A DNA stretch of 64,000 nt from Methanobacteriota archaeon (GTDB taxonomy: Archaea; Thermoplasmatota; Poseidoniia; Poseidoniales; Thalassarchaeaceae), in contig PBMR01000005.1 of NCBI GenBank assembly GCA_002722735.1, forward strand, positions 1 to 64,000. The letters are read 5' to 3'. Shown piece after piece: positions 1-64,000 of the stretch. Under the pieces are notes generated by a model, which saw nothing but the letters and a program-made list of their open reading frames with translations, was not told the DNA's origin and did not search any database. Both the position numbers and the translations under genes were made by a program. Position 1 is the first letter of the stretch. Every line of letters begins with the position of its first letter.

Positions 1-111
1 CAGCAACCGAGGAAGGGCAAGCGCCCGCCCAAGGGAAAGAAGCCCCAGCAACCGAGGAAGGGCAAGCGCCCGCCCAAGGGAAAGAAGCCCCAGCAACCGA
101 GGAAGGGCAAG
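1..111 (+). repeat. 45-bp tandem repeat: two exact copies (1-45, 46-90) plus a 21-bp partial third copy; encodes QQPRKGKRPPKGKKP
   Basis: Direct reading: cagcaaccgaggaagggcaagcgcccgcccaagggaaagaagccc repeats in frame; the window starts exactly on a repeat boundary, so the array probably extends upstream. Confidence 0.95.
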
Positions 112-429
112 CCCGGCCAACCCCCTATCGGCCAAAGGAAGAAGGGCCGCAGAATCAAGATTAAGCTCGGCCTTAGAGCGAGAGGCCTTTCTCAGGAGGC
201 TGATACCTACACCGACCAGATAGGCTGGACCTCCTCAGAGAGGATCTTGGAGGATATCGGGGATGTCGGGGGTCTCGAGGACGACGTCAAGCATGAGCCA
301 GAGACAACCATCCACCAGTGCTCCATGTGTGGTGTGAGGATGGAGATTCCCATGCCTAAGCGAGACCGGTACAAGGTGATATGCGCTTATCCTGAGTGCG
401 GCCACGAGGACATGATCGGCATTGAGTGA
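1..429 (+). CDS. C-terminal part of a protein with a Lys/Arg/Pro/Gln-rich repeat tail and a C-terminal CxxC...C-type zinc-ribbon-like domain (5' truncated)
   Basis: Frame 1 is open from base 1 to TGA 427-429; ends ...HQCSMCGVRMEIPMPKRDRYKVICAYPECGHEDMIGIE. Confidence 0.75.
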   Translation, partial: QQPRKGKRPPKGKKPQQPRKGKRPPKGKKPQQPRKGKPGQPPIGQRKKGRRIKIKLGLRARGLSQEADTYTDQIGWTSSERILEDIGDVGGLEDDVKHEPETTIHQCSMCGVRMEIPMPKRDRYKVICAYPECGHEDMIGIE

Positions 430-539
430 ACCCATACTGAAGAATCAACATCAGCACGCTCTGACGAAACCATCCTTCGGGAGCATTCATCTCCCCAACA
501 CCAATCGTCGGCCCATCCATGTCACTGCCGAGACGAGCA

Positions 540-1028
540 ATGGAGCAGATGGGCTTCGCAGTCTGCTGCTTGGCCTGCGATGCACCCGATGCGGCAGGCT
601 CTGAGCGCTGCCGCTTCTGCATCGATGGCCACTCTAGATCTAGGGACCACCTGACCAGCGGCAAGGCCACTTCGAAGGCGCAACGCCTAGCTAGGGAACT
701 CATCACCATGCTCGTGGACCCGGCCAACCACATCGATGATGACGCCCATGGGGACTGGATGGTCCGATACCTTGCCTTGGTCAACGAACACCAGGGAGTA
801 GCCAAGGCAAAGACCCACAAGGAGGTTGTCGCACGCTTCGAAGCGGAGAGGAAGAAGCGGAAGAGGTCCATAATCCGTGACGTGGCGAACCAGAACAAGT
901 GGCTCGACCAACCACCCGATGCATCCGAGCGAGAGGACCTCCTCTCCGCCTTCGGCGCCGACCCCGAGCACCGTCCGAAGACATGGGAGGAACTCCTCGA
1001 GGAAATCGAGGGACTGTTGGATGATTGA
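540..1028 (+). CDS. Hypothetical protein with N-terminal Cys cluster (CCLAC...CRFC)
   Basis: ORF 519-1028; start could be 519 or 540; Cys pairs suggest metal binding. Confidence 0.6.
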   Translation: MEQMGFAVCCLACDAPDAAGSERCRFCIDGHSRSRDHLTSGKATSKAQRLARELITMLVDPANHIDDDAHGDWMVRYLALVNEHQGVAKAKTHKEVVARFEAERKKRKRSIIRDVANQNKWLDQPPDASEREDLLSAFGADPEHRPKTWEELLEEIEGLLDD

Positions 1029-1049
1029 TGGGCCTGCGAGCCTTGATAG

Positions 1050-1790
1050 GTGAGGGATGGGGAATGTGGGGCAGTGACTGAGAGGACCTTGGAACTGTTC
1101 CGCGATGATGCCTACATGAGGAACTGCGAGGCCGAGGTCATCGAAGTCAATGAACGGGGCGGCATAGTTCTCGACAAGACGGTATTCTATGCCACCGGTG
1201 GAGGCCAGCCCGGTGATGTTGGATCGGTGGGCCTAGCCAGCGGTGAGATTTCAATCGGGGCTACCATCCGCGTTGGGGGGGATATCGTCCACGTGCCCTT
1301 TGAGAATCAGCCCGCCCCCCCCCCCGGCGGCGAGGTCACCGCCACAATCGACTGGGAAAATCGCCACCTGTTGATGCGGATGCACACTGCTACCCACCTG
1401 CTTTGCTCCGTAGTGCCTTGTGGTGTTACCGGGGGCTCGGTGGGCCCGACCAAGAGCCGCATCGACTTCGATCTCGCAGACCACATCCTCGACAAGAAGC
1501 ACCTGAACGAGGAGATCAACCGACTGATCGACGAGAATCACAATGTCGAGACGATTTGGATTAGCAGAGAGGAATTCGATGCCCAGCCCCAACTGGCACG
1601 CACGATGACAGTGAAGCCACCCGCCGATGCCCAGAGAATCCGACTCGTCAAGATTGGTGAGGATGTAGACATACAGTCCTGCGGTGGCACCCATGTACTG
1701 AGTACCGGCGAGATTGGTAGACTCAGGGTGGGTAAGATTGAGAACAAAGGGGCCCGCAACCGGCGCGTCAATATCCATTTGGAGGAGTAA
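1050..1790 (+). CDS. alaX: Alanyl-tRNA editing protein AlaX family (trans-editing domain)
   Basis: TGGGQPGD, HTATHLL and CGGTHV motifs of the AlaRS editing/AlaX family. Start may be a GTG near 1074. Confidence 0.88.
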   Translation: MRDGECGAVTERTLELFRDDAYMRNCEAEVIEVNERGGIVLDKTVFYATGGGQPGDVGSVGLASGEISIGATIRVGGDIVHVPFENQPAPPPGGEVTATIDWENRHLLMRMHTATHLLCSVVPCGVTGGSVGPTKSRIDFDLADHILDKKHLNEEINRLIDENHNVETIWISREEFDAQPQLARTMTVKPPADAQRIRLVKIGEDVDIQSCGGTHVLSTGEIGRLRVGKIENKGARNRRVNIHLEE

Positions 1791-1792
1791 GC

Positions 1793-2629
1793 GTGTCAGC
1801 CGAGAGAGACCCCAGGGCGTGGCGTATAGACGACGATCCGTTTGACAAACGTGAGCGGGCAGGCGGGCACTCTGCGGCCAGAGACGACGGGTCTTGGAGG
1901 CAGCCAAACGTCCGTGTAGTGCGGATCGACCATCAAGGCCGTCCCTTGGTCAGCGTCTTCGGGACTCCCCAAGTCACCCAGAGCATCCCTATTCACAGGG
2001 GCTCGATCTGGCACTTCTCCAAGACCGAGATCCAGCATCTCCTCCTAGCCACAGTCGCCTTCACGGCAGCGCTGGCCCTCATGTTCAGCGGGGGAATATT
2101 TGGAGCACTCAGCCTCGGACCGGTCTCTTTCCTCTTATTCTGCATGCTTTCGCTCATCTCGCTCGCACCTGCCTTCCTGCTGCACGAGATTGCCCACAAG
2201 GTCGTTGCACGGCAGTATGGGTGCTGGGCCGAATTCCGCGCGGACCCGGCCGGCCTCAGGTTCGGTTTGCTCCTCGCCGCAGTATTCGGCATCGTCTTCA
2301 TGGCTCCCGGGGCGGTCATGGTGGCCGGCAATACCACAAGGACCCAATTCGGACGAATCGCTCTTGCTGGCCCAGTGACCAATATCGTGCTGTGGTGCTT
2401 GGGTTACGTCGCCTTCTATCTCGTGGGGGGCCACGTGGGGCTGTTCGACATTGTGATTGAGACTTGGATGTGGGGCAATGCCATCCTCGCAGCGTTCAAC
2501 ATGCTTCCGTTCGGACCCCTAGACGGCAGGAAGATCAAGACGTGGTCCGAACCCATCTACTACACCTGCCTGTCCATAGCCATCGGCGTGGTATATCTGA
2601 CGTATACGGGGTCCACTCTCTTCGGCTAG
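1793..2629 (+). CDS. Site-2 protease-like M50 family membrane metalloprotease
   Basis: HEIAHK (HExxH) in a TM segment, later NMLPFGPLDGRKI (NPxxDG-like second motif), multiple TM segments. Confidence 0.85.
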   Translation: MSAERDPRAWRIDDDPFDKRERAGGHSAARDDGSWRQPNVRVVRIDHQGRPLVSVFGTPQVTQSIPIHRGSIWHFSKTEIQHLLLATVAFTAALALMFSGGIFGALSLGPVSFLLFCMLSLISLAPAFLLHEIAHKVVARQYGCWAEFRADPAGLRFGLLLAAVFGIVFMAPGAVMVAGNTTRTQFGRIALAGPVTNIVLWCLGYVAFYLVGGHVGLFDIVIETWMWGNAILAAFNMLPFGPLDGRKIKTWSEPIYYTCLSIAIGVVYLTYTGSTLFG

Positions 2630-4350
2630 AGGTATGTGTTCAGAACAGGCTTCTCATCACAGTGGAAGAAGGTCATCAGAGCCCACCAGGTAATCATATC
2701 GAGACTATTGACTAGATTCGCGACCCCCGAGCTCTCCTCTCCGTACCCCTTGCCGGTGGTGTCCATCCAGTCCTCCATCTCCTCCAGCGTGTCACAAGTC
2801 TGGTGGTAGCACCAGTATCCATCGACCAGCCCCCCGAAGCCCACGGTGACCGTGCCGAGGTTGTCTTGGAAGCTGGCGTGATCACTCCTAGCAGTGGTGT
2901 CCTCGTAGACGACGACCTCGGGCCTATCCATATCCAGCCAGACATCCGTCTTCCACGTGTCCGCCGAGTAGTTCACACCCACCAGCGTTCCTATTTGCTG
3001 CTCGAGGCCCAGCGCATCCGCGCCGATCCACTCCGACAGACGCACGATTTCTGGTTGGTTGATCACATCGTGATCTATGCTGGGCCCAATGTAGACGCGC
3101 ATCGGCCAGACTTCCGAGTCCTTGGGATAACCATCCTCGTCGATCTGCGGATTAGGATCCCCGTGCGGCGCCCCGCCACCACCAGGCCAATTCACACCGG
3201 CCATGTCCAGATTGATGTAATTCGTCACGGTCACCTCTGGGTGATCCTCCTTGACGTAGTACTCCGTCCAGTAGTCGCTGCCGCGCTTACCTCCTTCCTC
3301 ACCCGACCACAGGCAGAAAACCATGGTGCGTCGGGAGTCGAAGTCAGCCAGCACTCGCGCGGTCTCGAGCACCATCGAGGTTCCGGCAGTATTGTCGTAC
3401 GCGCCTACTCGGGTGCCGTAGGTCCGCGATCCGGTGGTATGCGGGTCGAGAATGACGGCATTAGCCGGAGGCGCGATGTCGAAGTGGGCACCGAAGACCA
3501 GCCAATCGTTGCGGGTCTCCGTGCCCCACTTGTATGCGCAGATGTTGTACGCCTCCGGGTTCTGTATGCTGAATATGTCCGTGAACTCGAAGCGATGTGT
3601 CATCACCTCCAGACCGAAGGATTCCAACTCTCCTATGAGGTACTGGGCCGCATCCTCGTAGGCCGGGTTACCCTGACCCGCCCATCTGTCCCAGTACCCA
3701 GCACGTCCATCGACGTCGAAGGCCAGCCCCGGATCGGTAATCTCGAAGAGCCGTTCGTAGACCGTCCTGCCGTGCAGCAGCCCGCTGGAGTGGGCCCCGC
3801 CCTGATCAAGCCCGATGGACTGAGGACGCATCGATGCAATCATCTTCACCGAGACACGTCCGCCCTGCTCGGAGCTGTGGTTTACGGTGTCCAGGGACGA
3901 GTTCTCGTTATGCGCCACTCGCACGATGCCGTTGCCCGCGTCTCCCTTGTCGCCGTTATGCATCTTCCAGGCCATCCACGACTCATTGGAAACGCGGATA
4001 GGCCAGTGCTCACGCCCCTTCGCGCCAACCATGAGCACCATCGCGTCCGTCCTAGGCGGTGCTAGAATCTCTAGTGAAACACTGGACCCGGAGGACAGAT
4101 CTATGACGGTGGAATTCTGCACGAAGCCTGTCGAGGGATCGATGACGAGATAGGGCACGAAGATAGACATCCCCACCTTGGCACTCAACTCAATTTGCTG
4201 GAACACGCCCGCTTCTAGGACTTCCGGCGTCACGTTCAGGCTAGCGGCGCTGGCCTCGACATCAACCTCTCCAAAGCAGCCGCTGAGGGGTGCTGAGACC
4301 ATCACGGCGACCATCAGGAGGGCGATTCCGATTCGGGAGAGCACGTCCAT
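2626..4350 (-). CDS. Secreted/lipoprotein M28-family Zn aminopeptidase
   Basis: GAHFDIAPP, AYDNTAGTSMVLE, LWSGEEGGKRGSDY, NLDMAGV match M28 metal-ligand motifs; N-terminus MDVLSRIGIALLMVAVMVSAPLSGCFG looks like a lipobox signal peptide. Confidence 0.88.
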   Translation of the reverse strand: MDVLSRIGIALLMVAVMVSAPLSGCFGEVDVEASAASLNVTPEVLEAGVFQQIELSAKVGMSIFVPYLVIDPSTGFVQNSTVIDLSSGSSVSLEILAPPRTDAMVLMVGAKGREHWPIRVSNESWMAWKMHNGDKGDAGNGIVRVAHNENSSLDTVNHSSEQGGRVSVKMIASMRPQSIGLDQGGAHSSGLLHGRTVYERLFEITDPGLAFDVDGRAGYWDRWAGQGNPAYEDAAQYLIGELESFGLEVMTHRFEFTDIFSIQNPEAYNICAYKWGTETRNDWLVFGAHFDIAPPANAVILDPHTTGSRTYGTRVGAYDNTAGTSMVLETARVLADFDSRRTMVFCLWSGEEGGKRGSDYWTEYYVKEDHPEVTVTNYINLDMAGVNWPGGGGAPHGDPNPQIDEDGYPKDSEVWPMRVYIGPSIDHDVINQPEIVRLSEWIGADALGLEQQIGTLVGVNYSADTWKTDVWLDMDRPEVVVYEDTTARSDHASFQDNLGTVTVGFGGLVDGYWCYHQTCDTLEEMEDWMDTTGKGYGEESSGVANLVNSLDMITWWALMTFFHCDEKPVLNTYL

Positions 4351-4399
4351 GCGAGTGACAGCTTCGTGTTCAATGCCTCGGTAGACCACATCCCCGGTC

Positions 4400-7300
4400 T
4401 CAGCCCACGGCCAGCCTTCTCTTGATGACGATACCGTTGTCGGCAACCTTCAGAACCTCCATAGTTGGTGCCGGTGGGACGTATACCCGACCGACGTTCT
4501 CTGCGGCCTCTGTCATGAGTTCAATCTCCCCCTGTCTCCGCCTCCGCCTCCGTTTGACGTGACGCGATCTCATCCTCCAAACAAAGAACAGCAGAATGCC
4601 CCCAATGTAGTAGAGTAGTTGGGCGATTATCCAATTCCAACCAACCATCAGATTGAACGTAAGACCATCCTCCCCGTCCTGGGCCCCAGGCATCAACTTG
4701 TATGTGATGACTTGACGACCAGCACCACCATCCTCCCTGTATTGACTAACCTGATCGCTCTCCGACGTGAGGTTCTGAAGCACTATTCCCAATGGAAGTT
4801 TTAGGCGGATCTCCCCGGTCAAGGAGAGCCCCATCTCCTCGTTCAGAGTAATGTTGCTGAGCCCACCAGTAGAGGAGCTCATTGATGGCGCCTCGATACC
4901 TTCCGCACTTACTAGGCTAGCCGACAGAGCGCCTGTCAACCCACCCATCGCGCTGATCATTGGATTCAGGAAGGGGGCGACAAGCAAGTTGCTGGTGGCC
5001 ACCCCGAGCTTGGGACTGACGCTTTCATCCCCCTGCAACATGGAGATGACCTCCATCCACGTGTTGTCAAGGCCAGCGGCAACCTTGACCTTGGGAATTC
5101 GGACGGACAGGGTGATTGCCTCTTCGTCCCCAATCACATCGTCAGAGTCACTCAGCCCAATAAGCGCAGTTTCTATGCTGAAGGCAGAGAGGTCCACATC
5201 ACCCATACCCAAGCCTTCGGTCTCCATTGAGGCAACCGAGTCTTGAATCAGGGCCGTGACATCACTACCGAAGCCTTCGGCGAAACCCTCAAGCCCGGTG
5301 GCGCTGAATTCGATACTCTGGTCACAGTAGCGTTCGCCGGTATCGCACATCGAGAACTCGTGTTCCAGAGGATTATCCCCCCTTCCAGCGACATCAATTA
5401 TCAATTTGAGGAGGTCTGAGGGAAGCACTTCCAGTGAGATGTTGGTGGAGTCCGTATTGAGGGACTCCAACATCGAAGGAGGCAGCCCTATTCTGTGGAT
5501 GGACATGTTGATTGATAGTGCGAACTCCACAGTGATGCCCTTGCTAAGCAGCACGTTCGCGGCGCTGAACTCCGAGATGTCCAAGTCGACGACGGTCCTA
5601 GCACAGGATCTCATCGTCGAGGTGCAGAACGCATCCTGGCTCGCATCGCTGCAGGCAGCGGGGTCGTCCGAGCATAGCGCATGCTCCCAGTCAAACGAGT
5701 CAGCTCCTGTCAGACTGACATTGCCAACGTGGTTGCCCGACATACGGTAACCTAGCAGGATACTGCCCCCACCGTCCTCGGTACTGGCCCATTCTGGGAG
5801 TCTGATCTCAAATGACAGGTCAGCGGCAATTCCCTCGGGCATCATGCTACCGACGAAACTTTCCATGACCTCGTCGCTCAGTACGGTGGAGAACTCTACC
5901 CCAGAGTTCAGGAGCATGCTGAGATCATCTCCCGTGACATCATTGATGAAGCCGGCATCCTCACCGAGGTTCCCGCCGAACAGCTCTGCAAGGCTCAGTG
6001 GGAAGGTGTGGCTGGTGGAACGCAGGTATACTGGATAACTGTCGTCCATTGCCACTGCACCCTCGGTGCAGAAGTTGACACCCTTCAGGCATGGAGAGAC
6101 GTGGGTGTAGTTCAGACCCCCTGTGAGAAGGGGGCTTTGGGCGACTGAGACCCATTGGAATGATCCCATGGTGATTGATAGCCCCGGGCTGGAACTCTCC
6201 AGAGCATCACCAACCCCCCCGATAGGCAACGCGTCGGCTAGATCACCAACATCGAGCAGTCCGGTGTGGTAGGCCATTCGAATTCCATCAGAGGTGATGA
6301 CGGGAATGTCAGCAATCTGGGGGTTCATCAGACTGATTCCCCATTGGCTCAATGCGCTTGCCTGAACTTGGTAGATTCCAGCAGTCACCTCGATGGTGAC
6401 GGATTGCTCGTCGGTCATATCGAGAACCACGGCGAGGTCAAGACTCCTCTCTTCCGAGTCGATATCGACAGCGCTGGTGAAACTGGTCTCTCGGAAGGCC
6501 ATCTCCATCACCAGATTCCCAGCTTGGGGCCCGGCCCCGCCTCCGGCCGGGTTCAAGTTGTCATTGACCCAGAGGCCGGAGTGGTACGGGACGTTGCCAT
6601 CATGCAGGACCCTCTGGGCGAACGTCCCCCGAGCGTCGGCGATGGTGGCGTAGGAGGGGGGCTGGATTGCGTAAGTGCCCTTGAAACCGGGATCCGCTGA
6701 GACGGTGAAACTAGTGGTGACCCTCGCACCCATCACCAGCATGGCCTCGTACGCACTCTCGAGGTTGGCAGCGCTAACCCCAGAGAGAGTGTCGCCATAG
6801 GTGGATATGGGAAGTGTGATGGTGACGACAGTGCGGATGCAGATGGGCGGTTCGAAGGAGTTTCCGTTCTGCGACTCATTGTGATCGGTGGTGCAGTCGA
6901 CTTGGGTACTGCCTCCGAACCCATCGGGCAGCGTAATTTGACTCGTCCAGTTGGTCTCGGGTGTGGTTGCTGAACCCCAGGATGTCAACATGCCCGAGAC
7001 ACTGCCGTCTATCTCATCCAGCAGGGCTTCCTCGACTGTAGACGAGTTCGGGTCGGCCGGGTCTGTGTTGTTGTCGAAGGCGGCCCTCAGCACGTCCGCT
7101 GGCAAACCATCGTCAATTCCGATATTGTCGAGTTGGAGGGCAGTGGTCATGGCTGAGGAGGAGAACATCCCGAGCGCGCTCTTGTCCCACTCCCTAATTG
7201 CCCACGACGCCTCGAACTGCAGGGTTGTCGTGCTTGTCATGTTGAAGTAGTACATTCCCTCGACCCATGTATCGCCCTCGGTGCCGTCATCGGCATCCGT

Positions 7301-7495
7301 CCTATCATCGCAAATCCCACCTAGGCCAAGGGGGCTGCTGCACAGGGTCATGTCGTCTAACTCGTCATTGCTGGCAGAGGCCAGTGGAGCGGCCGCCTGG
7401 AGTAGGAAGAAGAGAGCCAAGAGGACGGGGAGAGAGACTCTCGTGGGAGCAGAGTAATCCTTAGCGTGCCGCTCAGCCATTGTTTGATGACTCAC
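4400..7495 (-). CDS. Large secreted, C-terminally membrane-anchored protein of unknown function
   Basis: 1031-aa ORF; N-terminal signal peptide (LPVLLALFFLLQAAAPLASA), many N-x-S/T sequons, C-terminal TM (WIIAQLLYYIGGILLFFVW) followed by RSRHVKRRRRRR stop-transfer. Start may be 7480. Confidence 0.8.
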   Translation of the reverse strand: MSHQTMAERHAKDYSAPTRVSLPVLLALFFLLQAAAPLASASNDELDDMTLCSSPLGLGGICDDRTDADDGTEGDTWVEGMYYFNMTSTTTLQFEASWAIREWDKSALGMFSSSAMTTALQLDNIGIDDGLPADVLRAAFDNNTDPADPNSSTVEEALLDEIDGSVSGMLTSWGSATTPETNWTSQITLPDGFGGSTQVDCTTDHNESQNGNSFEPPICIRTVVTITLPISTYGDTLSGVSAANLESAYEAMLVMGARVTTSFTVSADPGFKGTYAIQPPSYATIADARGTFAQRVLHDGNVPYHSGLWVNDNLNPAGGGAGPQAGNLVMEMAFRETSFTSAVDIDSEERSLDLAVVLDMTDEQSVTIEVTAGIYQVQASALSQWGISLMNPQIADIPVITSDGIRMAYHTGLLDVGDLADALPIGGVGDALESSSPGLSITMGSFQWVSVAQSPLLTGGLNYTHVSPCLKGVNFCTEGAVAMDDSYPVYLRSTSHTFPLSLAELFGGNLGEDAGFINDVTGDDLSMLLNSGVEFSTVLSDEVMESFVGSMMPEGIAADLSFEIRLPEWASTEDGGGSILLGYRMSGNHVGNVSLTGADSFDWEHALCSDDPAACSDASQDAFCTSTMRSCARTVVDLDISEFSAANVLLSKGITVEFALSINMSIHRIGLPPSMLESLNTDSTNISLEVLPSDLLKLIIDVAGRGDNPLEHEFSMCDTGERYCDQSIEFSATGLEGFAEGFGSDVTALIQDSVASMETEGLGMGDVDLSAFSIETALIGLSDSDDVIGDEEAITLSVRIPKVKVAAGLDNTWMEVISMLQGDESVSPKLGVATSNLLVAPFLNPMISAMGGLTGALSASLVSAEGIEAPSMSSSTGGLSNITLNEEMGLSLTGEIRLKLPLGIVLQNLTSESDQVSQYREDGGAGRQVITYKLMPGAQDGEDGLTFNLMVGWNWIIAQLLYYIGGILLFFVWRMRSRHVKRRRRRRQGEIELMTEAAENVGRVYVPPAPTMEVLKVADNGIVIKRRLAVG

Positions 7496-7554
7496 CGAGT
7501 CATTGTTATAGAATTCGGTGCCGAGCCTCGGAAAGACTAGGCCGAACCCTCGGT

Positions 7555-8346
7555 TTAGTCATCTGTCTGGGCGTACCAATCATCGACGTTAGGGGGGGCA
7601 TCACCAGCATCCTGCGCTGGCTGCTGGGCCGCTCCGGGCTGCTGCACGATCACCTTGCCATCCTCGCCGTAAGTGATGGTGGTCGCGGGCTGGTCGTCAT
7701 CCTCGACGACGAGGGCCAGAATCAGGCCGAAGAGCATGATTACTATACCGCAGCACAGGCAACCCCCCCCTCCCAGCCCAGCGAAGAGACCACCGAGGAA
7801 ATCTCCGAGGGCCACGTCGACGTAGACGACCCACACCGGCTGGTTGGACTCGAACTCGAAGTCCCCCCCATAGCAGGCAAAGCAGGCCATGCCGAGCTTG
7901 GCGAAACCAGGTCTGTTCAGATCCTTCCCTTCTTCCACATCGCAGGAGTGCCCTTTGTCCTCCGACGCCTGGAAGTAGAACTCCCCCCTCTCCCCATTGC
8001 CCCCTTCTTCCTCAATATCATCCCAATCTGTGTTGACAGCAGGCTTCTGCTTGACTGTGATCTCTACTCCAGAGCAGTGGTCCCACTCCCCGTCACCATC
8101 GTCATCGGCGTACTCCCCCTTGACGAAGAAGGCGAAGCCGAGGTCCCCATTGCCATCCTCATCGACGATCTTCAGCGTGCCTCCCGTGGTCTCCTCCGCA
8201 GCCCAATCTGAGCCCGCGTCACCGATTGAAGAGCCTGCCAGAACCAGCATCGCTATTCCGGCGAGTAGAAGCAGCGCCCCCGCTCCAATCGTGATTTTGG
8301 ATGCTATGTGCACGCCTGAACCAGACCCGAACCGCACTTTAATCAA
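7555..8346 (-). CDS. Membrane protein of unknown function: TM, acidic ectodomain, Gly/Cys-rich TM, cytoplasmic tail
   Basis: TM1 ITIGAGALLLLAGIAMLVLAG, TM2 GGLFAGLGGGGCLCCGIVIMLFGLILALVV, Q/A/P-rich tail. Confidence 0.7.
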   Translation of the reverse strand: MIKVRFGSGSGVHIASKITIGAGALLLLAGIAMLVLAGSSIGDAGSDWAAEETTGGTLKIVDEDGNGDLGFAFFVKGEYADDDGDGEWDHCSGVEITVKQKPAVNTDWDDIEEEGGNGERGEFYFQASEDKGHSCDVEEGKDLNRPGFAKLGMACFACYGGDFEFESNQPVWVVYVDVALGDFLGGLFAGLGGGGCLCCGIVIMLFGLILALVVEDDDQPATTITYGEDGKVIVQQPGAAQQPAQDAGDAPPNVDDWYAQTDD

Positions 8347-8373
8347 TGGGGGGGATGTGCAGAACCCACCTGC

Positions 8374-9165
8374 TCATCCGATGAAGACCGAGAGGCAGGT
8401 CAGGCTGGCATCGACCTCCCTGAACTCGGTCATGTCCACGGTGGTTATCGAGAAGCCCGCGTCGAGCATCAGGCGCCTGGCCTTGGGATAGCCGTCGGCA
8501 ATGATGATGCGGTCGCCATACGCGATGGTGTTGGCCGCGTAACCCTCCTCATTGGGCACCCAGATGACCTCCTCGGCGAAGGCCAGGTCCTCGGGCTTGA
8601 GGTGCCCCTGCGCTGCGACCATAGTTCCGGGCCTCGGGCTTGAGCAGACCGTGGTCAGGTGCAGCGTTGTATCGGGCACCTCGAAGATCTGGGTGCCGAT
8701 GCCAGCCTGCTTGGCATGGCCGGCGAGGAAATCAGCCCCCCCCCTATTGGTGCGAGTGGATACACCGACTAGGAACCGGTCGTCGTAGAAGACGACGTCC
8801 CCCCCATCTAGAGTCGCCCCGGCGGGCATTCTGTGGATTTCGAAATCATCGGCTAGGAATTCGGCTATCGTATCCTGCTCGCCGTCCCTGCTAGGGTGCC
8901 CGAGGTTCGGTATCACAGCCTTGTCATCGATGATGACCGCTACGTCCTCGGTGAAGCTGCAGTCGGGGTGGCCGGACAGAGCCGGGAGGGTGACAACATC
9001 GGTGCCATGGGCTCTCAATGCAGCGAAGTACGCCTCCTGCGCCCCTCTGGCAGCATCGTAATCGGGAGCTCTTGTGTTGAAGAAGTCGGAGACCGCCTCC
9101 ACAAACTCTGGGGAGACCTCTCGAGTCAGCGCTCTCCCCCTGGTTCGGTCGAAGGTCCCGGGCAC
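8374..9165 (-). CDS. Dimethylargininase (DDAH)/arginine-deiminase-superfamily hydrolase
   Basis: HPDCSFTEDVAVI, ATLDGGDVVF, DASLTCLSVFI catalytic-type motifs. Start uncertain; GTG at 9165 is the nearest usable in-frame start. Confidence 0.85.
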   Translation of the reverse strand: MPGTFDRTRGRALTREVSPEFVEAVSDFFNTRAPDYDAARGAQEAYFAALRAHGTDVVTLPALSGHPDCSFTEDVAVIIDDKAVIPNLGHPSRDGEQDTIAEFLADDFEIHRMPAGATLDGGDVVFYDDRFLVGVSTRTNRGGADFLAGHAKQAGIGTQIFEVPDTTLHLTTVCSSPRPGTMVAAQGHLKPEDLAFAEEVIWVPNEEGYAANTIAYGDRIIIADGYPKARRLMLDAGFSITTVDMTEFREVDASLTCLSVFIG

Positions 9166-9249
9166 GAACCTCGCCCCTACTACCCGTTCATAACGATTCG
9201 GAGCACGGAACGAGATTGCTGGATTCCGGAAGTCTGCGACCCATCCATT

Positions 9250-9699
9250 ATGGACGGCCCGGGCGCGCCCGCCAGCGTGGAGGACATGGAGGACGCCTTC
9301 GACGAGCAGGGCCGTAGGGTCAGCCCGGTCCTCCCCTCCACCACCAAGAACTACCTCATCGACATCGATGGGACGGTGGGCGAGGACGTACCGAACGAGG
9401 AGCCGGAGAGGATGGCGAACGCCACTGCCTACCCCGACGCCTTGGAGACGATCAACAAGTGGCACTCGCAGGGGCACGTCATCACCTTCTTCACGGCGAG
9501 GACCGAGCAGCATCGGGAAGTCACGGAGAAGTGGCTCGAAGCCCATGGGTTTCGCTACCACGGACTGCTGATGGGCAAGCCTCGTGGGGGGAACTACCAC
9601 TGGATAGACAACCACATCGTCAGGGCGACTAGGTTCAACACCCGGTTCACAGACCTGATTCGGCGTACCGTCGAGATCGAGGTCTTCGACGATGACTGA
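9250..9699 (+). CDS. HAD-superfamily hydrolase-like protein
   Basis: NYLIDIDGTVGED (DxDGT motif I), ITFFTARTEQ (motif II region), 150-codon frame from ATG 9250. Confidence 0.75.
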   Translation: MDGPGAPASVEDMEDAFDEQGRRVSPVLPSTTKNYLIDIDGTVGEDVPNEEPERMANATAYPDALETINKWHSQGHVITFFTARTEQHREVTEKWLEAHGFRYHGLLMGKPRGGNYHWIDNHIVRATRFNTRFTDLIRRTVEIEVFDDD

Positions 9700-9843
9700 G
9701 CTGGACGAGCTCCTCTCATGATGCCAAACGGGCTAGCGAGTCCTAGAGACACGACCATTTGCGGGTTTTTGCATCGTTTGTCGAGCATTTGGGCCGCATG
9801 GTGATATGGTTTTGCAAGCAGTGGAGGGAATAGGTGACTAGGA

Positions 9844-10872
9844 ATGGAGCCAAAGATGAATGAAACAACCGACCCGAAGAGAAAGCCCCTCACAGCGGGC
9901 GTTGTCGCTCTCGCGGTGATCTCACTACTGGCAGGAGCGTCAGTGAGTGCGACTCTGGAGGAGTTCGCAGCCCCGGTGTACGCGGAGGAAGACCCCTACG
10001 CCGGAGCCGTCGACGACACTACTGGCGAGGGCACATGGAGCGAGATAAATGCCGACAAGCGCGACAAGGGAATCAGGGGGCTCATTGGACAGGTGATGAA
10101 GAACCGCATGGACGACAGGATGGAAGACAGGACCGAGCACCTCGAGAAGAGGATTCAGATCGACTCCAACCTGATTGTAGTATTCCAGCACTGCATCGAC
10201 AGTGCGGACTGCACCGCCGACTCCGAGCCCCTGTCTGAGATGGTCGCGAGACTCACCGCTACGACCGAGGACATCCAGGCAAAGCTCGACGCCGTCGAGG
10301 CCACCGACCACGACTGGGTGATGACTCAGGAGATTTGCGAGGAGAAAGGCGGCATCTGGACTGAGTCCCCGGACCGTGGCGACGACGTCTACTACTGCGA
10401 TTGGGGAGAGAAGGACTGGGACGAGAGGAAGAACTGGCCAGAAGAGGAAAAGATAGAATTTGCCGAGGACAAGATGGAGCAGATCGAGGCAGCCAGGATT
10501 GCAATCGCCTTCTGCATGGACAGCGATGCCTGCGAGGCAGATGCCGAGACCCTCCGGATAATCATCACCCACATGAACCACCGAGTCGAACACCACAGAG
10601 AGTGTGCCGACGACAGGAGGTGCGATCGAGACCACGACGATAGACGAGGCATCGCTGAGAGGACGCGCCGAGCATTCTGCGAGAGGACCGACCGGTGCGA
10701 CAGGGACGACATCAACCACGACTGGGTGATGAATCAGGAAATCTGCGAGGAGAGAGGCGGCACTTGGACCGAAGCCCCCGATCGGGGTGAGGGATACTAC
10801 TACTGCGACTGGGCCGAGAATGACTCCGGAAACGACGAGGACCGCGAATCGGACGAAGAGCCCGGTCAGTGA
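9844..10872 (+). CDS. Secreted, highly charged Cys-containing protein with an internal duplication
   Basis: Signal-like N-terminus VVALAVISLLAGASVSA; two copies of CxDSxxCxADxExL...HDWVMxQEICEExGGxWTExPDRGxxYYCDW. Confidence 0.75.
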   Translation: MEPKMNETTDPKRKPLTAGVVALAVISLLAGASVSATLEEFAAPVYAEEDPYAGAVDDTTGEGTWSEINADKRDKGIRGLIGQVMKNRMDDRMEDRTEHLEKRIQIDSNLIVVFQHCIDSADCTADSEPLSEMVARLTATTEDIQAKLDAVEATDHDWVMTQEICEEKGGIWTESPDRGDDVYYCDWGEKDWDERKNWPEEEKIEFAEDKMEQIEAARIAIAFCMDSDACEADAETLRIIITHMNHRVEHHRECADDRRCDRDHDDRRGIAERTRRAFCERTDRCDRDDINHDWVMNQEICEERGGTWTEAPDRGEGYYYCDWAENDSGNDEDRESDEEPGQ

Positions 10873-10886
10873 GGAGGACTACGCAA

Positions 10887-10918
10887 GCGACTCGGTGCGC
10901 AGATGCGCACCGAGTCGC
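10887..10918 (+). terminator. Perfect 14-bp inverted repeat with 4-nt loop (GCGACTCGGTGCGC-AGAT-GCGCACCGAGTCGC); candidate 3' end hairpin or regulatory stem-loop
   Basis: Read directly; begins 15 nt after stop codon 10870-10872; no T-run follows, so terminator function is not established. Confidence 0.6.
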
Positions 10919-11439
10919 CCAACATTCACAACGATGGAGCATGGCGGCAATCCATGGAACCGAGTGCAGACGATTCGCCGGCAGGACCTATGGATAGCGT
11001 CGCCCGCACGACCCTAGCACTGGCCGGATTCATGCTTTTTCTGCTGATCTCTCTCCCATTCGCCCTCACCCTTGACGGCCCAACGGGATACATCGCCCCA
11101 TACCTGATTTACTCGCTCTTCCTCACTAGCGTCGGCATCATCATCGGGATCTCGCTCACCTGGCTCAACGACCCGAGGAGGCAGGCAAGGCCTGAGGGCA
11201 AAGCACCCGAACCGAAGAAGCCCACGAAATCTCCGATGCTATCCGATGACCAGAGAAGAGTTGTGGATCTGCTGGCTGCCAGTTTCGGGTCGATGTGGCA
11301 GGCCGAGCTGGTTCGCGAAAGCGGCTTCACGGACTCCAAGGCTAGTCGGCTATTGTCGCGCATGGAGCACGAGGGACTAATCAGGAGGGTGCGTGACGGA
11401 ATGGGCAAGCGAGTCGAACTAATGGAGAATGGTGGTTAG
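10903..11439 (+). CDS. Membrane-anchored winged-helix (MarR/HTH-like) transcriptional regulator
   Basis: Two TM segments then QRRVVDLLAASFGSMWQAELVRESGFTDSKASRLLSRMEHEGLIRRVRDGMGKRVEL, a winged-HTH pattern. Start could be 10903, 10954 or 10990. Confidence 0.75.
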   Translation: MRTESPNIHNDGAWRQSMEPSADDSPAGPMDSVARTTLALAGFMLFLLISLPFALTLDGPTGYIAPYLIYSLFLTSVGIIIGISLTWLNDPRRQARPEGKAPEPKKPTKSPMLSDDQRRVVDLLAASFGSMWQAELVRESGFTDSKASRLLSRMEHEGLIRRVRDGMGKRVELMENGG

Positions 11440-11440
11440 A

Positions 11441-11884
11441 ATGAGCGATGATGTCCAAGACAAACGCCGACTGGTTGCCATTGCAGTCATTGGGCTGCTG
11501 CTAATCGTGCTCACCGCCAGACTACTGCTCACAATGGAGACCTCGTTGAACGAGGGCAGGGGGCCGGGACTGGAGGGCGAGAGATCCCTAGCGACACTCC
11601 CACTGTTGATTCTGATTGCTGCCCTCATGGGAGCTTTGTTCCTGCAATTGAGAGGGGGGTCTCTGAGACTATCTTCTCAAGACACAAGAATCGCTCCCCT
11701 ACTGGCTGCTATGTTCCTGATCGGGATGCTGATAGAACCGATGCTAACAGTCCCTAATGGCTTACTGGAGACGGACGCGGTAGGCATCCTCCTTGTCCTA
11801 GTGCCAATAGTACTGATTGCAGCCCTGCTCCAATCTCACAAGCAAAGCCCGAGCACACCCTCTAAGGCTCCAGAAGAAGAATGA
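11441..11884 (+). CDS. Small multi-TM membrane protein, unknown function
   Basis: Starts 2 nt after the regulator stop; four hydrophobic segments. Confidence 0.65.
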   Translation: MSDDVQDKRRLVAIAVIGLLLIVLTARLLLTMETSLNEGRGPGLEGERSLATLPLLILIAALMGALFLQLRGGSLRLSSQDTRIAPLLAAMFLIGMLIEPMLTVPNGLLETDAVGILLVLVPIVLIAALLQSHKQSPSTPSKAPEEE

Positions 11885-11985
11885 GGCATCACTGCTGATA
11901 CTTCCAAAATGTGTTTTTTCGCTCTTTTCCCTACAGCGAACCGATTTTCAAGCAGTACCCCCTGTGTCATCGAGGAGTTGTGCAG

Positions 11986-13266
11986 ATGTGGGATGTATTG
12001 AGGCAAATCTCGGGGCTGGATTTCGATGAGAAGATTGGATTCGCCGCCGCCGTCCTGATCTTCATTCTCGGCTTTGAGATCTACGTGGTCATGAGGGTCT
12101 TTGAGAAAGTCACGGACAAACACCACGCCGAGTGGTCCGAACCTCTGTTCAGACCCTTGCGAAATAGGTTCTACATTCTCACTTTGCTAGTCTTCCTGAA
12201 CCTCACACGTTGGTGGGTCAAACCAGAAGATATGTTCGAGAGCATCACCGATCATTCTGGACCATCGGTCCAGGACTACTTCTACACAGCCTACATCCTG
12301 CTCGCTACGAGCATCGTCAGCGTCTCCATCAAACACGTCCTCCCTTCAACCTTGAAGACCCTCGACACCGAGGAATCGGTGGTTCTGTCGGGAGGCCATC
12401 ATCTAGCCGTCTTGACTTCGCGCCTGCTTGTCTGGGTCGCCGGCGTCAACCTCGCACTCCAGGAGATCCATATCGAGATGCTCGGGATGCTTGCCTCCCT
12501 CGCCGTGTTCTCTATTTTCCTCGGGCTCGCAGTCCAGCAGACTATGGGTAACATCCTCAATTCCTTCTTGCTTGACATCGACCACCCCTTCGAAGAGGGC
12601 GACAGGGTCCAGGTCGGCGAGCACAGAGGAATCGTCGTCTCCATGGGAGTGCTCTCGACCAAACTACTGACCCTCGAGGAGGAACTAGTGGTGATTCCCA
12701 ACAATACCCTGGTCAACTCAACACTGATCAATTCCGCGCGCGGCGGCGGTGGTGGGGTGGCTGGACGAGTCGCATTGCGTCAGGAGGTCGGGGTCGCATT
12801 CGACGAGGACCCCAATCACATCAAAGCGATTCTGCTCATCGTTGCCCAAGGATGTGAGTACGTCCTCGAATCACCGAGGCCACGAGTCCTGATGACCGAG
12901 TTCGACGACTACTCGAAGAATTTCATGCTCTACGCATGGATCGACGACTACAACAACGAGCGATTCGCACGTGATCTGCTCCTGATGGACATAGATGCGG
13001 CCTTCTCTCGCGAGGGCATACAGATTCCGTACCCGACCACCCACGAAATGCGAGACCTCCCAACAATACCCCCCGAAGTCTTGGCTGTGAAGGCAAAGGC
13101 TAGGAGGTCAGCGGTCGCCTTCATGAAGAATGAGGGTATGATGCTTGACATCGAGGAAGAGCGGAGACAGCGTGCCGAGGAGGTTCGGGCGAACCTCCTC
13201 CAATCCCTTGAGAAGTGGGAGGATGACGAGGCTCTCGTGGACGATTTCTTAACCGAGGAAGAATGA
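11986..13266 (+). CDS. MscS-family small-conductance mechanosensitive channel
   Basis: LGLAVQQTMGNILNSFLLDIDHPFEEGDRVQVGEHRGIVVSMGVLSTKLLTLEEELVVIPNNTLVNSTLINSAR is the MscS pore/beta-domain signature. Confidence 0.92.
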   Translation: MWDVLRQISGLDFDEKIGFAAAVLIFILGFEIYVVMRVFEKVTDKHHAEWSEPLFRPLRNRFYILTLLVFLNLTRWWVKPEDMFESITDHSGPSVQDYFYTAYILLATSIVSVSIKHVLPSTLKTLDTEESVVLSGGHHLAVLTSRLLVWVAGVNLALQEIHIEMLGMLASLAVFSIFLGLAVQQTMGNILNSFLLDIDHPFEEGDRVQVGEHRGIVVSMGVLSTKLLTLEEELVVIPNNTLVNSTLINSARGGGGGVAGRVALRQEVGVAFDEDPNHIKAILLIVAQGCEYVLESPRPRVLMTEFDDYSKNFMLYAWIDDYNNERFARDLLLMDIDAAFSREGIQIPYPTTHEMRDLPTIPPEVLAVKAKARRSAVAFMKNEGMMLDIEEERRQRAEEVRANLLQSLEKWEDDEALVDDFLTEEE

Positions 13267-13299
13267 GAAAACACCCTGACCAACAGATGACCCTATGTT

Positions 13300-13620
13300 G
13301 TGAGCGATATGGTCGCCGAGGCTTTCTATACGGACATTGCCGAGTTCAGCAAGGCTGCCTTCTATTTCGTGCTCTTCGCGGTCGTAGGCCGCGCTTGGAT
13401 CCGTTCCCGCTCTAGGGGCGACGAGACTTGGATTCCCTGGTTGCACGGCACCATCATGTTCCACTGGATCGTAGGCGGGCTCTACTCGGGAATCCGCATG
13501 CTGACCACCGACCCAATAACCGAGATGGAGGTTCGTCGGATGTTCGCAATGGAGGCCTTCATTTGCTTTGGAATCGTCACCTTCCACATCCTGTGGCTGC
13601 TCGATCACAAGGAGGAGTAG
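13300..13620 (+). CDS. Small 3-TM membrane protein, unknown function
   Basis: 106-aa hydrophobic ORF between mscS and the phosphatase, co-directional, tight spacing. Confidence 0.6.
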   Translation: MSDMVAEAFYTDIAEFSKAAFYFVLFAVVGRAWIRSRSRGDETWIPWLHGTIMFHWIVGGLYSGIRMLTTDPITEMEVRRMFAMEAFICFGIVTFHILWLLDHKEE

Positions 13621-13621
13621 C

Positions 13622-14416
13622 ATGGGAGACACTCACAGGGACGCCGAGCTGGAGGCAAGGCTGCAGGGGGCCCTAGATGATGGGAGAGCGGTTTGGGTGG
13701 TCGGTGATATCCATGGGTGCAGGCAGACCTTCGAGGCCCTGCTCGACAAGCTAGATCTGACCGATGGTGATTTTGTGTTATGCGTCGGCGATCTCGTCGA
13801 TAGGGGCCCCGACAGCCACGGAGTGCTCACCATCGTCCACGATCGCGACGATATCAACTCTTTATTGGGCAATCACGAACTGATTATGACCGATGCCTTG
13901 CGGGGCAACTCCACCAACTTGACGACCTTCTGGCAGGACCGTATCGGAGGGGGTCAGACACTAGCCTCCATGCCTGGCGATGCCGAGCAGCAGCGCAAAC
14001 GCGCAATCGAGTGGTTGGAGTTCACAGACACTCTGCCCACGGAGGTGATACTCGATCGCTTCCGCATCGTCCACGCTGGCTACAAAACCCACATCCCTCT
14101 GGAGGAGCAGACCGACGGGGATCGGCTCAAGTCCCGCACGGTCTTCCTCGCCGACAGGCCTCTGGACGATCGGCGGCAGATCATCGCCGGCCACACCCCG
14201 GTCCAAAAGCTAGGCACGTTCGGTATAGAGCCGCCCGTAGACGGCATCTGGACCAGTGCGGTGGAGACTGCAGACGGCCGCTCCGCAGCCCTTCTCATCG
14301 ATACCGGAGTGGTGGTAGAGAGATCTTTGCGGCCGAGGCTATCCGCTGTCGACTTGCAGACCGGCAGAATCGAGGAGGCCGAGCGCATCGAGACCTTCAA
14401 CGAAGATACTGGTTGA
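13622..14416 (+). CDS. Ser/Thr protein phosphatase/diadenosine-tetraphosphatase-like metallophosphoesterase
   Basis: VVGDIHGC, CVGDLVDRGPDS, LLGNHE, IVHAG, IIAGHTP (PPP family motifs). Confidence 0.92.
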   Translation: MGDTHRDAELEARLQGALDDGRAVWVVGDIHGCRQTFEALLDKLDLTDGDFVLCVGDLVDRGPDSHGVLTIVHDRDDINSLLGNHELIMTDALRGNSTNLTTFWQDRIGGGQTLASMPGDAEQQRKRAIEWLEFTDTLPTEVILDRFRIVHAGYKTHIPLEEQTDGDRLKSRTVFLADRPLDDRRQIIAGHTPVQKLGTFGIEPPVDGIWTSAVETADGRSAALLIDTGVVVERSLRPRLSAVDLQTGRIEEAERIETFNEDTG

Positions 14417-14473
14417 TTGCAGGGCGATGGGTTTGTTATCCCCAATGAAATGGTACATAAATTGGAAGGAACG

Positions 14474-14905
14474 CTACATAATGCCGATTAGTTTGCTTGC
14501 GCCTTGATCCAAGTCACACTCCCAGATGGTGTGTACTTCCCACCCCATACCCAGAAGCATCTGCTCCTTCCTTCGGTCGCGCTCGACGTTGCGCTCGAAC
14601 TTCTCGGACCAGTATTCCTTGTTCGTCTTTGGCAATTCAAGGGCGCAGCGAGGGCAACGGTGCCAGAAGCAGCCGTGCACGAAAATCGCAATTTCCCGCC
14701 CGGGGTAGGTGATGTCCGGCCGGCAGACGTAGCGCCCATTCTCATCATCGATCCGCCAATGCAGGCGATATCCAGGATGCCCTCCCTCTCTGAGCATGCG
14801 CCTCACCACCTGCTCGGGGCCGGTGTTGGTCGAGCGGTTGGCAATCATCACATTGTGGACTGCAGGCGAAGATGCTGTTGGGACCTCAAGGGCCATGACA
14901 CTCAA
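14474..14905 (-). CDS. vsr: Very-short-patch-repair (Vsr)-type endonuclease
   Basis: RSTNTGPEQVVRRMLREGGHPGYRLHW...CRPDITYPGREIAIFVHGCFWHRCPRC...TNKEYWSEKFERNVERDRRKEQMLLGMGWEVHTIWECDL matches the Vsr pattern. Confidence 0.92.
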   Translation of the reverse strand: MSVMALEVPTASSPAVHNVMIANRSTNTGPEQVVRRMLREGGHPGYRLHWRIDDENGRYVCRPDITYPGREIAIFVHGCFWHRCPRCALELPKTNKEYWSEKFERNVERDRRKEQMLLGMGWEVHTIWECDLDQGASKLIGIM

Positions 14906-14908
14906 TCG

Positions 14909-15301
14909 CTACTCATTTTCCTGCATACCAAGATAGACTAGTGCGCCACCAATCACATAGTTCATGGCGAGGCTGAAGTAAGTCTGGCCGTTCTGTACAG
15001 CAATCTCAGCGACGAATACGTCATTGATCTGAAGCAGACCACCAATCATCCATAGAGCTCCTGATGCCATGGCCCACTTGCCTAGGTTATCAGCCTCCCA
15101 GATTGTCAGGAGGATGTGAATACCTCCTATGCACATGAAGGCAAAGCCGACCTGTCGCATAGCACTTTCACTTGCTTCGTTAATCAAGGCCGGGTCGGCT
15201 AGCCAGCCTTCCATAGCACCGCTCGGGTCGACTAGGAAATAGACCGCCCACAATATGCTGAAAGCGCCAGCACCCCTCATTGCGAGTACGAGCCTACTCA
15301 T
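14909..15301 (-). CDS. 4-TM membrane protein, unknown function
   Basis: 130-aa hydrophobic ORF. Confidence 0.6.
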   Translation of the reverse strand: MSRLVLAMRGAGAFSILWAVYFLVDPSGAMEGWLADPALINEASESAMRQVGFAFMCIGGIHILLTIWEADNLGKWAMASGALWMIGGLLQINDVFVAEIAVQNGQTYFSLAMNYVIGGALVYLGMQENE

Positions 15302-15304
15302 TTT

Positions 15305-15709
15305 TCACTCCTCCCCTAAGTGTAGATATCCTGACAAGAAAAGACCCACCGCTGCTATCATACCCGGCGCAGCACTAGCAGGTTCCAAGTAGCCATAACC
15401 CAGATCACCGTTTGCAAGGTTCTGGAGCAGGAAACTAATGACAAATCCTCCTGAAATCGCCATTGCGACAATTGAAAGACCCCTTCCTTCGATTAAGAGA
15501 CCTGAAGCCAAAGCAATAATGGCGACCCAGAGTACGTTAGAGGCCCACGCTTTCTCGTAGAAAACATCGTAATCAGTGTAATCAGCACCCCATGCAGTTT
15601 CTGCTGCCCCTGCTCCATCAGTGTAAGTCAACAATCCAAGGATTGTGAATATGGCACCCACGCCTATCAACCACCACTTTGGTTTCATGTATTGTTTGAT
15701 TGCGTCCAT
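15305..15709 (-). CDS. 4-TM membrane protein, unknown function
   Basis: MDAIKQYMKPKWWLIGVGAIFTILGLL...; start at 15709 chosen. Confidence 0.6.
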   Translation of the reverse strand: MDAIKQYMKPKWWLIGVGAIFTILGLLTYTDGAGAAETAWGADYTDYDVFYEKAWASNVLWVAIIALASGLLIEGRGLSIVAMAISGGFVISFLLQNLANGDLGYGYLEPASAAPGMIAAVGLFLSGYLHLGEE

Positions 15710-15726
15710 AATTACAACCCCCTGAA

Positions 15727-16530
15727 TCACCCATCCTCATATGTGATACAGGTAGGCAGTGCAATCATGCCGACAAGGGATATAATGAACGGTATTTCCA
15801 TGAAATCGAAGGCTGGCCCTCCATCTGCCACTAACCAAAGATACTGTCCGATCGCCAAAGCACCCGCTGCCATTGCACCACCGTGCCAGGGCAGCATCTT
15901 CCAATTTCCCATGATTACCCTATCGTCGTATGTGCGAATACCCACTACAGCCGTTAGTAGGAACACCATAACCCCGATTACGCCCACTGCCAGTCCAACC
16001 TGAGCGATTGTCTGCTGGGTAGAGTCGATTGACATGGCATATTCGACCTCATCAAAATCCTGTTCTGTGAATTCGCCATCCATAGCAAAAGGAACAAGAG
16101 AGGACATCATGAACATCATTAACAGAGTGAAGGCCAGCCAAACAATACCTAGTCTCATCATCCTATCATCATCTTCTAGACCCAGTGTCGAATCACCGGT
16201 CGCCATTGCTGGCATGTAGGCAATTGGCCCGAACATGGCCAACATGAAAACAGCCCAGAACACCATATCATTCTCCTTCGTAGCCAATCCCATCACGACC
16301 ATTAACGCTGGAACTCCCAAGGTTACCCCCATCCTCGCGTTTGGGACTGAAAGGAAGAGAGCCAAACCGGAAACCGCCATCAACCCTGGAAAGATGTAGT
16401 CACTATTGCTCTCTGCTCCTTGGCTGAACCAGTAAGTGAAACAAACAAAAAATCCCAACTGGGATAGTGTCATCAGAGATCTAGCAGACAGGTTGATTGT
16501 TGGCATTTTGTAAAGAGCATCATCACTCAT
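15727..16530 (-). CDS. Multi-TM membrane protein, unknown function
   Basis: MSDDALYKMPTINLSARSLMTLSQLGFFVCF...; upstream extension of the supplied ORF runs through tRNA-Ala and is rejected. Confidence 0.65.
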   Translation of the reverse strand: MSDDALYKMPTINLSARSLMTLSQLGFFVCFTYWFSQGAESNSDYIFPGLMAVSGLALFLSVPNARMGVTLGVPALMVVMGLATKENDMVFWAVFMLAMFGPIAYMPAMATGDSTLGLEDDDRMMRLGIVWLAFTLLMMFMMSSLVPFAMDGEFTEQDFDEVEYAMSIDSTQQTIAQVGLAVGVIGVMVFLLTAVVGIRTYDDRVIMGNWKMLPWHGGAMAAGALAIGQYLWLVADGGPAFDFMEIPFIISLVGMIALPTCITYEDG

Positions 16531-16569
16531 GACAAACCAATTGAGAATTACGGCATATAGTCCTTTCAT

Positions 16570-16617
16570 CCCAAACATGTTCGTGTTGTTGTGGAAATGT
16601 AGGCGAACATGTTTGGG
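16570..16617. repeat. Perfect 14-bp inverted repeat (CCCAAACATGTTCG / CGAACATGTTTGGG) with 20-nt spacer
   Basis: Arms 16570-16583 and 16604-16617, read directly; located 9 nt 3' of tRNA-Ala CCA and 39 nt upstream of the 15727-16530 start. Confidence 0.9.
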
Positions 16618-16626
16618 CAGATGGGA

Positions 16627-16703
16627 TGGTGGACGTGACGGGATTTGAACCCGTGGCCTCCTCGTTGCGAACGAGGCGATCTTCCAGGCTGATCTACACG
16701 CCC
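16627..16703 (-). tRNA. tRNA-Ala (anticodon CGC), encoded CCA
   Basis: GGGCGTG...CCTCG TTCGCAA CGAGG...CACGTCC-A-CCA; G3:U70 alanine identity pair present; normal cloverleaf. Confidence 0.96.
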
Positions 16704-16775
16704 TCGCGCCCGAGCCGGGCCCACCCCCGATATAGGCATTCACCTTATGGCCGATTCCCGCGCCCGCTGGCCTCA

Positions 16776-16853
16776 GGGCCCGTGGGTTAGCTTGGCCTAT
16801 ACTTGGCGCTTCGGGGGCGTTAGACCCCAGTTCAAATCTGGGCGGGCCCACCA
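16776..16853 (+). tRNA. tRNA-Pro (anticodon CGG), encoded CCA
   Basis: GGGCCCG...CGGGCCC-A-CCA acceptor; anticodon stem GGCGC/GCGTT with loop TTCGGGG; TTCAAAT T-loop. Confidence 0.92.
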
Positions 16854-16868
16854 CCTGCCGGGACCGTG

Positions 16869-18578
16869 CTACGGAAGGGGGCCAGAGCCGCTGACCTCGG
16901 CCAACCATCCCATGGCCGCCCCATAGTCCTCCACTGCCTCGATATTGTCTTTGAGCAGAAGCGCGTCTGCTGCGTCCCACAGCGCCTGCAGCGCTGGAAC
17001 CCAGTCACCCCCCTTGTCACGACTGTCCTCATCGAACCTCCAAGCATCAGACTCCGTACGCTCGTGGACCACCAGCCACGCCCAACCCATCGCCGCCTCG
17101 AGCCCCTTGCCCTTCCTGGCCAACGACACCGTTGCCGCAATGCCGTCGTCTGCAGCCCTGCGCACCAACCGGTCGGCGAAGTCTAGGGGGGTTGGCAACG
17201 AAGAGGTCTGCCAGGGCAGCCGGTCCAAGCGCTGTGCTGTGTTGAGCGACTCATTGAGCTCACGCAGGAAGGCTCCGAAGCCCTGCTTGCGCTTGGCCTG
17301 ACGGTCGTGTACCCTCTCGCCCTCCTCCCCCGAGAGTCCGAAAAGCTCCTCCAGAACTGTCATCCCGTGTTGTGGCCATAGTGCGACAAGCACGGGATGG
17401 CAAGAGGAGTCCTCCAGACGAACCACCCGCTCATCGAGACTCAGCACGACTCCGTCGGATCTGACCTGTATTCCACCTTCGAGCGAGTCTAGAATGCAGG
17501 CGATGGCACGGCGCTCCTCGCTGGTCCCGCTCATGTGCCCGAGGAACCCATCCCGATCCTCATCTGCGAACCAACTGCTGCCGGTCACGTATCCGTCGGT
17601 AATCGAGTTGAGGATGCTGTTCCTGCAGTTACGTGCCAGCGAATCGTCCTCCAACGACATCTTGAGCCACGCCTGAAGAGCCTCCCCGAGGAGTTCTCTG
17701 CCCTCCTCGGGCAGCGGGCGGTCCTCGGGCCATCCCTCGGGCCTCCACATCCACGATGCATCACAGATATCCCCGAGTTTGTTGGGAGGCATCATCGTTA
17801 TCGCGATGCTCTGTGCCAGCGGCTCAGCGGTCTTGGTCAGCGAGGCTTGGGAGAACCCCACTGTCATGTCGTCGCTGAATCTCAGCCTGAGCCAGCCCTG
17901 CTCTGTCATCCGACCATCCCGAACGATGTCCTCGTCGAGCCCGACTGACCATCGCACATCCTCTCCTGAGAGGGTGGCTGAGGCATTGTCAAGAGCCCAG
18001 TCAACCCACTCGGAGGGGGCGGAGGGGTCGGTGCCTGTGCAGATGAAGCCACCGTCCCAGGAGAAGAAGAACTGGCCCGATTTGGCATGATCGTCCCATA
18101 CCAGCAGCCTCAGCCTAGTGTGGGTGAAGTTCTGGATTCCGACCTGATGACTCTGCTTGCCGTTCCCCCGCCTCAGGAAACTGGCATTGCCGTAGAGCGC
18201 GTGCTTGAACACGGAGACGGTAGACAGGTCATCCTCTGAGGATGCTAGGAGACAGCCGGCCAACGCTCTGCAGACAGTGTCTCCCCCCTTCTTCACCATC
18301 CTCTTGCGCAACCACTTGGAGTCATGCCGTTTGGAAGCGACAACCCCAATCTCCCTCAGAGTCAGTGCCATGCGGTCCTTCGGGCCGAAAAGTGAGATTT
18401 TCCCCAACTCCCCCGTTATCTCTGGCACGAAGACCTCCGGGTCGTCAATGAGCGCTTCGAGATTCGCCTCTAAGCGCCTTTGAATCTCCTTCGAGGCTTG
18501 CTTGATGCCACGGACACGAACCCTCCTTCTGCGATTCTTGTCACCAGGGAAGCGGACTTCAGCCGGGGGTTTGGCCAT
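16869..18578 (-). CDS. 569-aa protein of unknown function
   Basis: Long ORF with basic N-terminus (NRRRRVRVRGIKQASKEIQRRLEANLEAL); no family recognised. Confidence 0.7.
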   Translation of the reverse strand: MAKPPAEVRFPGDKNRRRRVRVRGIKQASKEIQRRLEANLEALIDDPEVFVPEITGELGKISLFGPKDRMALTLREIGVVASKRHDSKWLRKRMVKKGGDTVCRALAGCLLASSEDDLSTVSVFKHALYGNASFLRRGNGKQSHQVGIQNFTHTRLRLLVWDDHAKSGQFFFSWDGGFICTGTDPSAPSEWVDWALDNASATLSGEDVRWSVGLDEDIVRDGRMTEQGWLRLRFSDDMTVGFSQASLTKTAEPLAQSIAITMMPPNKLGDICDASWMWRPEGWPEDRPLPEEGRELLGEALQAWLKMSLEDDSLARNCRNSILNSITDGYVTGSSWFADEDRDGFLGHMSGTSEERRAIACILDSLEGGIQVRSDGVVLSLDERVVRLEDSSCHPVLVALWPQHGMTVLEELFGLSGEEGERVHDRQAKRKQGFGAFLRELNESLNTAQRLDRLPWQTSSLPTPLDFADRLVRRAADDGIAATVSLARKGKGLEAAMGWAWLVVHERTESDAWRFDEDSRDKGGDWVPALQALWDAADALLLKDNIEAVEDYGAAMGWLAEVSGSGPLP

Positions 18579-18629
18579 GGAGAACGCATCGGCGACGGGA
18601 CGTCCTATTTTGAGACCCTCGCATAGAGC

Positions 18630-19451
18630 CTAGCCAACGACTCGGCGTTCGAAAGCCTCACGCTCATTGACCCCCATCTCCGCTGGCAGTATCAGGGTGT
18701 GGATGAAACCCCCTTGCACCTCGGACAAATCACCCAAGTGGCCAGCAATCACACGTTGGTCAACGGTTCCGATATCGCTGAGCAGAATACCGTCCCATTC
18801 TCCCACAGGGACTGCGAGACTTTCCCTCTCACCCTGTTCTTCGACCAAACGCGATACCATTCGTTCCAGCATCGCAACCGCTTCGGCAGGCTGCATGGGC
18901 TGGGGAGGGTCGATGCCCATTCCAGTTGGATCTAGATCCAGCAGCACGATGGAGTGGAGGCCGCTGACGTAGTTTGCGTCAATCAACTCGAGCGGAGAGG
19001 TAACTAAGCAATCGCCGTAGGCATAGGGCAGTGTGACCTGACGTCCGAAGCGGTAGGACTGCAGCCCCGAGAGTGAGACCGCCAGTGAGGTTGCGGACAT
19101 CCCGGGCACGACCTCGAAACCGACTCCCCGCTCGGCGCACCGCGCCTCGAGGTCTATGTGAGTGGTAGCCTGCATCGGATCGCCGACCACGAGCAGGGCG
19201 ATTGAGCCCTCTCTAGCCTCTTCCAACAGGTCTTCTGGATTTTCGACTGAGGGACGCATTAGCCTCTTCCACGGGCCGACCAACTCTTCCAGCCTCTCCT
19301 CCTGGTCTTTGGGAAGGAGGGCCGTGTAGCCCTCTAGGTAACGCTTCTTGCATCTTCTTGCCACGCTCATGGCCCGCTCTGTCATATGCCCCAAGTCACC
19401 TGGTCCCAGACCAATCAGCCACAGACCCGGTGTCGGAAACTCTGCCGTCAT
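18630..19451 (-). CDS. dph5: Diphthine synthase (SAM-dependent, EF-2 diphthamide pathway)
   Basis: LWLIGLGPGDLGHMTERAM, YLEGYTALL, LLVVGDPMQATTHIDLEARC, VVPGMSATSLAVSLSGLQSYRFGRQVTLPY are DphB/Dph5 motifs. Confidence 0.93.
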   Translation of the reverse strand: MTAEFPTPGLWLIGLGPGDLGHMTERAMSVARRCKKRYLEGYTALLPKDQEERLEELVGPWKRLMRPSVENPEDLLEEAREGSIALLVVGDPMQATTHIDLEARCAERGVGFEVVPGMSATSLAVSLSGLQSYRFGRQVTLPYAYGDCLVTSPLELIDANYVSGLHSIVLLDLDPTGMGIDPPQPMQPAEAVAMLERMVSRLVEEQGERESLAVPVGEWDGILLSDIGTVDQRVIAGHLGDLSEVQGGFIHTLILPAEMGVNEREAFERRVVG

Positions 19452-20667
19452 GGTGAAGCGCTCTGGCCTGCCCCTAGCCATGAACGTGATGCGACACCTC
19501 AGAGTTCCTAATCGGCTGGTCGAAGAGGCCCTAGGCCACCTGCGCAGCAACGACTGGGTCTCATCGGGAATGCGAATCCTCCCTTCTGAGGATAACGAGT
19601 ACAGGCTAATCCCTCTCGATGTCGGCGCACCCATCGAACTCCCCTCCCCCCTAGATGACTTCGAAGCCATCGAGCTCGAGGGAGCGGCCGAGGAGAGAGT
19701 CGACTCCGACTGGTGGGCGCACCTAGCTCGGATGGTCGGAGAGGACGAAGTCGAGAAGCATCGAGAGGCATGGCCCTCATCCCACGAGTTCATCGGTGAC
19801 ATGATGGTGGTACGTATCGATGACGAGGTTGCGGAGCACACCTCTGCCATAGCTGAGGCCAAGTTGCGTTCACACCCGCATATCCGCTTGGCCCTCCGCG
19901 ACAACGGTGTGCAGGGCGAGTTTCGAATCAGGGAACTCAGCCCGATAGGAGCTCGTATGGGCGATGAGGTACTAGTGGGGGGGATACCCACCGAGCTATG
20001 CGAAACCCAGGTGCTGGTAAGGGAGTCCGGGCGCAGCATATTGTGCGATCCCACCCGTGCGTACTTCTCCACCAAACTCCAGACCGAGAGACTCGAGACG
20101 CTAGAACTCGCCAAGCAACTGCGCCAGATGCTCGGGCGCCCTTTGCGCATTTGCGACCCGTTCTGCGGTGTTGGGCCGGCCCTAGCCACCCTACTTGGTG
20201 AACCCGGCCTCTCCAGCGACGTCCTAGCAGCCGACCTCAACCCCCACGCCGTCGAGATGCTGCTCGACAACCTTCGTCGCTGGGACAATCGCCCCTATCC
20301 CATCGAGCCGCTCCCGCTGTCCCGCCTTCACGAGGACAGGATGGTCGGTTACGCTGATGCCACAACTCTCAGCAAGGAAGCTGCAATCGAAGGCAAGTGG
20401 GACCTGCTGATAGTGAACCTCCCGCACCGCACAATAGAGATGATGCCTTCGCTCATTCCCCTGCTTGACAGAGCCAGCCCATCCATGGTCCGAGGCCGTG
20501 CCATTGTCGCGGAAAGCGAGATCGAGAGTGCTAATCTGGCTATTCGAGAGTCTCTGCCTTCCCTACTGGAGGAAAGCCCAGAACCATCACTCAGGGTAAA
20601 GCGAGATTACAGTGCGACTCTGAGACTTTGCTCCTTTGAGGCATGGATTGCCCCCACAGTTTCGTAG
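19450..20667 (+). CDS. trm5: Trm5/Tyw2-family class I SAM methyltransferase (tRNA m1G37-type)
   Basis: DPTRAYFSTKLQTERLE, ICDPFCGVGPALATLL, DLNPHAVEMLLDNLRR, LLIVNLPHRTIEMMPS. Start 19450 or 19480. Confidence 0.85.
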   Translation: MVKRSGLPLAMNVMRHLRVPNRLVEEALGHLRSNDWVSSGMRILPSEDNEYRLIPLDVGAPIELPSPLDDFEAIELEGAAEERVDSDWWAHLARMVGEDEVEKHREAWPSSHEFIGDMMVVRIDDEVAEHTSAIAEAKLRSHPHIRLALRDNGVQGEFRIRELSPIGARMGDEVLVGGIPTELCETQVLVRESGRSILCDPTRAYFSTKLQTERLETLELAKQLRQMLGRPLRICDPFCGVGPALATLLGEPGLSSDVLAADLNPHAVEMLLDNLRRWDNRPYPIEPLPLSRLHEDRMVGYADATTLSKEAAIEGKWDLLIVNLPHRTIEMMPSLIPLLDRASPSMVRGRAIVAESEIESANLAIRESLPSLLEESPEPSLRVKRDYSATLRLCSFEAWIAPTVS

Positions 20668-20785
20668 GCAGGGTTAACGCCACCTGATACTGTGCCATCC
20701 CATGGTACTCCAGATTCTGGAGTTATTCTGCTGTCTATTGGAAGTGTTCGCTGGGTTGGGATCAGTCAATGCAGCAACGGGTGGT

Positions 20786-20965
20786 ATGGCCCGGGGCACT
20801 GGAAATACCAAGCTTGAACCACGACCAAGCCACTCCATCGACGGAACACCGGTTGTCGGGGGTATTTGTGTAGAAGAAGGCTGCTCTAGACAGAATATGT
20901 ACGGGAGCCACTTCTGCTACCGCCACAAGGAAGAATCGCCCACTGGGGAAGGCTGGTGGGAGTAA
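20786..20965 (+). CDS. Small putative zinc-binding protein (CX4CX10CX2H)
   Basis: GGICVEEGCSRQNMYGSHFCYRHKEE; ATG 20786 in frame within ORF 20702-20965. Confidence 0.5.
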   Translation: MARGTGNTKLEPRPSHSIDGTPVVGGICVEEGCSRQNMYGSHFCYRHKEESPTGEGWWE

Positions 20966-20969
20966 TTAA

Positions 20970-21045
20970 TGGCGCCCCGACCGGGATTTGAACCCGGGTC
21001 GCAGCCTCGACAGGGCTGCATGATAGGCCACTACACCATCGGGGC
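20970..21045 (-). tRNA. tRNA-Asp (anticodon GTC), encoded CCA
   Basis: GCCCCGA...CAGCC CTGTCGA GGCTG...TCGGGGC-G-CCA; normal cloverleaf. Confidence 0.96.
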
Positions 21046-21124
21046 TGGCCCTCCACCGAGATTGCCTCTCTTTTTCAATCTTTGAGAGGGTATCATTCAT
21101 CGCCCTTCGCTGCTCCGCTCTGTC

Positions 21125-21718
21125 ATGGACGATGGCAGCATCGTCATCGACGTCATAGACAATGGGGGGCAGTGGACCCACCGAGAGTGGAGGATGCTCA
21201 GGTACCTCGGGATCGAAACCCAGATTTTACCCAACTCAACGCCACTCGACAATCTCAGGAATCTCGACGGCCTAGTTCTCTCGGGAGGTGCCACTAGGGT
21301 TGGGATTACGGGGGAACTAGGTAACTGTGGGGAATACCTAGCCCTGGACGTCCCAATCTTGGGTATCTGCGCGGGTCACCAGTTCATGGCTCGCTTCTAC
21401 GGTGGCGATGCTGGCGAGGCCCCTAGGCCCGAGTTTGGCCCCGCCTCCATCAGCCTAGTCGATGGAGGCGGCCCCCTGTTCGAAGGCACCCCTCCCGAGC
21501 AGACCGTATGGGAGAGCCATAACGACGAGGTTACCGTTATGCCACATGGGTTCAAGATCGTCGCCCATAGCGAATCCTGCGAGGTTCAGGGCATGGAGAA
21601 CGAATCGCTGGACCGCTTCGGACTCCAATTCCACCCGGAGGTCAACGACACGGAGTATGGCACGAGGATCTTCGAGAACTTCGTGGAGATTTGTAAACGT
21701 GCCCGCAAGACTGCTTGA
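21125..21718 (+). CDS. guaA (subunit A): GMP synthase glutaminase subunit (archaeal stand-alone subunit A)
   Basis: VIDNGGQWTHREWR, GLVLSGG, ILGICAGHQ (GxCxGH nucleophile), FGLQFHPEVNDTEYG. Confidence 0.93.
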   Translation: MDDGSIVIDVIDNGGQWTHREWRMLRYLGIETQILPNSTPLDNLRNLDGLVLSGGATRVGITGELGNCGEYLALDVPILGICAGHQFMARFYGGDAGEAPRPEFGPASISLVDGGGPLFEGTPPEQTVWESHNDEVTVMPHGFKIVAHSESCEVQGMENESLDRFGLQFHPEVNDTEYGTRIFENFVEICKRARKTA

Positions 21719-21761
21719 CGGATAGGACAGGTTGAAGAAGGCTCGACAATTCGCCGGCCCG

Positions 21762-22031
21762 ATGGCAACGAAGGTCGACCAGACTATTCTTCACAAGTGC
21801 AGGAACTGCAATCGCACCGACAGGAGGGCCCACAGCCCCTCTGGCGACGAACAGTGCAGCCATTGCAACTCGCCCATGGACCCACTCGAGATTCGATACA
21901 AGTGTGTGAACTGCGGCCACCACACTTGGGCCGAGGCAGGCTCCACGGGCAGATCATGCCACAAGTGCGGCTACCGCATCTTCGTCAAGCCCCGCAAGGA
22001 CGGGATGGCAAAAATCCTGAAGGCAGAGTGA
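21762..22031 (+). CDS. rpoP: Rpo12/RpoP-like zinc-ribbon RNA polymerase subunit with an extra N-terminal Cys cluster
   Basis: C-terminal IRYKCVNCGHHTWAEAGSTGRSCHKCGYRIFVKPRKDGMAKILKAE fits archaeal Rpo12; N-terminal CRNCNRTDRR...EQCSHCN is an additional zinc pair set. Confidence 0.75.
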   Translation: MATKVDQTILHKCRNCNRTDRRAHSPSGDEQCSHCNSPMDPLEIRYKCVNCGHHTWAEAGSTGRSCHKCGYRIFVKPRKDGMAKILKAE

Positions 22032-22071
22032 CCATCGCGGAGTTCAAGTCCCGCCACTTCGCCCTACCCTC

Positions 22072-23208
22072 GTGGCGAGTTGGCTTGAAACGGAAAGGCC
22101 CAGGACCTTTGCGCAACTCGCGATTCCCGAAGGACCCCAGCAGGCACTTAGGGCAGCCAGCCTATCCCCAGATCCACCTCATTTGCTAATCACCGGACCG
22201 GCTGGGGTAGGCAAGACTGCCTCGTGGCGCTTGGTAGCCAGACAGATACTAGGTCCTAGTTGGAGGTCAACCACCCATGTTCTACAGGCGAGGAACCTCC
22301 TCAGGCAGAGGGGCGCTATGTCCACCTTCGAGGAGTTCCTGAGACCTGAAGGCTCTGACGCAGATACCCTTGCAGGCCGCCTTAGTCTGGACGCCTTTGA
22401 CAGGGGTATGGCGAAAACCTCCGATGATGACACCGCACCATCGGGCTCGGAACTAAGCCTGCAACATGGGCAGATTCCCATCAGCCGACTCATTGTCATC
22501 GAGGACGCCGATTACCTAGGCCACATCCGTCAGGCCTATCTGCGACGGATGATGGAGACCATCGGCTCTGCCTCACGATTCATACTGGTCGCTAGGGCGC
22601 CTTCCAGAATCATTGAGGCGCTTAGATCGAGGAGCCAAATGATTAGAATCCCCTGCACAGATAGGGGGGTTGTCATAGCAACCCTCTCTTCAATCGCCTC
22701 AAAGCATGGTTGCGAGCCTGCGGAGGGGGTGTTGGAGGACATCGCCTACATCTCTGAGGGCAACCTCAAGAAAGCCGTCTTCACGCTCGAACTACTCGAG
22801 TTGCGAGGACTGACCTCCAACCGCTCGTCCGTCCACGGGCTCGTCCAGGCTTCGACCCTGCAGGCAGGCAGGCATCTGCTTGAACTTGCACTGAGGGGCA
22901 GGGTGGTCGAATGGCGATGGGAGAACCAAGGAGGCAGAAAGAGGAAGCTGCTTTCTGGGGCAATGGCCGAGATTGATGACCTCATGACGAACCACGGAAT
23001 GGATGCCAGTGATATCGTCTCCCAGATTCACGGTGTCATTGTGGGACGACGTCTGACCCTCCCTCCTCCCTTGCAAGCCGAGTTACTCGACGCTCTCGCA
23101 GACTGCGATACCGGCCTTCAACGCTCGACGTACCCCCGTATACACTTCGAGCAATTCCTCCACCGTACCGCTACAGCAGGCCGCTTCCACGGCCTCGCTG
23201 TAAGATGA
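22072..23208 (+). CDS. rfc: Replication factor C small-subunit-like AAA+ clamp loader
   Basis: RPRTFAQLAIPEGPQQALRAAS, LLITGPAGVGKTAS (Walker A), LIVIEDADYL (Walker B), FILVARAPSRIIEALRSRSQMIRI (SRC-like). Confidence 0.88.
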   Translation: MASWLETERPRTFAQLAIPEGPQQALRAASLSPDPPHLLITGPAGVGKTASWRLVARQILGPSWRSTTHVLQARNLLRQRGAMSTFEEFLRPEGSDADTLAGRLSLDAFDRGMAKTSDDDTAPSGSELSLQHGQIPISRLIVIEDADYLGHIRQAYLRRMMETIGSASRFILVARAPSRIIEALRSRSQMIRIPCTDRGVVIATLSSIASKHGCEPAEGVLEDIAYISEGNLKKAVFTLELLELRGLTSNRSSVHGLVQASTLQAGRHLLELALRGRVVEWRWENQGGRKRKLLSGAMAEIDDLMTNHGMDASDIVSQIHGVIVGRRLTLPPPLQAELLDALADCDTGLQRSTYPRIHFEQFLHRTATAGRFHGLAVR

Positions 23209-23286
23209 TGGCGGGCGCGGCAGGATTCGAACCCGCGGTCCCCGGCTTAGGAGGCCGGTGCATTATCCAGGCTATGCTACACGCCC
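23209..23286 (-). tRNA. tRNA-Arg (anticodon CCT), encoded CCA
   Basis: GGGCGTG...CCGGC CTCCTAA GCCGG...CGCGCCC-G-CCA; starts 1 nt after the rfc stop codon on the opposite strand. Confidence 0.95.
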
Positions 23287-23391
23287 GTACTCGCGAGCAC
23301 TCACCCCTCAAGAAATGTGATGCTGCACAATCGGTGCCTCTCGCTTCGTTCGTCCGATGCCATGAAGCAGAAGGACCCACCCCAATTATTC

Positions 23392-24858
23392 ATGGATAAG
23401 GGGGATACCGATCTACCCAACCCCTATGGGAAGGAGAGCACTTTTGGTCGGGTGAGTGAATCCGCGCTTTCTCGCAGGGTGAGAACCCGAGATTCACAAA
23501 GGAGGTTCTGGACTCGAGCATCGATCCTAAACGGAATGCCGAATTTACGACTTCTTCTAGCCACTGCCGCTGCTCCATACGCAATCCTATTGTTGGCTGG
23601 TTGGAAATACGCATTCGACGAAGCAGGCGTCGCTGTGCTCGTGATGCTCTCCGTGCTCTGCGTACCGACCCTGCTGGCATCGACGTTCGCTCAGATGTCG
23701 GCTAGGGACCGACTCCAACTCAAGGCAGGCGGCAAACGCTCGATGGAGGCATATCCCGGGGTTGAAAGAATCCTGAATACCCTGCATGAGCGAGTACTGC
23801 GCGAGCGAACGCGGCTACTCTGCACGCTGGTCGCCGCCTTCGCAATCAATTCCGTCGGCAATTTCGATACTGGGACAACCCTCGCCTCGCTCCTCTATGG
23901 CCTTGCGGTCTTCCTCTGTGCAATCGCCTTGCTAAACACGTTGAAACTAGAACAGAGCATTCCGATGAGGAACGATGACTTCCCGCTTCTGTCACTACAT
24001 GCACCCACTCTCCATCAGAGTACGCTTGACCGGGTACTCTCCGATTTACTGGTCGCCCACCTCGACCCCGAGACGGCAGGCGCTTGGGACGACTGGGTGC
24101 GTCGATTGGAAGACAAGGTCAGGTCTAACCAGACACCAGATTCGGCAGTCGAGCACTTGCTGAGGGTTCTGCACCTCAATTATCTGGGGTTGCTCGATGA
24201 CGATAGACTGCTCTCGGAGGCCAAGCGAGTATTCCGGGTTGCTGCAATAGACGGTCTGACCAGTGACGACTCGAAGTTCAGCATCGAGTCCCTACGCATC
24301 CTGATGGAGCACACTAGGCATTGGCAACCTGGCCTGTTTCGCCTGATTGACAGGCTCCAGGACTCAGCAATGAGGGGGCACGCATCACTAATCGAAAATA
24401 GATGGCGAATGGATTTGGACCTCCCTCCACGGTGCACTCAAGGTCAGGGAGACCTATTCGTAATGGTCCACAACCACTCTCGTGAGTCCTCTCAGGTGGA
24501 AATCGAGATTATCGCGGCTGATGGCGAGCCTCACTTGCAGACGCTCCGAGTCAATCCCCCTCTGTCTAGGCAGCCCAAGAGACCGGCAATACTTGGGGAG
24601 GAGGGAAACGACTTGGTCGACGTGCTGGGCAGGTTAATCGACAATTGCATCGTGTTGTGGATAGGCCTCGCTTGGCCCGTGTCGACAACCGGATCACGCC
24701 CCGTCCAAGTCAATCTGCGAGGCCCCAAAGGCGAGACCCTTTCTTCAATCGTGGTCACGACGTCACTCTCCTCCGGCTTCAACCCGGAAGGAGCAGCCGA
24801 GAAGATGCTTGAAGCCGCGGTGGCCGTCAGAAGGCTTGCAATATCGGTCGCTGAGTGA
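23392..24858 (+). CDS. Membrane protein of unknown function with large cytoplasmic domain
   Basis: Several N-terminal TM segments followed by about 280 aa soluble region; start 23362 or 23392. Confidence 0.65.
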   Translation: MDKGDTDLPNPYGKESTFGRVSESALSRRVRTRDSQRRFWTRASILNGMPNLRLLLATAAAPYAILLLAGWKYAFDEAGVAVLVMLSVLCVPTLLASTFAQMSARDRLQLKAGGKRSMEAYPGVERILNTLHERVLRERTRLLCTLVAAFAINSVGNFDTGTTLASLLYGLAVFLCAIALLNTLKLEQSIPMRNDDFPLLSLHAPTLHQSTLDRVLSDLLVAHLDPETAGAWDDWVRRLEDKVRSNQTPDSAVEHLLRVLHLNYLGLLDDDRLLSEAKRVFRVAAIDGLTSDDSKFSIESLRILMEHTRHWQPGLFRLIDRLQDSAMRGHASLIENRWRMDLDLPPRCTQGQGDLFVMVHNHSRESSQVEIEIIAADGEPHLQTLRVNPPLSRQPKRPAILGEEGNDLVDVLGRLIDNCIVLWIGLAWPVSTTGSRPVQVNLRGPKGETLSSIVVTTSLSSGFNPEGAAEKMLEAAVAVRRLAISVAE

Positions 24859-24925
24859 ATTCCGCAGAGACCGGGCCCGAGCGTCACGTTCATGAGATTA
24901 CGTCCGTTGGGCCGGTTCGATTGTA

Positions 24926-26368
24926 TTGGAGTCGTGGGATGTTATCGTTCTGGGTGCCGGTCCGGCCGCTCTGCGCGCAGCCATAGCGTGCGCCGACTCG
25001 GGTACGGTCCCACTGATGATAGACGAATCCGGCATCGGCTCGGCATCGGGTGCATCCCCATTAGCAGGCTTGGCTGCATCAATCGACGAGTTGGACTCCT
25101 CAGCGCACTTCGACGACACAATCGCAGCTGGAGGTGAGACGACAGATAGTGAGGCGGCCGCTAGGACTTGTGGAGAGGGTGTTTCCACACTCGCAGAGCT
25201 TGAGCGCTGGGGACTCGTCTTGCGGAGGAGGCAAGGAGGACTCCCCCATGCATCCACAGCCCCCGGACACAGTGTCGCGAGACTAACAGGCTGCGGGGAC
25301 TCCACAGTTCGTGAGGTTACTAGGGTCCTAGAGGAGCAGGCCATCAAGCGAGGTGTGCACAGGCGTTCTGATACACTCCCCCTGCAACTGGTATCCGACA
25401 ACCAGCAAGTTCGAGGGGTCATCACGCTAGACATCCTGACAGGGGAGGTCAAACCAATCCAGGCCAAAGCGGTCATCCTCGCCACAGAGGGACACCAAGG
25501 CCTCTGGTCTTCATCCACAAATGGCCACGGCACGGGATCAGCACTCGCTCTCGCCGCCGGGATCCAACTGAGGGGGTTGGGTAGCATACCCAGACACCCT
25601 CTCACCATTAGGGACTGCGAAGTCCACATCCCCCTTGAGGTACTGGGATCTGGTGGCCGGATTCGCAGGGAGGATGGGGAGGATGTGGGACCGGAAGAGG
25701 TCTTGGCGGGGGAATCCTGCGTCCTCGACTTGCGAGGAATGGATCCAGGCTCCAAACTGTGGTTTTCCCAGACCGCTTCTAGGGTCAAGGATCGTATAGG
25801 AATCGACCTATCTCGAGACGTCATCCCAATCTCCGCAGGCGTCGCTGCTACGACAGGAGGAGCCCCATCGGACGAATTCGGACGGGTCACTTTCGAGGGT
25901 TTCACTCCCGAGGGTTTGCCCGGCAAGATGTGGTTCACGGGCCTATACGCTGCTGGCAGAAGCTCACATAACGGCATGCACGGTGAAGGGATGCTATCCG
26001 GCAATCTGCTGCTTGATGACTTGGTCTCAGGCAAGGCAACTGGCACCCACGCCGCGGGCTGGTCCCGGGAAATCCAGTTCGGCGGGTCATCCCAAATCGG
26101 TGAATCCGGGGAATTGGCCTCAAAGCGCATCGAATCCCTCCAATCACCCAATGGCATGCCCGTCGGACAGTCCTCCTCTAGCCTAGCCTCAGTTATGTGC
26201 TCGGTGAACGGTGCGAATGACGCCGCCGCCCGGGATAGCATCAGAGAAATCCGGGCGGCGGGCATCAGGGTAACGGACAATTCACCTGTGATGAATACAG
26301 AGTTGGTTTCAGCCCTGCAATTGGAAGGAATGATTTCGATAGCAGAGGCAATAGTCGATACGGGGTGA
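24926..26368 (+). CDS. FAD-dependent succinate dehydrogenase/fumarate reductase/L-aspartate oxidase-type flavoprotein
   Basis: SWDVIVLGAGPAALRAAIACADSG (Rossmann), AKAVILATEGHQG, ISAGVAATTGGAPSDEFGRV, TGLYAAGRSSHNGMHGEGMLSGNLLLDDLV; TTG start. Confidence 0.85.
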   Translation: MESWDVIVLGAGPAALRAAIACADSGTVPLMIDESGIGSASGASPLAGLAASIDELDSSAHFDDTIAAGGETTDSEAAARTCGEGVSTLAELERWGLVLRRRQGGLPHASTAPGHSVARLTGCGDSTVREVTRVLEEQAIKRGVHRRSDTLPLQLVSDNQQVRGVITLDILTGEVKPIQAKAVILATEGHQGLWSSSTNGHGTGSALALAAGIQLRGLGSIPRHPLTIRDCEVHIPLEVLGSGGRIRREDGEDVGPEEVLAGESCVLDLRGMDPGSKLWFSQTASRVKDRIGIDLSRDVIPISAGVAATTGGAPSDEFGRVTFEGFTPEGLPGKMWFTGLYAAGRSSHNGMHGEGMLSGNLLLDDLVSGKATGTHAAGWSREIQFGGSSQIGESGELASKRIESLQSPNGMPVGQSSSSLASVMCSVNGANDAAARDSIREIRAAGIRVTDNSPVMNTELVSALQLEGMISIAEAIVDTG

Positions 26369-26372
26369 TTGG

Positions 26373-26798
26373 GTGGGAGGGGTTGAACCAAGCATCTTCA
26401 GCCTAATCATCAACGGCGAGATGCCCTGTCACAAGGTGTACGAGGACGAGCACGTATTCTCCTTCCTCGATGTCAACCCATTCAGCCCCGGACACACTCT
26501 TGTTGTCCCCAAGGAGGCAGCGAAGACTCTGGACGCTCTCTCTGAAGAGTCGGCGCAGGCCATAGGACGGGTCCTCCCCCGCGTCTCCCGCGCTGTCCTC
26601 GAAGTCAGCGGCGCCTCGGAGTTCAACATCCTGCAGAACAATGGTCCAAATGCCTTCCAGAGTGTATTCCACGTACACTTCCACATAATACCCAAGTTCC
26701 AAGATGGTCGCGGTCTGGCCTGGCCCTTCAAATCCAACCCCATAGACCACGAGGACGGGGCTAGGATGGCAGCGGCAATGCGGGACCTTCTGAGCTGA
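26373..26798 (+). CDS. HIT-family nucleotide hydrolase/transferase
   Basis: FSFLDVNPFSPGHTLVVPK and FHVHFHIIP (HxHxH). Confidence 0.94.
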   Translation: MGGVEPSIFSLIINGEMPCHKVYEDEHVFSFLDVNPFSPGHTLVVPKEAAKTLDALSEESAQAIGRVLPRVSRAVLEVSGASEFNILQNNGPNAFQSVFHVHFHIIPKFQDGRGLAWPFKSNPIDHEDGARMAAAMRDLLS

Positions 26799-26841
26799 AA
26801 ACACTCTGAATTCTCAAGACCCCTGACCCCTTGGGCCCTTC

Positions 26842-28320
26842 GTGTCGAGAATCCAACAGGCACCAGACGTCGACCCCGTGCTCTCTAGCGGGGCGATGAA
26901 ACTCAGGAAGATGAAACTCGACAATTTGCCTTGGGACCATTCAGGAAGGCATCCTGGAAGCCCCTTGTTCTGGCAAGTCATCCTGATTATGATCGGAACT
27001 GTGTGGGCCTACATCTTTCGGAGAAAGCAGGCAGATCACCTGCCCCCTCTCGAGGGAGGTAGGGTATTCACTCCTATCCACATCAACGGACTGGTCGACC
27101 CCCTCGTTATTTTTCACAACCAGGATCGTCGGATTATCACCATGGGGCGTCACGACCTAATGACCATGCCACTAATCGGATGGATTACCCGCAGGATGGG
27201 CTCCCAACCAGTGATTCGTAGACCTGAGATTGAGGGAGGGGTCTCAGATGAGGCATATGCCCGGTCTATCAACCATCGAACCCTGCTAACAATGACCAAT
27301 TGCATCGCTGCCGGACACAACGCAGTGGTGATGCCCGAGGGCAAGTCACATCAGGACTCAAGGCTGCACAGATTCAAGACGGGAACAATGCGATTCGCCC
27401 TCAATGCTGCTGCAATCGCCGCGCAGAAAGGCCTGCCACTCCCTGCCTTTCAGCCCGTTGGTCTGCACTATCGATGCCATTATTGGTTTAGAACCGACTT
27501 TTTCCTTGAGTTCCCCGAGCCGATTTCCATAGAACCGCCCCCCTCCCCAGAACTGGGACAGCACCTGATTGGGGGCGAATGGGTCGAGCCACCCTCCGAT
27601 GAGGTGAACCGATTGAGAGACGAACTATTCGACGAACTCTCCACAGTAACTCCCGATGCCCCGGACTGGGAGACCTATCGAGCATGGCATCTCATCGGGC
27701 ACATTCGCGCCAATGACGACGACTCTAGACTCACGACGTTCCGCGACGAGGTTCTTGCCGCGCGCGAGGTGCGTGATGCACTCGTATCGAACGAACGGTC
27801 CGAGGAAATCGTCGAACCAGCAAGGATTGCAGCTGAAATCCTGCATGCGAATGATTTGGATGGACGGTCGCTTGATAACGGTGGTCTGCGAACCCGAATC
27901 TCCTGGACAAGTTGCATCACCGGGCTTCTCGTGATGCTAATCACGGCCCCTGTCGTCCTCCCATCCACTGGAGTCCAGGCCTTCTTCGCTTGGTATCTGG
28001 GGAATCGCACCGATGAGGGGGTTGACGCGAGGACGACCTACCACATGATTGCAGCCATGTTCTCTCCTGTACTTCTGTGGCCCCCCATCGCACTCACCTT
28101 CGCATTTCTGACATTGGGCCCGACTTGGCTAATGCTACCTGTCACCCTTGCAATCATGCTAGTGTTTCACATTTCCAACCTAATCTTCCTTTGTGGCTAT
28201 GATATGTGGAGTGATTATTCCGCTTCTAAGAGGAGCGCTAAACTATCCTCCTCCGCCGACGGTGAGCGCATCATCGAGTTGCTGGCGAGGACACGTTCCA
28301 AACTCAACGTGCTCAAATAG
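26842..28320 (+). CDS. PlsC-like glycerolipid acyltransferase with C-terminal TM segments
   Basis: TPIHINGLVDPLVIF (HX5D-type catalytic motif), VVMPEGKSHQDSRLHRFKTGTMRFAL (block III EG motif), FQPVGLHY. Confidence 0.82.
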   Translation: MSRIQQAPDVDPVLSSGAMKLRKMKLDNLPWDHSGRHPGSPLFWQVILIMIGTVWAYIFRRKQADHLPPLEGGRVFTPIHINGLVDPLVIFHNQDRRIITMGRHDLMTMPLIGWITRRMGSQPVIRRPEIEGGVSDEAYARSINHRTLLTMTNCIAAGHNAVVMPEGKSHQDSRLHRFKTGTMRFALNAAAIAAQKGLPLPAFQPVGLHYRCHYWFRTDFFLEFPEPISIEPPPSPELGQHLIGGEWVEPPSDEVNRLRDELFDELSTVTPDAPDWETYRAWHLIGHIRANDDDSRLTTFRDEVLAAREVRDALVSNERSEEIVEPARIAAEILHANDLDGRSLDNGGLRTRISWTSCITGLLVMLITAPVVLPSTGVQAFFAWYLGNRTDEGVDARTTYHMIAAMFSPVLLWPPIALTFAFLTLGPTWLMLPVTLAIMLVFHISNLIFLCGYDMWSDYSASKRSAKLSSSADGERIIELLARTRSKLNVLK

Positions 28321-28340
28321 GACGGTCTTCTGCACAGACC

Positions 28341-28967
28341 GTGGAACCGCGGGAAGCCAGCAAGGACATCAAGGCGTGGTTAGACAGTGAGCGACTGGAT
28401 GCACGCGAGGTCAAGGACCCACAGGCAATCCTTCACCTCCACGTCAGGTATCCACCAACCAAGCAAGGTCACCTGTTCAACGTGGTAATTCCGAAAAAGA
28501 GGAATTTGGCACTCGTCTACTCCATCACCCGAGTCGACGAGGGGCAACAGAAGTCTATGAGGGAACTTGCCTCTGAGGACTCCGACGGATGGGAGGAGTG
28601 GCTGCATGACACCCGAATTCATCTGACTTCATCTGACCTTGATTGGGTACTCCACCTTGGCCATAGCACTAACGGGGTTGCAGGCCCCCTTCAGGCCTTC
28701 AACCTCTCAAGGCCAATATGGTTCGACGGCCTGACCCAAAACGAATTTATGCACACGATGAGAAAAGTCTGGCTGACTAAACTCTCCCTCATACACCAGA
28801 TCAAATATGGTTTTGGTAAGGGGTCCGGCAAGCCCGGACCCGTCGACGACTGGGCAGCAAAAAGCTCCACGAAAAGAAAGTCCCAATCCCAATCTAGGTC
28901 TTCTGAGATCGACACCGACGAGACCGGCGGTTTTGGCAAGGACTTCGATCCCCTCGAGTGGGCCTAG
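28341..28967 (+). CDS. Archaeal conserved protein, DUF2299-like
   Basis: IKAWLDSERLDAREVKDPQAILHLHVRYPP...VVIPKKRNLALVYSITRV; family assignment from memory only. Confidence 0.55.
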   Translation: MEPREASKDIKAWLDSERLDAREVKDPQAILHLHVRYPPTKQGHLFNVVIPKKRNLALVYSITRVDEGQQKSMRELASEDSDGWEEWLHDTRIHLTSSDLDWVLHLGHSTNGVAGPLQAFNLSRPIWFDGLTQNEFMHTMRKVWLTKLSLIHQIKYGFGKGSGKPGPVDDWAAKSSTKRKSQSQSRSSEIDTDETGGFGKDFDPLEWA

Positions 28968-29051
28968 AAGAACCGAGTAGGGAAACAGGATTTCTCCACT
29001 AGTGACCGCAAAGGGGTTAGGTTAAGTATTCGGTGAAACCGACTTTGGCCA

Positions 29052-32000
29052 ATGCAGCAGCCTTGCTCTGATTTGGTTGAATGTCAAGGGACGAAGAGAA
29101 GCAGCATCGTGCTCGTCTCGCTTATGCTGGTCAGCCTTCTCTCTGCCTTCGCTCCGACGGCTTCGGCTACCGATATCGTACTCACCGATGCAATCCAAGT
29201 CGTCGACAGCGGTGCCCACAGTGACAGGATGATCGCGCTTGACGCCGACTCCGAAGGCAACATACACGTCGTTTGGAGTCGCAACACCAACCACCTGTAC
29301 TACAAGATGCTCGACCCCAGGGGGGAGGCCCTAATCGAGCAGACCCAGATCTCTGATCCGGGCCAGCAACGTGCATGGCATCCCGACATCAAAGTCGATA
29401 GTGACGATATGGTCCACATCGTCTGGACCGACAAGTCTGGCCAGTACACAATCATGTACACGCTTCTGGACCCGTCTCTCGACGACCAGAACGGGGACGC
29501 GTCACTAGACTCGGTGCTCTCTATCTTGCCCGACGACTACGAGGTCACCAATAACCCCCAGAACCGCGATTGGCCCGCAGTCGCCGTCGATTCCAATAAC
29601 AACCCCCACATCGTTTGGGAGGACCACTTCGAGCCTCTGGAGAAGTTCTACCAGCAGCCACAGATATACTACAAGATGCTCTCAATAGACCACATCGCTA
29701 GAATAGCTATTATCGAGATTGATGACTCACTATTGACGCCGATTCTTGGTCATAAGGGCCATCCTGACATCGCCATTGATGTCAACGACTACGTCCAGAT
29801 AGTGTGGGACGACACCAGAGGTGGAAAGGTCGAGATGGCCGTTCCCATCGACACCTCGGGATCAATGAATACCGAATGGGCCGACATGTGCGTCGTGTTC
29901 TATGGTGGTAACTTTGCTAGTGGTGGATTCTTCCCTGGTCTCAAGCCCCTTCTAGTGAGCGCTAACATGACAGTGTACGAGACCCTGTACGCACTCAGCG
30001 GCAATTGGCCGGCAGCGGCAACCAGCGGGGCCTGCTCCGAGGCCTATCAGACCGGTGGCTCGGGGAGCCAAGGACCGAGGAACTCTCCTCTGGGAATCAA
30101 TCCCGGAGACGATTCGGGAGGTATCAGGGAACTGACACAGGTGGTCTACAACAACCAAGCAGTTGACCTTCCCGCCGATGGCGGCTACTACAGCGAGTTC
30201 TGGGGACCAGCCACAACTTGGGCCTGCTTGTCTTGGCGAGACATCGGTGGTAATGTTCCTGGCAACCCCCCCACTTCGGCAGACCATCACTGGAATCCCA
30301 ATGCTACTAGGGTGGTAATCCCAATTTCGGACGAGGGCCCATACGGAGGTACGCCAATGGACAATGATGACACCCAGAGCATCAATCAAGCCCACGACGC
30401 CTGCATAATCGCAGACATCGTCCCAGTCCCCCTATGGGCCGGCTCGGACACAAGCGTCGGCTCCTACATGCAGGATCTCGCCCAGTGTCCGAACGGTGCG
30501 GGTCTGAACACCAGAACCTGCCCGGGCACGACGACCCGACTCACCAATGCGGGGGGCCAGATGTACAGCTTCCCAACCTCCTCCTCCTCGTCCACCGAGC
30601 TGGAGATCATGGTCGAGGCGATGGTATACCTCGCGACCAACAACTCCCGTGAAATCTACCTGACCGTTCTCGACCCACTTTCTCTCCTAGAAAATCCATG
30701 GCCCGGGTGGGTGCCGGGCGACCCGGGAACAGAGGTGAATACCCAATACCAATACTATTCCGAGGATCTGGGCCCCTCTTCGGATGACCAGGGATACGGC
30801 CATCTCGTGGTCGTGAACGACACTAGGATTACAATCGATGACGCCTACAGCCTCCATCCCGCAATTTCCATCGACACTTCTGGAAACACCCATCTCGTTT
30901 GGCAGGACGGACGCGTCTACGGATTCGAGATTGATGTCAACTACGAGATCTACTACACTAAATTGAGATTGCAAGGTTCAGCAGCCTGGAACGGTGCCCC
31001 AGGGGGCTTGCCAACCTTCGGAATCAAGCAGATTGCTGATGCTGCGATTTCCGATGTAGAGGGCCCCGCGGGAATTCCAGCTGAAAGGCCGTTCGCTGCC
31101 AATTCCCACTTTCCGGCGATAATCACCGACTCCTTCGATAACGTGCACATCGCGTGGCTCGACAACTACAATGAGTCCCAAGGCGAGACCGTGATGTACA
31201 CTAGGCTAAACCATACTAACGATGCCTACCCGGACGGCTTCCCACTGAATTCCATCGCCTCGTCAATCTTCGATCCTTGGCAAAAGGTCGAAGTTTCGGC
31301 ATGGCAGTCAGACAAGTTAGGACCGAACACCCCCTTCTCCCCTGACTTTGGCATGCCCCCTGCCTTCGCTAACGATCTTGGAAGCGGTGCCCATCTGGGC
31401 TGGTCCGATACCAACAAGTGCAGTGAAGATCACAACTCAAACAGATACACTCTATGCTACGTTCACATTCTCACCGGATTGGTCGATGTCTCCCTTGCCT
31501 GCGACGACAAAGTTCAGGCAAACTCCAATCTTGAGGGCTACCCCTACGACTGCCCCGCTGAGGCCGAGACGTTCTACCACACCATCCACCCGGGCGATCT
31601 CACTACCTTCAACATGACAATCGCCAATCCGACACCAGGTCCTGCTGATCTCGTCAAGGACACCTTCACAGTCACCGTCGATGGCGTCCCGAACAACTGG
31701 ACCGCCACACTGTTCTTCGCCACCAACAACACCCCGGTCTTCGACTCTACTCCAGTTTTCCTAGAGGGTGGGGAGATAGTACCGCTTTACATCAGAATCA
31801 GAGCCCCCACCATATATCAGGCCAAACAGGACGAATTGGCCCAGATTACGGTGTTGGCTACATCCCACAAGGATCCAGCGATACGCAACCAGCAACTGCT
31901 GCTGACTCTGATGGACGTAGTCCACGGCATAGAATTGGACACTAGTCACTTTCAGGTGGACGTGGAGCAGGGTAAGTCAGCTATCTTCTCCATCACCATC

Positions 32001-34214
32001 AAGAACACTGGAAATGTCTACGACACCTTCGCCTTCTACGACCCCTCCACCCTTGAGGGGCAGAACGAGTGGGCTCTGCCGTTCGGTTGGGGCTTGGACT
32101 TCCCGACCCTCCTCTCCCTCGATCCAGGCCAATCGATAACCAAGAATCTCAAGGTCAGCGTTCCAGAATCGCAGGATCCCGGAACCTTCGTTATTTATCT
32201 CAAAGGATGGTCGATGGGAGAGCCGGTTCTGTCTATTGATAGGGGAACATTCGATGTCTTGGAGTTGTGGATCAACGTCTCGATACGTACTACGGGTAAT
32301 ATTGTCTTCCATATTGGTGACACCAAGCAGTACGTCTTACCCGGAGAGTGCGCCTACTTCGCTATCGAGGTAACCAAGCACTTCACACCCGGGCACATCG
32401 TCTTCACCACTCCCGGCGCCCCCATACAGAAGCCGGACTCCTTCGACCTTCTGACTTGGCAGTTCGACCACTGGACCGTGGACCTCGACTTCTCCGAGGC
32501 GCCCGGTGGCAATTCTCCACCTGATAACGAACCGAGGTACTGGGCACAGATTGACACCCCGCATACCGTCACAGCCGAGATGTGTGCTCCATACAACGCC
32601 ACGGCCGGCATAGGGAAATCCATCACCGTGCGCGCGCACCTCGATGGTTCTCCTAAAGTCCGCGATTCCGTGGTCATCCTCACGAATGTCATGCAGAGGT
32701 ACGAGCTCGAGGCCGAGGTCCCCAACACCATCCTTGATCTCCACCCCGGCCAGTCGTACCAGTTGGATACGACCGTCGATAACCTTGGCAATGGACCCGA
32801 CCGATACGACATCTCGATAGCCTCCATCATCGATGCGAGCGGTGGCTCGCACGTATGGGACATGAATATCCCCCGAATCCTCTTTCAAGAGTTGGACAGG
32901 GATGAGTCTCAGACCGTGACAATCCTAGTGAACGTCCCCGATCAGACGCTTGCCGGTGATTACACCGTCACCTTCTACCTACTAAGCGAGGAAACGTTCG
33001 AGGGGACGAGAATTCAGGATGTGATTGTTCTGCGCATAAATATCGTGGAATTCCACGATATGAGAATTTCTCTAGACCCATCAGTTGAGAGCAAGATTAA
33101 GACCACTGCGCCGAGCAGGATTGTCAGATTCACCCTTAACGTCACCAACTACGGCAACGTACCCGACCAACCCACACTCCACAACCACACTATCGATATC
33201 GCGGGCGTTTGGGGAGTTTCCCCAGGACTGTATGCACTGAGCACATGGCACATTGACTTCGCACTGCTTGAAGGATTCAGGACTGAATATCCCCTAGAGA
33301 ACCCCTGTATCGAGATGATTGTGGGAGAGACGCCCCCGGATGGAGAATGCTTTGTCACACCTGATTTGACAGTAACATTGCCCCTAATGGAGCCCTACAC
33401 GACATTTCAGGTAGTTGTAATCGTCACCATAGCCCCCGACGCCGCCCTCCAGGACCGGTATATCGGCATCAAGACGCTATCGATGTTCGGATCCTCTGAG
33501 TTCGGTGGTGACCACGACGAGACACCGATTTGGGACGACTCGTGCACTCTTGATACGAATAATGACGGTCTTCCGGACAACTATCCTCCGAATTGTGACT
33601 CCAATGAGCAGATTCTCGAACTGCGGCTAAGGGCCCCGGACCTACAGATCTTGGAAGTTCGTGCGGACCGTACAAAGGGAGAGATTGGCGAGATGCTATC
33701 TGTTAGCGTGAAGGTTGTCAACCGCGGCAATGCTCACGCGACAGACGTCAACATCATTCTTTGCAAGGACCAGTCGATGACTGACATTAAACGGAAAGGT
33801 TGCGATGAGGCCAATATAGTCTACAGGCAAATCGTCAAGGCGATAATGCCGATAGCCGAATCCGATACGGAGCAACCGAATTCGATAACCCTCCTGTACA
33901 TGGTTCTAGCCGGTAATCACGACATCGTAGTTGTAGTCGATCCTGATAACGTCATTGTAGAGACTGACGAGTCCATTGATAGCAACATGCGAAAAATACC
34001 CGGTGGAAAGATGAGCTCGACGCTCGGGGTAGTCGATGTTGGCGTCGATGTGATTGCAATATACTCCGTCCCAGTGATTATCCTCGGGGCGACGTTCTCC
34101 CTAGTTGGCGTCGCCGGATACGTCATTTACGGAAGGAGAATAGCCGCTATCAGTAGGTTTGCCGAGATGAGCAGCCTGCTCCCGGGAATGGAAGACGAGG
34201 GCCTGCGCTTCTGA
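29052..34214 (+). CDS. 1720-aa secreted, C-terminally anchored protein: beta-propeller-like repeats, VWA/MIDAS-like insert, Ig/CARDB-like domains
   Basis: Signal peptide (SIVLVSLMLVSLLSAFAPTASA); six D-x-x-(D/N)-x-x-H/Q-I/V-V/A-W-x repeats; IDTSGSMN; C-terminal CARDB-like LQILEVRADRTKGEIGEMLSVSVKVVNRGNAHATDVNI; C-terminal TM. Confidence 0.85.
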   Translation: MQQPCSDLVECQGTKRSSIVLVSLMLVSLLSAFAPTASATDIVLTDAIQVVDSGAHSDRMIALDADSEGNIHVVWSRNTNHLYYKMLDPRGEALIEQTQISDPGQQRAWHPDIKVDSDDMVHIVWTDKSGQYTIMYTLLDPSLDDQNGDASLDSVLSILPDDYEVTNNPQNRDWPAVAVDSNNNPHIVWEDHFEPLEKFYQQPQIYYKMLSIDHIARIAIIEIDDSLLTPILGHKGHPDIAIDVNDYVQIVWDDTRGGKVEMAVPIDTSGSMNTEWADMCVVFYGGNFASGGFFPGLKPLLVSANMTVYETLYALSGNWPAAATSGACSEAYQTGGSGSQGPRNSPLGINPGDDSGGIRELTQVVYNNQAVDLPADGGYYSEFWGPATTWACLSWRDIGGNVPGNPPTSADHHWNPNATRVVIPISDEGPYGGTPMDNDDTQSINQAHDACIIADIVPVPLWAGSDTSVGSYMQDLAQCPNGAGLNTRTCPGTTTRLTNAGGQMYSFPTSSSSSTELEIMVEAMVYLATNNSREIYLTVLDPLSLLENPWPGWVPGDPGTEVNTQYQYYSEDLGPSSDDQGYGHLVVVNDTRITIDDAYSLHPAISIDTSGNTHLVWQDGRVYGFEIDVNYEIYYTKLRLQGSAAWNGAPGGLPTFGIKQIADAAISDVEGPAGIPAERPFAANSHFPAIITDSFDNVHIAWLDNYNESQGETVMYTRLNHTNDAYPDGFPLNSIASSIFDPWQKVEVSAWQSDKLGPNTPFSPDFGMPPAFANDLGSGAHLGWSDTNKCSEDHNSNRYTLCYVHILTGLVDVSLACDDKVQANSNLEGYPYDCPAEAETFYHTIHPGDLTTFNMTIANPTPGPADLVKDTFTVTVDGVPNNWTATLFFATNNTPVFDSTPVFLEGGEIVPLYIRIRAPTIYQAKQDELAQITVLATSHKDPAIRNQQLLLTLMDVVHGIELDTSHFQVDVEQGKSAIFSITIKNTGNVYDTFAFYDPSTLEGQNEWALPFGWGLDFPTLLSLDPGQSITKNLKVSVPESQDPGTFVIYLKGWSMGEPVLSIDRGTFDVLELWINVSIRTTGNIVFHIGDTKQYVLPGECAYFAIEVTKHFTPGHIVFTTPGAPIQKPDSFDLLTWQFDHWTVDLDFSEAPGGNSPPDNEPRYWAQIDTPHTVTAEMCAPYNATAGIGKSITVRAHLDGSPKVRDSVVILTNVMQRYELEAEVPNTILDLHPGQSYQLDTTVDNLGNGPDRYDISIASIIDASGGSHVWDMNIPRILFQELDRDESQTVTILVNVPDQTLAGDYTVTFYLLSEETFEGTRIQDVIVLRINIVEFHDMRISLDPSVESKIKTTAPSRIVRFTLNVTNYGNVPDQPTLHNHTIDIAGVWGVSPGLYALSTWHIDFALLEGFRTEYPLENPCIEMIVGETPPDGECFVTPDLTVTLPLMEPYTTFQVVVIVTIAPDAALQDRYIGIKTLSMFGSSEFGGDHDETPIWDDSCTLDTNNDGLPDNYPPNCDSNEQILELRLRAPDLQILEVRADRTKGEIGEMLSVSVKVVNRGNAHATDVNIILCKDQSMTDIKRKGCDEANIVYRQIVKAIMPIAESDTEQPNSITLLYMVLAGNHDIVVVVDPDNVIVETDESIDSNMRKIPGGKMSSTLGVVDVGVDVIAIYSVPVIILGATFSLVGVAGYVIYGRRIAAISRFAEMSSLLPGMEDEGLRF

Positions 34215-34952
34215 CTATCGTGCCATCCACCAAGGCAGAGGCGTACTCTCATTGGCAGCGACGAAGGCTCCCCGGGTAGTTGCGAAATCCCTCATGAGTC
34301 GATCGCGCAGGCTGCTCATCATCCTCTCAGCGTGCACGGACTGGATTCGCAGCCCATGGGAGAACGCATCGAGATCGAGGGGCCTCCTTGGATGGCTCAT
34401 CATCGCATGTGCGAGCTGCCTTTCCTCATAGGATTCGGAATGCTCCTCAACGCTGGGCGAGACCTTGTGCATTACTTGCTGATGGAGCGCAATAATGGCA
34501 TCCCGCTGCTCATCGACTCGCTCCAGAGCCGCATCCAATTCTGATAGGATGCTCATCGCATCGACCATAGGCAGCCTCCTGCGTGTTCCAATCCTTTCGA
34601 CTACATCGCCTAAATCGCCAGGGAGCTTGCCCGAGAGCCTTATCGCCCCTCCTTTCGGCATCTTCCTGTGTTCGGCTCGAAACATATCTGGCCCTAGGTC
34701 AAGGCGAATCGAGAACGACTGGTTGACCCTGTAGACATTCTTCGGAGGCCCGCCTTTGTTGGATTTCATCATCTCAGAGTCAACGAACCCGGCCCCCTCA
34801 AGCACCTTGAGGTGCTTTACGATGGCTTGCTGACTCACGTCTAGAAGCTCGGAGAGTTGCAAGGGGTAGTGAGGCTCCTTGACGAGACACTGCAGTATCT
34901 CCCTTCTGGTCGTATTCTCGAGTATGCTCAGAGACTCATCGAACCCGACCAC
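34215..34952 (-). CDS. ArsR-type winged-helix transcriptional regulator
   Basis: ILENTTRREILQCLVKEPHYPLQLSELLDVSQQAIVKHLKVLEGAGFVDSE. Confidence 0.9.
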   Translation of the reverse strand: MVGFDESLSILENTTRREILQCLVKEPHYPLQLSELLDVSQQAIVKHLKVLEGAGFVDSEMMKSNKGGPPKNVYRVNQSFSIRLDLGPDMFRAEHRKMPKGGAIRLSGKLPGDLGDVVERIGTRRRLPMVDAMSILSELDAALERVDEQRDAIIALHQQVMHKVSPSVEEHSESYEERQLAHAMMSHPRRPLDLDAFSHGLRIQSVHAERMMSSLRDRLMRDFATTRGAFVAANESTPLPWWMAR

Positions 34953-35034
34953 CGACTTCCCAACCCGAGGTTGGGTAGTCAGAGTCCTCTAAAAACCCAA
35001 TTGATTCGATTGCATATCGCCTACGATATGGCTT

Positions 35035-35793
35035 TCAGCCCTCGTCCCACTTCTTCCATCCATGTTCATTTCCCTCAGCCTCAGCCTCTTGGGCCGGTGC
35101 CCCGACGTCGACGAAGGGGCCCGGAACGCCATCGAAGACCCCCGTCTCGAGTATCCCCCCGTCTCGAGCTTGCATTGTCTGAATGCTGTCCACATCGGTC
35201 AGGATGACACTACCGTCCTGGATTACCACGTACTGGTCGGGAGCCTTACGCTTGTCGCTCCACACCATCACGGCGAGGACTAGCCCTACTAGGCCCAGTG
35301 GGAGGCCCACGCAGCATCCTATGTAGAACATGTATAACCATGGATTGCCATCGATCTGGGCTGCAAGGTCACCATCGTCCACCAGCCATAGTTGCAATGT
35401 CTCGGCATCGTTGTGCAGGGTGTAAGTACCCGGCCCCACTCCGGCGAAGATCCTGACCGGGGCATAGAAGGTCTTACTGTCGGAACCCGGGCGATCGGAG
35501 TCCAGAATTCCTGGAGCCCTGCCTCCAATTTCGCTTCCGCTCTGGTCAGACAATCTGAGATCAGCTTCTGGTGCCTCACCATCGCTCACTCGGAGAGCGG
35601 TTAGCACCGTGGCTTCGTCAACGGTGAATACTCCCTCTCCGCCCGGCCCCATCTTGACCACGTAGTTGGATTCCGGGTCGAAGGTATTGATTAGGGTTGG
35701 ATATACTTGGAATAGCGAAACAACGGCCACAACGAGCAGCAGAAATGAGGAGCCTGTGGCCCATCTAGCCCAGCGCCTCCTCTTTCCTGTCAC
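35035..35793 (-). CDS. Membrane protein: TM, ectodomain, TM, cytoplasmic tail; unknown function
   Basis: Topology resembles the 7555-8346 protein (N-terminal TM, ectodomain, GCCVGLPLGLVGLVLAVMVW TM, acidic tail). Confidence 0.7.
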   Translation of the reverse strand: MTGKRRRWARWATGSSFLLLVVAVVSLFQVYPTLINTFDPESNYVVKMGPGGEGVFTVDEATVLTALRVSDGEAPEADLRLSDQSGSEIGGRAPGILDSDRPGSDSKTFYAPVRIFAGVGPGTYTLHNDAETLQLWLVDDGDLAAQIDGNPWLYMFYIGCCVGLPLGLVGLVLAVMVWSDKRKAPDQYVVIQDGSVILTDVDSIQTMQARDGGILETGVFDGVPGPFVDVGAPAQEAEAEGNEHGWKKWDEG

Positions 35794-35831
35794 GGACCCG
35801 CCTGAAGCCAGCCATCTATCAGGCTTCGGAA

Positions 35832-36938
35832 TCAGTACCCCAGTCCCATAGCGGAGAGTTTCTCAGGAAGGTAGGTATCAGTCACGAAATCGAGGCCGTA
35901 CTTGGCCAATGACTGCTGTTCGGCCTTCTTGCCGATTTCCTGCATCAGTTGAATCTGCTCCTGCCACCAACCCGTCGAGAAGCGGGGGTCGCTGAGTTCT
36001 GCGACCAGCGCGTTCGAGTCTTGCTTGGATAGGTCATCGCTAGGAAGGTCATAGGCCAGGATGTCGTCTGCGGTAATCCCCAGATAGGTCGCCTCCTTGG
36101 TGGCGAGGTACTCCGAGATGTGAGCGGTCTTGATGGCACCGTAAGCAATGCTGGCAAATATCCTGAAGGACCAAGGGTCACAGTCGGTGAACACCAGGAT
36201 GGGCTTGTTCCACTGCTCGCTCATGCGCCTCATGATTCGTCGTGTGGAACGGGCTGGCTGGCCTTTGAGATGCACAAGAGCGCACCGTGCTTCCTCATCG
36301 AAACCGTTCTCGACCAACCTATCGAACATTCCACCGGTCTCTATTGCCATCACAAAGTCAACATCCTCTTCGATGAGGCTCAACTTCTCCGACTCGACGT
36401 TGTAGGGCACGCCGTAGCCCGAGTCGCCGACGTCATCACGGCAGTTAATGCGCATCCAGTCACCCTTTCGATTCCGCTCTTCGAAAGTAACATTCCCGAT
36501 AATTCGCGCACCGTCCTCCTCGGGCCTAAGCCCGAAGTCCTCACGCAGGCACTTGGTTACGATTTCTAGGTCCTCGGCAAGGTTGTTGCTCTCGTTCTGG
36601 GTCGAGAACTTGCCGTGGCCCCAACCCTCCGAGATGTAGTACATCTCCCTCAAGGTGGAGGTCTTTCCGTCGGTTATCATCCCCTCTACGAACTCGGTAA
36701 TGTGAAGTGCCCTGAGTAATTGTCTTGCGGAACCCAGGGCGGTGGCATCCCTAACAGTCTTCTTCTTTCCGTACTTGTAGACTCCGAGCCTCTTGTCGAA
36801 GCCGATGTTGCTCTTTGACCTGACAGGGAGCGTCATCGTCGGGGGAACGCCCTTGGCCATCCTGTCGTGCATCTCAGAGGCCACCCCATGCAAGGCCTCA
36901 ATCACCTCATCCTTCGATTTCTGCCTGTTGATCGTCAT
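35832..36938 (-). CDS. top6A: DNA topoisomerase VI subunit A (Spo11-like)
   Basis: TLREMYYISEGWG (catalytic Tyr region), Toprim GMFDRLVENGFDE, PILVFTDCDPWSFRIFASIAYGA. Confidence 0.96.
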   Translation of the reverse strand: MTINRQKSKDEVIEALHGVASEMHDRMAKGVPPTMTLPVRSKSNIGFDKRLGVYKYGKKKTVRDATALGSARQLLRALHITEFVEGMITDGKTSTLREMYYISEGWGHGKFSTQNESNNLAEDLEIVTKCLREDFGLRPEEDGARIIGNVTFEERNRKGDWMRINCRDDVGDSGYGVPYNVESEKLSLIEEDVDFVMAIETGGMFDRLVENGFDEEARCALVHLKGQPARSTRRIMRRMSEQWNKPILVFTDCDPWSFRIFASIAYGAIKTAHISEYLATKEATYLGITADDILAYDLPSDDLSKQDSNALVAELSDPRFSTGWWQEQIQLMQEIGKKAEQQSLAKYGLDFVTDTYLPEKLSAMGLGY

Positions 36939-39013
36939 TCTTCCGCCTCGTAGTTATCGAATAGTGTAGGCTGCACCTGCTCCGTGGGTTCTGTTGCGGG
37001 GTCGGGGGAATTATGCTCGGCCCGGTCGCTTAGGTGACCCATCGTTTCTGTCTGCTGCTCCAACTCCAATTCAGCAGCAGCCAGAGCCTCAGTCTTGCGC
37101 AGCTCATCTAGCAGCTTCTCGTCAATCTTCGTCGCACCAATAACCTCGCCATTACCCCTGTAGAAAACGTCGACCTCGGACCATTCGCCCTTGGTTAGGC
37201 CAGAAACAGTGAAGAAAATGGTCGTAGATGAACCAGGATTCAAGGTGTCTAACCTCCACGCCCACAGGCCCTTGGCCTCCTTCCTGCCCCCCAATGCGTT
37301 CTCATCAATCCTAACGCCATCTTCCTCAGGCCACTTAGCGAGAATCGTGTAAGCACGCGCTCTGGCGGTGTAGTTGTACACCGTGATTGAGCATATTGCA
37401 AGCTTTCGCTCATCGTCCCAATCAAGCTCCTCCTCGCAGAATACCGCATCCATGATCTTCGTGATCACTGGGGCGAGATCGGGCTCTTCCCTTGACAGCA
37501 ACTGCGATGACTTCCTGGAAATCTCAGGAAGAATGATGTTGATCAGCTCGAACTTCTCCCGAGCCTTCTTCCTCTGTGAGTTCTTCTTCAGGTGATTCTT
37601 GAGACCCCTGCCTACCTCCAGCATCGCCAAGCGAATCTCCTCGAACACCTCCTCATTGTCGGCCACTGCCTCCTTTGCTTCGCTAGTGAACTGTACATTC
37701 GTGGAGGCAAGGTGGACGAGTACTGCAGCAGGCCCCTTTGGAATCCCACGACCGCCTGGGTGTTCCAACCCATACCGCTTCCAATCGACCGCTTCCAGAG
37801 CTTTGGTGAGTAGGCAACCGCCCTGTTGGTACATCAGTGGGACACGATTGGCGAACCGTAGGACCTCGATTGGTCCCTCGGCACTGAGGTTCCCACCAAA
37901 CACTAGGCCGACTTCAATCTGGAACGGGTTGCCATTGCTCACCTTGGGATTACGTGTGATAGTGGAGGCAAACCGGGAATCGATGGCCTTTGAGAGCCCC
38001 TTCTTGATTAGCAGATCTTCGATGGGAGACAGGCAGTCGGTGGGAGGTGCGAGCAGTTTGACCTTCTGGAAGGCGGAGACCATCTCCTGGGCCTCTTCTG
38101 CCCTAATTCGTCTGGGCGTTCTACCCTCATCTATGCCCGCTGCGGCTAGGATATCACGTGCTGCGCGCATGCTCACACCCGAGAAATTGTGTCGTAGGAA
38201 AGACGTCATCTTCCGCTCCTCTGCCTCACGGAGCAGCCTTTGGAGTGAACCGAGGTGAATTCCATGAGGATGAGGCTTGATCTCACTGACCTCCCGCGGG
38301 AGCTTCTCGGTGGTCCTCGCCCAGTTCCCCTCCTCAATCATCTCGCCATTCCTGTCGCGGACCACTAGGGAGATGCTAGCGTGTGGATTCACTATGGATG
38401 TCATTCTGAGATACTGGTGCACGGACTGGCGCCCACGCTGGTACTTAGCCCTCATCACAGTCCTTATTCTCAGACCGTGCAACACAGGATCGCCTGTGAG
38501 GTCGTCAAGCCATATTTCACGGCGCTCCCCCGACTTAGTGGCCCTATTCTTCCTTGTGTCTATTCCTAGTTCAACATATACGGCAGAGGAGTCGCTGCCA
38601 ATCTTCGAGATCACTTGAGTCTTCGATCCGGCGGTTAATTGGCTGTACATCACGACACCAGTGATGCCTATGCCCTGCTGCCCTCTAGTCTGTCGGATTG
38701 CGTGGAAGCGCGAGCCGAGTAGGAACTTTCCGAAAACATTCTCGATGTCATTCCGAGGGATTCCTGGCCCGTTGTCCTGAGTGATGAGTTCGATCCGGTC
38801 GCCTTTCAGACGATTTATCTCGACTCTGATTTCGGGAAGAATACGAGTCTCCTCGCAGGCATCCAGAGAGTTGTCCACAGCCTCTTTCACGGCCGTGATA
38901 ATGGATCTCTGTAGCGTGTCGAAGCCTAGAAAGTGCTTGTTCTTCTCGAAGAACTCGCTTATGGAAATCTGTTTCTGCTTGTTCGAAAACTGTTCTGAGG
39001 TCTCCACGCGCAT
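36935..39013 (-). CDS. top6B: DNA topoisomerase VI subunit B (GHKL ATPase)
   Basis: ISISEFFEKNKHFLGFDTLQRSIITAVKEAVDNSLDACEE, QDNGPGIP, KFLLGSRFHAIRQTRGQQGIGITGVVMYSQLT; 4-nt overlap with top6A. Confidence 0.97.
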   Translation of the reverse strand: MRVETSEQFSNKQKQISISEFFEKNKHFLGFDTLQRSIITAVKEAVDNSLDACEETRILPEIRVEINRLKGDRIELITQDNGPGIPRNDIENVFGKFLLGSRFHAIRQTRGQQGIGITGVVMYSQLTAGSKTQVISKIGSDSSAVYVELGIDTRKNRATKSGERREIWLDDLTGDPVLHGLRIRTVMRAKYQRGRQSVHQYLRMTSIVNPHASISLVVRDRNGEMIEEGNWARTTEKLPREVSEIKPHPHGIHLGSLQRLLREAEERKMTSFLRHNFSGVSMRAARDILAAAGIDEGRTPRRIRAEEAQEMVSAFQKVKLLAPPTDCLSPIEDLLIKKGLSKAIDSRFASTITRNPKVSNGNPFQIEVGLVFGGNLSAEGPIEVLRFANRVPLMYQQGGCLLTKALEAVDWKRYGLEHPGGRGIPKGPAAVLVHLASTNVQFTSEAKEAVADNEEVFEEIRLAMLEVGRGLKNHLKKNSQRKKAREKFELINIILPEISRKSSQLLSREEPDLAPVITKIMDAVFCEEELDWDDERKLAICSITVYNYTARARAYTILAKWPEEDGVRIDENALGGRKEAKGLWAWRLDTLNPGSSTTIFFTVSGLTKGEWSEVDVFYRGNGEVIGATKIDEKLLDELRKTEALAAAELELEQQTETMGHLSDRAEHNSPDPATEPTEQVQPTLFDNYEAEE

Positions 39014-39126
39014 CCCTCCATCAAGTCCTCCAATGTCCTGATGACAAAGGGCTTGCTTTGGTAGCCCCACTCGGCTCGCCGACCGCTCTTGAACAATCCC
39101 CCAATCAATGGCTTGGAGAAGCAGAA

Positions 39127-41121
39127 TCAGGAGAATACTTCTGGATGCCACGCGGTAATCTTGCCCACGAATGCACTGGTCATCACGGTCAGTGGACTAG
39201 CGAGATAGAGTCTGCCTGGCCCCGAGCGTCCCTGGAAGTTGCGATTGATCGCAGAGATACTGACCTGACCGGGCTCATCACTAATTCCCGGCCCAGCACC
39301 GATGCACGCCCCACAACCGGGGTCGATCAGCATCACGCCAGCGCGCTCAAACAAATCGATCCACCCCATCCGGGCTGAGAGGTCCTTGACTGACTTGGAG
39401 CCAAACTGGATGTAACAGTCAACATCTGAGGGTATTGTCAATCCCGCGTCTAGGGCCGCCTTGGTCACCATGGCATAGTAGGAGAAGTCATCTTCCTTTC
39501 CTGCAGTGCATGAGCCGGCGTAGGCGATGTCGATGACCACTTCACCGATCTCGTCGATGTACGCTCCGTTGGTCGGGTCGGAGGGGATTCCCTTGTCGGG
39601 TTCACCCGGGTGAGCGACCATCGGACGAATCTCTGTTAGGTCGATTGTGTGAACACCCCCACCATAAGCTGCTCCTTCGTCAGGCAGTACGAATTGCGCC
39701 CTGATAGATTCCTCGTCGAGGTCGTTGCGACGTGCCAGCAACCACTCGACAGTTAGGTCGTCTGGCTCGCAGATACCCGTCTTAGCACTGCATTCCGTTG
39801 CCATGTTGCACAGTGTCGCCCGCTCGTCCATTGACAGGCTGGCTAGGCCGGGTCCACCGAACTCCATGCTACAATCCAGCGTCTTGGACCTAGCCGCATA
39901 GATCCAGAGGATATGCAGAATGACGTCCTTGGCCGTGCAACCAGGCCCCAGTTCACCGACCAAATCGAAGCGTATGCTCTCAGGCACACTGACGAAAGCG
40001 AACTGGTTGTGGACTAGGTTGGCATACTCGGTGGAACCGACGCCATAGGCTAGGGCATTGGACGCCCCGCCCATGCAGGTATGAGAGTCAGTGGCTTGAA
40101 TGAAGTCACCAACGTCGATGAACTCCTCACGTGCCACTTGGTGGCAAATTCCAGGGCTGATGCTGTCGATCGCCGAGTAGTCGCGCACGCCGGTACGTTC
40201 TTGGAATTCTCTCTGCATATCCCGCAGAGTCTGGATTTTCTCAACGAAGCGTCCGAAGCGAGGAACCTCGGTCGCGTACAGAAGATGATCCTCGAACACA
40301 GCGAACTTCGACGGGTTAGGCAAGGAGTAGTCCTCGCCATATTCCTGTAGGAGGAAGGTGTGGACTTGCGCGGTCGTGAACTCGTGGGTGTAGCCACCAT
40401 CGACTTGAGCCAGTACCGCATCACCCGGTTTGACGCAACCGCTCCCACCATTGGCTCCCAGCAGCTTGTTGGAAATCAACTTCTCGACCATTGTCATCGC
40501 CCTTCCCCCCGTCTCCACTCGTGGCAGATCGATGTCTCCCTCCTGGAGTCGTTTGGCAAACGGCAGGATCCCTCCGCTCTCAAGGATTAATCGGCTAATC
40601 GAATCGTATTTCGAGGTGAACTCCGACAATCTGATGCTCTCTCCGTCCTGCAGCCTTCGCAGAACAGAATGATCTGCCATCAATTGGCCGAGATTCAGAT
40701 TATTACGCTCGTGTATTGGTGCGAAGGATGACGCTATCACAATGCGTATCCCAGACCACCGCTCGCACTGTGGAGCCGTCTCACGGCTCGAGCCGGTGCC
40801 CTTCCGGTGTCCGGAGACAATGACCTCAAAGCCCCCGTCCAAAAGTGCCCGCGGCTCGAAGACACGCCGCCCTTCGTGAACTAGACCCGCGTAGGCATCC
40901 TCTGCGATGGCAGCCGGATCATGGTCGAAGCATACCCAAGCTGGCGTCATTACGTCGGTGTTGATGTCATCGAGCAAGTCATCTACCGATAGGTCCTCCA
41001 TCTGGAGATCTAAACCGTCATACAGTTGCTTGCGAATCAAGTCGAGATCCTTGGTCAGGAAGAGGACGCGTTTGCCCGGTGACAGAGCCACGCGTTCGGG
41101 GGGCCAACCAACATCCTCCAT
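39127..41121 (-). CDS. Aconitase/isopropylmalate-dehydratase-superfamily hydro-lyase, swivel domain fused N-terminal to the Fe-S catalytic domains
   Basis: GHRKGTGSSRETAPQCERW + IVIASSFAPIHERNNLNLG (swivel, LeuD-like) precedes DSHTCMGGASNALAYGVG, YAGSCTAGKEDD, DPGCGACIGAGPGI, SAINRNFQGRSGPG (Fe-S ligands). Confidence 0.88.
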   Translation of the reverse strand: MEDVGWPPERVALSPGKRVLFLTKDLDLIRKQLYDGLDLQMEDLSVDDLLDDINTDVMTPAWVCFDHDPAAIAEDAYAGLVHEGRRVFEPRALLDGGFEVIVSGHRKGTGSSRETAPQCERWSGIRIVIASSFAPIHERNNLNLGQLMADHSVLRRLQDGESIRLSEFTSKYDSISRLILESGGILPFAKRLQEGDIDLPRVETGGRAMTMVEKLISNKLLGANGGSGCVKPGDAVLAQVDGGYTHEFTTAQVHTFLLQEYGEDYSLPNPSKFAVFEDHLLYATEVPRFGRFVEKIQTLRDMQREFQERTGVRDYSAIDSISPGICHQVAREEFIDVGDFIQATDSHTCMGGASNALAYGVGSTEYANLVHNQFAFVSVPESIRFDLVGELGPGCTAKDVILHILWIYAARSKTLDCSMEFGGPGLASLSMDERATLCNMATECSAKTGICEPDDLTVEWLLARRNDLDEESIRAQFVLPDEGAAYGGGVHTIDLTEIRPMVAHPGEPDKGIPSDPTNGAYIDEIGEVVIDIAYAGSCTAGKEDDFSYYAMVTKAALDAGLTIPSDVDCYIQFGSKSVKDLSARMGWIDLFERAGVMLIDPGCGACIGAGPGISDEPGQVSISAINRNFQGRSGPGRLYLASPLTVMTSAFVGKITAWHPEVFS

Positions 41122-41288
41122 AGTACACTTCCCCATTCTGTGCTACGGTCGCACCGTATATCACGATTCTCGCATTGGCTTGATGCACAATAGCCGAATT
41201 ATTGGGAGAAATTCCTCTGACCTATTAGACTTAAATAGGTAGTCATTTGGGAATTCAATGCCTTTCATGCGAAAGGGGGGGAGGATGT

Positions 41289-42212
41289 ATGTCATATCTC
41301 GTTGAAGACACAGTGAAGTGCGATGAGTGCGGAAGCCGAAATCTGAGCAAGGATGAATCAAGGGGTGAGGTCGTTTGCGACGATTGCGGCCTAGTTCTCG
41401 AGGAGAAAGTAATCGACCAAGGAGCAGAGTGGCGGGTCTTCAGCCCAGAGCAGGGCGATCAGCGTGCACGTACAGGTGCTCCCATGACAGTGATGCTCCA
41501 TGACAAGGGACTATCCACTGATATTGATTGGCAGAACAAGGACTACTCCGGGAAATCGATTTCCAGCCGGTACCGCAGCCAGTTCTACAGGATGAGGAAG
41601 TGGCAGAAGCGCTCCCGAGTCAGCAACGCAACGGAACGCAACAAGGCAATGGCGCTCGCCGAGCTGGACAGGATGGCCAGCCGTCTCGAGCTGCCCAAGA
41701 CGATCAGAGAGACCGCTGCAGTGACCTACGGCAAAGCCGTGGACGCTAGGTTGATTCGCGGCCGCTCCATCGAGGGCGTGGCTGCTGCCAGCCTATACGC
41801 CGCGTGCAGAATCTGCGAGAACCCGAGGACTCTCGACGAGATTGGCGAGGCGAGCAGGACTGGCCGCAAGGAAATCGGTCGCACCTATCGCTTCATGGTC
41901 CGCGAGTTGAGGATGAAGATACCACCAACCAAGCCCGAGGACTACATCCCCCGCTTCTGCTCCGGCCTCGACCTCGACGCGGAGGTCCAAGCCAAGGCAT
42001 ACGAGCTGATAGCCGCCGCTCAGGAGAAGGAACTCACCAGTGGGCGTGGTCCGACTGGTATCGCCGCCTCAATCATCTACATCGCGAGCGTTCTCTGCGG
42101 CAAGCGCAGAACCCAGCGAGAGGTCGCTGAAGTTGCTGGTGTGACCGAAGTCACCATCAGGAACCGGTACAAGGAACTGATTCAGAACCTGAACATCGAA
42201 CTCGAGATTTGA
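41289..42212 (+). CDS. tfb: Transcription initiation factor IIB (TFB)
   Basis: Zn ribbon [26 protein letters not shown] plus two cyclin-fold repeats ([30 protein letters not shown]). Confidence 0.97.
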
Positions 42213-42220
42213 GATTCGAA

Positions 42221-45200
42221 TCAGGAGCACCCAGTAGTTGCACCGCACTCGTTGCATTTCAGGCAGGTTCCGTTTCGAACCATTTGGCTGCCACCGCAGT
42301 CATCGCAGATGTCACCGGTGAAACCACGCTCTTTGGCGGCTAGGCGTGCTCGCGTCTCTAGACTTCCCAGAGGGGTGACGGAAGCTTCTAGAGTCATCTG
42401 AACATCCCTCTTCTCGCCTTGGCTTCGGACCAGACCGATATCGGAAATCTCAGGCTTGCTGATGGAGAACTGGTCGAGGTCCTCCACTGCTACATGAGCT
42501 AGGTCGTCCCTGCCTGCGTATTCTATGGCCAGCTCTCGGAATACCCAGTCAACAATGCTCGAGGACATCTTGACCCGGCCGCTACCGCCTTCGATCATCC
42601 CGCTCGGCTCGAACTTGGAGAATATGAACGACTTCACGAAGGCATCTATTGGCACCCCGTGTTGCAGTCCTATGGATACGGCTATGGCGAACTGGGACAG
42701 CATGGCCCTCCAAGCTGCCCCTTCCTTCGATGTTAGGAGAAATATCTCCCCGACCTTGCCATCCGGGTACTCCCCGGTAATCAGACGAACGCTGTGCCCA
42801 CCGACTTTGGCCTTGATGTTCTCTGACTTCTTCCTATTCGGGAGGGGACGCCTGATTGCGATGTAATCCTTGACGAAGGCCTCGGCCACCGGTTTGGCCA
42901 TCGGTTCGGGGAGGGGCAATGCCTCGACGGTCTCTTCGATCATTCTTCCTACAACCGCCCCTTCGTCTTCTTCCGTGAGTTCTGGGGTATCCACGAGTTG
43001 GTTCATCAGAGGCTGAGACAGCTTGCTTCCATCCCGGTAAACCGCGCAGGCCTTGTTCATCGTCGTGTGACTCAGGTTGTAGGCATCCCTGACGTCCTCA
43101 ACAGTTGAGTTGGATGGCATGTTGATGGTCTTGGATATCGCTCCCGAGATGAACGGTTGCGCTGCAGCCATCATCTTCACGTGAGCCGGCCAAGCAATCG
43201 ATCTCTTCCCATACTTGCCGCAGGGTGTGGCGCAGTCAAAGACTGCCAGATGCTCATCCTTCAGTCCGGGCGCACCCTCAATAGTGTTGTAACCGAAGAT
43301 GTGGACGTTGGCCGCATCAATCTCTTCGGAAGTGAAACCGAGGGAGCCCAAGGTGTCGAAGAACGGATCCTCAAACTGTGATTCCGACATTCCGAGGGAT
43401 TCAGTGCAGAGTTCCTTTCCGATAATCGAGGGAGAGAAAGCGGAGCGGAGATCGAACACGTCACTCAACTTGCTGTCTATTGTCTTCAGGCTCTTTGAGG
43501 TGAAACCGACATCCTTCAGGCGCTCTACGGAGAGAGTTGGACAGCCACTCAGGTGACCGGATCCCATGATGTATTCCTCAATCGCATTGGTCTGGCTATC
43601 TGAGTAACCGAGCCGACGCAGTGCATTCGGCACGCCCTTGTTGATGATTCTCAGAGAACCGCCACCGGCTAGGGTCTTGAACTGGACCAACGAGTACTGG
43701 GGCTCCACCCCCGTGGTGTCCGCACCCATCACTAGGCCGATGGTTCCCGTTGGAGCGATGACCGTGGTCTGCGCGTTGCGGTAGCCGTGCTCCTCCCCCT
43801 GCCTAACCGCACGGTCCCAGGAGCCGCGGGCTGCATCGAGTAGATCCTGGGGGCACTTCTTGGCATTGATTCCCATGGGGGGAACGGTTAGCCCCTCGTA
43901 TTCCTCTACCGAGGATTCGTAGGCCGCGCGCCGGTGGTTGCGCATCACCCTCAGCATGTCCTGGGCATTCCTCTCGTAGTCGGGGAACGCTCCCAGGACG
44001 GAAGCCATCTCTGCACTGGTGGCATAGCTTTCTCCACACATGATGGAGGTGATGGCTCCGCATATGGCGTAGGCCCTCTCGTCATCATAGGGGATTCCCA
44101 TGTGCATCAGCAGCGAGCCTATGTTGCAATATCCGAGCCCGAGGGTCCTGTACTCGTATGACTTCCGAGTGATTGACTCAGAAGGGAACTGTGCCATGAG
44201 TACGCTGATCTCCAGTGTTGTGGTCCACAGGCGAACGCTATGACGGAAATCCTCGATTCGGAAGGTGTGTGCATCGAGATCGTAGTAGTGGAGGAGATTG
44301 ATGCTCGCAAGATTGCACGCGGTATCATCGAGGAACATATATTCCGAACATGGATTAGAACCGTTGATTCGGCCCGCGGTCGGGCATGTGTGCCACTCGT
44401 TGATCGTGGTGTCGAACTGAACCCCGGGATCGGCACACGCCCAAGCTGTGTAGGCAATCTTGTCCCAGAGCGCATTTGCATCGAGGGTTCTGCAAGGCAC
44501 GGGCCCCCTATTCTCTGCCCCTGCTGCCTCCTTCTCGGTTCGCCAGAACAGATCCCACTCCCCGTTTGCTTTGACAGCGTCCATGAAGGTGTTGGGAACG
44601 CGTACGGAGTTGTTGCTGTTCTGACCCGAGACCGTCATGTAGGCCTCTCCTTGCCAATCGGTGTCGAGCACTTCGAATTCGACGCCCTTCCACCCCTGCT
44701 TTGCGAGGTCGACAATCCTCTGGATATGCGCTTGGGGAACGCTGTCTTTAATTGCCCCCACCATCGCTCTGCGAAGCCCTAGATTGGTTCGTTGGTCAAA
44801 CCTCCCCCCATCGTCGCCGTGCCCCCAAATCGCATCCATTAGAGAGTTAGCATGCTTCTGCAGAATCGTACTCCCAATCACCAACGCAGATACCTTCTCC
44901 TCCTCGCTCGGCTTCCAGTCGATGTACTCCTCGATGTCGGGATGGTCCAAATCCAGTGTGACCATCTTCGCAGCGCGCCTCGTAGTCCCACCAGATTTGA
45001 TTGCTCCGGCTGCCCGATCCCCTATTTTGAGGAAGGACAGCAGACCGCTTGATGACCCACCACCCGAAAGGGGCTCCCCAGCGCCCCTGATATTGGAGAA
45101 GTTCGAACCTGTGCCCGACCCGTACTTGAATAGCAGAGCCTCACGGCTCCACAGTCCCATTATGGAGTCCGAACCACCAACGAGTGAGTCCGAAACCGAC

Positions 45201-45856
45201 TGGATGAAGCAGGCATGGGGCTGGGGGCGCTCGTAAGCATTGGCCGAGTAGCCCAACTCCTCGGTAACGGGGTCGACGTAGCTGTGACCTTGGGCCGGCC
45301 CCTCTATGCCATAGGCCCAGTGGAGGCCTGTGTTGAACCACTGGGGGCTGTTGGGTGCTGAGCGCTGGCTCGCAATCAGGTAGCACATCTCATCGAAGTA
45401 GGCGCGAGCATCGGCCTCGCTTGCGAAGTAGCCGTACTTCCAGCCCCAGTAGGTCCAGGTTCCTGCAAGTCGACGGAAGAGTTGTCTTCCATCTGCCTCA
45501 CCACCCATTCTTTGTTCGGCATCAACTGTCTGAAGCCTCTCGTGGTCTGCCTCACTTCGCTGTAGCCAGACGGGCACCCCTTCTTCAGGCACCTTCCGAA
45601 GTACCTTCGGAACGCCCGCCTTGCGTAGATACTTCTGGGCGCATACCTTTCCTGGTATTCCTGAGAATCCGGAAGGTAGTTTCACGCCCTCGATCGAGTC
45701 AGCCATTGACCCGTCCGGATTACGGATCTCGACATCCATCTCAATCCACTCGAATGAATCGAACGGATCCTCACCGACCGATGTAAAGCGCCGCTCAATG
45801 ACAAGCCCGCTCTCTGCTTCGGTGACGCTGTCGGAAGCACTCACCTTTGTCTGCAT
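42221..45856 (-). CDS. nrdJ: Class II (adenosylcobalamin-dependent) ribonucleoside-diphosphate reductase
   Basis: SPQWFNTGLHWAYG, FLKIGDRAAGAIKSGGTTRRAAKMV, NPCSEYMFLDDTACNLASINL, APTGTIGLVMGADTTGVEP, SKTINMPSNSTVEDV, C-terminal CDDCGGSQMVRNGTCLKCNECGATTGCS. Confidence 0.95.
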   Translation of the reverse strand: MQTKVSASDSVTEAESGLVIERRFTSVGEDPFDSFEWIEMDVEIRNPDGSMADSIEGVKLPSGFSGIPGKVCAQKYLRKAGVPKVLRKVPEEGVPVWLQRSEADHERLQTVDAEQRMGGEADGRQLFRRLAGTWTYWGWKYGYFASEADARAYFDEMCYLIASQRSAPNSPQWFNTGLHWAYGIEGPAQGHSYVDPVTEELGYSANAYERPQPHACFIQSVSDSLVGGSDSIMGLWSREALLFKYGSGTGSNFSNIRGAGEPLSGGGSSSGLLSFLKIGDRAAGAIKSGGTTRRAAKMVTLDLDHPDIEEYIDWKPSEEEKVSALVIGSTILQKHANSLMDAIWGHGDDGGRFDQRTNLGLRRAMVGAIKDSVPQAHIQRIVDLAKQGWKGVEFEVLDTDWQGEAYMTVSGQNSNNSVRVPNTFMDAVKANGEWDLFWRTEKEAAGAENRGPVPCRTLDANALWDKIAYTAWACADPGVQFDTTINEWHTCPTAGRINGSNPCSEYMFLDDTACNLASINLLHYYDLDAHTFRIEDFRHSVRLWTTTLEISVLMAQFPSESITRKSYEYRTLGLGYCNIGSLLMHMGIPYDDERAYAICGAITSIMCGESYATSAEMASVLGAFPDYERNAQDMLRVMRNHRRAAYESSVEEYEGLTVPPMGINAKKCPQDLLDAARGSWDRAVRQGEEHGYRNAQTTVIAPTGTIGLVMGADTTGVEPQYSLVQFKTLAGGGSLRIINKGVPNALRRLGYSDSQTNAIEEYIMGSGHLSGCPTLSVERLKDVGFTSKSLKTIDSKLSDVFDLRSAFSPSIIGKELCTESLGMSESQFEDPFFDTLGSLGFTSEEIDAANVHIFGYNTIEGAPGLKDEHLAVFDCATPCGKYGKRSIAWPAHVKMMAAAQPFISGAISKTINMPSNSTVEDVRDAYNLSHTTMNKACAVYRDGSKLSQPLMNQLVDTPELTEEDEGAVVGRMIEETVEALPLPEPMAKPVAEAFVKDYIAIRRPLPNRKKSENIKAKVGGHSVRLITGEYPDGKVGEIFLLTSKEGAAWRAMLSQFAIAVSIGLQHGVPIDAFVKSFIFSKFEPSGMIEGGSGRVKMSSSIVDWVFRELAIEYAGRDDLAHVAVEDLDQFSISKPEISDIGLVRSQGEKRDVQMTLEASVTPLGSLETRARLAAKERGFTGDICDDCGGSQMVRNGTCLKCNECGATTGCS

Positions 45857-46016
45857 CTTACTCTCTCCCGCCACTCGGGGTCAGGATTGGCCCCGCCTCG
45901 TGCAAGGGATTCGCCTTTCCGAATGGGGGGTGTTTAATGATTGAGGATGAAGGGTCGTGGGCAGAGTTGAAAATTACAAAATTGGGAACCAATCCATTTG
46001 TCCAAAAGCAGCCATT

Positions 46017-46406
46017 TCATTCGCGTATGTCAAGGGACCAATTCAGAGTCGCTCCCGAACCGGTGATCATCGCGCCGACGGAGCAGAGCTTCTCATGGCT
46101 CTGCTCGATTATTCGAGTGACTAGCTTATTGGGAACATCTCCTTCAATGACGTATTTCATTCGTATGGCAGTGAAGACGCGGGGTTTCTCCTCCGCCCTA
46201 TCCGCATCCACCTCGACCCACGCAGAGCGCACGTTGCTAATCCGCTCCTTCAGGCCGGCGATAACGTCGATGAACGAGCAAGCAGCGTGGGATATTAGCA
46301 CCATTTGCATCGGTCCGGCATGCTCGTCGCTGTGTATCCCAAAGCTCTTGCCACCGATTTCGCCCTCCATCTCTTCTCCCCCGATCCAACGCACCACGCC
46401 GTCCAT
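46017..46406 (-). CDS. OsmC/YhfA-family protein
   Basis: [24 protein letters not shown] ... [31 protein letters not shown] fits OsmC fold with both Cys positions. Confidence 0.85.
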
Positions 46407-46480
46407 ATTGCCTCACAATGGTCGCAGAACATGAGGGTGTTGGCTTCTTGAGTGAGGCATTGGTCCGCGACCTGACCAAG

Positions 46481-47713
46481 ATGTCCCGGAATGCCCCCAT
46501 AACCAAGTCTGAGGACCACCTCAGCGTGCCCGACCATCCCATCATTCACTACATCGAGGGTGATGGTATCGGCATCGACATCACACCAGTGATGATGGCT
46601 GTGGTCGACGCCGCGGTCGAGCGGGCGTACGACGCTGAGCGAGCCATCACCTGGATCGAGGTACTCGCCGGAGAGAAGGCATTCGATGCGACAGGCGAAT
46701 GGCTTCCCGATGAAACCAAGCTAGCGATGCGGGAGGGCTTGGTTTCAATCAAGGGACCGCTAACTACCCCAGTCGGAGGTGGTATACGCAGTCTCAACGT
46801 CGCACTTCGCCAGCAACTGGATCTCTATGCTTGCCTCCGCCCCCTGCGCTGGTTCAAGGGAACCCCCAGCCCCGTCAAGGACCCAGGAGCTGTCAACATG
46901 ACCATCTTCCGCGAGAATAGCGAGGACGTCTATGCGGGCATTGAGTGGGAGGCAGGAAGTGATGAGGTGCAAAAGGTAGTTGAGTTCCTCCAAGAGGAAA
47001 TGGGCGTGGTTGAAATCCGCTTTCCCGACACAGTCGGCATCGGAATCAAACCAATCAGTGAGGAGGGAACGGCTCGAATCGTTCGCGCCGCCATCCAGTA
47101 CGCAATTGATCGCGACAAGGATAGCGTGACGCTGGTCCACAAGGGCAATATCATGAAGTTCACTGAAGGTGGATTTCGCGATTGGGGATACCAATTAGCC
47201 AAAGATGAATTCGGTGCTACCGAGGTGGATGGCGGGCCATGGTGCACGTTGACAAACCCGAGGACGGGCAAGGAGGTCCTGATCAAGGATGTCATCGCCG
47301 ACGCGATGCTCCAGCAACTCCTAACCCGTCCGCGCGAGTACAGTGTGCTGGCCACGACGAACCTCAACGGTGACTACATCTCGGATGCTCTGGCCGCCCA
47401 GGTCGGTGGCATTGGCTTAGCGCCCGGTGCCAACATCAACTACGACACCGGGATCGCCATCTTCGAAGCCACACACGGCACCGCTCCCAAGTATGCCGGA
47501 CAGGACAAGGTCAACCCAGGCTCTTTGATTCTGTCAGCTGTGATGATGCTCCGCTACATGGGCTGGGGAGAGGCTGCCAGACTCATAGTGTCGGGAATGG
47601 AGGGTGCGATTAGTGCTGGCACGGTGACTTATGACCTAGAGCGCCTGATGGATGGTGCTACACTGCTCAAGTGCAGTGAGTTCGGCAAGGCCGTGATAGC
47701 CCATATGGGCTAA
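46481..47713 (+). CDS. icd: NADP-type isocitrate dehydrogenase
   Basis: [85 protein letters not shown]. Confidence 0.95.
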
Positions 47714-47720
47714 AGTCTGG

Positions 47721-47993
47721 CTATCCGATTCGGATGACCCTGTCACTCGGGCGCACTCTCTCCGGGACTTTGATTCCCACATCATCCCCTGCACCCGCAT
47801 GTCCAACGGATTCCAGCTCAATCTGTATGGACTCCACCACGATCTCGAAGTCAGTAGTCGCTCCGACAATCTTGATTCTATCGCCTACGGAGAGGTCTCC
47901 ATCGAGCTCTAAGGCGGCGACACCGACCTTCCGGAAATAACGATCGACACGGCCGATTTCTTGCTCTGACGTCTTCTCACCTCGATAGTCCAG
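47721..47993 (-). CDS. Small EF-Tu domain II-like (translation elongation factor-like) protein; no ATG/GTG/TTG start available
   Basis: Minus-strand translation LDYRGEKTSEQEIGRVDRYFRKVGVAALELDGDLSVGDRIKIVGATTDFEIVVESIQIELESVGHAGAGDDVGIKVPERVRPSDRVIRIG*; upstream in-frame TGA; only CTG (47993) is available as near-cognate start. Absent from the supplied ORF track. Confidence 0.78.
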   Translation of the reverse strand: MDYRGEKTSEQEIGRVDRYFRKVGVAALELDGDLSVGDRIKIVGATTDFEIVVESIQIELESVGHAGAGDDVGIKVPERVRPSDRVIRIG

Positions 47994-48122
47994 AGTGGCA
48001 GGAGACCATCAAATTACTCTTGATTTGATTAGATGTGCAATTTCACACTCAATGTGTGTGTTGTTACGTGTTGTATCCCGAGATACTCGATGTTTTAATT
48101 AAGTCACAATTTTCGGACTGTT

Positions 48123-49256
48123 GTGGTAGCACTAATTGTGGGATTCGCACGCTCCCCATTCACGAGAGCGGGGAAAGGGACCCTTTCAAAAACACGCCCA
48201 GACGATGTCGCTGCGACAGTAGTAAACACCCTCCTGAAAAACCTCAATCTAGATCCTTCCCTAGTCGAGGATCTCATAGTTGGAACGGCATTCCCCGAGG
48301 GCGAGCAGGGGTTCAATCTAGCTAGGATGATAACTTTCCTCACAGACCTCCCCGAGACAGTCCCAGGAGTGACAATAAATCGCTTCTGCGGCTCGTCCAT
48401 GCAGGCGATTCATGACGCCGCTGGGCGCGTCGCCATGGGAGCTGGAGACGCATTCATCGCTGGTGGCGTCGAATCGATGACCCGAATCCCGATGACTGGA
48501 TTCAACCCGATGCCTAACCCTAGGCTCAGCGAGGATTATCCTGAGGCCTTCACCTCAATGGGAATCACAGCGGAGAACCTCGCTAGTAAGCACGGCATCG
48601 ACCGAGAGACTCAGGAGGCATTCGCAATCGAGAGCCATGCACGAGCATCGAAGGCCCGGGAATCTGGGGCATTCGTGGATGAGATCGTTCCGATTGAGAC
48701 TGTGGACGGCATAGTCGACACCGACGGTTGCATCCGTCCCGATACCAACGCCCAAGCCCTGTCCGGGCTGCGACCCGCCTTCGACGCCGATGGCACAGTG
48801 ACAGCAGGGACTTCGTCCCCACTAACGGATGGTGCCGCCTTCGTTCTAGTTTGCTCTGAGGCATTTGCCGCAGCCCAAGGACTGACACCACTCGCACGCA
48901 TCGTCAGTACAGCGGTTTCAGGCTGCGCACCTGAGATCATGGGCATCGGACCCGTCGAGGCGACGAAAAAGGCCCTTGATCGGGCAGGCCTCTCTCTCGA
49001 TGACATCGATGTCGTCGAGTTAAACGAGGCATTCGCCGCCCAATCACTCGCAGTCATAGGTGATCTCGATCTCGACCCCTCGAAGGTCAATATCGAGGGC
49101 GGGGCCATCGCCATCGGCCACCCCCTCGGTGCCAGCGGCGCACGCATCACCGGGAAGGCAGCCCAGTTATTGCATCGCAATGGCGCCGAGCGGGCTCTCG
49201 CGACCATGTGCGTGGGAGGAGGTCAGGGCATTGCGACCATCCTCGAGAAGATATAG
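48123..49256 (+). CDS. fadA-like: Acetyl-CoA acyltransferase/thiolase
   Basis: NRFCGSSMQAIHDAA (catalytic Cys), NEAFAAQSLAV, GGAIAIGHPLGASGARI, MCVGGGQG. Confidence 0.95.
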   Translation: MVALIVGFARSPFTRAGKGTLSKTRPDDVAATVVNTLLKNLNLDPSLVEDLIVGTAFPEGEQGFNLARMITFLTDLPETVPGVTINRFCGSSMQAIHDAAGRVAMGAGDAFIAGGVESMTRIPMTGFNPMPNPRLSEDYPEAFTSMGITAENLASKHGIDRETQEAFAIESHARASKARESGAFVDEIVPIETVDGIVDTDGCIRPDTNAQALSGLRPAFDADGTVTAGTSSPLTDGAAFVLVCSEAFAAAQGLTPLARIVSTAVSGCAPEIMGIGPVEATKKALDRAGLSLDDIDVVELNEAFAAQSLAVIGDLDLDPSKVNIEGGAIAIGHPLGASGARITGKAAQLLHRNGAERALATMCVGGGQGIATILEKI

Positions 49257-51659
49257 GTGGGCGACCGAATGGCTCCGAAGACAATGAGCATCGAGGTCGA
49301 CGCGGAGAGTGCCGCTTCGCCCCAAACATCTATCCAAAAGGTCGCTGTCATCGGAAGCGGTGTGATGGGCGCGGGAATCGCGGCACATTGCGCTAACGCC
49401 GGGTGTGAGGTTCTCCTACTGGACGTCTTACCCAAGGACGCCGATGACAGGAGTGCCATTGCAAGGGGGGCCATCGGGCGGATGCCGAAGTCTAATCCTG
49501 AGATGCTGATGCACAAGAGCTACGCAGGGCGAATCACTCCGGGAAACATCGAAGACGATCTCCCGAAGCTAAAGGAGATCGATTGGGTAATAGAGGTTGT
49601 AATCGAGAATCTAGACATCAAGCGCAACCTGTACGACAGCCTAGTTGAGCACCTCGGCCACCGTACGATTCTCTCATCCAACACATCGACCCTGCCTCGC
49701 TCCGAACTCACACATGGGATGCCCCATGACGTAGCCTCTAGGTTCCTGATTACCCACTTCTTCAACCCTCCACGATACATGCCTCTTCTGGAGGTTGTCG
49801 CAGGAGGAGAGGTGGACGAATCCGTCATCGAGCGCTTCTGCGACTTCGCCGACGAACGGCTCGGCAAGCGCGTCACTATGTGCAACGACACTCCGGGATT
49901 CATCGGGAACAGGCTTGGCGTCTTCTTCGGCCAACGCGCCTTCAAGGCCACACTCGACCACAGCTTCACCGTTGAGCAAGCCGACGCCATGGCGGGCCGC
50001 CCAATCGGGATGCCAAAGACCGCCGTATTCGGGCTCATGGACCTCGTCGGCGTCGATTTGGTACCTCACGTGATGGAGAGCATGCTTGCCCACCTGCCCC
50101 CTGACGACCCCTTCCACGAGATTGCTGGCACGGGAACCGAGATCGTCTCCTCTATGATTGAGGAAGGTTATACCGGCCGCAAGGGCAAGGGCGGGTTCTA
50201 TCGTCTCAACAAGGTCGATGGGAAGCGAGTCAAAGAGGCAAGATCCCTTTCAACGGGCGAGTACGCCCCTGCGAATCGTAGGGCAGCATTCCCATCAGCA
50301 AAAATGGGCAAACAGGGCCTCGAAGCCTTGCTGGACTACCCGGACGAGGGCGCGGCCTTCATCTCCGATGTGCTGCTGGACACGCTGTCCTACGCAGCTT
50401 ACATGGTTCCCGAGGCAAGCGACGACATTTATGCCATCGATGGTGCGATGAGAGTCGGCTACAACTGGAAGCGCGGCCCCTTTGAGATGATGGATGAAAT
50501 AGGTGCGAGCTCCATGGTAGAGCGACTCGTTTCATCGGGTCGCGTAGTGCCACAGTTCCTCAACTTGGCTGCAGATAAAGGCGGCTTCTACGCTGTGAAG
50601 GATGGTGAGATTCAGCGACTATCACCCAACGGGAAGATGCTGAAAGTCGAACGCCCCGACTCTACCCTATCGGTGGCGGACCTCAAGCGTCGAGGGAAGC
50701 CGCTGACTCGCAACGGGTCTGCGAGTGTTTGGGACATGGGCGATGAGGTACTGCTCGTCGAGTATCACACCAAGATGAACGCCATGGATCCAATGAACAT
50801 GGAAATGTTGCTCAATGCCATCGATATGGCAGAGTCAGATGGATGGAAGGGGGTGGTGATCGGAAACGACGCCTCGAACTTCTGCGCCGGCGCGAACCTC
50901 GGCCTAGCGCTCTTTGCAGCCAACCTCGCTGCTTGGAAGGAGCTGGAGGACTTCATCAGCCTCGGTCAGGATACCTATCAGGCGGTCAAGTACTCCGAGG
51001 TCCCGGTCGTCGCTGCCTCCGCAGGAATGTGCTTGGGCGGTGGAACCGAGATTCTGATGCACTGCGACGCCGTTCAGGCACACGCCGAGTCTTATGTCGG
51101 ACTGGTCGAGGTCGGCGTCGGCATCGTGCCCGCATGGGGTGGCTGCAAGGAGCTGCTCGGCCGTCTGCGTGATTTCGAAATATCCAGTGGTGGGCCAATG
51201 GGGCCCGTCATGCAGGCATTCGAGACGATTGGAACCGCACAGGTCGCCAAGTCCGCCGAGCAGGCTCGTTCCAGGGGCTTCCTCGGTCCGAAGGATAGGA
51301 TTACCATGAATCGGGATAGGCTGCTCTCTGACGCAAAGGCACGTGTGCTTGAGATATCCCAGGACTACACCCCACCCGAACCGCACTCATACCACTTGCC
51401 CGGACCATCTGGCAGAGCAGCACTCCAACTTGCGGTCAACGACCTCGCCTTATCGGGTAGGGCTACCCCGCACGATGTCGTCGTCGCTAGCGAGCTCGCT
51501 ATAATTCTCTCCGGAGGGGATACCGACGTCACCGAGACATTGGGAGAGGACGAGATACTCGCTTTGGAGAGAGAGGCAATCGGTAGGCTCGGACGGGACA
51601 CAGCGACCCTGGATCGAATGCAGCACATGCTTGAGACTGGCAAGCCCCTGAGGAACTGA
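49257..51659 (+). CDS. fadB-like: Bifunctional 3-hydroxyacyl-CoA dehydrogenase/enoyl-CoA hydratase (HADH N-terminal, ECH C-terminal)
   Basis: VAVIGSGVMGAGIAAHCANAG, SSNTSTLPRSELT, THFFNPPRYMPLLEVV; C-terminal crotonase NFCAGANLGL and AGMCLGGGTEILMHCD. Start 49257 (GTG) or 49269 (ATG). Confidence 0.95.
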   Translation: MGDRMAPKTMSIEVDAESAASPQTSIQKVAVIGSGVMGAGIAAHCANAGCEVLLLDVLPKDADDRSAIARGAIGRMPKSNPEMLMHKSYAGRITPGNIEDDLPKLKEIDWVIEVVIENLDIKRNLYDSLVEHLGHRTILSSNTSTLPRSELTHGMPHDVASRFLITHFFNPPRYMPLLEVVAGGEVDESVIERFCDFADERLGKRVTMCNDTPGFIGNRLGVFFGQRAFKATLDHSFTVEQADAMAGRPIGMPKTAVFGLMDLVGVDLVPHVMESMLAHLPPDDPFHEIAGTGTEIVSSMIEEGYTGRKGKGGFYRLNKVDGKRVKEARSLSTGEYAPANRRAAFPSAKMGKQGLEALLDYPDEGAAFISDVLLDTLSYAAYMVPEASDDIYAIDGAMRVGYNWKRGPFEMMDEIGASSMVERLVSSGRVVPQFLNLAADKGGFYAVKDGEIQRLSPNGKMLKVERPDSTLSVADLKRRGKPLTRNGSASVWDMGDEVLLVEYHTKMNAMDPMNMEMLLNAIDMAESDGWKGVVIGNDASNFCAGANLGLALFAANLAAWKELEDFISLGQDTYQAVKYSEVPVVAASAGMCLGGGTEILMHCDAVQAHAESYVGLVEVGVGIVPAWGGCKELLGRLRDFEISSGGPMGPVMQAFETIGTAQVAKSAEQARSRGFLGPKDRITMNRDRLLSDAKARVLEISQDYTPPEPHSYHLPGPSGRAALQLAVNDLALSGRATPHDVVVASELAIILSGGDTDVTETLGEDEILALEREAIGRLGRDTATLDRMQHMLETGKPLRN

Positions 51660-51668
51660 GGTGAGTGA

Positions 51669-53474
51669 ATGGTGGAATACAACGCACCTATACGGGACTA
51701 CGAATTCCTGTACAACGAGGTCTTAGATGCGATTCCAACCGCACAGAGGCTGGGCTTCGTTGACTTCGATGCAGAATTTTTGTCCATGTTGATGGAGGGA
51801 TGGGCCGAGCACACTACTGAAGTCTGGTTACCAATCAACCAATTGGGAGACATTGAGGGCCTCAAGTTCGAGGATGGAACCATCAAGATGCCTCAGGAGT
51901 TCAAGGATGCCTATCGAGAGGGCATCGAAGGTGGTTGGATGTCCACCTCATGCAAGCCTGAGCATGGTGGTATGGGTGTCCCAGTTTTCTTCCAATCTGT
52001 TACCTGGGCGGAGTTCGGGACTGCTGCAAACATGGCAATGAGCGTACTTCCTGCTCTTTCAGTAGGAGTCTATGAGGTACTGACAGAGCACGGAGATCAG
52101 GAGTTAATTGATTACTTCGCAACAAACCTAGCTTCCGGTGAGTGGTCGGGTACGATGTGCCTGACTGAACCGCACGCAGGCACGGATCTAGGCATTATCA
52201 CAACTAAGGCCGAGCCGCAGGAGGACGGAACCTACAGAGTTTCAGGGACGAAGACCTTCATCACTTACGGCGAGCATGACATGACCGACAATATCGTTCA
52301 CCTTGTTCTCGCAAAGACTCCCGGGGCCCCAGAGAGCACTAAGGGAATCACGCTCTTCTTGGTCCCGAAGTTCTTGCCTGCAGAGTGGGAGTCCGGCGGG
52401 GTTGAGGCCCTGTCTCAAGAACTCATGGCGACTCACAATGGGGTCACTTGCTCGGGCAGCGAGGAGAAGATGGGACTGCATGCCTCACCGACCTGTGTCA
52501 TGAACTTCGATGAAAGCATCGGATGGAGGGTTGGCGAACTCCATGAAGGAATGTCCCTGATGTTCCAGATGATGAATAGGGAGAGGGTTGCAACGGGTAT
52601 GATGGGAATCGGCCTCGCAGAAATAGCATATCAGAACGCACTAGCGTGGGCCCGCGAAAGAAGGCAAGGCAGAGACCTCAAGGGAATGCAGGATCCCAAT
52701 GAGAGGGCAGACAACATCCTAGTTCATCCGGATGTGCGCAGAATGCTGCTTGAGGCCAAGGTCAACAACGAGGGCTGCAGAGCCTTAGCGGCATGGACGG
52801 GGCTGCTGCTCGATCAGATGAGTAGCGAGGATCCGGAGGAAGCAGAGTACGCGAATGCTCTGATATCATTGTTCACCCCGATAGTCAAGGCACACTTCAC
52901 CGATTTGGGCTGCGAGACTGCAAGCACCTGCATGCAGGTGATGGGTGGGGCGGGATACTGTTCCGAGTTTGGCGTCGAGCAATTCTATCGCGATGTCAGG
53001 ATTTCCAGAATCTGGGAAGGCACCAATGGTATCCAAGCATTGGATCTAACCGGGCGCAAAATCACCCAAAACATGGGTAAGAACCTACGCCACCTGATGT
53101 GGCCACTCACCGAGTTCATCGAGGAGAACCGGGACATTCCTGAGATGTCCGAATTCAACAAACCACTTCACCAAGGGGTTCGAGGCCTCCAACATCTCAC
53201 CCTTCTACTGATTGCCGAGGGTCAGGCCAATCCCCACTTCCTAGCCGCTGGAGCCACTGACTACTGTCGCTATTTCGGCAACATATTGCTCGCCTACATG
53301 TGGGCAAGGATGGCCAGAGTCGCGCTTGAGAGTGTCGGGGATCCGTTCTATGATGCCAAGATCGCTAGTGCCCGCTTCTTCTTCAAGAGAATCTTTCCTG
53401 AGACGGTAGGGCTTGCAGCCAAGATTCAAGCTGGGCACAAGCCCATGATGGAATACCCGGAGGCGATGATGTGA
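51669..53474 (+). CDS. Acyl-CoA dehydrogenase
   Basis: WSGTMCLTEPHAGTDLG, YRVSGTKTFITYGEHDM, CMQVMGGAGYCSEFGVEQFYRDVRISRIWEGTNGIQALDLTGRK. Confidence 0.95.
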   Translation: MVEYNAPIRDYEFLYNEVLDAIPTAQRLGFVDFDAEFLSMLMEGWAEHTTEVWLPINQLGDIEGLKFEDGTIKMPQEFKDAYREGIEGGWMSTSCKPEHGGMGVPVFFQSVTWAEFGTAANMAMSVLPALSVGVYEVLTEHGDQELIDYFATNLASGEWSGTMCLTEPHAGTDLGIITTKAEPQEDGTYRVSGTKTFITYGEHDMTDNIVHLVLAKTPGAPESTKGITLFLVPKFLPAEWESGGVEALSQELMATHNGVTCSGSEEKMGLHASPTCVMNFDESIGWRVGELHEGMSLMFQMMNRERVATGMMGIGLAEIAYQNALAWARERRQGRDLKGMQDPNERADNILVHPDVRRMLLEAKVNNEGCRALAAWTGLLLDQMSSEDPEEAEYANALISLFTPIVKAHFTDLGCETASTCMQVMGGAGYCSEFGVEQFYRDVRISRIWEGTNGIQALDLTGRKITQNMGKNLRHLMWPLTEFIEENRDIPEMSEFNKPLHQGVRGLQHLTLLLIAEGQANPHFLAAGATDYCRYFGNILLAYMWARMARVALESVGDPFYDAKIASARFFFKRIFPETVGLAAKIQAGHKPMMEYPEAMM

Positions 53475-53476
53475 CC

Positions 53477-54535
53477 ATGGCTGAAGAACGGACAAAAAGA
53501 AGCCTCAGACGAGGCCGGGCAGCAGCCTATGAAAAGACCCCAGTCAACTGGGCCCCGACCATACCGGGCGTGCTGATGATAGTGATTCCTATGGAACTAC
53601 TCGCCCTAGCAGCATTGCCCGAGTGGCGCGCAAATCAAACCTCATGGCTATTGTTTGGCATCACTATCCCATTCGCAGCCTGGCTCTTTGTTTACTGGAA
53701 GATTTACCTCTCTGTATTCGTCACCACCAGTGGCGTTCCCGCCGAACCAATCAATCCCAGATGGAACCCATTCACATTCATGGGGTGGGGTGGAGAGACG
53801 CTCAAGGCAAATCTTCTCGAGTCCGACGAGAAGAGCGAGGACCTGCTCCTATTCCTCCACGGCTACGGGTCCTGCCTGTCTTGGGGGGAGTCGAGACCCT
53901 TGCATATCCATAGCATGGGGGTCAACGTAATCAGCCTTGACTTGAGGGGCTTTGGTAAACAAAAGGGCAGGTTGGACTGGACCCTCCTAAAGGTCATAGC
54001 CGACATTGAAGGGCTGTTGGAAGGGACCCCTTCAATTCTGGGATTCAAGCCGCAGAGACTGTGGATCTATGGGCACTCCATGGGCGGTTTCATTACCATC
54101 AGGCTAGCTTCCCACCACTCTGGTTGGTGGGGGGATGCACTACAGGGAATCATACTGGAGTCCCCCGCAGCGTCCTTCCCTATGATCATCGATAACAACT
54201 TACCCGGCAGGATGGTCATGGCAAGACCATGGGTCAGACAAGTGTTGAGGAGGGAGCACGAGCGAATACATCCCGACTTGAATGTCAGATATGCCAACTC
54301 GGAACTCCCCTACTGTGGCATTCCCGAGGTACCCGCACTCGTCGTGCAAGCAGAGCACGATGAGACTCTCGGGACGGAGCACTTCGCGCTAATTCAGGAG
54401 CACATGGCTGAGAACTCCGAAATCCACGTCCTCGACATGCCTCACACATCCACGGTGGATACCGATGAGCGACGCTCGACGGTCGAGGTGTGGATGGAAG
54501 AGCAACTCGGCTACAATAGGAACGTGAGTGGATGA
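53477..54535 (+). CDS. Alpha/beta-hydrolase with N-terminal TM segments
   Basis: LLLFLHGYGS, LDLRGFGKQKGR, IYGHSMGGFITIRLA (GxSxG), QAEHDETLG, MPHTSTVD. Confidence 0.9.
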   Translation: MAEERTKRSLRRGRAAAYEKTPVNWAPTIPGVLMIVIPMELLALAALPEWRANQTSWLLFGITIPFAAWLFVYWKIYLSVFVTTSGVPAEPINPRWNPFTFMGWGGETLKANLLESDEKSEDLLLFLHGYGSCLSWGESRPLHIHSMGVNVISLDLRGFGKQKGRLDWTLLKVIADIEGLLEGTPSILGFKPQRLWIYGHSMGGFITIRLASHHSGWWGDALQGIILESPAASFPMIIDNNLPGRMVMARPWVRQVLRREHERIHPDLNVRYANSELPYCGIPEVPALVVQAEHDETLGTEHFALIQEHMAENSEIHVLDMPHTSTVDTDERRSTVEVWMEEQLGYNRNVSG

Positions 54536-54789
54536 GCTTGAGGAGTAGGTTCGAGCGGGCCCAGAAGAAGGTGTGGAGGCTTCCGCTCAGGCCCTCAGAC
54601 GAGAAACTGCTACAACTCTACGCTCTCTTCAAACAAGGATCTGTGGGGGATTGCTCCGGGAGAGCAAGAGGCGACGTCAAGCAACGCTGGAAGTGGAAGT
54701 TCTGGAAGCGTTTGGAAGGCACGCCGAAGGAGGAGGCCATGTTGCGATATTGTGACATGGTGGATGCTTTGATGAGCGCAGGCGGGTGA
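54532..54789 (+). CDS. Acyl-CoA-binding protein (ACBP) family
   Basis: SRFERAQKKVWRLPLRPSDEKLLQLYALFKQGSVGDCSGRARGDVKQRWKWKFWKRLEGTPKEEAMLRYCDMVDALM matches ACBP (PSDEexLxLYaLyKQatvGD, KxxxWxxxxGxSkeeAmxxYi). Confidence 0.93.
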   Translation: MSLRSRFERAQKKVWRLPLRPSDEKLLQLYALFKQGSVGDCSGRARGDVKQRWKWKFWKRLEGTPKEEAMLRYCDMVDALMSAGG

Positions 54790-54810
54790 CACGGACCGGG
54801 AGCCCGTGGG

Positions 54811-55311
54811 ATGCCAATCGATGATACCAAGCTCGAATCAGAGCTCAAAGGCCTAAGGCGACGCATGAGGTTCCGGCTTTTCACCGCCCTGTCCATGCCC
54901 GCAGCCGCCTTCGTTGGACTCGGGATCAATCGAATCGACAAAACCACCTGCGTTACCTCCCTTCCCGGTGGATGGCGGACCCAGAACCCCTTTCGAACGA
55001 TGTATTGGGCGGTCCAGGGAATGGGGGCAGAGCTCTCTACTGGGGCTGCCCCCTTCGCTTTGTCCAGGTCGATGCCGGAAAAGTTGAGGATGTTTGTCGT
55101 CGGCGTTGAGAGTACATTCACCAAGCGTGCAAAGGGAAAAGTCACTTTCATCTGCGAGGACGTCGAAAAGACCCGCAAAGCAATCGAGGAGAGCCTCGCT
55201 ACGGGGGAATCGGTCAATTGTAACCTCAAGTCGATAGGCCACGACTCGTCGGGGGACGTTGTGTCAGAGTGGGTATTCAAGTGGAACTTCCGAGTATTAC
55301 AGGATAGGTGA
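54811..55311 (+). CDS. Hotdog-fold thioesterase-like (DUF4442/PaaI-like) protein
   Basis: NRIDKTTCVTSLPGGWRTQNPFRTMYWAVQGMGAELSTGA pattern of hotdog thioesterase-like proteins. Confidence 0.7.
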   Translation: MPIDDTKLESELKGLRRRMRFRLFTALSMPAAAFVGLGINRIDKTTCVTSLPGGWRTQNPFRTMYWAVQGMGAELSTGAAPFALSRSMPEKLRMFVVGVESTFTKRAKGKVTFICEDVEKTRKAIEESLATGESVNCNLKSIGHDSSGDVVSEWVFKWNFRVLQDR

Positions 55312-55315
55312 CTCC

Positions 55316-56314
55316 ATGGAAACCCATTCCCGACTCACCGAGCATGCTGGGGTCGAGTACCCAATCATCTGCGGTGCAATGTACCCTTGTTCAAATCCCG
55401 AGCTTGTGGCAGCTGCCTCCGAGGGAGGAGGAATTGCCATCGTCCAGCCCCTTTCCCTCACCGAAGTTCACGGATTCAACAAGCCCGACAGGATTGAGGG
55501 ACTCAGGATCGCAATCCGTCACATCAGAACCCTCACTGACAAGCCGATAGGATTCAACGCACTAATCGAGAAGGGCAGTGAGAAGTACCTCCAGAAAATG
55601 TCTGAGTGGATAGACGTAGCACTGGAAGAGGGCATTCGGTTCTTCGTCACCTCCCTTGGTAAACCAGATTGGGTATGCGAGAAGGTTCACGCCTATGGCG
55701 GTGCAGTCTACCATGACGTTACCAATCGCAAGTGGGCTGAGAAGGGCAAGGAATGCGGTGTCGACGGTCTGATCTGCGTCAATAACCGTGCAGGGGGCCA
55801 TCTTGGCGACATGACGATGGAGGAGATGTACGAGGAGCTCTGCGACATGGGCCTATCCTTGGTATGCGCTGGGGGGATTGGCAGCGAGGTCGAGCTCAAC
55901 AGGGCTCTGGAGATTGGCTACGACGGCGTCCAGATGGGGACTCGCTTCATCGCCACGACGGAGTGCTCCACCCCCCAGGATTACAAGGATGCCATCGTAG
56001 AGGCCGGTGAGGGCGACATCACATGGACCACCAAGCATACCGGTGTCCCAGTTGCGGTATTCAAGACTAGGGGTTTCAAACAGCACAATTCGTGGCTGGT
56101 CCGCAAGCTATTGTCCGGTCGCTTCAAGCACAGGGTCAGAGCAACGCTGTCCGCATACAGCGTCCTCCGGTGGAAGGCATTCGGCAAAGGCAAGAAGAAG
56201 TCCTCCAAGGATCTCTGGTCGGCGGGTAAGAGCGTTGAGACCGTGCGCAGCATCGAGTCCGCTACCACTATAATGCACCGTCTCGGAGAGTCGACCTCAA
56301 CCGAATCCGAATAA
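55316..56314 (+). CDS. Nitronate monooxygenase/FabK-like FMN-dependent TIM-barrel enzyme
   Basis: YPIICGAMYPCSNPELVAAASEGGG, NNRAGGHLG, SLVCAGGIGSEVELNRALEIGYDGVQMGTRFIATTEC. Confidence 0.9.
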   Translation: METHSRLTEHAGVEYPIICGAMYPCSNPELVAAASEGGGIAIVQPLSLTEVHGFNKPDRIEGLRIAIRHIRTLTDKPIGFNALIEKGSEKYLQKMSEWIDVALEEGIRFFVTSLGKPDWVCEKVHAYGGAVYHDVTNRKWAEKGKECGVDGLICVNNRAGGHLGDMTMEEMYEELCDMGLSLVCAGGIGSEVELNRALEIGYDGVQMGTRFIATTECSTPQDYKDAIVEAGEGDITWTTKHTGVPVAVFKTRGFKQHNSWLVRKLLSGRFKHRVRATLSAYSVLRWKAFGKGKKKSSKDLWSAGKSVETVRSIESATTIMHRLGESTSTESE

Positions 56315-56359
56315 CTGTCACAGGGCGATTACTAAGTCAGGCTGACCCCTCCATGAAGC

Positions 56360-56827
56360 GTGGACCCAGTTCGCGCCACCATCATCCTAGTCCATCCTCT
56401 AGCTGCCCTCTCTCTCATCTGGCTGTTCTACGGGCAGAGGCGATGGCGCCGCGACTCCCACGTTCTCGACAAAGACGGCTTGAGGGCGTCGGTAGAGCGC
56501 CACGAATCGATGGGTGTCAGAATCACAGTTGCAACTCTTTGCATCGTCGTACTGGCCTTCGGCTCGAATGCAATCAGAGGATTAATCGATGCCAACGATG
56601 CAACCTCTTACTTGCTACCCGGGCACTTCCACGGCTGGACTGGCCTCCTAGGACTGATGCTGATGCTCGTTCTCTGGATGCTTGGACGGAAGACCCAGGA
56701 TGCGAAGACCGCTGGTGAGTCCTTCGCTAAGGAGATGCAGATGCACGGCAGGCTCAGCGAATTGATGGCAGTGCTTGCCGTGATTCATGCATTCCTAGGC
56801 TTCCTCTACTTGCTGACCATCCTGTGA
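56360..56827 (+). CDS. 4-TM membrane protein (DUF4079/cytochrome b561-like topology)
   Basis: His residues in predicted TM helices (HPLAALSL, HFHGWTGLLG, HGRLSELMAVLAVIHAFLG). Confidence 0.55.
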   Translation: MDPVRATIILVHPLAALSLIWLFYGQRRWRRDSHVLDKDGLRASVERHESMGVRITVATLCIVVLAFGSNAIRGLIDANDATSYLLPGHFHGWTGLLGLMLMLVLWMLGRKTQDAKTAGESFAKEMQMHGRLSELMAVLAVIHAFLGFLYLLTIL

Positions 56828-57808
56828 GTGCCGATTCGCCCAAATGTCAAGCCAAGCAGCAAGATTTGCCTTGATGTCAGAGTCGACCACCCTCCTCGCT
56901 CCCCCCTCACCGTCCTTCAATGGCCGGATTCTACAACCGCAGGCATTGGCGTGACCCCCTCCATCTGGGTCGAAGCGGGTAGCCAAGCGGGTGAGATCGA
57001 AAACCCCTCCCTCAGGGTGGAGGAAGGAATTGGTGTAGAACGAGGCCGAAACAGGGTATCGCCCTTCCTCTCCGAAAGCCGCTCCGACGTTGCCGTGAAC
57101 GATTACACAGGCATCACAGGCATCGCCCACAAGCGCAGTAACGTGGTAGCCGTTCGAGCGCATGCCAAGATCCTCAAGACGAGCGATAGCCAGCCTATCG
57201 TCCACGTACACACACTCCAGTATCGCTTGTGTGAGAGCCACTCGTTGGTCCCTGCGCTCTGCGACCCTAGAAGCGATATCAGACTCAGAGAGAATCGCCT
57301 TGATGCTCTCCCCCTCTTGCAGTGACTCGAGCACGCTCATTGCCGTCCCTTCTCCAACATCTATTACACGACCCAGCCAGACTGCTGGATGGTCCGAGAG
57401 GTACTCCTCTCTCGTGACTCCGCCACCATCTAGCTTGTCCACCCACGTCAAGAGATCTTCTAGGTCGGACAGATCCACTCTCTCGGACACCAATTCGTAG
57501 GCGATTCTTGCAGCCGAGGGAGTGTTCCGCCAGACGATGACGGAATCGGACCCATCATCCTTGGAGGGCTCGTTAGTCTGATGGTGATCGATGCTCAGAC
57601 CGCAGTCGGGATGTCGTGGAAGATCACAGACTGCGGTGTTCCTGTCCATCTGTCCGTCGAGAAGACCAGCCCGCAACTCTCCTGGGTGACCGAAGACCAC
57701 TTCAGCTTCTGGCCACCATCGCCGCAGAATCGCCGCAGTGACAACTCCATCTAGGTCGCTGTCGGTGACAATGCGACGTATGTCTAGGTCTAGCGGGGCG
57801 GCGGCCAT
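56795..57808 (-). CDS. DHH-family phosphoesterase
   Basis: RRIVTDSDLDGVVTAAIL, CGLSIDHHQTNEP, DPDGGGHANACGCRI (DHHA1 GGGH). Confidence 0.92.
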   Translation of the reverse strand: MAAAPLDLDIRRIVTDSDLDGVVTAAILRRWWPEAEVVFGHPGELRAGLLDGQMDRNTAVCDLPRHPDCGLSIDHHQTNEPSKDDGSDSVIVWRNTPSAARIAYELVSERVDLSDLEDLLTWVDKLDGGGVTREEYLSDHPAVWLGRVIDVGEGTAMSVLESLQEGESIKAILSESDIASRVAERRDQRVALTQAILECVYVDDRLAIARLEDLGMRSNGYHVTALVGDACDACVIVHGNVGAAFGEEGRYPVSASFYTNSFLHPEGGVFDLTRLATRFDPDGGGHANACGCRIRPLKDGEGGARRVVDSDIKANLAAWLDIWANRHSQDGQQVEEA

Positions 57809-57927
57809 CCCAATGTAGCCAAAGCATCCCCCCAATGGTGGTTTCGCAACGAGCCCCTCTGCCCACGCAAGGTTTTCATCCGGGGGCAAGGCTCAGTTAG
57901 GATGTGCGCGACTCGGTCGAAGGGAGT

Positions 57928-58341
57928 ATGGAGACGTCCTGCGGGTTCATCCTATTCAACTTCGACAGCATCCTGCTTCTGCAGTACCCCCAAGGTCACT
58001 GGAGCTATCCAAAGGGCCATGTCGAAGAGGGAGATCCCAATCACCATTCAACTGCAGCTAGGGAGTTGACCGAGGAAACGGGAATATCCCGGATAACAAT
58101 ATTCGAGGGCTGGAGCCAGAGGACGCAGTACACCTTCCGGAAGAAGGGCAAGCAGACTACCAAGCAAGTGTTCTGGTATCTCGCGGAGACTGATCAACTC
58201 GATGTATCCCTATCCCACGAGCACACGAACTACCTATGGCTCGATTTCGAGCAAGCCGAGCAGCAAATCACCTTCGTGCAGGAGAAGGAACTCCTCCGCT
58301 CTGCCTGTGAGCACCTGAGGAGCGCTGGACACATAGTCTGA
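57928..58341 (+). CDS. NUDIX hydrolase (diadenosine-tetraphosphatase-like)
   Basis: GHWSYPKGHVEEGDPNHHSTAARELTEETGI (Nudix box). Confidence 0.94.
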   Translation: METSCGFILFNFDSILLLQYPQGHWSYPKGHVEEGDPNHHSTAARELTEETGISRITIFEGWSQRTQYTFRKKGKQTTKQVFWYLAETDQLDVSLSHEHTNYLWLDFEQAEQQITFVQEKELLRSACEHLRSAGHIV

Positions 58342-58342
58342 C

Positions 58343-58951
58343 TCAGGACTCGCGCTCGCCCAGTGGGGTCCACAGGACCTCATTCTCACTGGTACAATGC
58401 GCAATCCATCTTGCGAGGACGAATAGCCAATCCGACAGTCGGTTGAGATATGCCATCACTTCGGGTCGCACGGCATCCTCTCCCTCCTTGTCACGCAGTG
58501 AGCAGGCTCCCCTCTCCGCTCTTCTCGCCACAGTCCTAGCAACATGCATAGTTGCCACCGGTGCTGAACCTGTTGGCAGAATGAATGACTCCAGAGGCTC
58601 AAGATCTTCCAGCCATCCATCCATCTCGGAGACGAGGCGGTCAGGCTGCCCACTCCCCACGAGAGTTACTTTCTCGGGAATCGACCCAGGTGGGCACGAG
58701 CACTCCCCGCCGATATCGAATAACTCCTGTTGCACCCGATCCAGAGATTCATCGGCAATATTGGCATGGACAGACTGTAGTGATTCAGACCGGGAGATTT
58801 CCATTCTGACGACCCCAATATGCGAGTTCAACTCGTCAATAGTACCGAACAGTCCGACCCTGCCATCCTGCTTGCCGACTCTAGACCCATCCAACAACGA
58901 AGTTTCCCCTCCGTCACCGGTCCCGGTATGGACTCTGTTGATTCGAACCAT
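58343..58951 (-). CDS. Cob(I)alamin adenosyltransferase, PduO type
   Basis: HTGTGDGGETSLLDGSRVGKQDGRVGLFGTIDELNSHIG; HVARTVARRAERGACSL; YLNRLSDWLFVLARW. Confidence 0.94.
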   Translation of the reverse strand: MVRINRVHTGTGDGGETSLLDGSRVGKQDGRVGLFGTIDELNSHIGVVRMEISRSESLQSVHANIADESLDRVQQELFDIGGECSCPPGSIPEKVTLVGSGQPDRLVSEMDGWLEDLEPLESFILPTGSAPVATMHVARTVARRAERGACSLRDKEGEDAVRPEVMAYLNRLSDWLFVLARWIAHCTSENEVLWTPLGERES

Positions 58952-58995
58952 CGGTGGCTGCGAGGGGTTAGACGCTTTCAACCGTACTCAGGCCA

Positions 58996-59694
58996 TCAAA
59001 GGGCGAGTTTGGAGAGGGCCGCCTCGATGGCTTCAGCCCATGATGAATCTACCGAACCCCATCCCCCTTCTTTCTCTAACTCCCTGAGGTGTAACTTCTC
59101 CTCATCCGTGTTTCCATGTTTCCCATGAATCAGAACCAATGCGGCGTGACTCATCGAATTAATCCACGGCTCCTCCATATCCCAAGAACGCTCGAAGTGT
59201 GAGATGGCACCATTCGGCCCATGAATCAGCCCTCGGTGAATCTGCCTCAGTCCCGATTTCGACCAAGTGATTCCGGGCACCCCAACTACAAGTCCCCGGA
59301 ATACTAGGTAGATCTCGAGCATCACAAGGGTACTCGCTAGGATGAAAGAGCCGATCTGCTCGGTCTGCCCGGCTTCTTCCCAACGACCTGCTAACAGAGA
59401 AATCCCTCCGACGCAGAATAGCACTCCGCCCAAGGGAGCAAGAATCACATCTTCCTTGGTTACTCCCATGTTCCACACACCTAGGACCACTGCCCCTCCT
59501 CCGACAACGACTGAGAGAACTTCAGGGAACTGATCAGATCCTTGTCTGGGGCTTGTACTAGAAATCCATAGGATTAGAGCGAGTACGAGGACGAGCCCTG
59601 CGAACCTACCGCTTATTTCGGGGAATGGCTGAAGTCTGCCTAGGTAATATGTGACCGATCCCACACCTAGGAAGAGCCCGATCCAGAACAGCAT
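58996..59694 (-). CDS. Multi-TM membrane protein, unknown function
   Basis: MLFWIGLFLGVGSVTYYLG...; starts 5 nt below the stop of the upstream minus-strand gene. Confidence 0.6.
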   Translation of the reverse strand: MLFWIGLFLGVGSVTYYLGRLQPFPEISGRFAGLVLVLALILWISSTSPRQGSDQFPEVLSVVVGGGAVVLGVWNMGVTKEDVILAPLGGVLFCVGGISLLAGRWEEAGQTEQIGSFILASTLVMLEIYLVFRGLVVGVPGITWSKSGLRQIHRGLIHGPNGAISHFERSWDMEEPWINSMSHAALVLIHGKHGNTDEEKLHLRELEKEGGWGSVDSSWAEAIEAALSKLAL

Positions 59695-59698
59695 TACC

Positions 59699-60031
59699 TC
59701 ACTCCTCCGTATGGTCACTACCCCAACCAGGCTTCCAGAAATCATCATCATCCAACCATCCCAACCATTCCGAGTCATCGGCTCTCAGAAGTCTGAATGC
59801 GCGTCTGTCGAGCCCCTGCAGCAGCGCATCGTCGACCTCGCCCTCTGCATGCGCATCCTGCCATTCAACCTGCATCTGCCTGATCCTTCGTTGGCCCTCA
59901 GCACGGTTGTCAAAGCACATTTCGCAGATCTCCCGCAGGTCTTGGATCCACAATCTCGATCCACGAATATGGGGCTCGTTGTCGAATGATCCAGACCTGC
60001 GCTTGAACGGCCACCAGCCCATGATCCTCAA
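59699..60031 (-). CDS. Small acidic Trp-rich protein, unknown function
   Basis: MGWWPFKRRSGSFDNEPHIRG...; tandem with 58996-59694. Confidence 0.55.
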   Translation of the reverse strand: MRIMGWWPFKRRSGSFDNEPHIRGSRLWIQDLREICEMCFDNRAEGQRRIRQMQVEWQDAHAEGEVDDALLQGLDRRAFRLLRADDSEWLGWLDDDDFWKPGWGSDHTEE

Positions 60032-60099
60032 GTGAACGCCGGAGCCGACCGTCTTGATGGTTTGCGAATCGCTAAGTGGAGCATTAGCCTCGAACCAAC

Positions 60100-60534
60100 A
60101 TGGGGCGCGTTGTGGTTCATCTGCATAGGGTGCCCAAAGACAAGGCCATCTCGGTAATTGTCAGTGATTACGGAAGAAGACTCAGAAGCAGGGGAGTCAG
60201 TTTGGAGACTCACTCGGAGCGCCATGGCTCAGAGAGATACGAGAGCGAACTTTCGAATCTCTCTGGCTCGCTAGTACTGCTCGACGAGTCCGGCGAGACG
60301 AAAACTAGTCTTGAGTTCGCCTCGTGGCTGTCTTCTGCGGAACTCGATAGAGATCCGACCAATCTGGCCGTAGGTTCCAGTGAGGGTTTCAGCGACTCCC
60401 TGAAAGAACGTGCAGATTACTTGATTGCCCTTTCTTCCATGACCCTATCTCACGAACTGGCCGCAGCAGTTCTTATGGAGCAGTTATACAGGGCATCCGA
60501 GATCAATCGTGGCACATCATATCACCGGGATTAG
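60100..60534 (+). CDS. RlmH/SPOUT-family methyltransferase-like protein
   Basis: C-terminus LIALSSMTLSHELAAAVLMEQLYRASEINRGTSYHRD matches the RlmH C-terminal signature. Confidence 0.88.
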   Translation: MGRVVVHLHRVPKDKAISVIVSDYGRRLRSRGVSLETHSERHGSERYESELSNLSGSLVLLDESGETKTSLEFASWLSSAELDRDPTNLAVGSSEGFSDSLKERADYLIALSSMTLSHELAAAVLMEQLYRASEINRGTSYHRD

Positions 60535-60680
60535 CGATTCCGAACAGAGCCATATTCGAGCAAGATGCCGTCCTTGATACTCTGGAGCCCATGTGATACG
60601 ATTTAGGCCAAGGGCAGGAATCCATTGATAAGCAGGCCGATTTGGTTGAGGCACTCTCCCCGAGAGAAAGCAGGGATACA

Positions 60681-63600
60681 ATGCCAAAACGATGTACGAG
60701 TGACGGAACACAGGGATTACTGCCGGCGATTTTCATGGTCGCTTTGATGATGCTCAGCACTCAACTGCTTGTGCTCATGGGGGGTGATGACGAAAGCACC
60801 ACAGAGTCTGGTCTTGACACGATTCCCAAGAGAACCGCCTATCAGCAGCTCAACCAACTATCGGGCCCGGTGCAGGGAACCAACCAGAACCAACCTGCGG
60901 CGACCAACCCATTCCAAGAGGCGGCCTTCCAGGATCCGTTCTACCATGATCCAGCATCGTATTACGGAAAGATTTCGGACATGTCTGCTCTCGCCCTCGA
61001 TCCGAGCTACGGATTCTTCCTCGAGGAGACCAACACCGACGACCACGACAACGACGGAATCGACGACCTGAACGACCTTGATGACGACAACGATGGAATC
61101 AACGATCTAATTGAGCGGTTCGATGGCTGCTTTGGGACAGACCCCCTGGACCATGACAACGACGGCGTTCTGGATGAGTTCGATTGGGATGACGACAACG
61201 ACGGCATCCTCGAGGGGCCCATTGACTACACACAGGGGGCCGACCCCAAGAACGTCAGCATGGATCGATACGTCGACCCGTTAACCGTTCACCCATGGAC
61301 TGGCGATACCGTTGGAGTCGGTTACAGGGTCGACCAGAATCCCATGGACCACGACAACGACGGTGTTACCGATGAAGACGTTGATGGTTCAGGAAGAGGC
61401 TCCTACGACGAGGACGATGACAATGACGGACGCATCGACCAATTCACCTGGCCATGTGACTTTGACTCCGATGGCCTGCAGGACTACTTCGACCTAGACG
61501 ACGACAACGACGGCCTAGCCGATATCGATGATATCCACCCTTGGAGGTTTGACGACCCCGTAATCAGGATGGACAGCGTCGAGGGCATAATGTGGGATGA
61601 CTGGTCGGTAGTGCAATTATCAGATTACTCGGACTACGTCGATGGCTTGGACTACGTCGCACTCGAGGCTATCAACCATCCCAATAACCAGAGCTTCACC
61701 ACAATCTACGATGGCGACCTCGATGGCGACGGAATCCCCAACTTCCTAGATCCAGACAACGACGGTGACGGATCCCCCGACTCCTCAGACACGGACGACG
61801 ACAATGACGGCCTAGCCGATATGTATGACGTCGACGACGACAATGACGGCATTCCAGACACCTGCCACCAGACTGACACCAACAACGACGGCCAAGGTGA
61901 TTACCCAATCATCTCATTGGAATTCCAAACCCCGGGCACGGACTGCGAGATCGACTATGATGGCGATTTGGACGACGATCAGTTCAGGATGATCGATCAG
62001 GACTATGACTTGGTCTGGGACTGGTTGGACACCGATATGGGGGGGTTGGAATATCCAGACAACCCAACTCGTTGGGCAATTGATAACTCCGATGCCCCCT
62101 GGGATTCAGATAACGATGGGATCGTGAATGAAGACGACCCTTTCCCCCTGAATTCGACGGCTGAGGTCGTAACCTGGGACTGCCCCAGCATCGAAAACCC
62201 AAACCCAACCGACCCGAGCGACAAATGCTTCCTGTGGAGGAAGTCGTACACCGGCTTCAACGACTGGGACGGCGACGGTTTGAACAACTGGGTAGACGTC
62301 GACGATGACAACGACGGCATCCTCGATTGGCTGGATATCGACCCTGATTGCGACTTGGACAACGATGCCGATCTGCACGAGTTGAACGGCTCAATGTACC
62401 GTGATGACGGTACCAATGACATTGACACGGATATCGACGGGGACGGACTGCCGAATGATGTGGATTGGGACGATGACAACGACGGCATCAATGACTACTA
62501 TGATCCCGACGACGGCAACTGCGGCTTCGTAGACACGGACAACACCGACCCTTTCGACGGCGGTTGGAACTACCCACAGGACGATGGAGAGGCAATCGAT
62601 GGCTCCGAGGATGGTAGCCAACTCCGCCCATATCCCAACGACGTTGCTTACACTTACTACTGGAACATGACCTGGGGCTTCAACCCGTTCAACGAGGATA
62701 ACAACTTCCTGCTGAATTTCAACGGCTACTCGGGAGACACCTCGTTCCCGAGAATCAACGGCAAGATACCCGAGTTCTACTGGTACCTCATCATGAAGTG
62801 GAATCCGTACAACGGAAACAACTTCTTCGACATCGACACCGATGGCGACTCGCTCGTCAATGGAATCGACGTCGATCAGGACGGGGACGGTCTGCCCGAC
62901 TGGTGGGACCAGGACGAGGGCAACGACGGAGTGCTCGATGTCAATGACATCAAGATGGGGGGGACCTTCGATGGAAACTCGTGCGGCACAACCCTGTACA
63001 ATGCAATCTATTCCGGACAGCTTATCGAACGCGCTTGCGGCTTGGACTACGCTTGGCTGTATGGATATCCCATAATGACCCCCACTTGGGCCAATCAAAA
63101 TCTCTTCACCACTCCCTACAGCTCCCGCCCCGATTCGGATCACGATGACGGCCCCTACGATGGAAGCAACTCCCAAGGGCAGAATGATTGTGACAGCAAC
63201 TGCTTCTGGTTTACCTTCGACCCCGGAAGCAACCCCTCCCCATCCGCCGCCGTCACCTACAACGAGATCAAGAACAACCGAGATCTGTGGATCGCCTACG
63301 TCGGACTGAATCGTGGCCTATTTAGCTGGAACTCAGATGCCAATGGCAATCTATTCCCCGATGAGGTTGCGGACAGATTAGACGACTCCGAGGACCCGGA
63401 CATCGACTGCGGACAGCCTATGCCATCCTTCTCCTTCACACCAAGTTGCATGTACAATAACACCAACGATCTCGACGACGATTGGGACATTGTCTACGAT
63501 CACTTCGACGTCGACGATGACAACGATGGCGTTTGGGACTACTTCGAAGTCGATACCAACGACGATCTCGACGACGATGCGGGCGTCGAGGAGCCCTACT

Positions 63601-64000
63601 ACTTCACCGGCACCAACTGCGAGGACGAAGATGACGACGGCTTGGATACCGATCCCGATGGGGATGGGTGGTACCAAGCCGTCTGGGACAAGGGCGTGCT
63701 TGGACAGGGTCTGCTGTTTCCCGAATACTATGACGTCGACAATGACAATGACGGAGTCCCCGATGGAGAGGATTTTGATGACGACAATAATGGCCTCCCA
63801 GACTCCGCTCAAGAGGAGTACGAGGAGTGCTTCGTCGGCGAGGAGCAGAGCACTTGGGACCATGACAATGACGGCGTCTTGAACTGGGCCGATGACGACT
63901 GGGACGGTGACGGAATCCCCAATAGCCTCGAATTGCAATTCGCGGTACCCATGGTCTCGCCTTGGGACCATGACAATGACGGCATTCGAGACGATATCGA
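60681..64000 (+). CDS. Giant secreted acidic protein with thrombospondin type-3-like Ca-binding repeats (3' truncated by window)
   Basis: Frame from ATG 60681 read codon by codon over most of its length and appears open to base 64000; hydrophobic N-terminus (LLPAIFMVALMMLSTQLLVLM) and more than 20 D-x-D-N-D-G-I/V/L-x-D units. Absent from the ORF track. Confidence 0.93.
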   Translation, partial: MPKRCTSDGTQGLLPAIFMVALMMLSTQLLVLMGGDDESTTESGLDTIPKRTAYQQLNQLSGPVQGTNQNQPAATNPFQEAAFQDPFYHDPASYYGKISDMSALALDPSYGFFLEETNTDDHDNDGIDDLNDLDDDNDGINDLIERFDGCFGTDPLDHDNDGVLDEFDWDDDNDGILEGPIDYTQGADPKNVSMDRYVDPLTVHPWTGDTVGVGYRVDQNPMDHDNDGVTDEDVDGSGRGSYDEDDDNDGRIDQFTWPCDFDSDGLQDYFDLDDDNDGLADIDDIHPWRFDDPVIRMDSVEGIMWDDWSVVQLSDYSDYVDGLDYVALEAINHPNNQSFTTIYDGDLDGDGIPNFLDPDNDGDGSPDSSDTDDDNDGLADMYDVDDDNDGIPDTCHQTDTNNDGQGDYPIISLEFQTPGTDCEIDYDGDLDDDQFRMIDQDYDLVWDWLDTDMGGLEYPDNPTRWAIDNSDAPWDSDNDGIVNEDDPFPLNSTAEVVTWDCPSIENPNPTDPSDKCFLWRKSYTGFNDWDGDGLNNWVDVDDDNDGILDWLDIDPDCDLDNDADLHELNGSMYRDDGTNDIDTDIDGDGLPNDVDWDDDNDGINDYYDPDDGNCGFVDTDNTDPFDGGWNYPQDDGEAIDGSEDGSQLRPYPNDVAYTYYWNMTWGFNPFNEDNNFLLNFNGYSGDTSFPRINGKIPEFYWYLIMKWNPYNGNNFFDIDTDGDSLVNGIDVDQDGDGLPDWWDQDEGNDGVLDVNDIKMGGTFDGNSCGTTLYNAIYSGQLIERACGLDYAWLYGYPIMTPTWANQNLFTTPYSSRPDSDHDDGPYDGSNSQGQNDCDSNCFWFTFDPGSNPSPSAAVTYNEIKNNRDLWIAYVGLNRGLFSWNSDANGNLFPDEVADRLDDSEDPDIDCGQPMPSFSFTPSCMYNNTNDLDDDWDIVYDHFDVDDDNDGVWDYFEVDTNDDLDDDAGVEEPYYFTGTNCEDEDDDGLDTDPDGDGWYQAVWDKGVLGQGLLFPEYYDVDNDNDGVPDGEDFDDDNNGLPDSAQEEYEECFVGEEQSTWDHDNDGVLNWADDDWDGDGIPNSLELQFAVPMVSPWDHDNDGIRDDI

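Follow-up and report, generated by a model that had tools for sequence, protein, structure and literature searches.

An acyl-CoA-binding protein in a fadNAE-like beta-oxidation operon of Marine Group II archaea

The window, that is, the whole stretch of 64,000 nt analysed here, belongs to the genome of a Marine Group II archaeon (Poseidoniales, Thalassarchaeaceae); at positions 54532-54789 of its plus strand lies an open reading frame of 85 codons, starting with ATG, which encodes an acyl-CoA-binding protein (ACBP). A sequence-only reading had described the product as a single-domain ACBP of 85 amino acids, which is correct: the protein matches the Pfam family PF00887 over residues 6-77 with 74.4 bits (cut-off 28.3; E 8.5e-21), its nearest solved structure by sequence is that of yeast ACBP (1st7, E 2.8e-15), with bovine, armadillo, and human ACBP as further solved relatives, and it consists of one domain only, not joined to another as in the extended ACBD proteins. 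A six-frame search of the whole genome (1.4-Mb assembly) retrieved no other copy of PF00887. The same reading had singled out the presence of an ACBP in an archaeon; the host is indeed archaeal, but the occurrence is not without precedent, as archaeal ACBPs forming their own branch were reported from metagenome data (Islinger et al. 2020, PMC7057175). The window gene itself adds one more member to a family already known.

The ACBP gene shares the tetranucleotide ATGA with the gene upstream, whose stop codon ends at 54535, so the overlap is exactly the 4 nt read previously. This upstream gene (53471-54535, plus strand) encodes an alpha/beta hydrolase (Hydrolase_4/Abhydrolase_6) with the nucleophile elbow GHSMGG, possibly a (thio)esterase, and itself overlaps by 4 nt the gene before it, which encodes a long, FadE-like acyl-CoA dehydrogenase (51669-53474, plus strand) with the C-terminal Pfam domain PF12806 and the catalytic Glu motif EGTN; its best NCBIfam match is Bacillus FadE, with a score under the cut-off. 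Further upstream are a fusion of 3-hydroxyacyl-CoA dehydrogenase and enoyl-CoA hydratase (HAD+ECH; 49257-51659, plus strand; domains 3HCDH_N, 3HCDH, and ECH_1) and a FadA-type thiolase (acetyl-CoA C-acyltransferase; 48123-49256, plus strand; Thiolase_N/C). The fusion has the dehydrogenase part first, which is the FadN-like order, and contains the His-Glu and two-Glu motifs; its best NCBIfam match, Staph_FadB, covers the full length with 482 bits, which is under the cut-off of 999. The thiolase matches TIGR01930 with 451.7 bits (cut-off 240.55) and has the catalytic Cys/His/Cys motifs (RFCGSS, GHPLGASG, CVGGG). Thiolase, HAD+ECH, and acyl-CoA dehydrogenase genes lie on one strand with gaps of 0-9 nt; from these short gaps and the 4-nt overlaps, co-transcription of the operon is inferred.

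Downstream of ACBP, in the window as in many loci of Thalassarchaeaceae, follows a gene for a DUF4442 protein (54811-55311, plus strand; PF14539, 33.8 bits, cut-off 25), which we take to be hotdog/thioesterase-like, and after it one for an NMO-family flavoprotein (55259-56314, plus strand; PF03060, 106.9 bits), the likelier start of which is the ATG at 55316, past the DUF4442 stop. The nearest named kin of the flavoprotein are enoyl reductases of the FabK type (TIGR03151, 125.5 bits, under the cut-off of 453). The cluster is flanked on the left by a gene of the isocitrate dehydrogenase family (46418-47713, plus strand; PF00180) and on the right by a DHH-type phosphoesterase-like gene (56795-57889, minus strand; named by eye), a flank which is kept both with and without the operon.

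In Bacillus, the fadNAE operon is composed of FadN, FadA, and FadE. The archaeal cluster shares with it the HAD+ECH fusion in FadN order, the FadA thiolase, and the long FadE dehydrogenase, all on one strand and conserved in relatives, and differs in that it adds the alpha/beta hydrolase, ACBP, and either the DUF4442-NMO pair or a short-chain dehydrogenase (SDR) resembling HSDL2, and in that the HAD+ECH and dehydrogenase sequences score under the curated equivalog cut-offs. Judged by sequence, the genes upstream of ACBP make up a full cycle of beta-oxidation on the pattern of Bacillus fadNAE. The beta-oxidation cluster which the sequence-only reading saw around ACBP is thus real; as for the functional acyl-CoA pool that it derived from this setting, the complete operon with its catalytic motifs and the single AMP-binding ligase encoded elsewhere in the genome, which could make acyl-CoA, render it a reasonable inference.

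Whether the protein has the means to bind acyl-CoA was judged from an alignment of 40 sequences, all derived from DNA, on which the residue statements made here rest. Phe7, Leu27, Tyr30, Lys34, Lys54, and Tyr73 occupy invariant columns, also in the archaeal and bacterial rows. Of the seven ligand residues (Phe5, Leu25, Tyr28, Tyr31, Lys32, Lys54, and Tyr73 in bovine numbering without Met; listed by Islinger et al. 2020, PMC7057175, with the first Met included), six are kept; the Tyr and Lys residues asked for at the outset are present as Tyr30, Lys34, Lys54, and Tyr73, and the sole change is that of Tyr31 (bovine numbering) to Phe33, which is common to many relatives. An AlphaFold2 model (mean pLDDT 94.5) has helices at residues 3-14, 23-37, 49-59, and 66-83 and is predicted to be the four-helix bundle of ACBPs; its best Foldseek matches are ACBPs, with liganded human ACBP (2cb8) on top (TM 0.91, rmsd 1.1 Å). 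In length, four-helix fold, and the residues contacting CoA and the acyl chain, the protein equals the small ACBP/DBI family (ACBD1; bovine, human, yeast, and rice); it differs in being archaeal, in being encoded in a beta-oxidation operon, in having Phe in place of Tyr31, and in the loop between helices 2 and 3, which is shorter by two residues in the clade of the window protein than in eukaryotic ACBPs.

Across 319 genomes of the order Poseidoniales, PF00887 was matched in 67 and PF12806 in 65. The ACBPs of the order are of two types, and that of the window, the operon type (type A), is found in 59 genomes; 58 of these also encode the PF12806 dehydrogenase, in every case on the contig of the ACBP gene and no more than 1.8 kb from it, and in the one exception (G511) ACBP, SDR, and hydrolase lie at a contig end. 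A Fisher test on this co-occurrence takes no account of kinship and is of descriptive value. ACBP is therefore a near-constant partner of the fadA-fadN-fadE-like operon. The converse is less strict: seven genomes, representing seven species, all of the genus of the window, have the dehydrogenase operon without type A ACBP, which indicates that ACBP is helpful but dispensable. In two of them (L158 and L163) the hydrolase gene is directly followed by DUF4442, and no remnant of ACBP was detected at E<0.5 in the ACBP-less operons (L157-L163). In L157, L159, and L160 a small open reading frame, in which a methyltransferase-like glycine motif is discernible by eye, fills the place of ACBP, DUF4442, and NMO after the hydrolase.

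The window dehydrogenase found no homologue above about 31% identity in 12 genomes lacking ACBP; in eight of ten of these genomes a single contig carries both the isocitrate dehydrogenase and the DHH flank, at a distance of 0.66-5.3 kb, and six such stretches, when read, contained no operon gene. The operon is thus a cassette, present or absent at one site between fixed neighbours.

The interpretation we favour, with a probability of roughly 0.8, is that the protein is a true single-domain ACBP, acting as carrier of acyl-CoA in an archaeal beta-oxidation operon of the fadA-fadN-fadE type. Fatty acids would be converted to acyl-CoA by the AMP-binding ligase of the genome; ACBP would bind the long-chain ester with Tyr30, Lys34, and Lys54 on the phosphate side of CoA, Phe7 and Tyr73 in contact with the adenine, and the acyl chain in the hydrophobic cleft between the helices. 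Bound in this way, the ester may be kept in solution and shielded from the hydrolase and the thioesterase-like product of the same operon until it is handed to the long FadE-type acyl-CoA dehydrogenase. Buffering of long-chain acyl-CoA and its transfer to FadE-type beta-oxidation is the most likely role that the sequences suggest, and the persistence of the operon without ACBP in several species argues for a protein that improves the pathway rather than enables it.

An unlikely alternative, though the strongest one, is that ACBP serves the synthesis or remodelling of acyl-CoA, acting with DUF4442 and the FabK-like NMO protein in the saturation or release of chains, in which case the operon would be partly synthetic. 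It draws on the kinship of the NMO protein with enoyl reductases, on the hotdog-like character of DUF4442, and on the fact that ACBP, DUF4442, and NMO remain together in many relatives. However, the constant partner of ACBP is the FadE-type acyl-CoA dehydrogenase, and the DUF4442-NMO pair does not occur in the loci that have an HSDL2-like SDR, nor in some of the remaining ones; moreover, archaeal membranes consist of isoprenoid ethers, which gives little reason to expect a large demand for fatty acyl groups in these organisms.

In 12 genomes of Poseidoniales, belonging to five genera and to both families, ACBP makes up the N-terminal domain in a reading frame of 364-435 amino acids, the rest of which is a short-chain dehydrogenase (L014:6774-8078, minus strand; L021:6711-7847, minus strand; L023:7375-8466, plus strand; and L024, L044, L047, L176, and L178-L182). 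The SDR part has human HSDL2 as its closest match (3kvo; E 1.3e-67 and 2.1e-67), passes the NCBIfam model NF006133 (320.6 bits, cut-off 250), and keeps the Tyr-x-x-x-Lys motif; at a position where human HSDL2 has Ser (in "SPP"), both the aligned archaeal protein and one bacterial relative have Ala. An AlphaFold model of the fusion is poor (pLDDT 54) and carries no weight here. In three further genomes (L020, L164, and L173) SDR and ACBP are encoded by two genes directly side by side, which brings fusion or adjacency to 15 genomes in all; the SDR and the DUF4442-NMO pair were never seen together in the loci examined. In the tree, all fused operon-type ACBPs group in a single clade (99/88), and the fusion therefore probably arose once. 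The window genome has the unfused ACBP, and a search of it for an HSDL2-type SDR yielded only generic SDRs, the best with 33% identity. A different combination, in which a SnoaL-like (NTF2-type) domain is attached to ACBP, occurs in a single genome from another family of this class (L175:6074-6877, plus strand).

In animal HSDL2, the SCP2 domain is thought to present the substrate. Human HSDL2 (SDR and SCP2) and ECI2/ACBD2 (ACB domain and enoyl-CoA isomerase) resemble the archaeal fusion in that a lipid carrier domain is joined to an enzyme acting on fatty acyl compounds, but the archaeal protein has an N-terminal ACBP in place of the C-terminal SCP2. In the relatives concerned, the fused or adjacent ACBP may present a substrate of the acyl-CoA type to the HSDL2-like SDR. 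It seems somewhat probable, although with less assurance than the carrier role as such, that the ACBP lineage of Poseidoniales is a dedicated part of a beta-oxidation cassette which is gained or lost, and that in part of the order it has become a built-in domain delivering substrate to an HSDL2-like dehydrogenase (and, in a single genome from another family of the class, to a SnoaL-like protein). If so, extended ACBD proteins would here be described for the first time from organisms other than eukaryotes, and they would parallel the SCP2 domain of animal HSDL2. Extended ACBP forms were not found in prokaryotes in the review of Islinger et al. (2020, PMC7057175), and the literature searched, which mostly excluded subscription journals, contained no later report of them; nor was the pairing of ACBP with an HSDL2-like SDR found there. 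Genes for fatty acid degradation are on record for Marine Group II, several families being reported to lack intermediate steps (Tully 2019, PMC6336850). What appears to be new is the tie of ACBP to the operon, the behaviour of the latter as a cassette, and the archaeal fusions, by which the known ACBP architectures are extended; for archaea abundant in the ocean, a complete set of beta-oxidation enzymes is found in one operon. In eukaryotes, acyl-CoA feeds many pathways, which makes it hard to single out what ACBP does; here, evolution ties the protein to one pathway and supplies natural controls (operons that have ACBP, that lack it, or that have its fused form, and genomes lacking both), so that its contribution to beta-oxidation becomes directly testable with small recombinant proteins.

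The second archaeal type (type B) comprises proteins of about 108 amino acids with the motif RK[VI]YA[YF]YKQ (L165-L172), mostly from genomes without the operon. No conserved beta-oxidation genes surround them, and two genomes (G412 and G438) have two copies; beta-oxidation need not, therefore, be the sole use of ACBP in archaea. Among 390 sampled genomes of the phylum, the one phylum sampled, ACBP is confined to the class of the window. Small ACBPs of other prokaryotes (Burkholderiales, Hymenobacter, Chloroflexota, and Myxococcota; archaeal ones, PMC7057175) have the same single domain and the same residues as the window protein; the archaeal operon type differs from them in forming a separate clade, and the bacterial loci in lacking beta-oxidation neighbours, as no homologue of thiolase, HAD/ECH, or acyl-CoA dehydrogenase was found at any of 72 of them (flanks of up to 6 kb per side, some ending at contig ends). 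One Chloroflexota locus (Ardenticatenaceae; L123:9653-10486, plus strand) has an HSDL2-like SDR (E 7e-72) about 5 kb away, which echoes the archaeal pairing.

The phylogeny proposed at the outset as a check for horizontal transfer, which spans 82 columns and includes the Babesia bovis protein 2lbb, places the operon-type ACBPs in one clade without any eukaryotic member (100/99) and type B in another (99/100). At this alignment length, AU tests are compatible with all the groupings tried, whether operon-type and type B archaeal proteins are forced into one clade (p = 0.377), eukaryotes into one clade (0.394), or type B together with eukaryotes (0.353). On these results, the sequences weigh neither for nor against transfer from eukaryotes as such, and no direction of transfer is claimed. 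The narrower proposal that ACBP was recently taken up from a eukaryote as a single gene, without special link to a pathway, can appeal to these open placements and to ACBPs being known chiefly from eukaryotes (PMC8174751, PMC7057175), but is improbable, and more so than a synthetic role, because one archaeal clade extending over two families with conserved operon order speaks against a recent entry into the group. That the operon is really bacterial or eukaryotic, and reached these mostly fragmented metagenome assemblies by faulty binning or assembly, is very unlikely, to the point of being negligible, since it lies mid-contig between the same flanks in many separate assemblies, several of them titled archaeal, and these flanks are near neighbours also in relatives without it.

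Two other features of the window may be mentioned. ARAGORN places a tRNA-Pro at 16776-16853, which the Rfam tRNA model does not reach at gathering score; a tRNA-Ala adjoins it on the other strand. The segment 60769-64000 is repetitive and of low complexity, with open frames on both strands, and is perhaps part of a large repeat surface protein extending past the window end.
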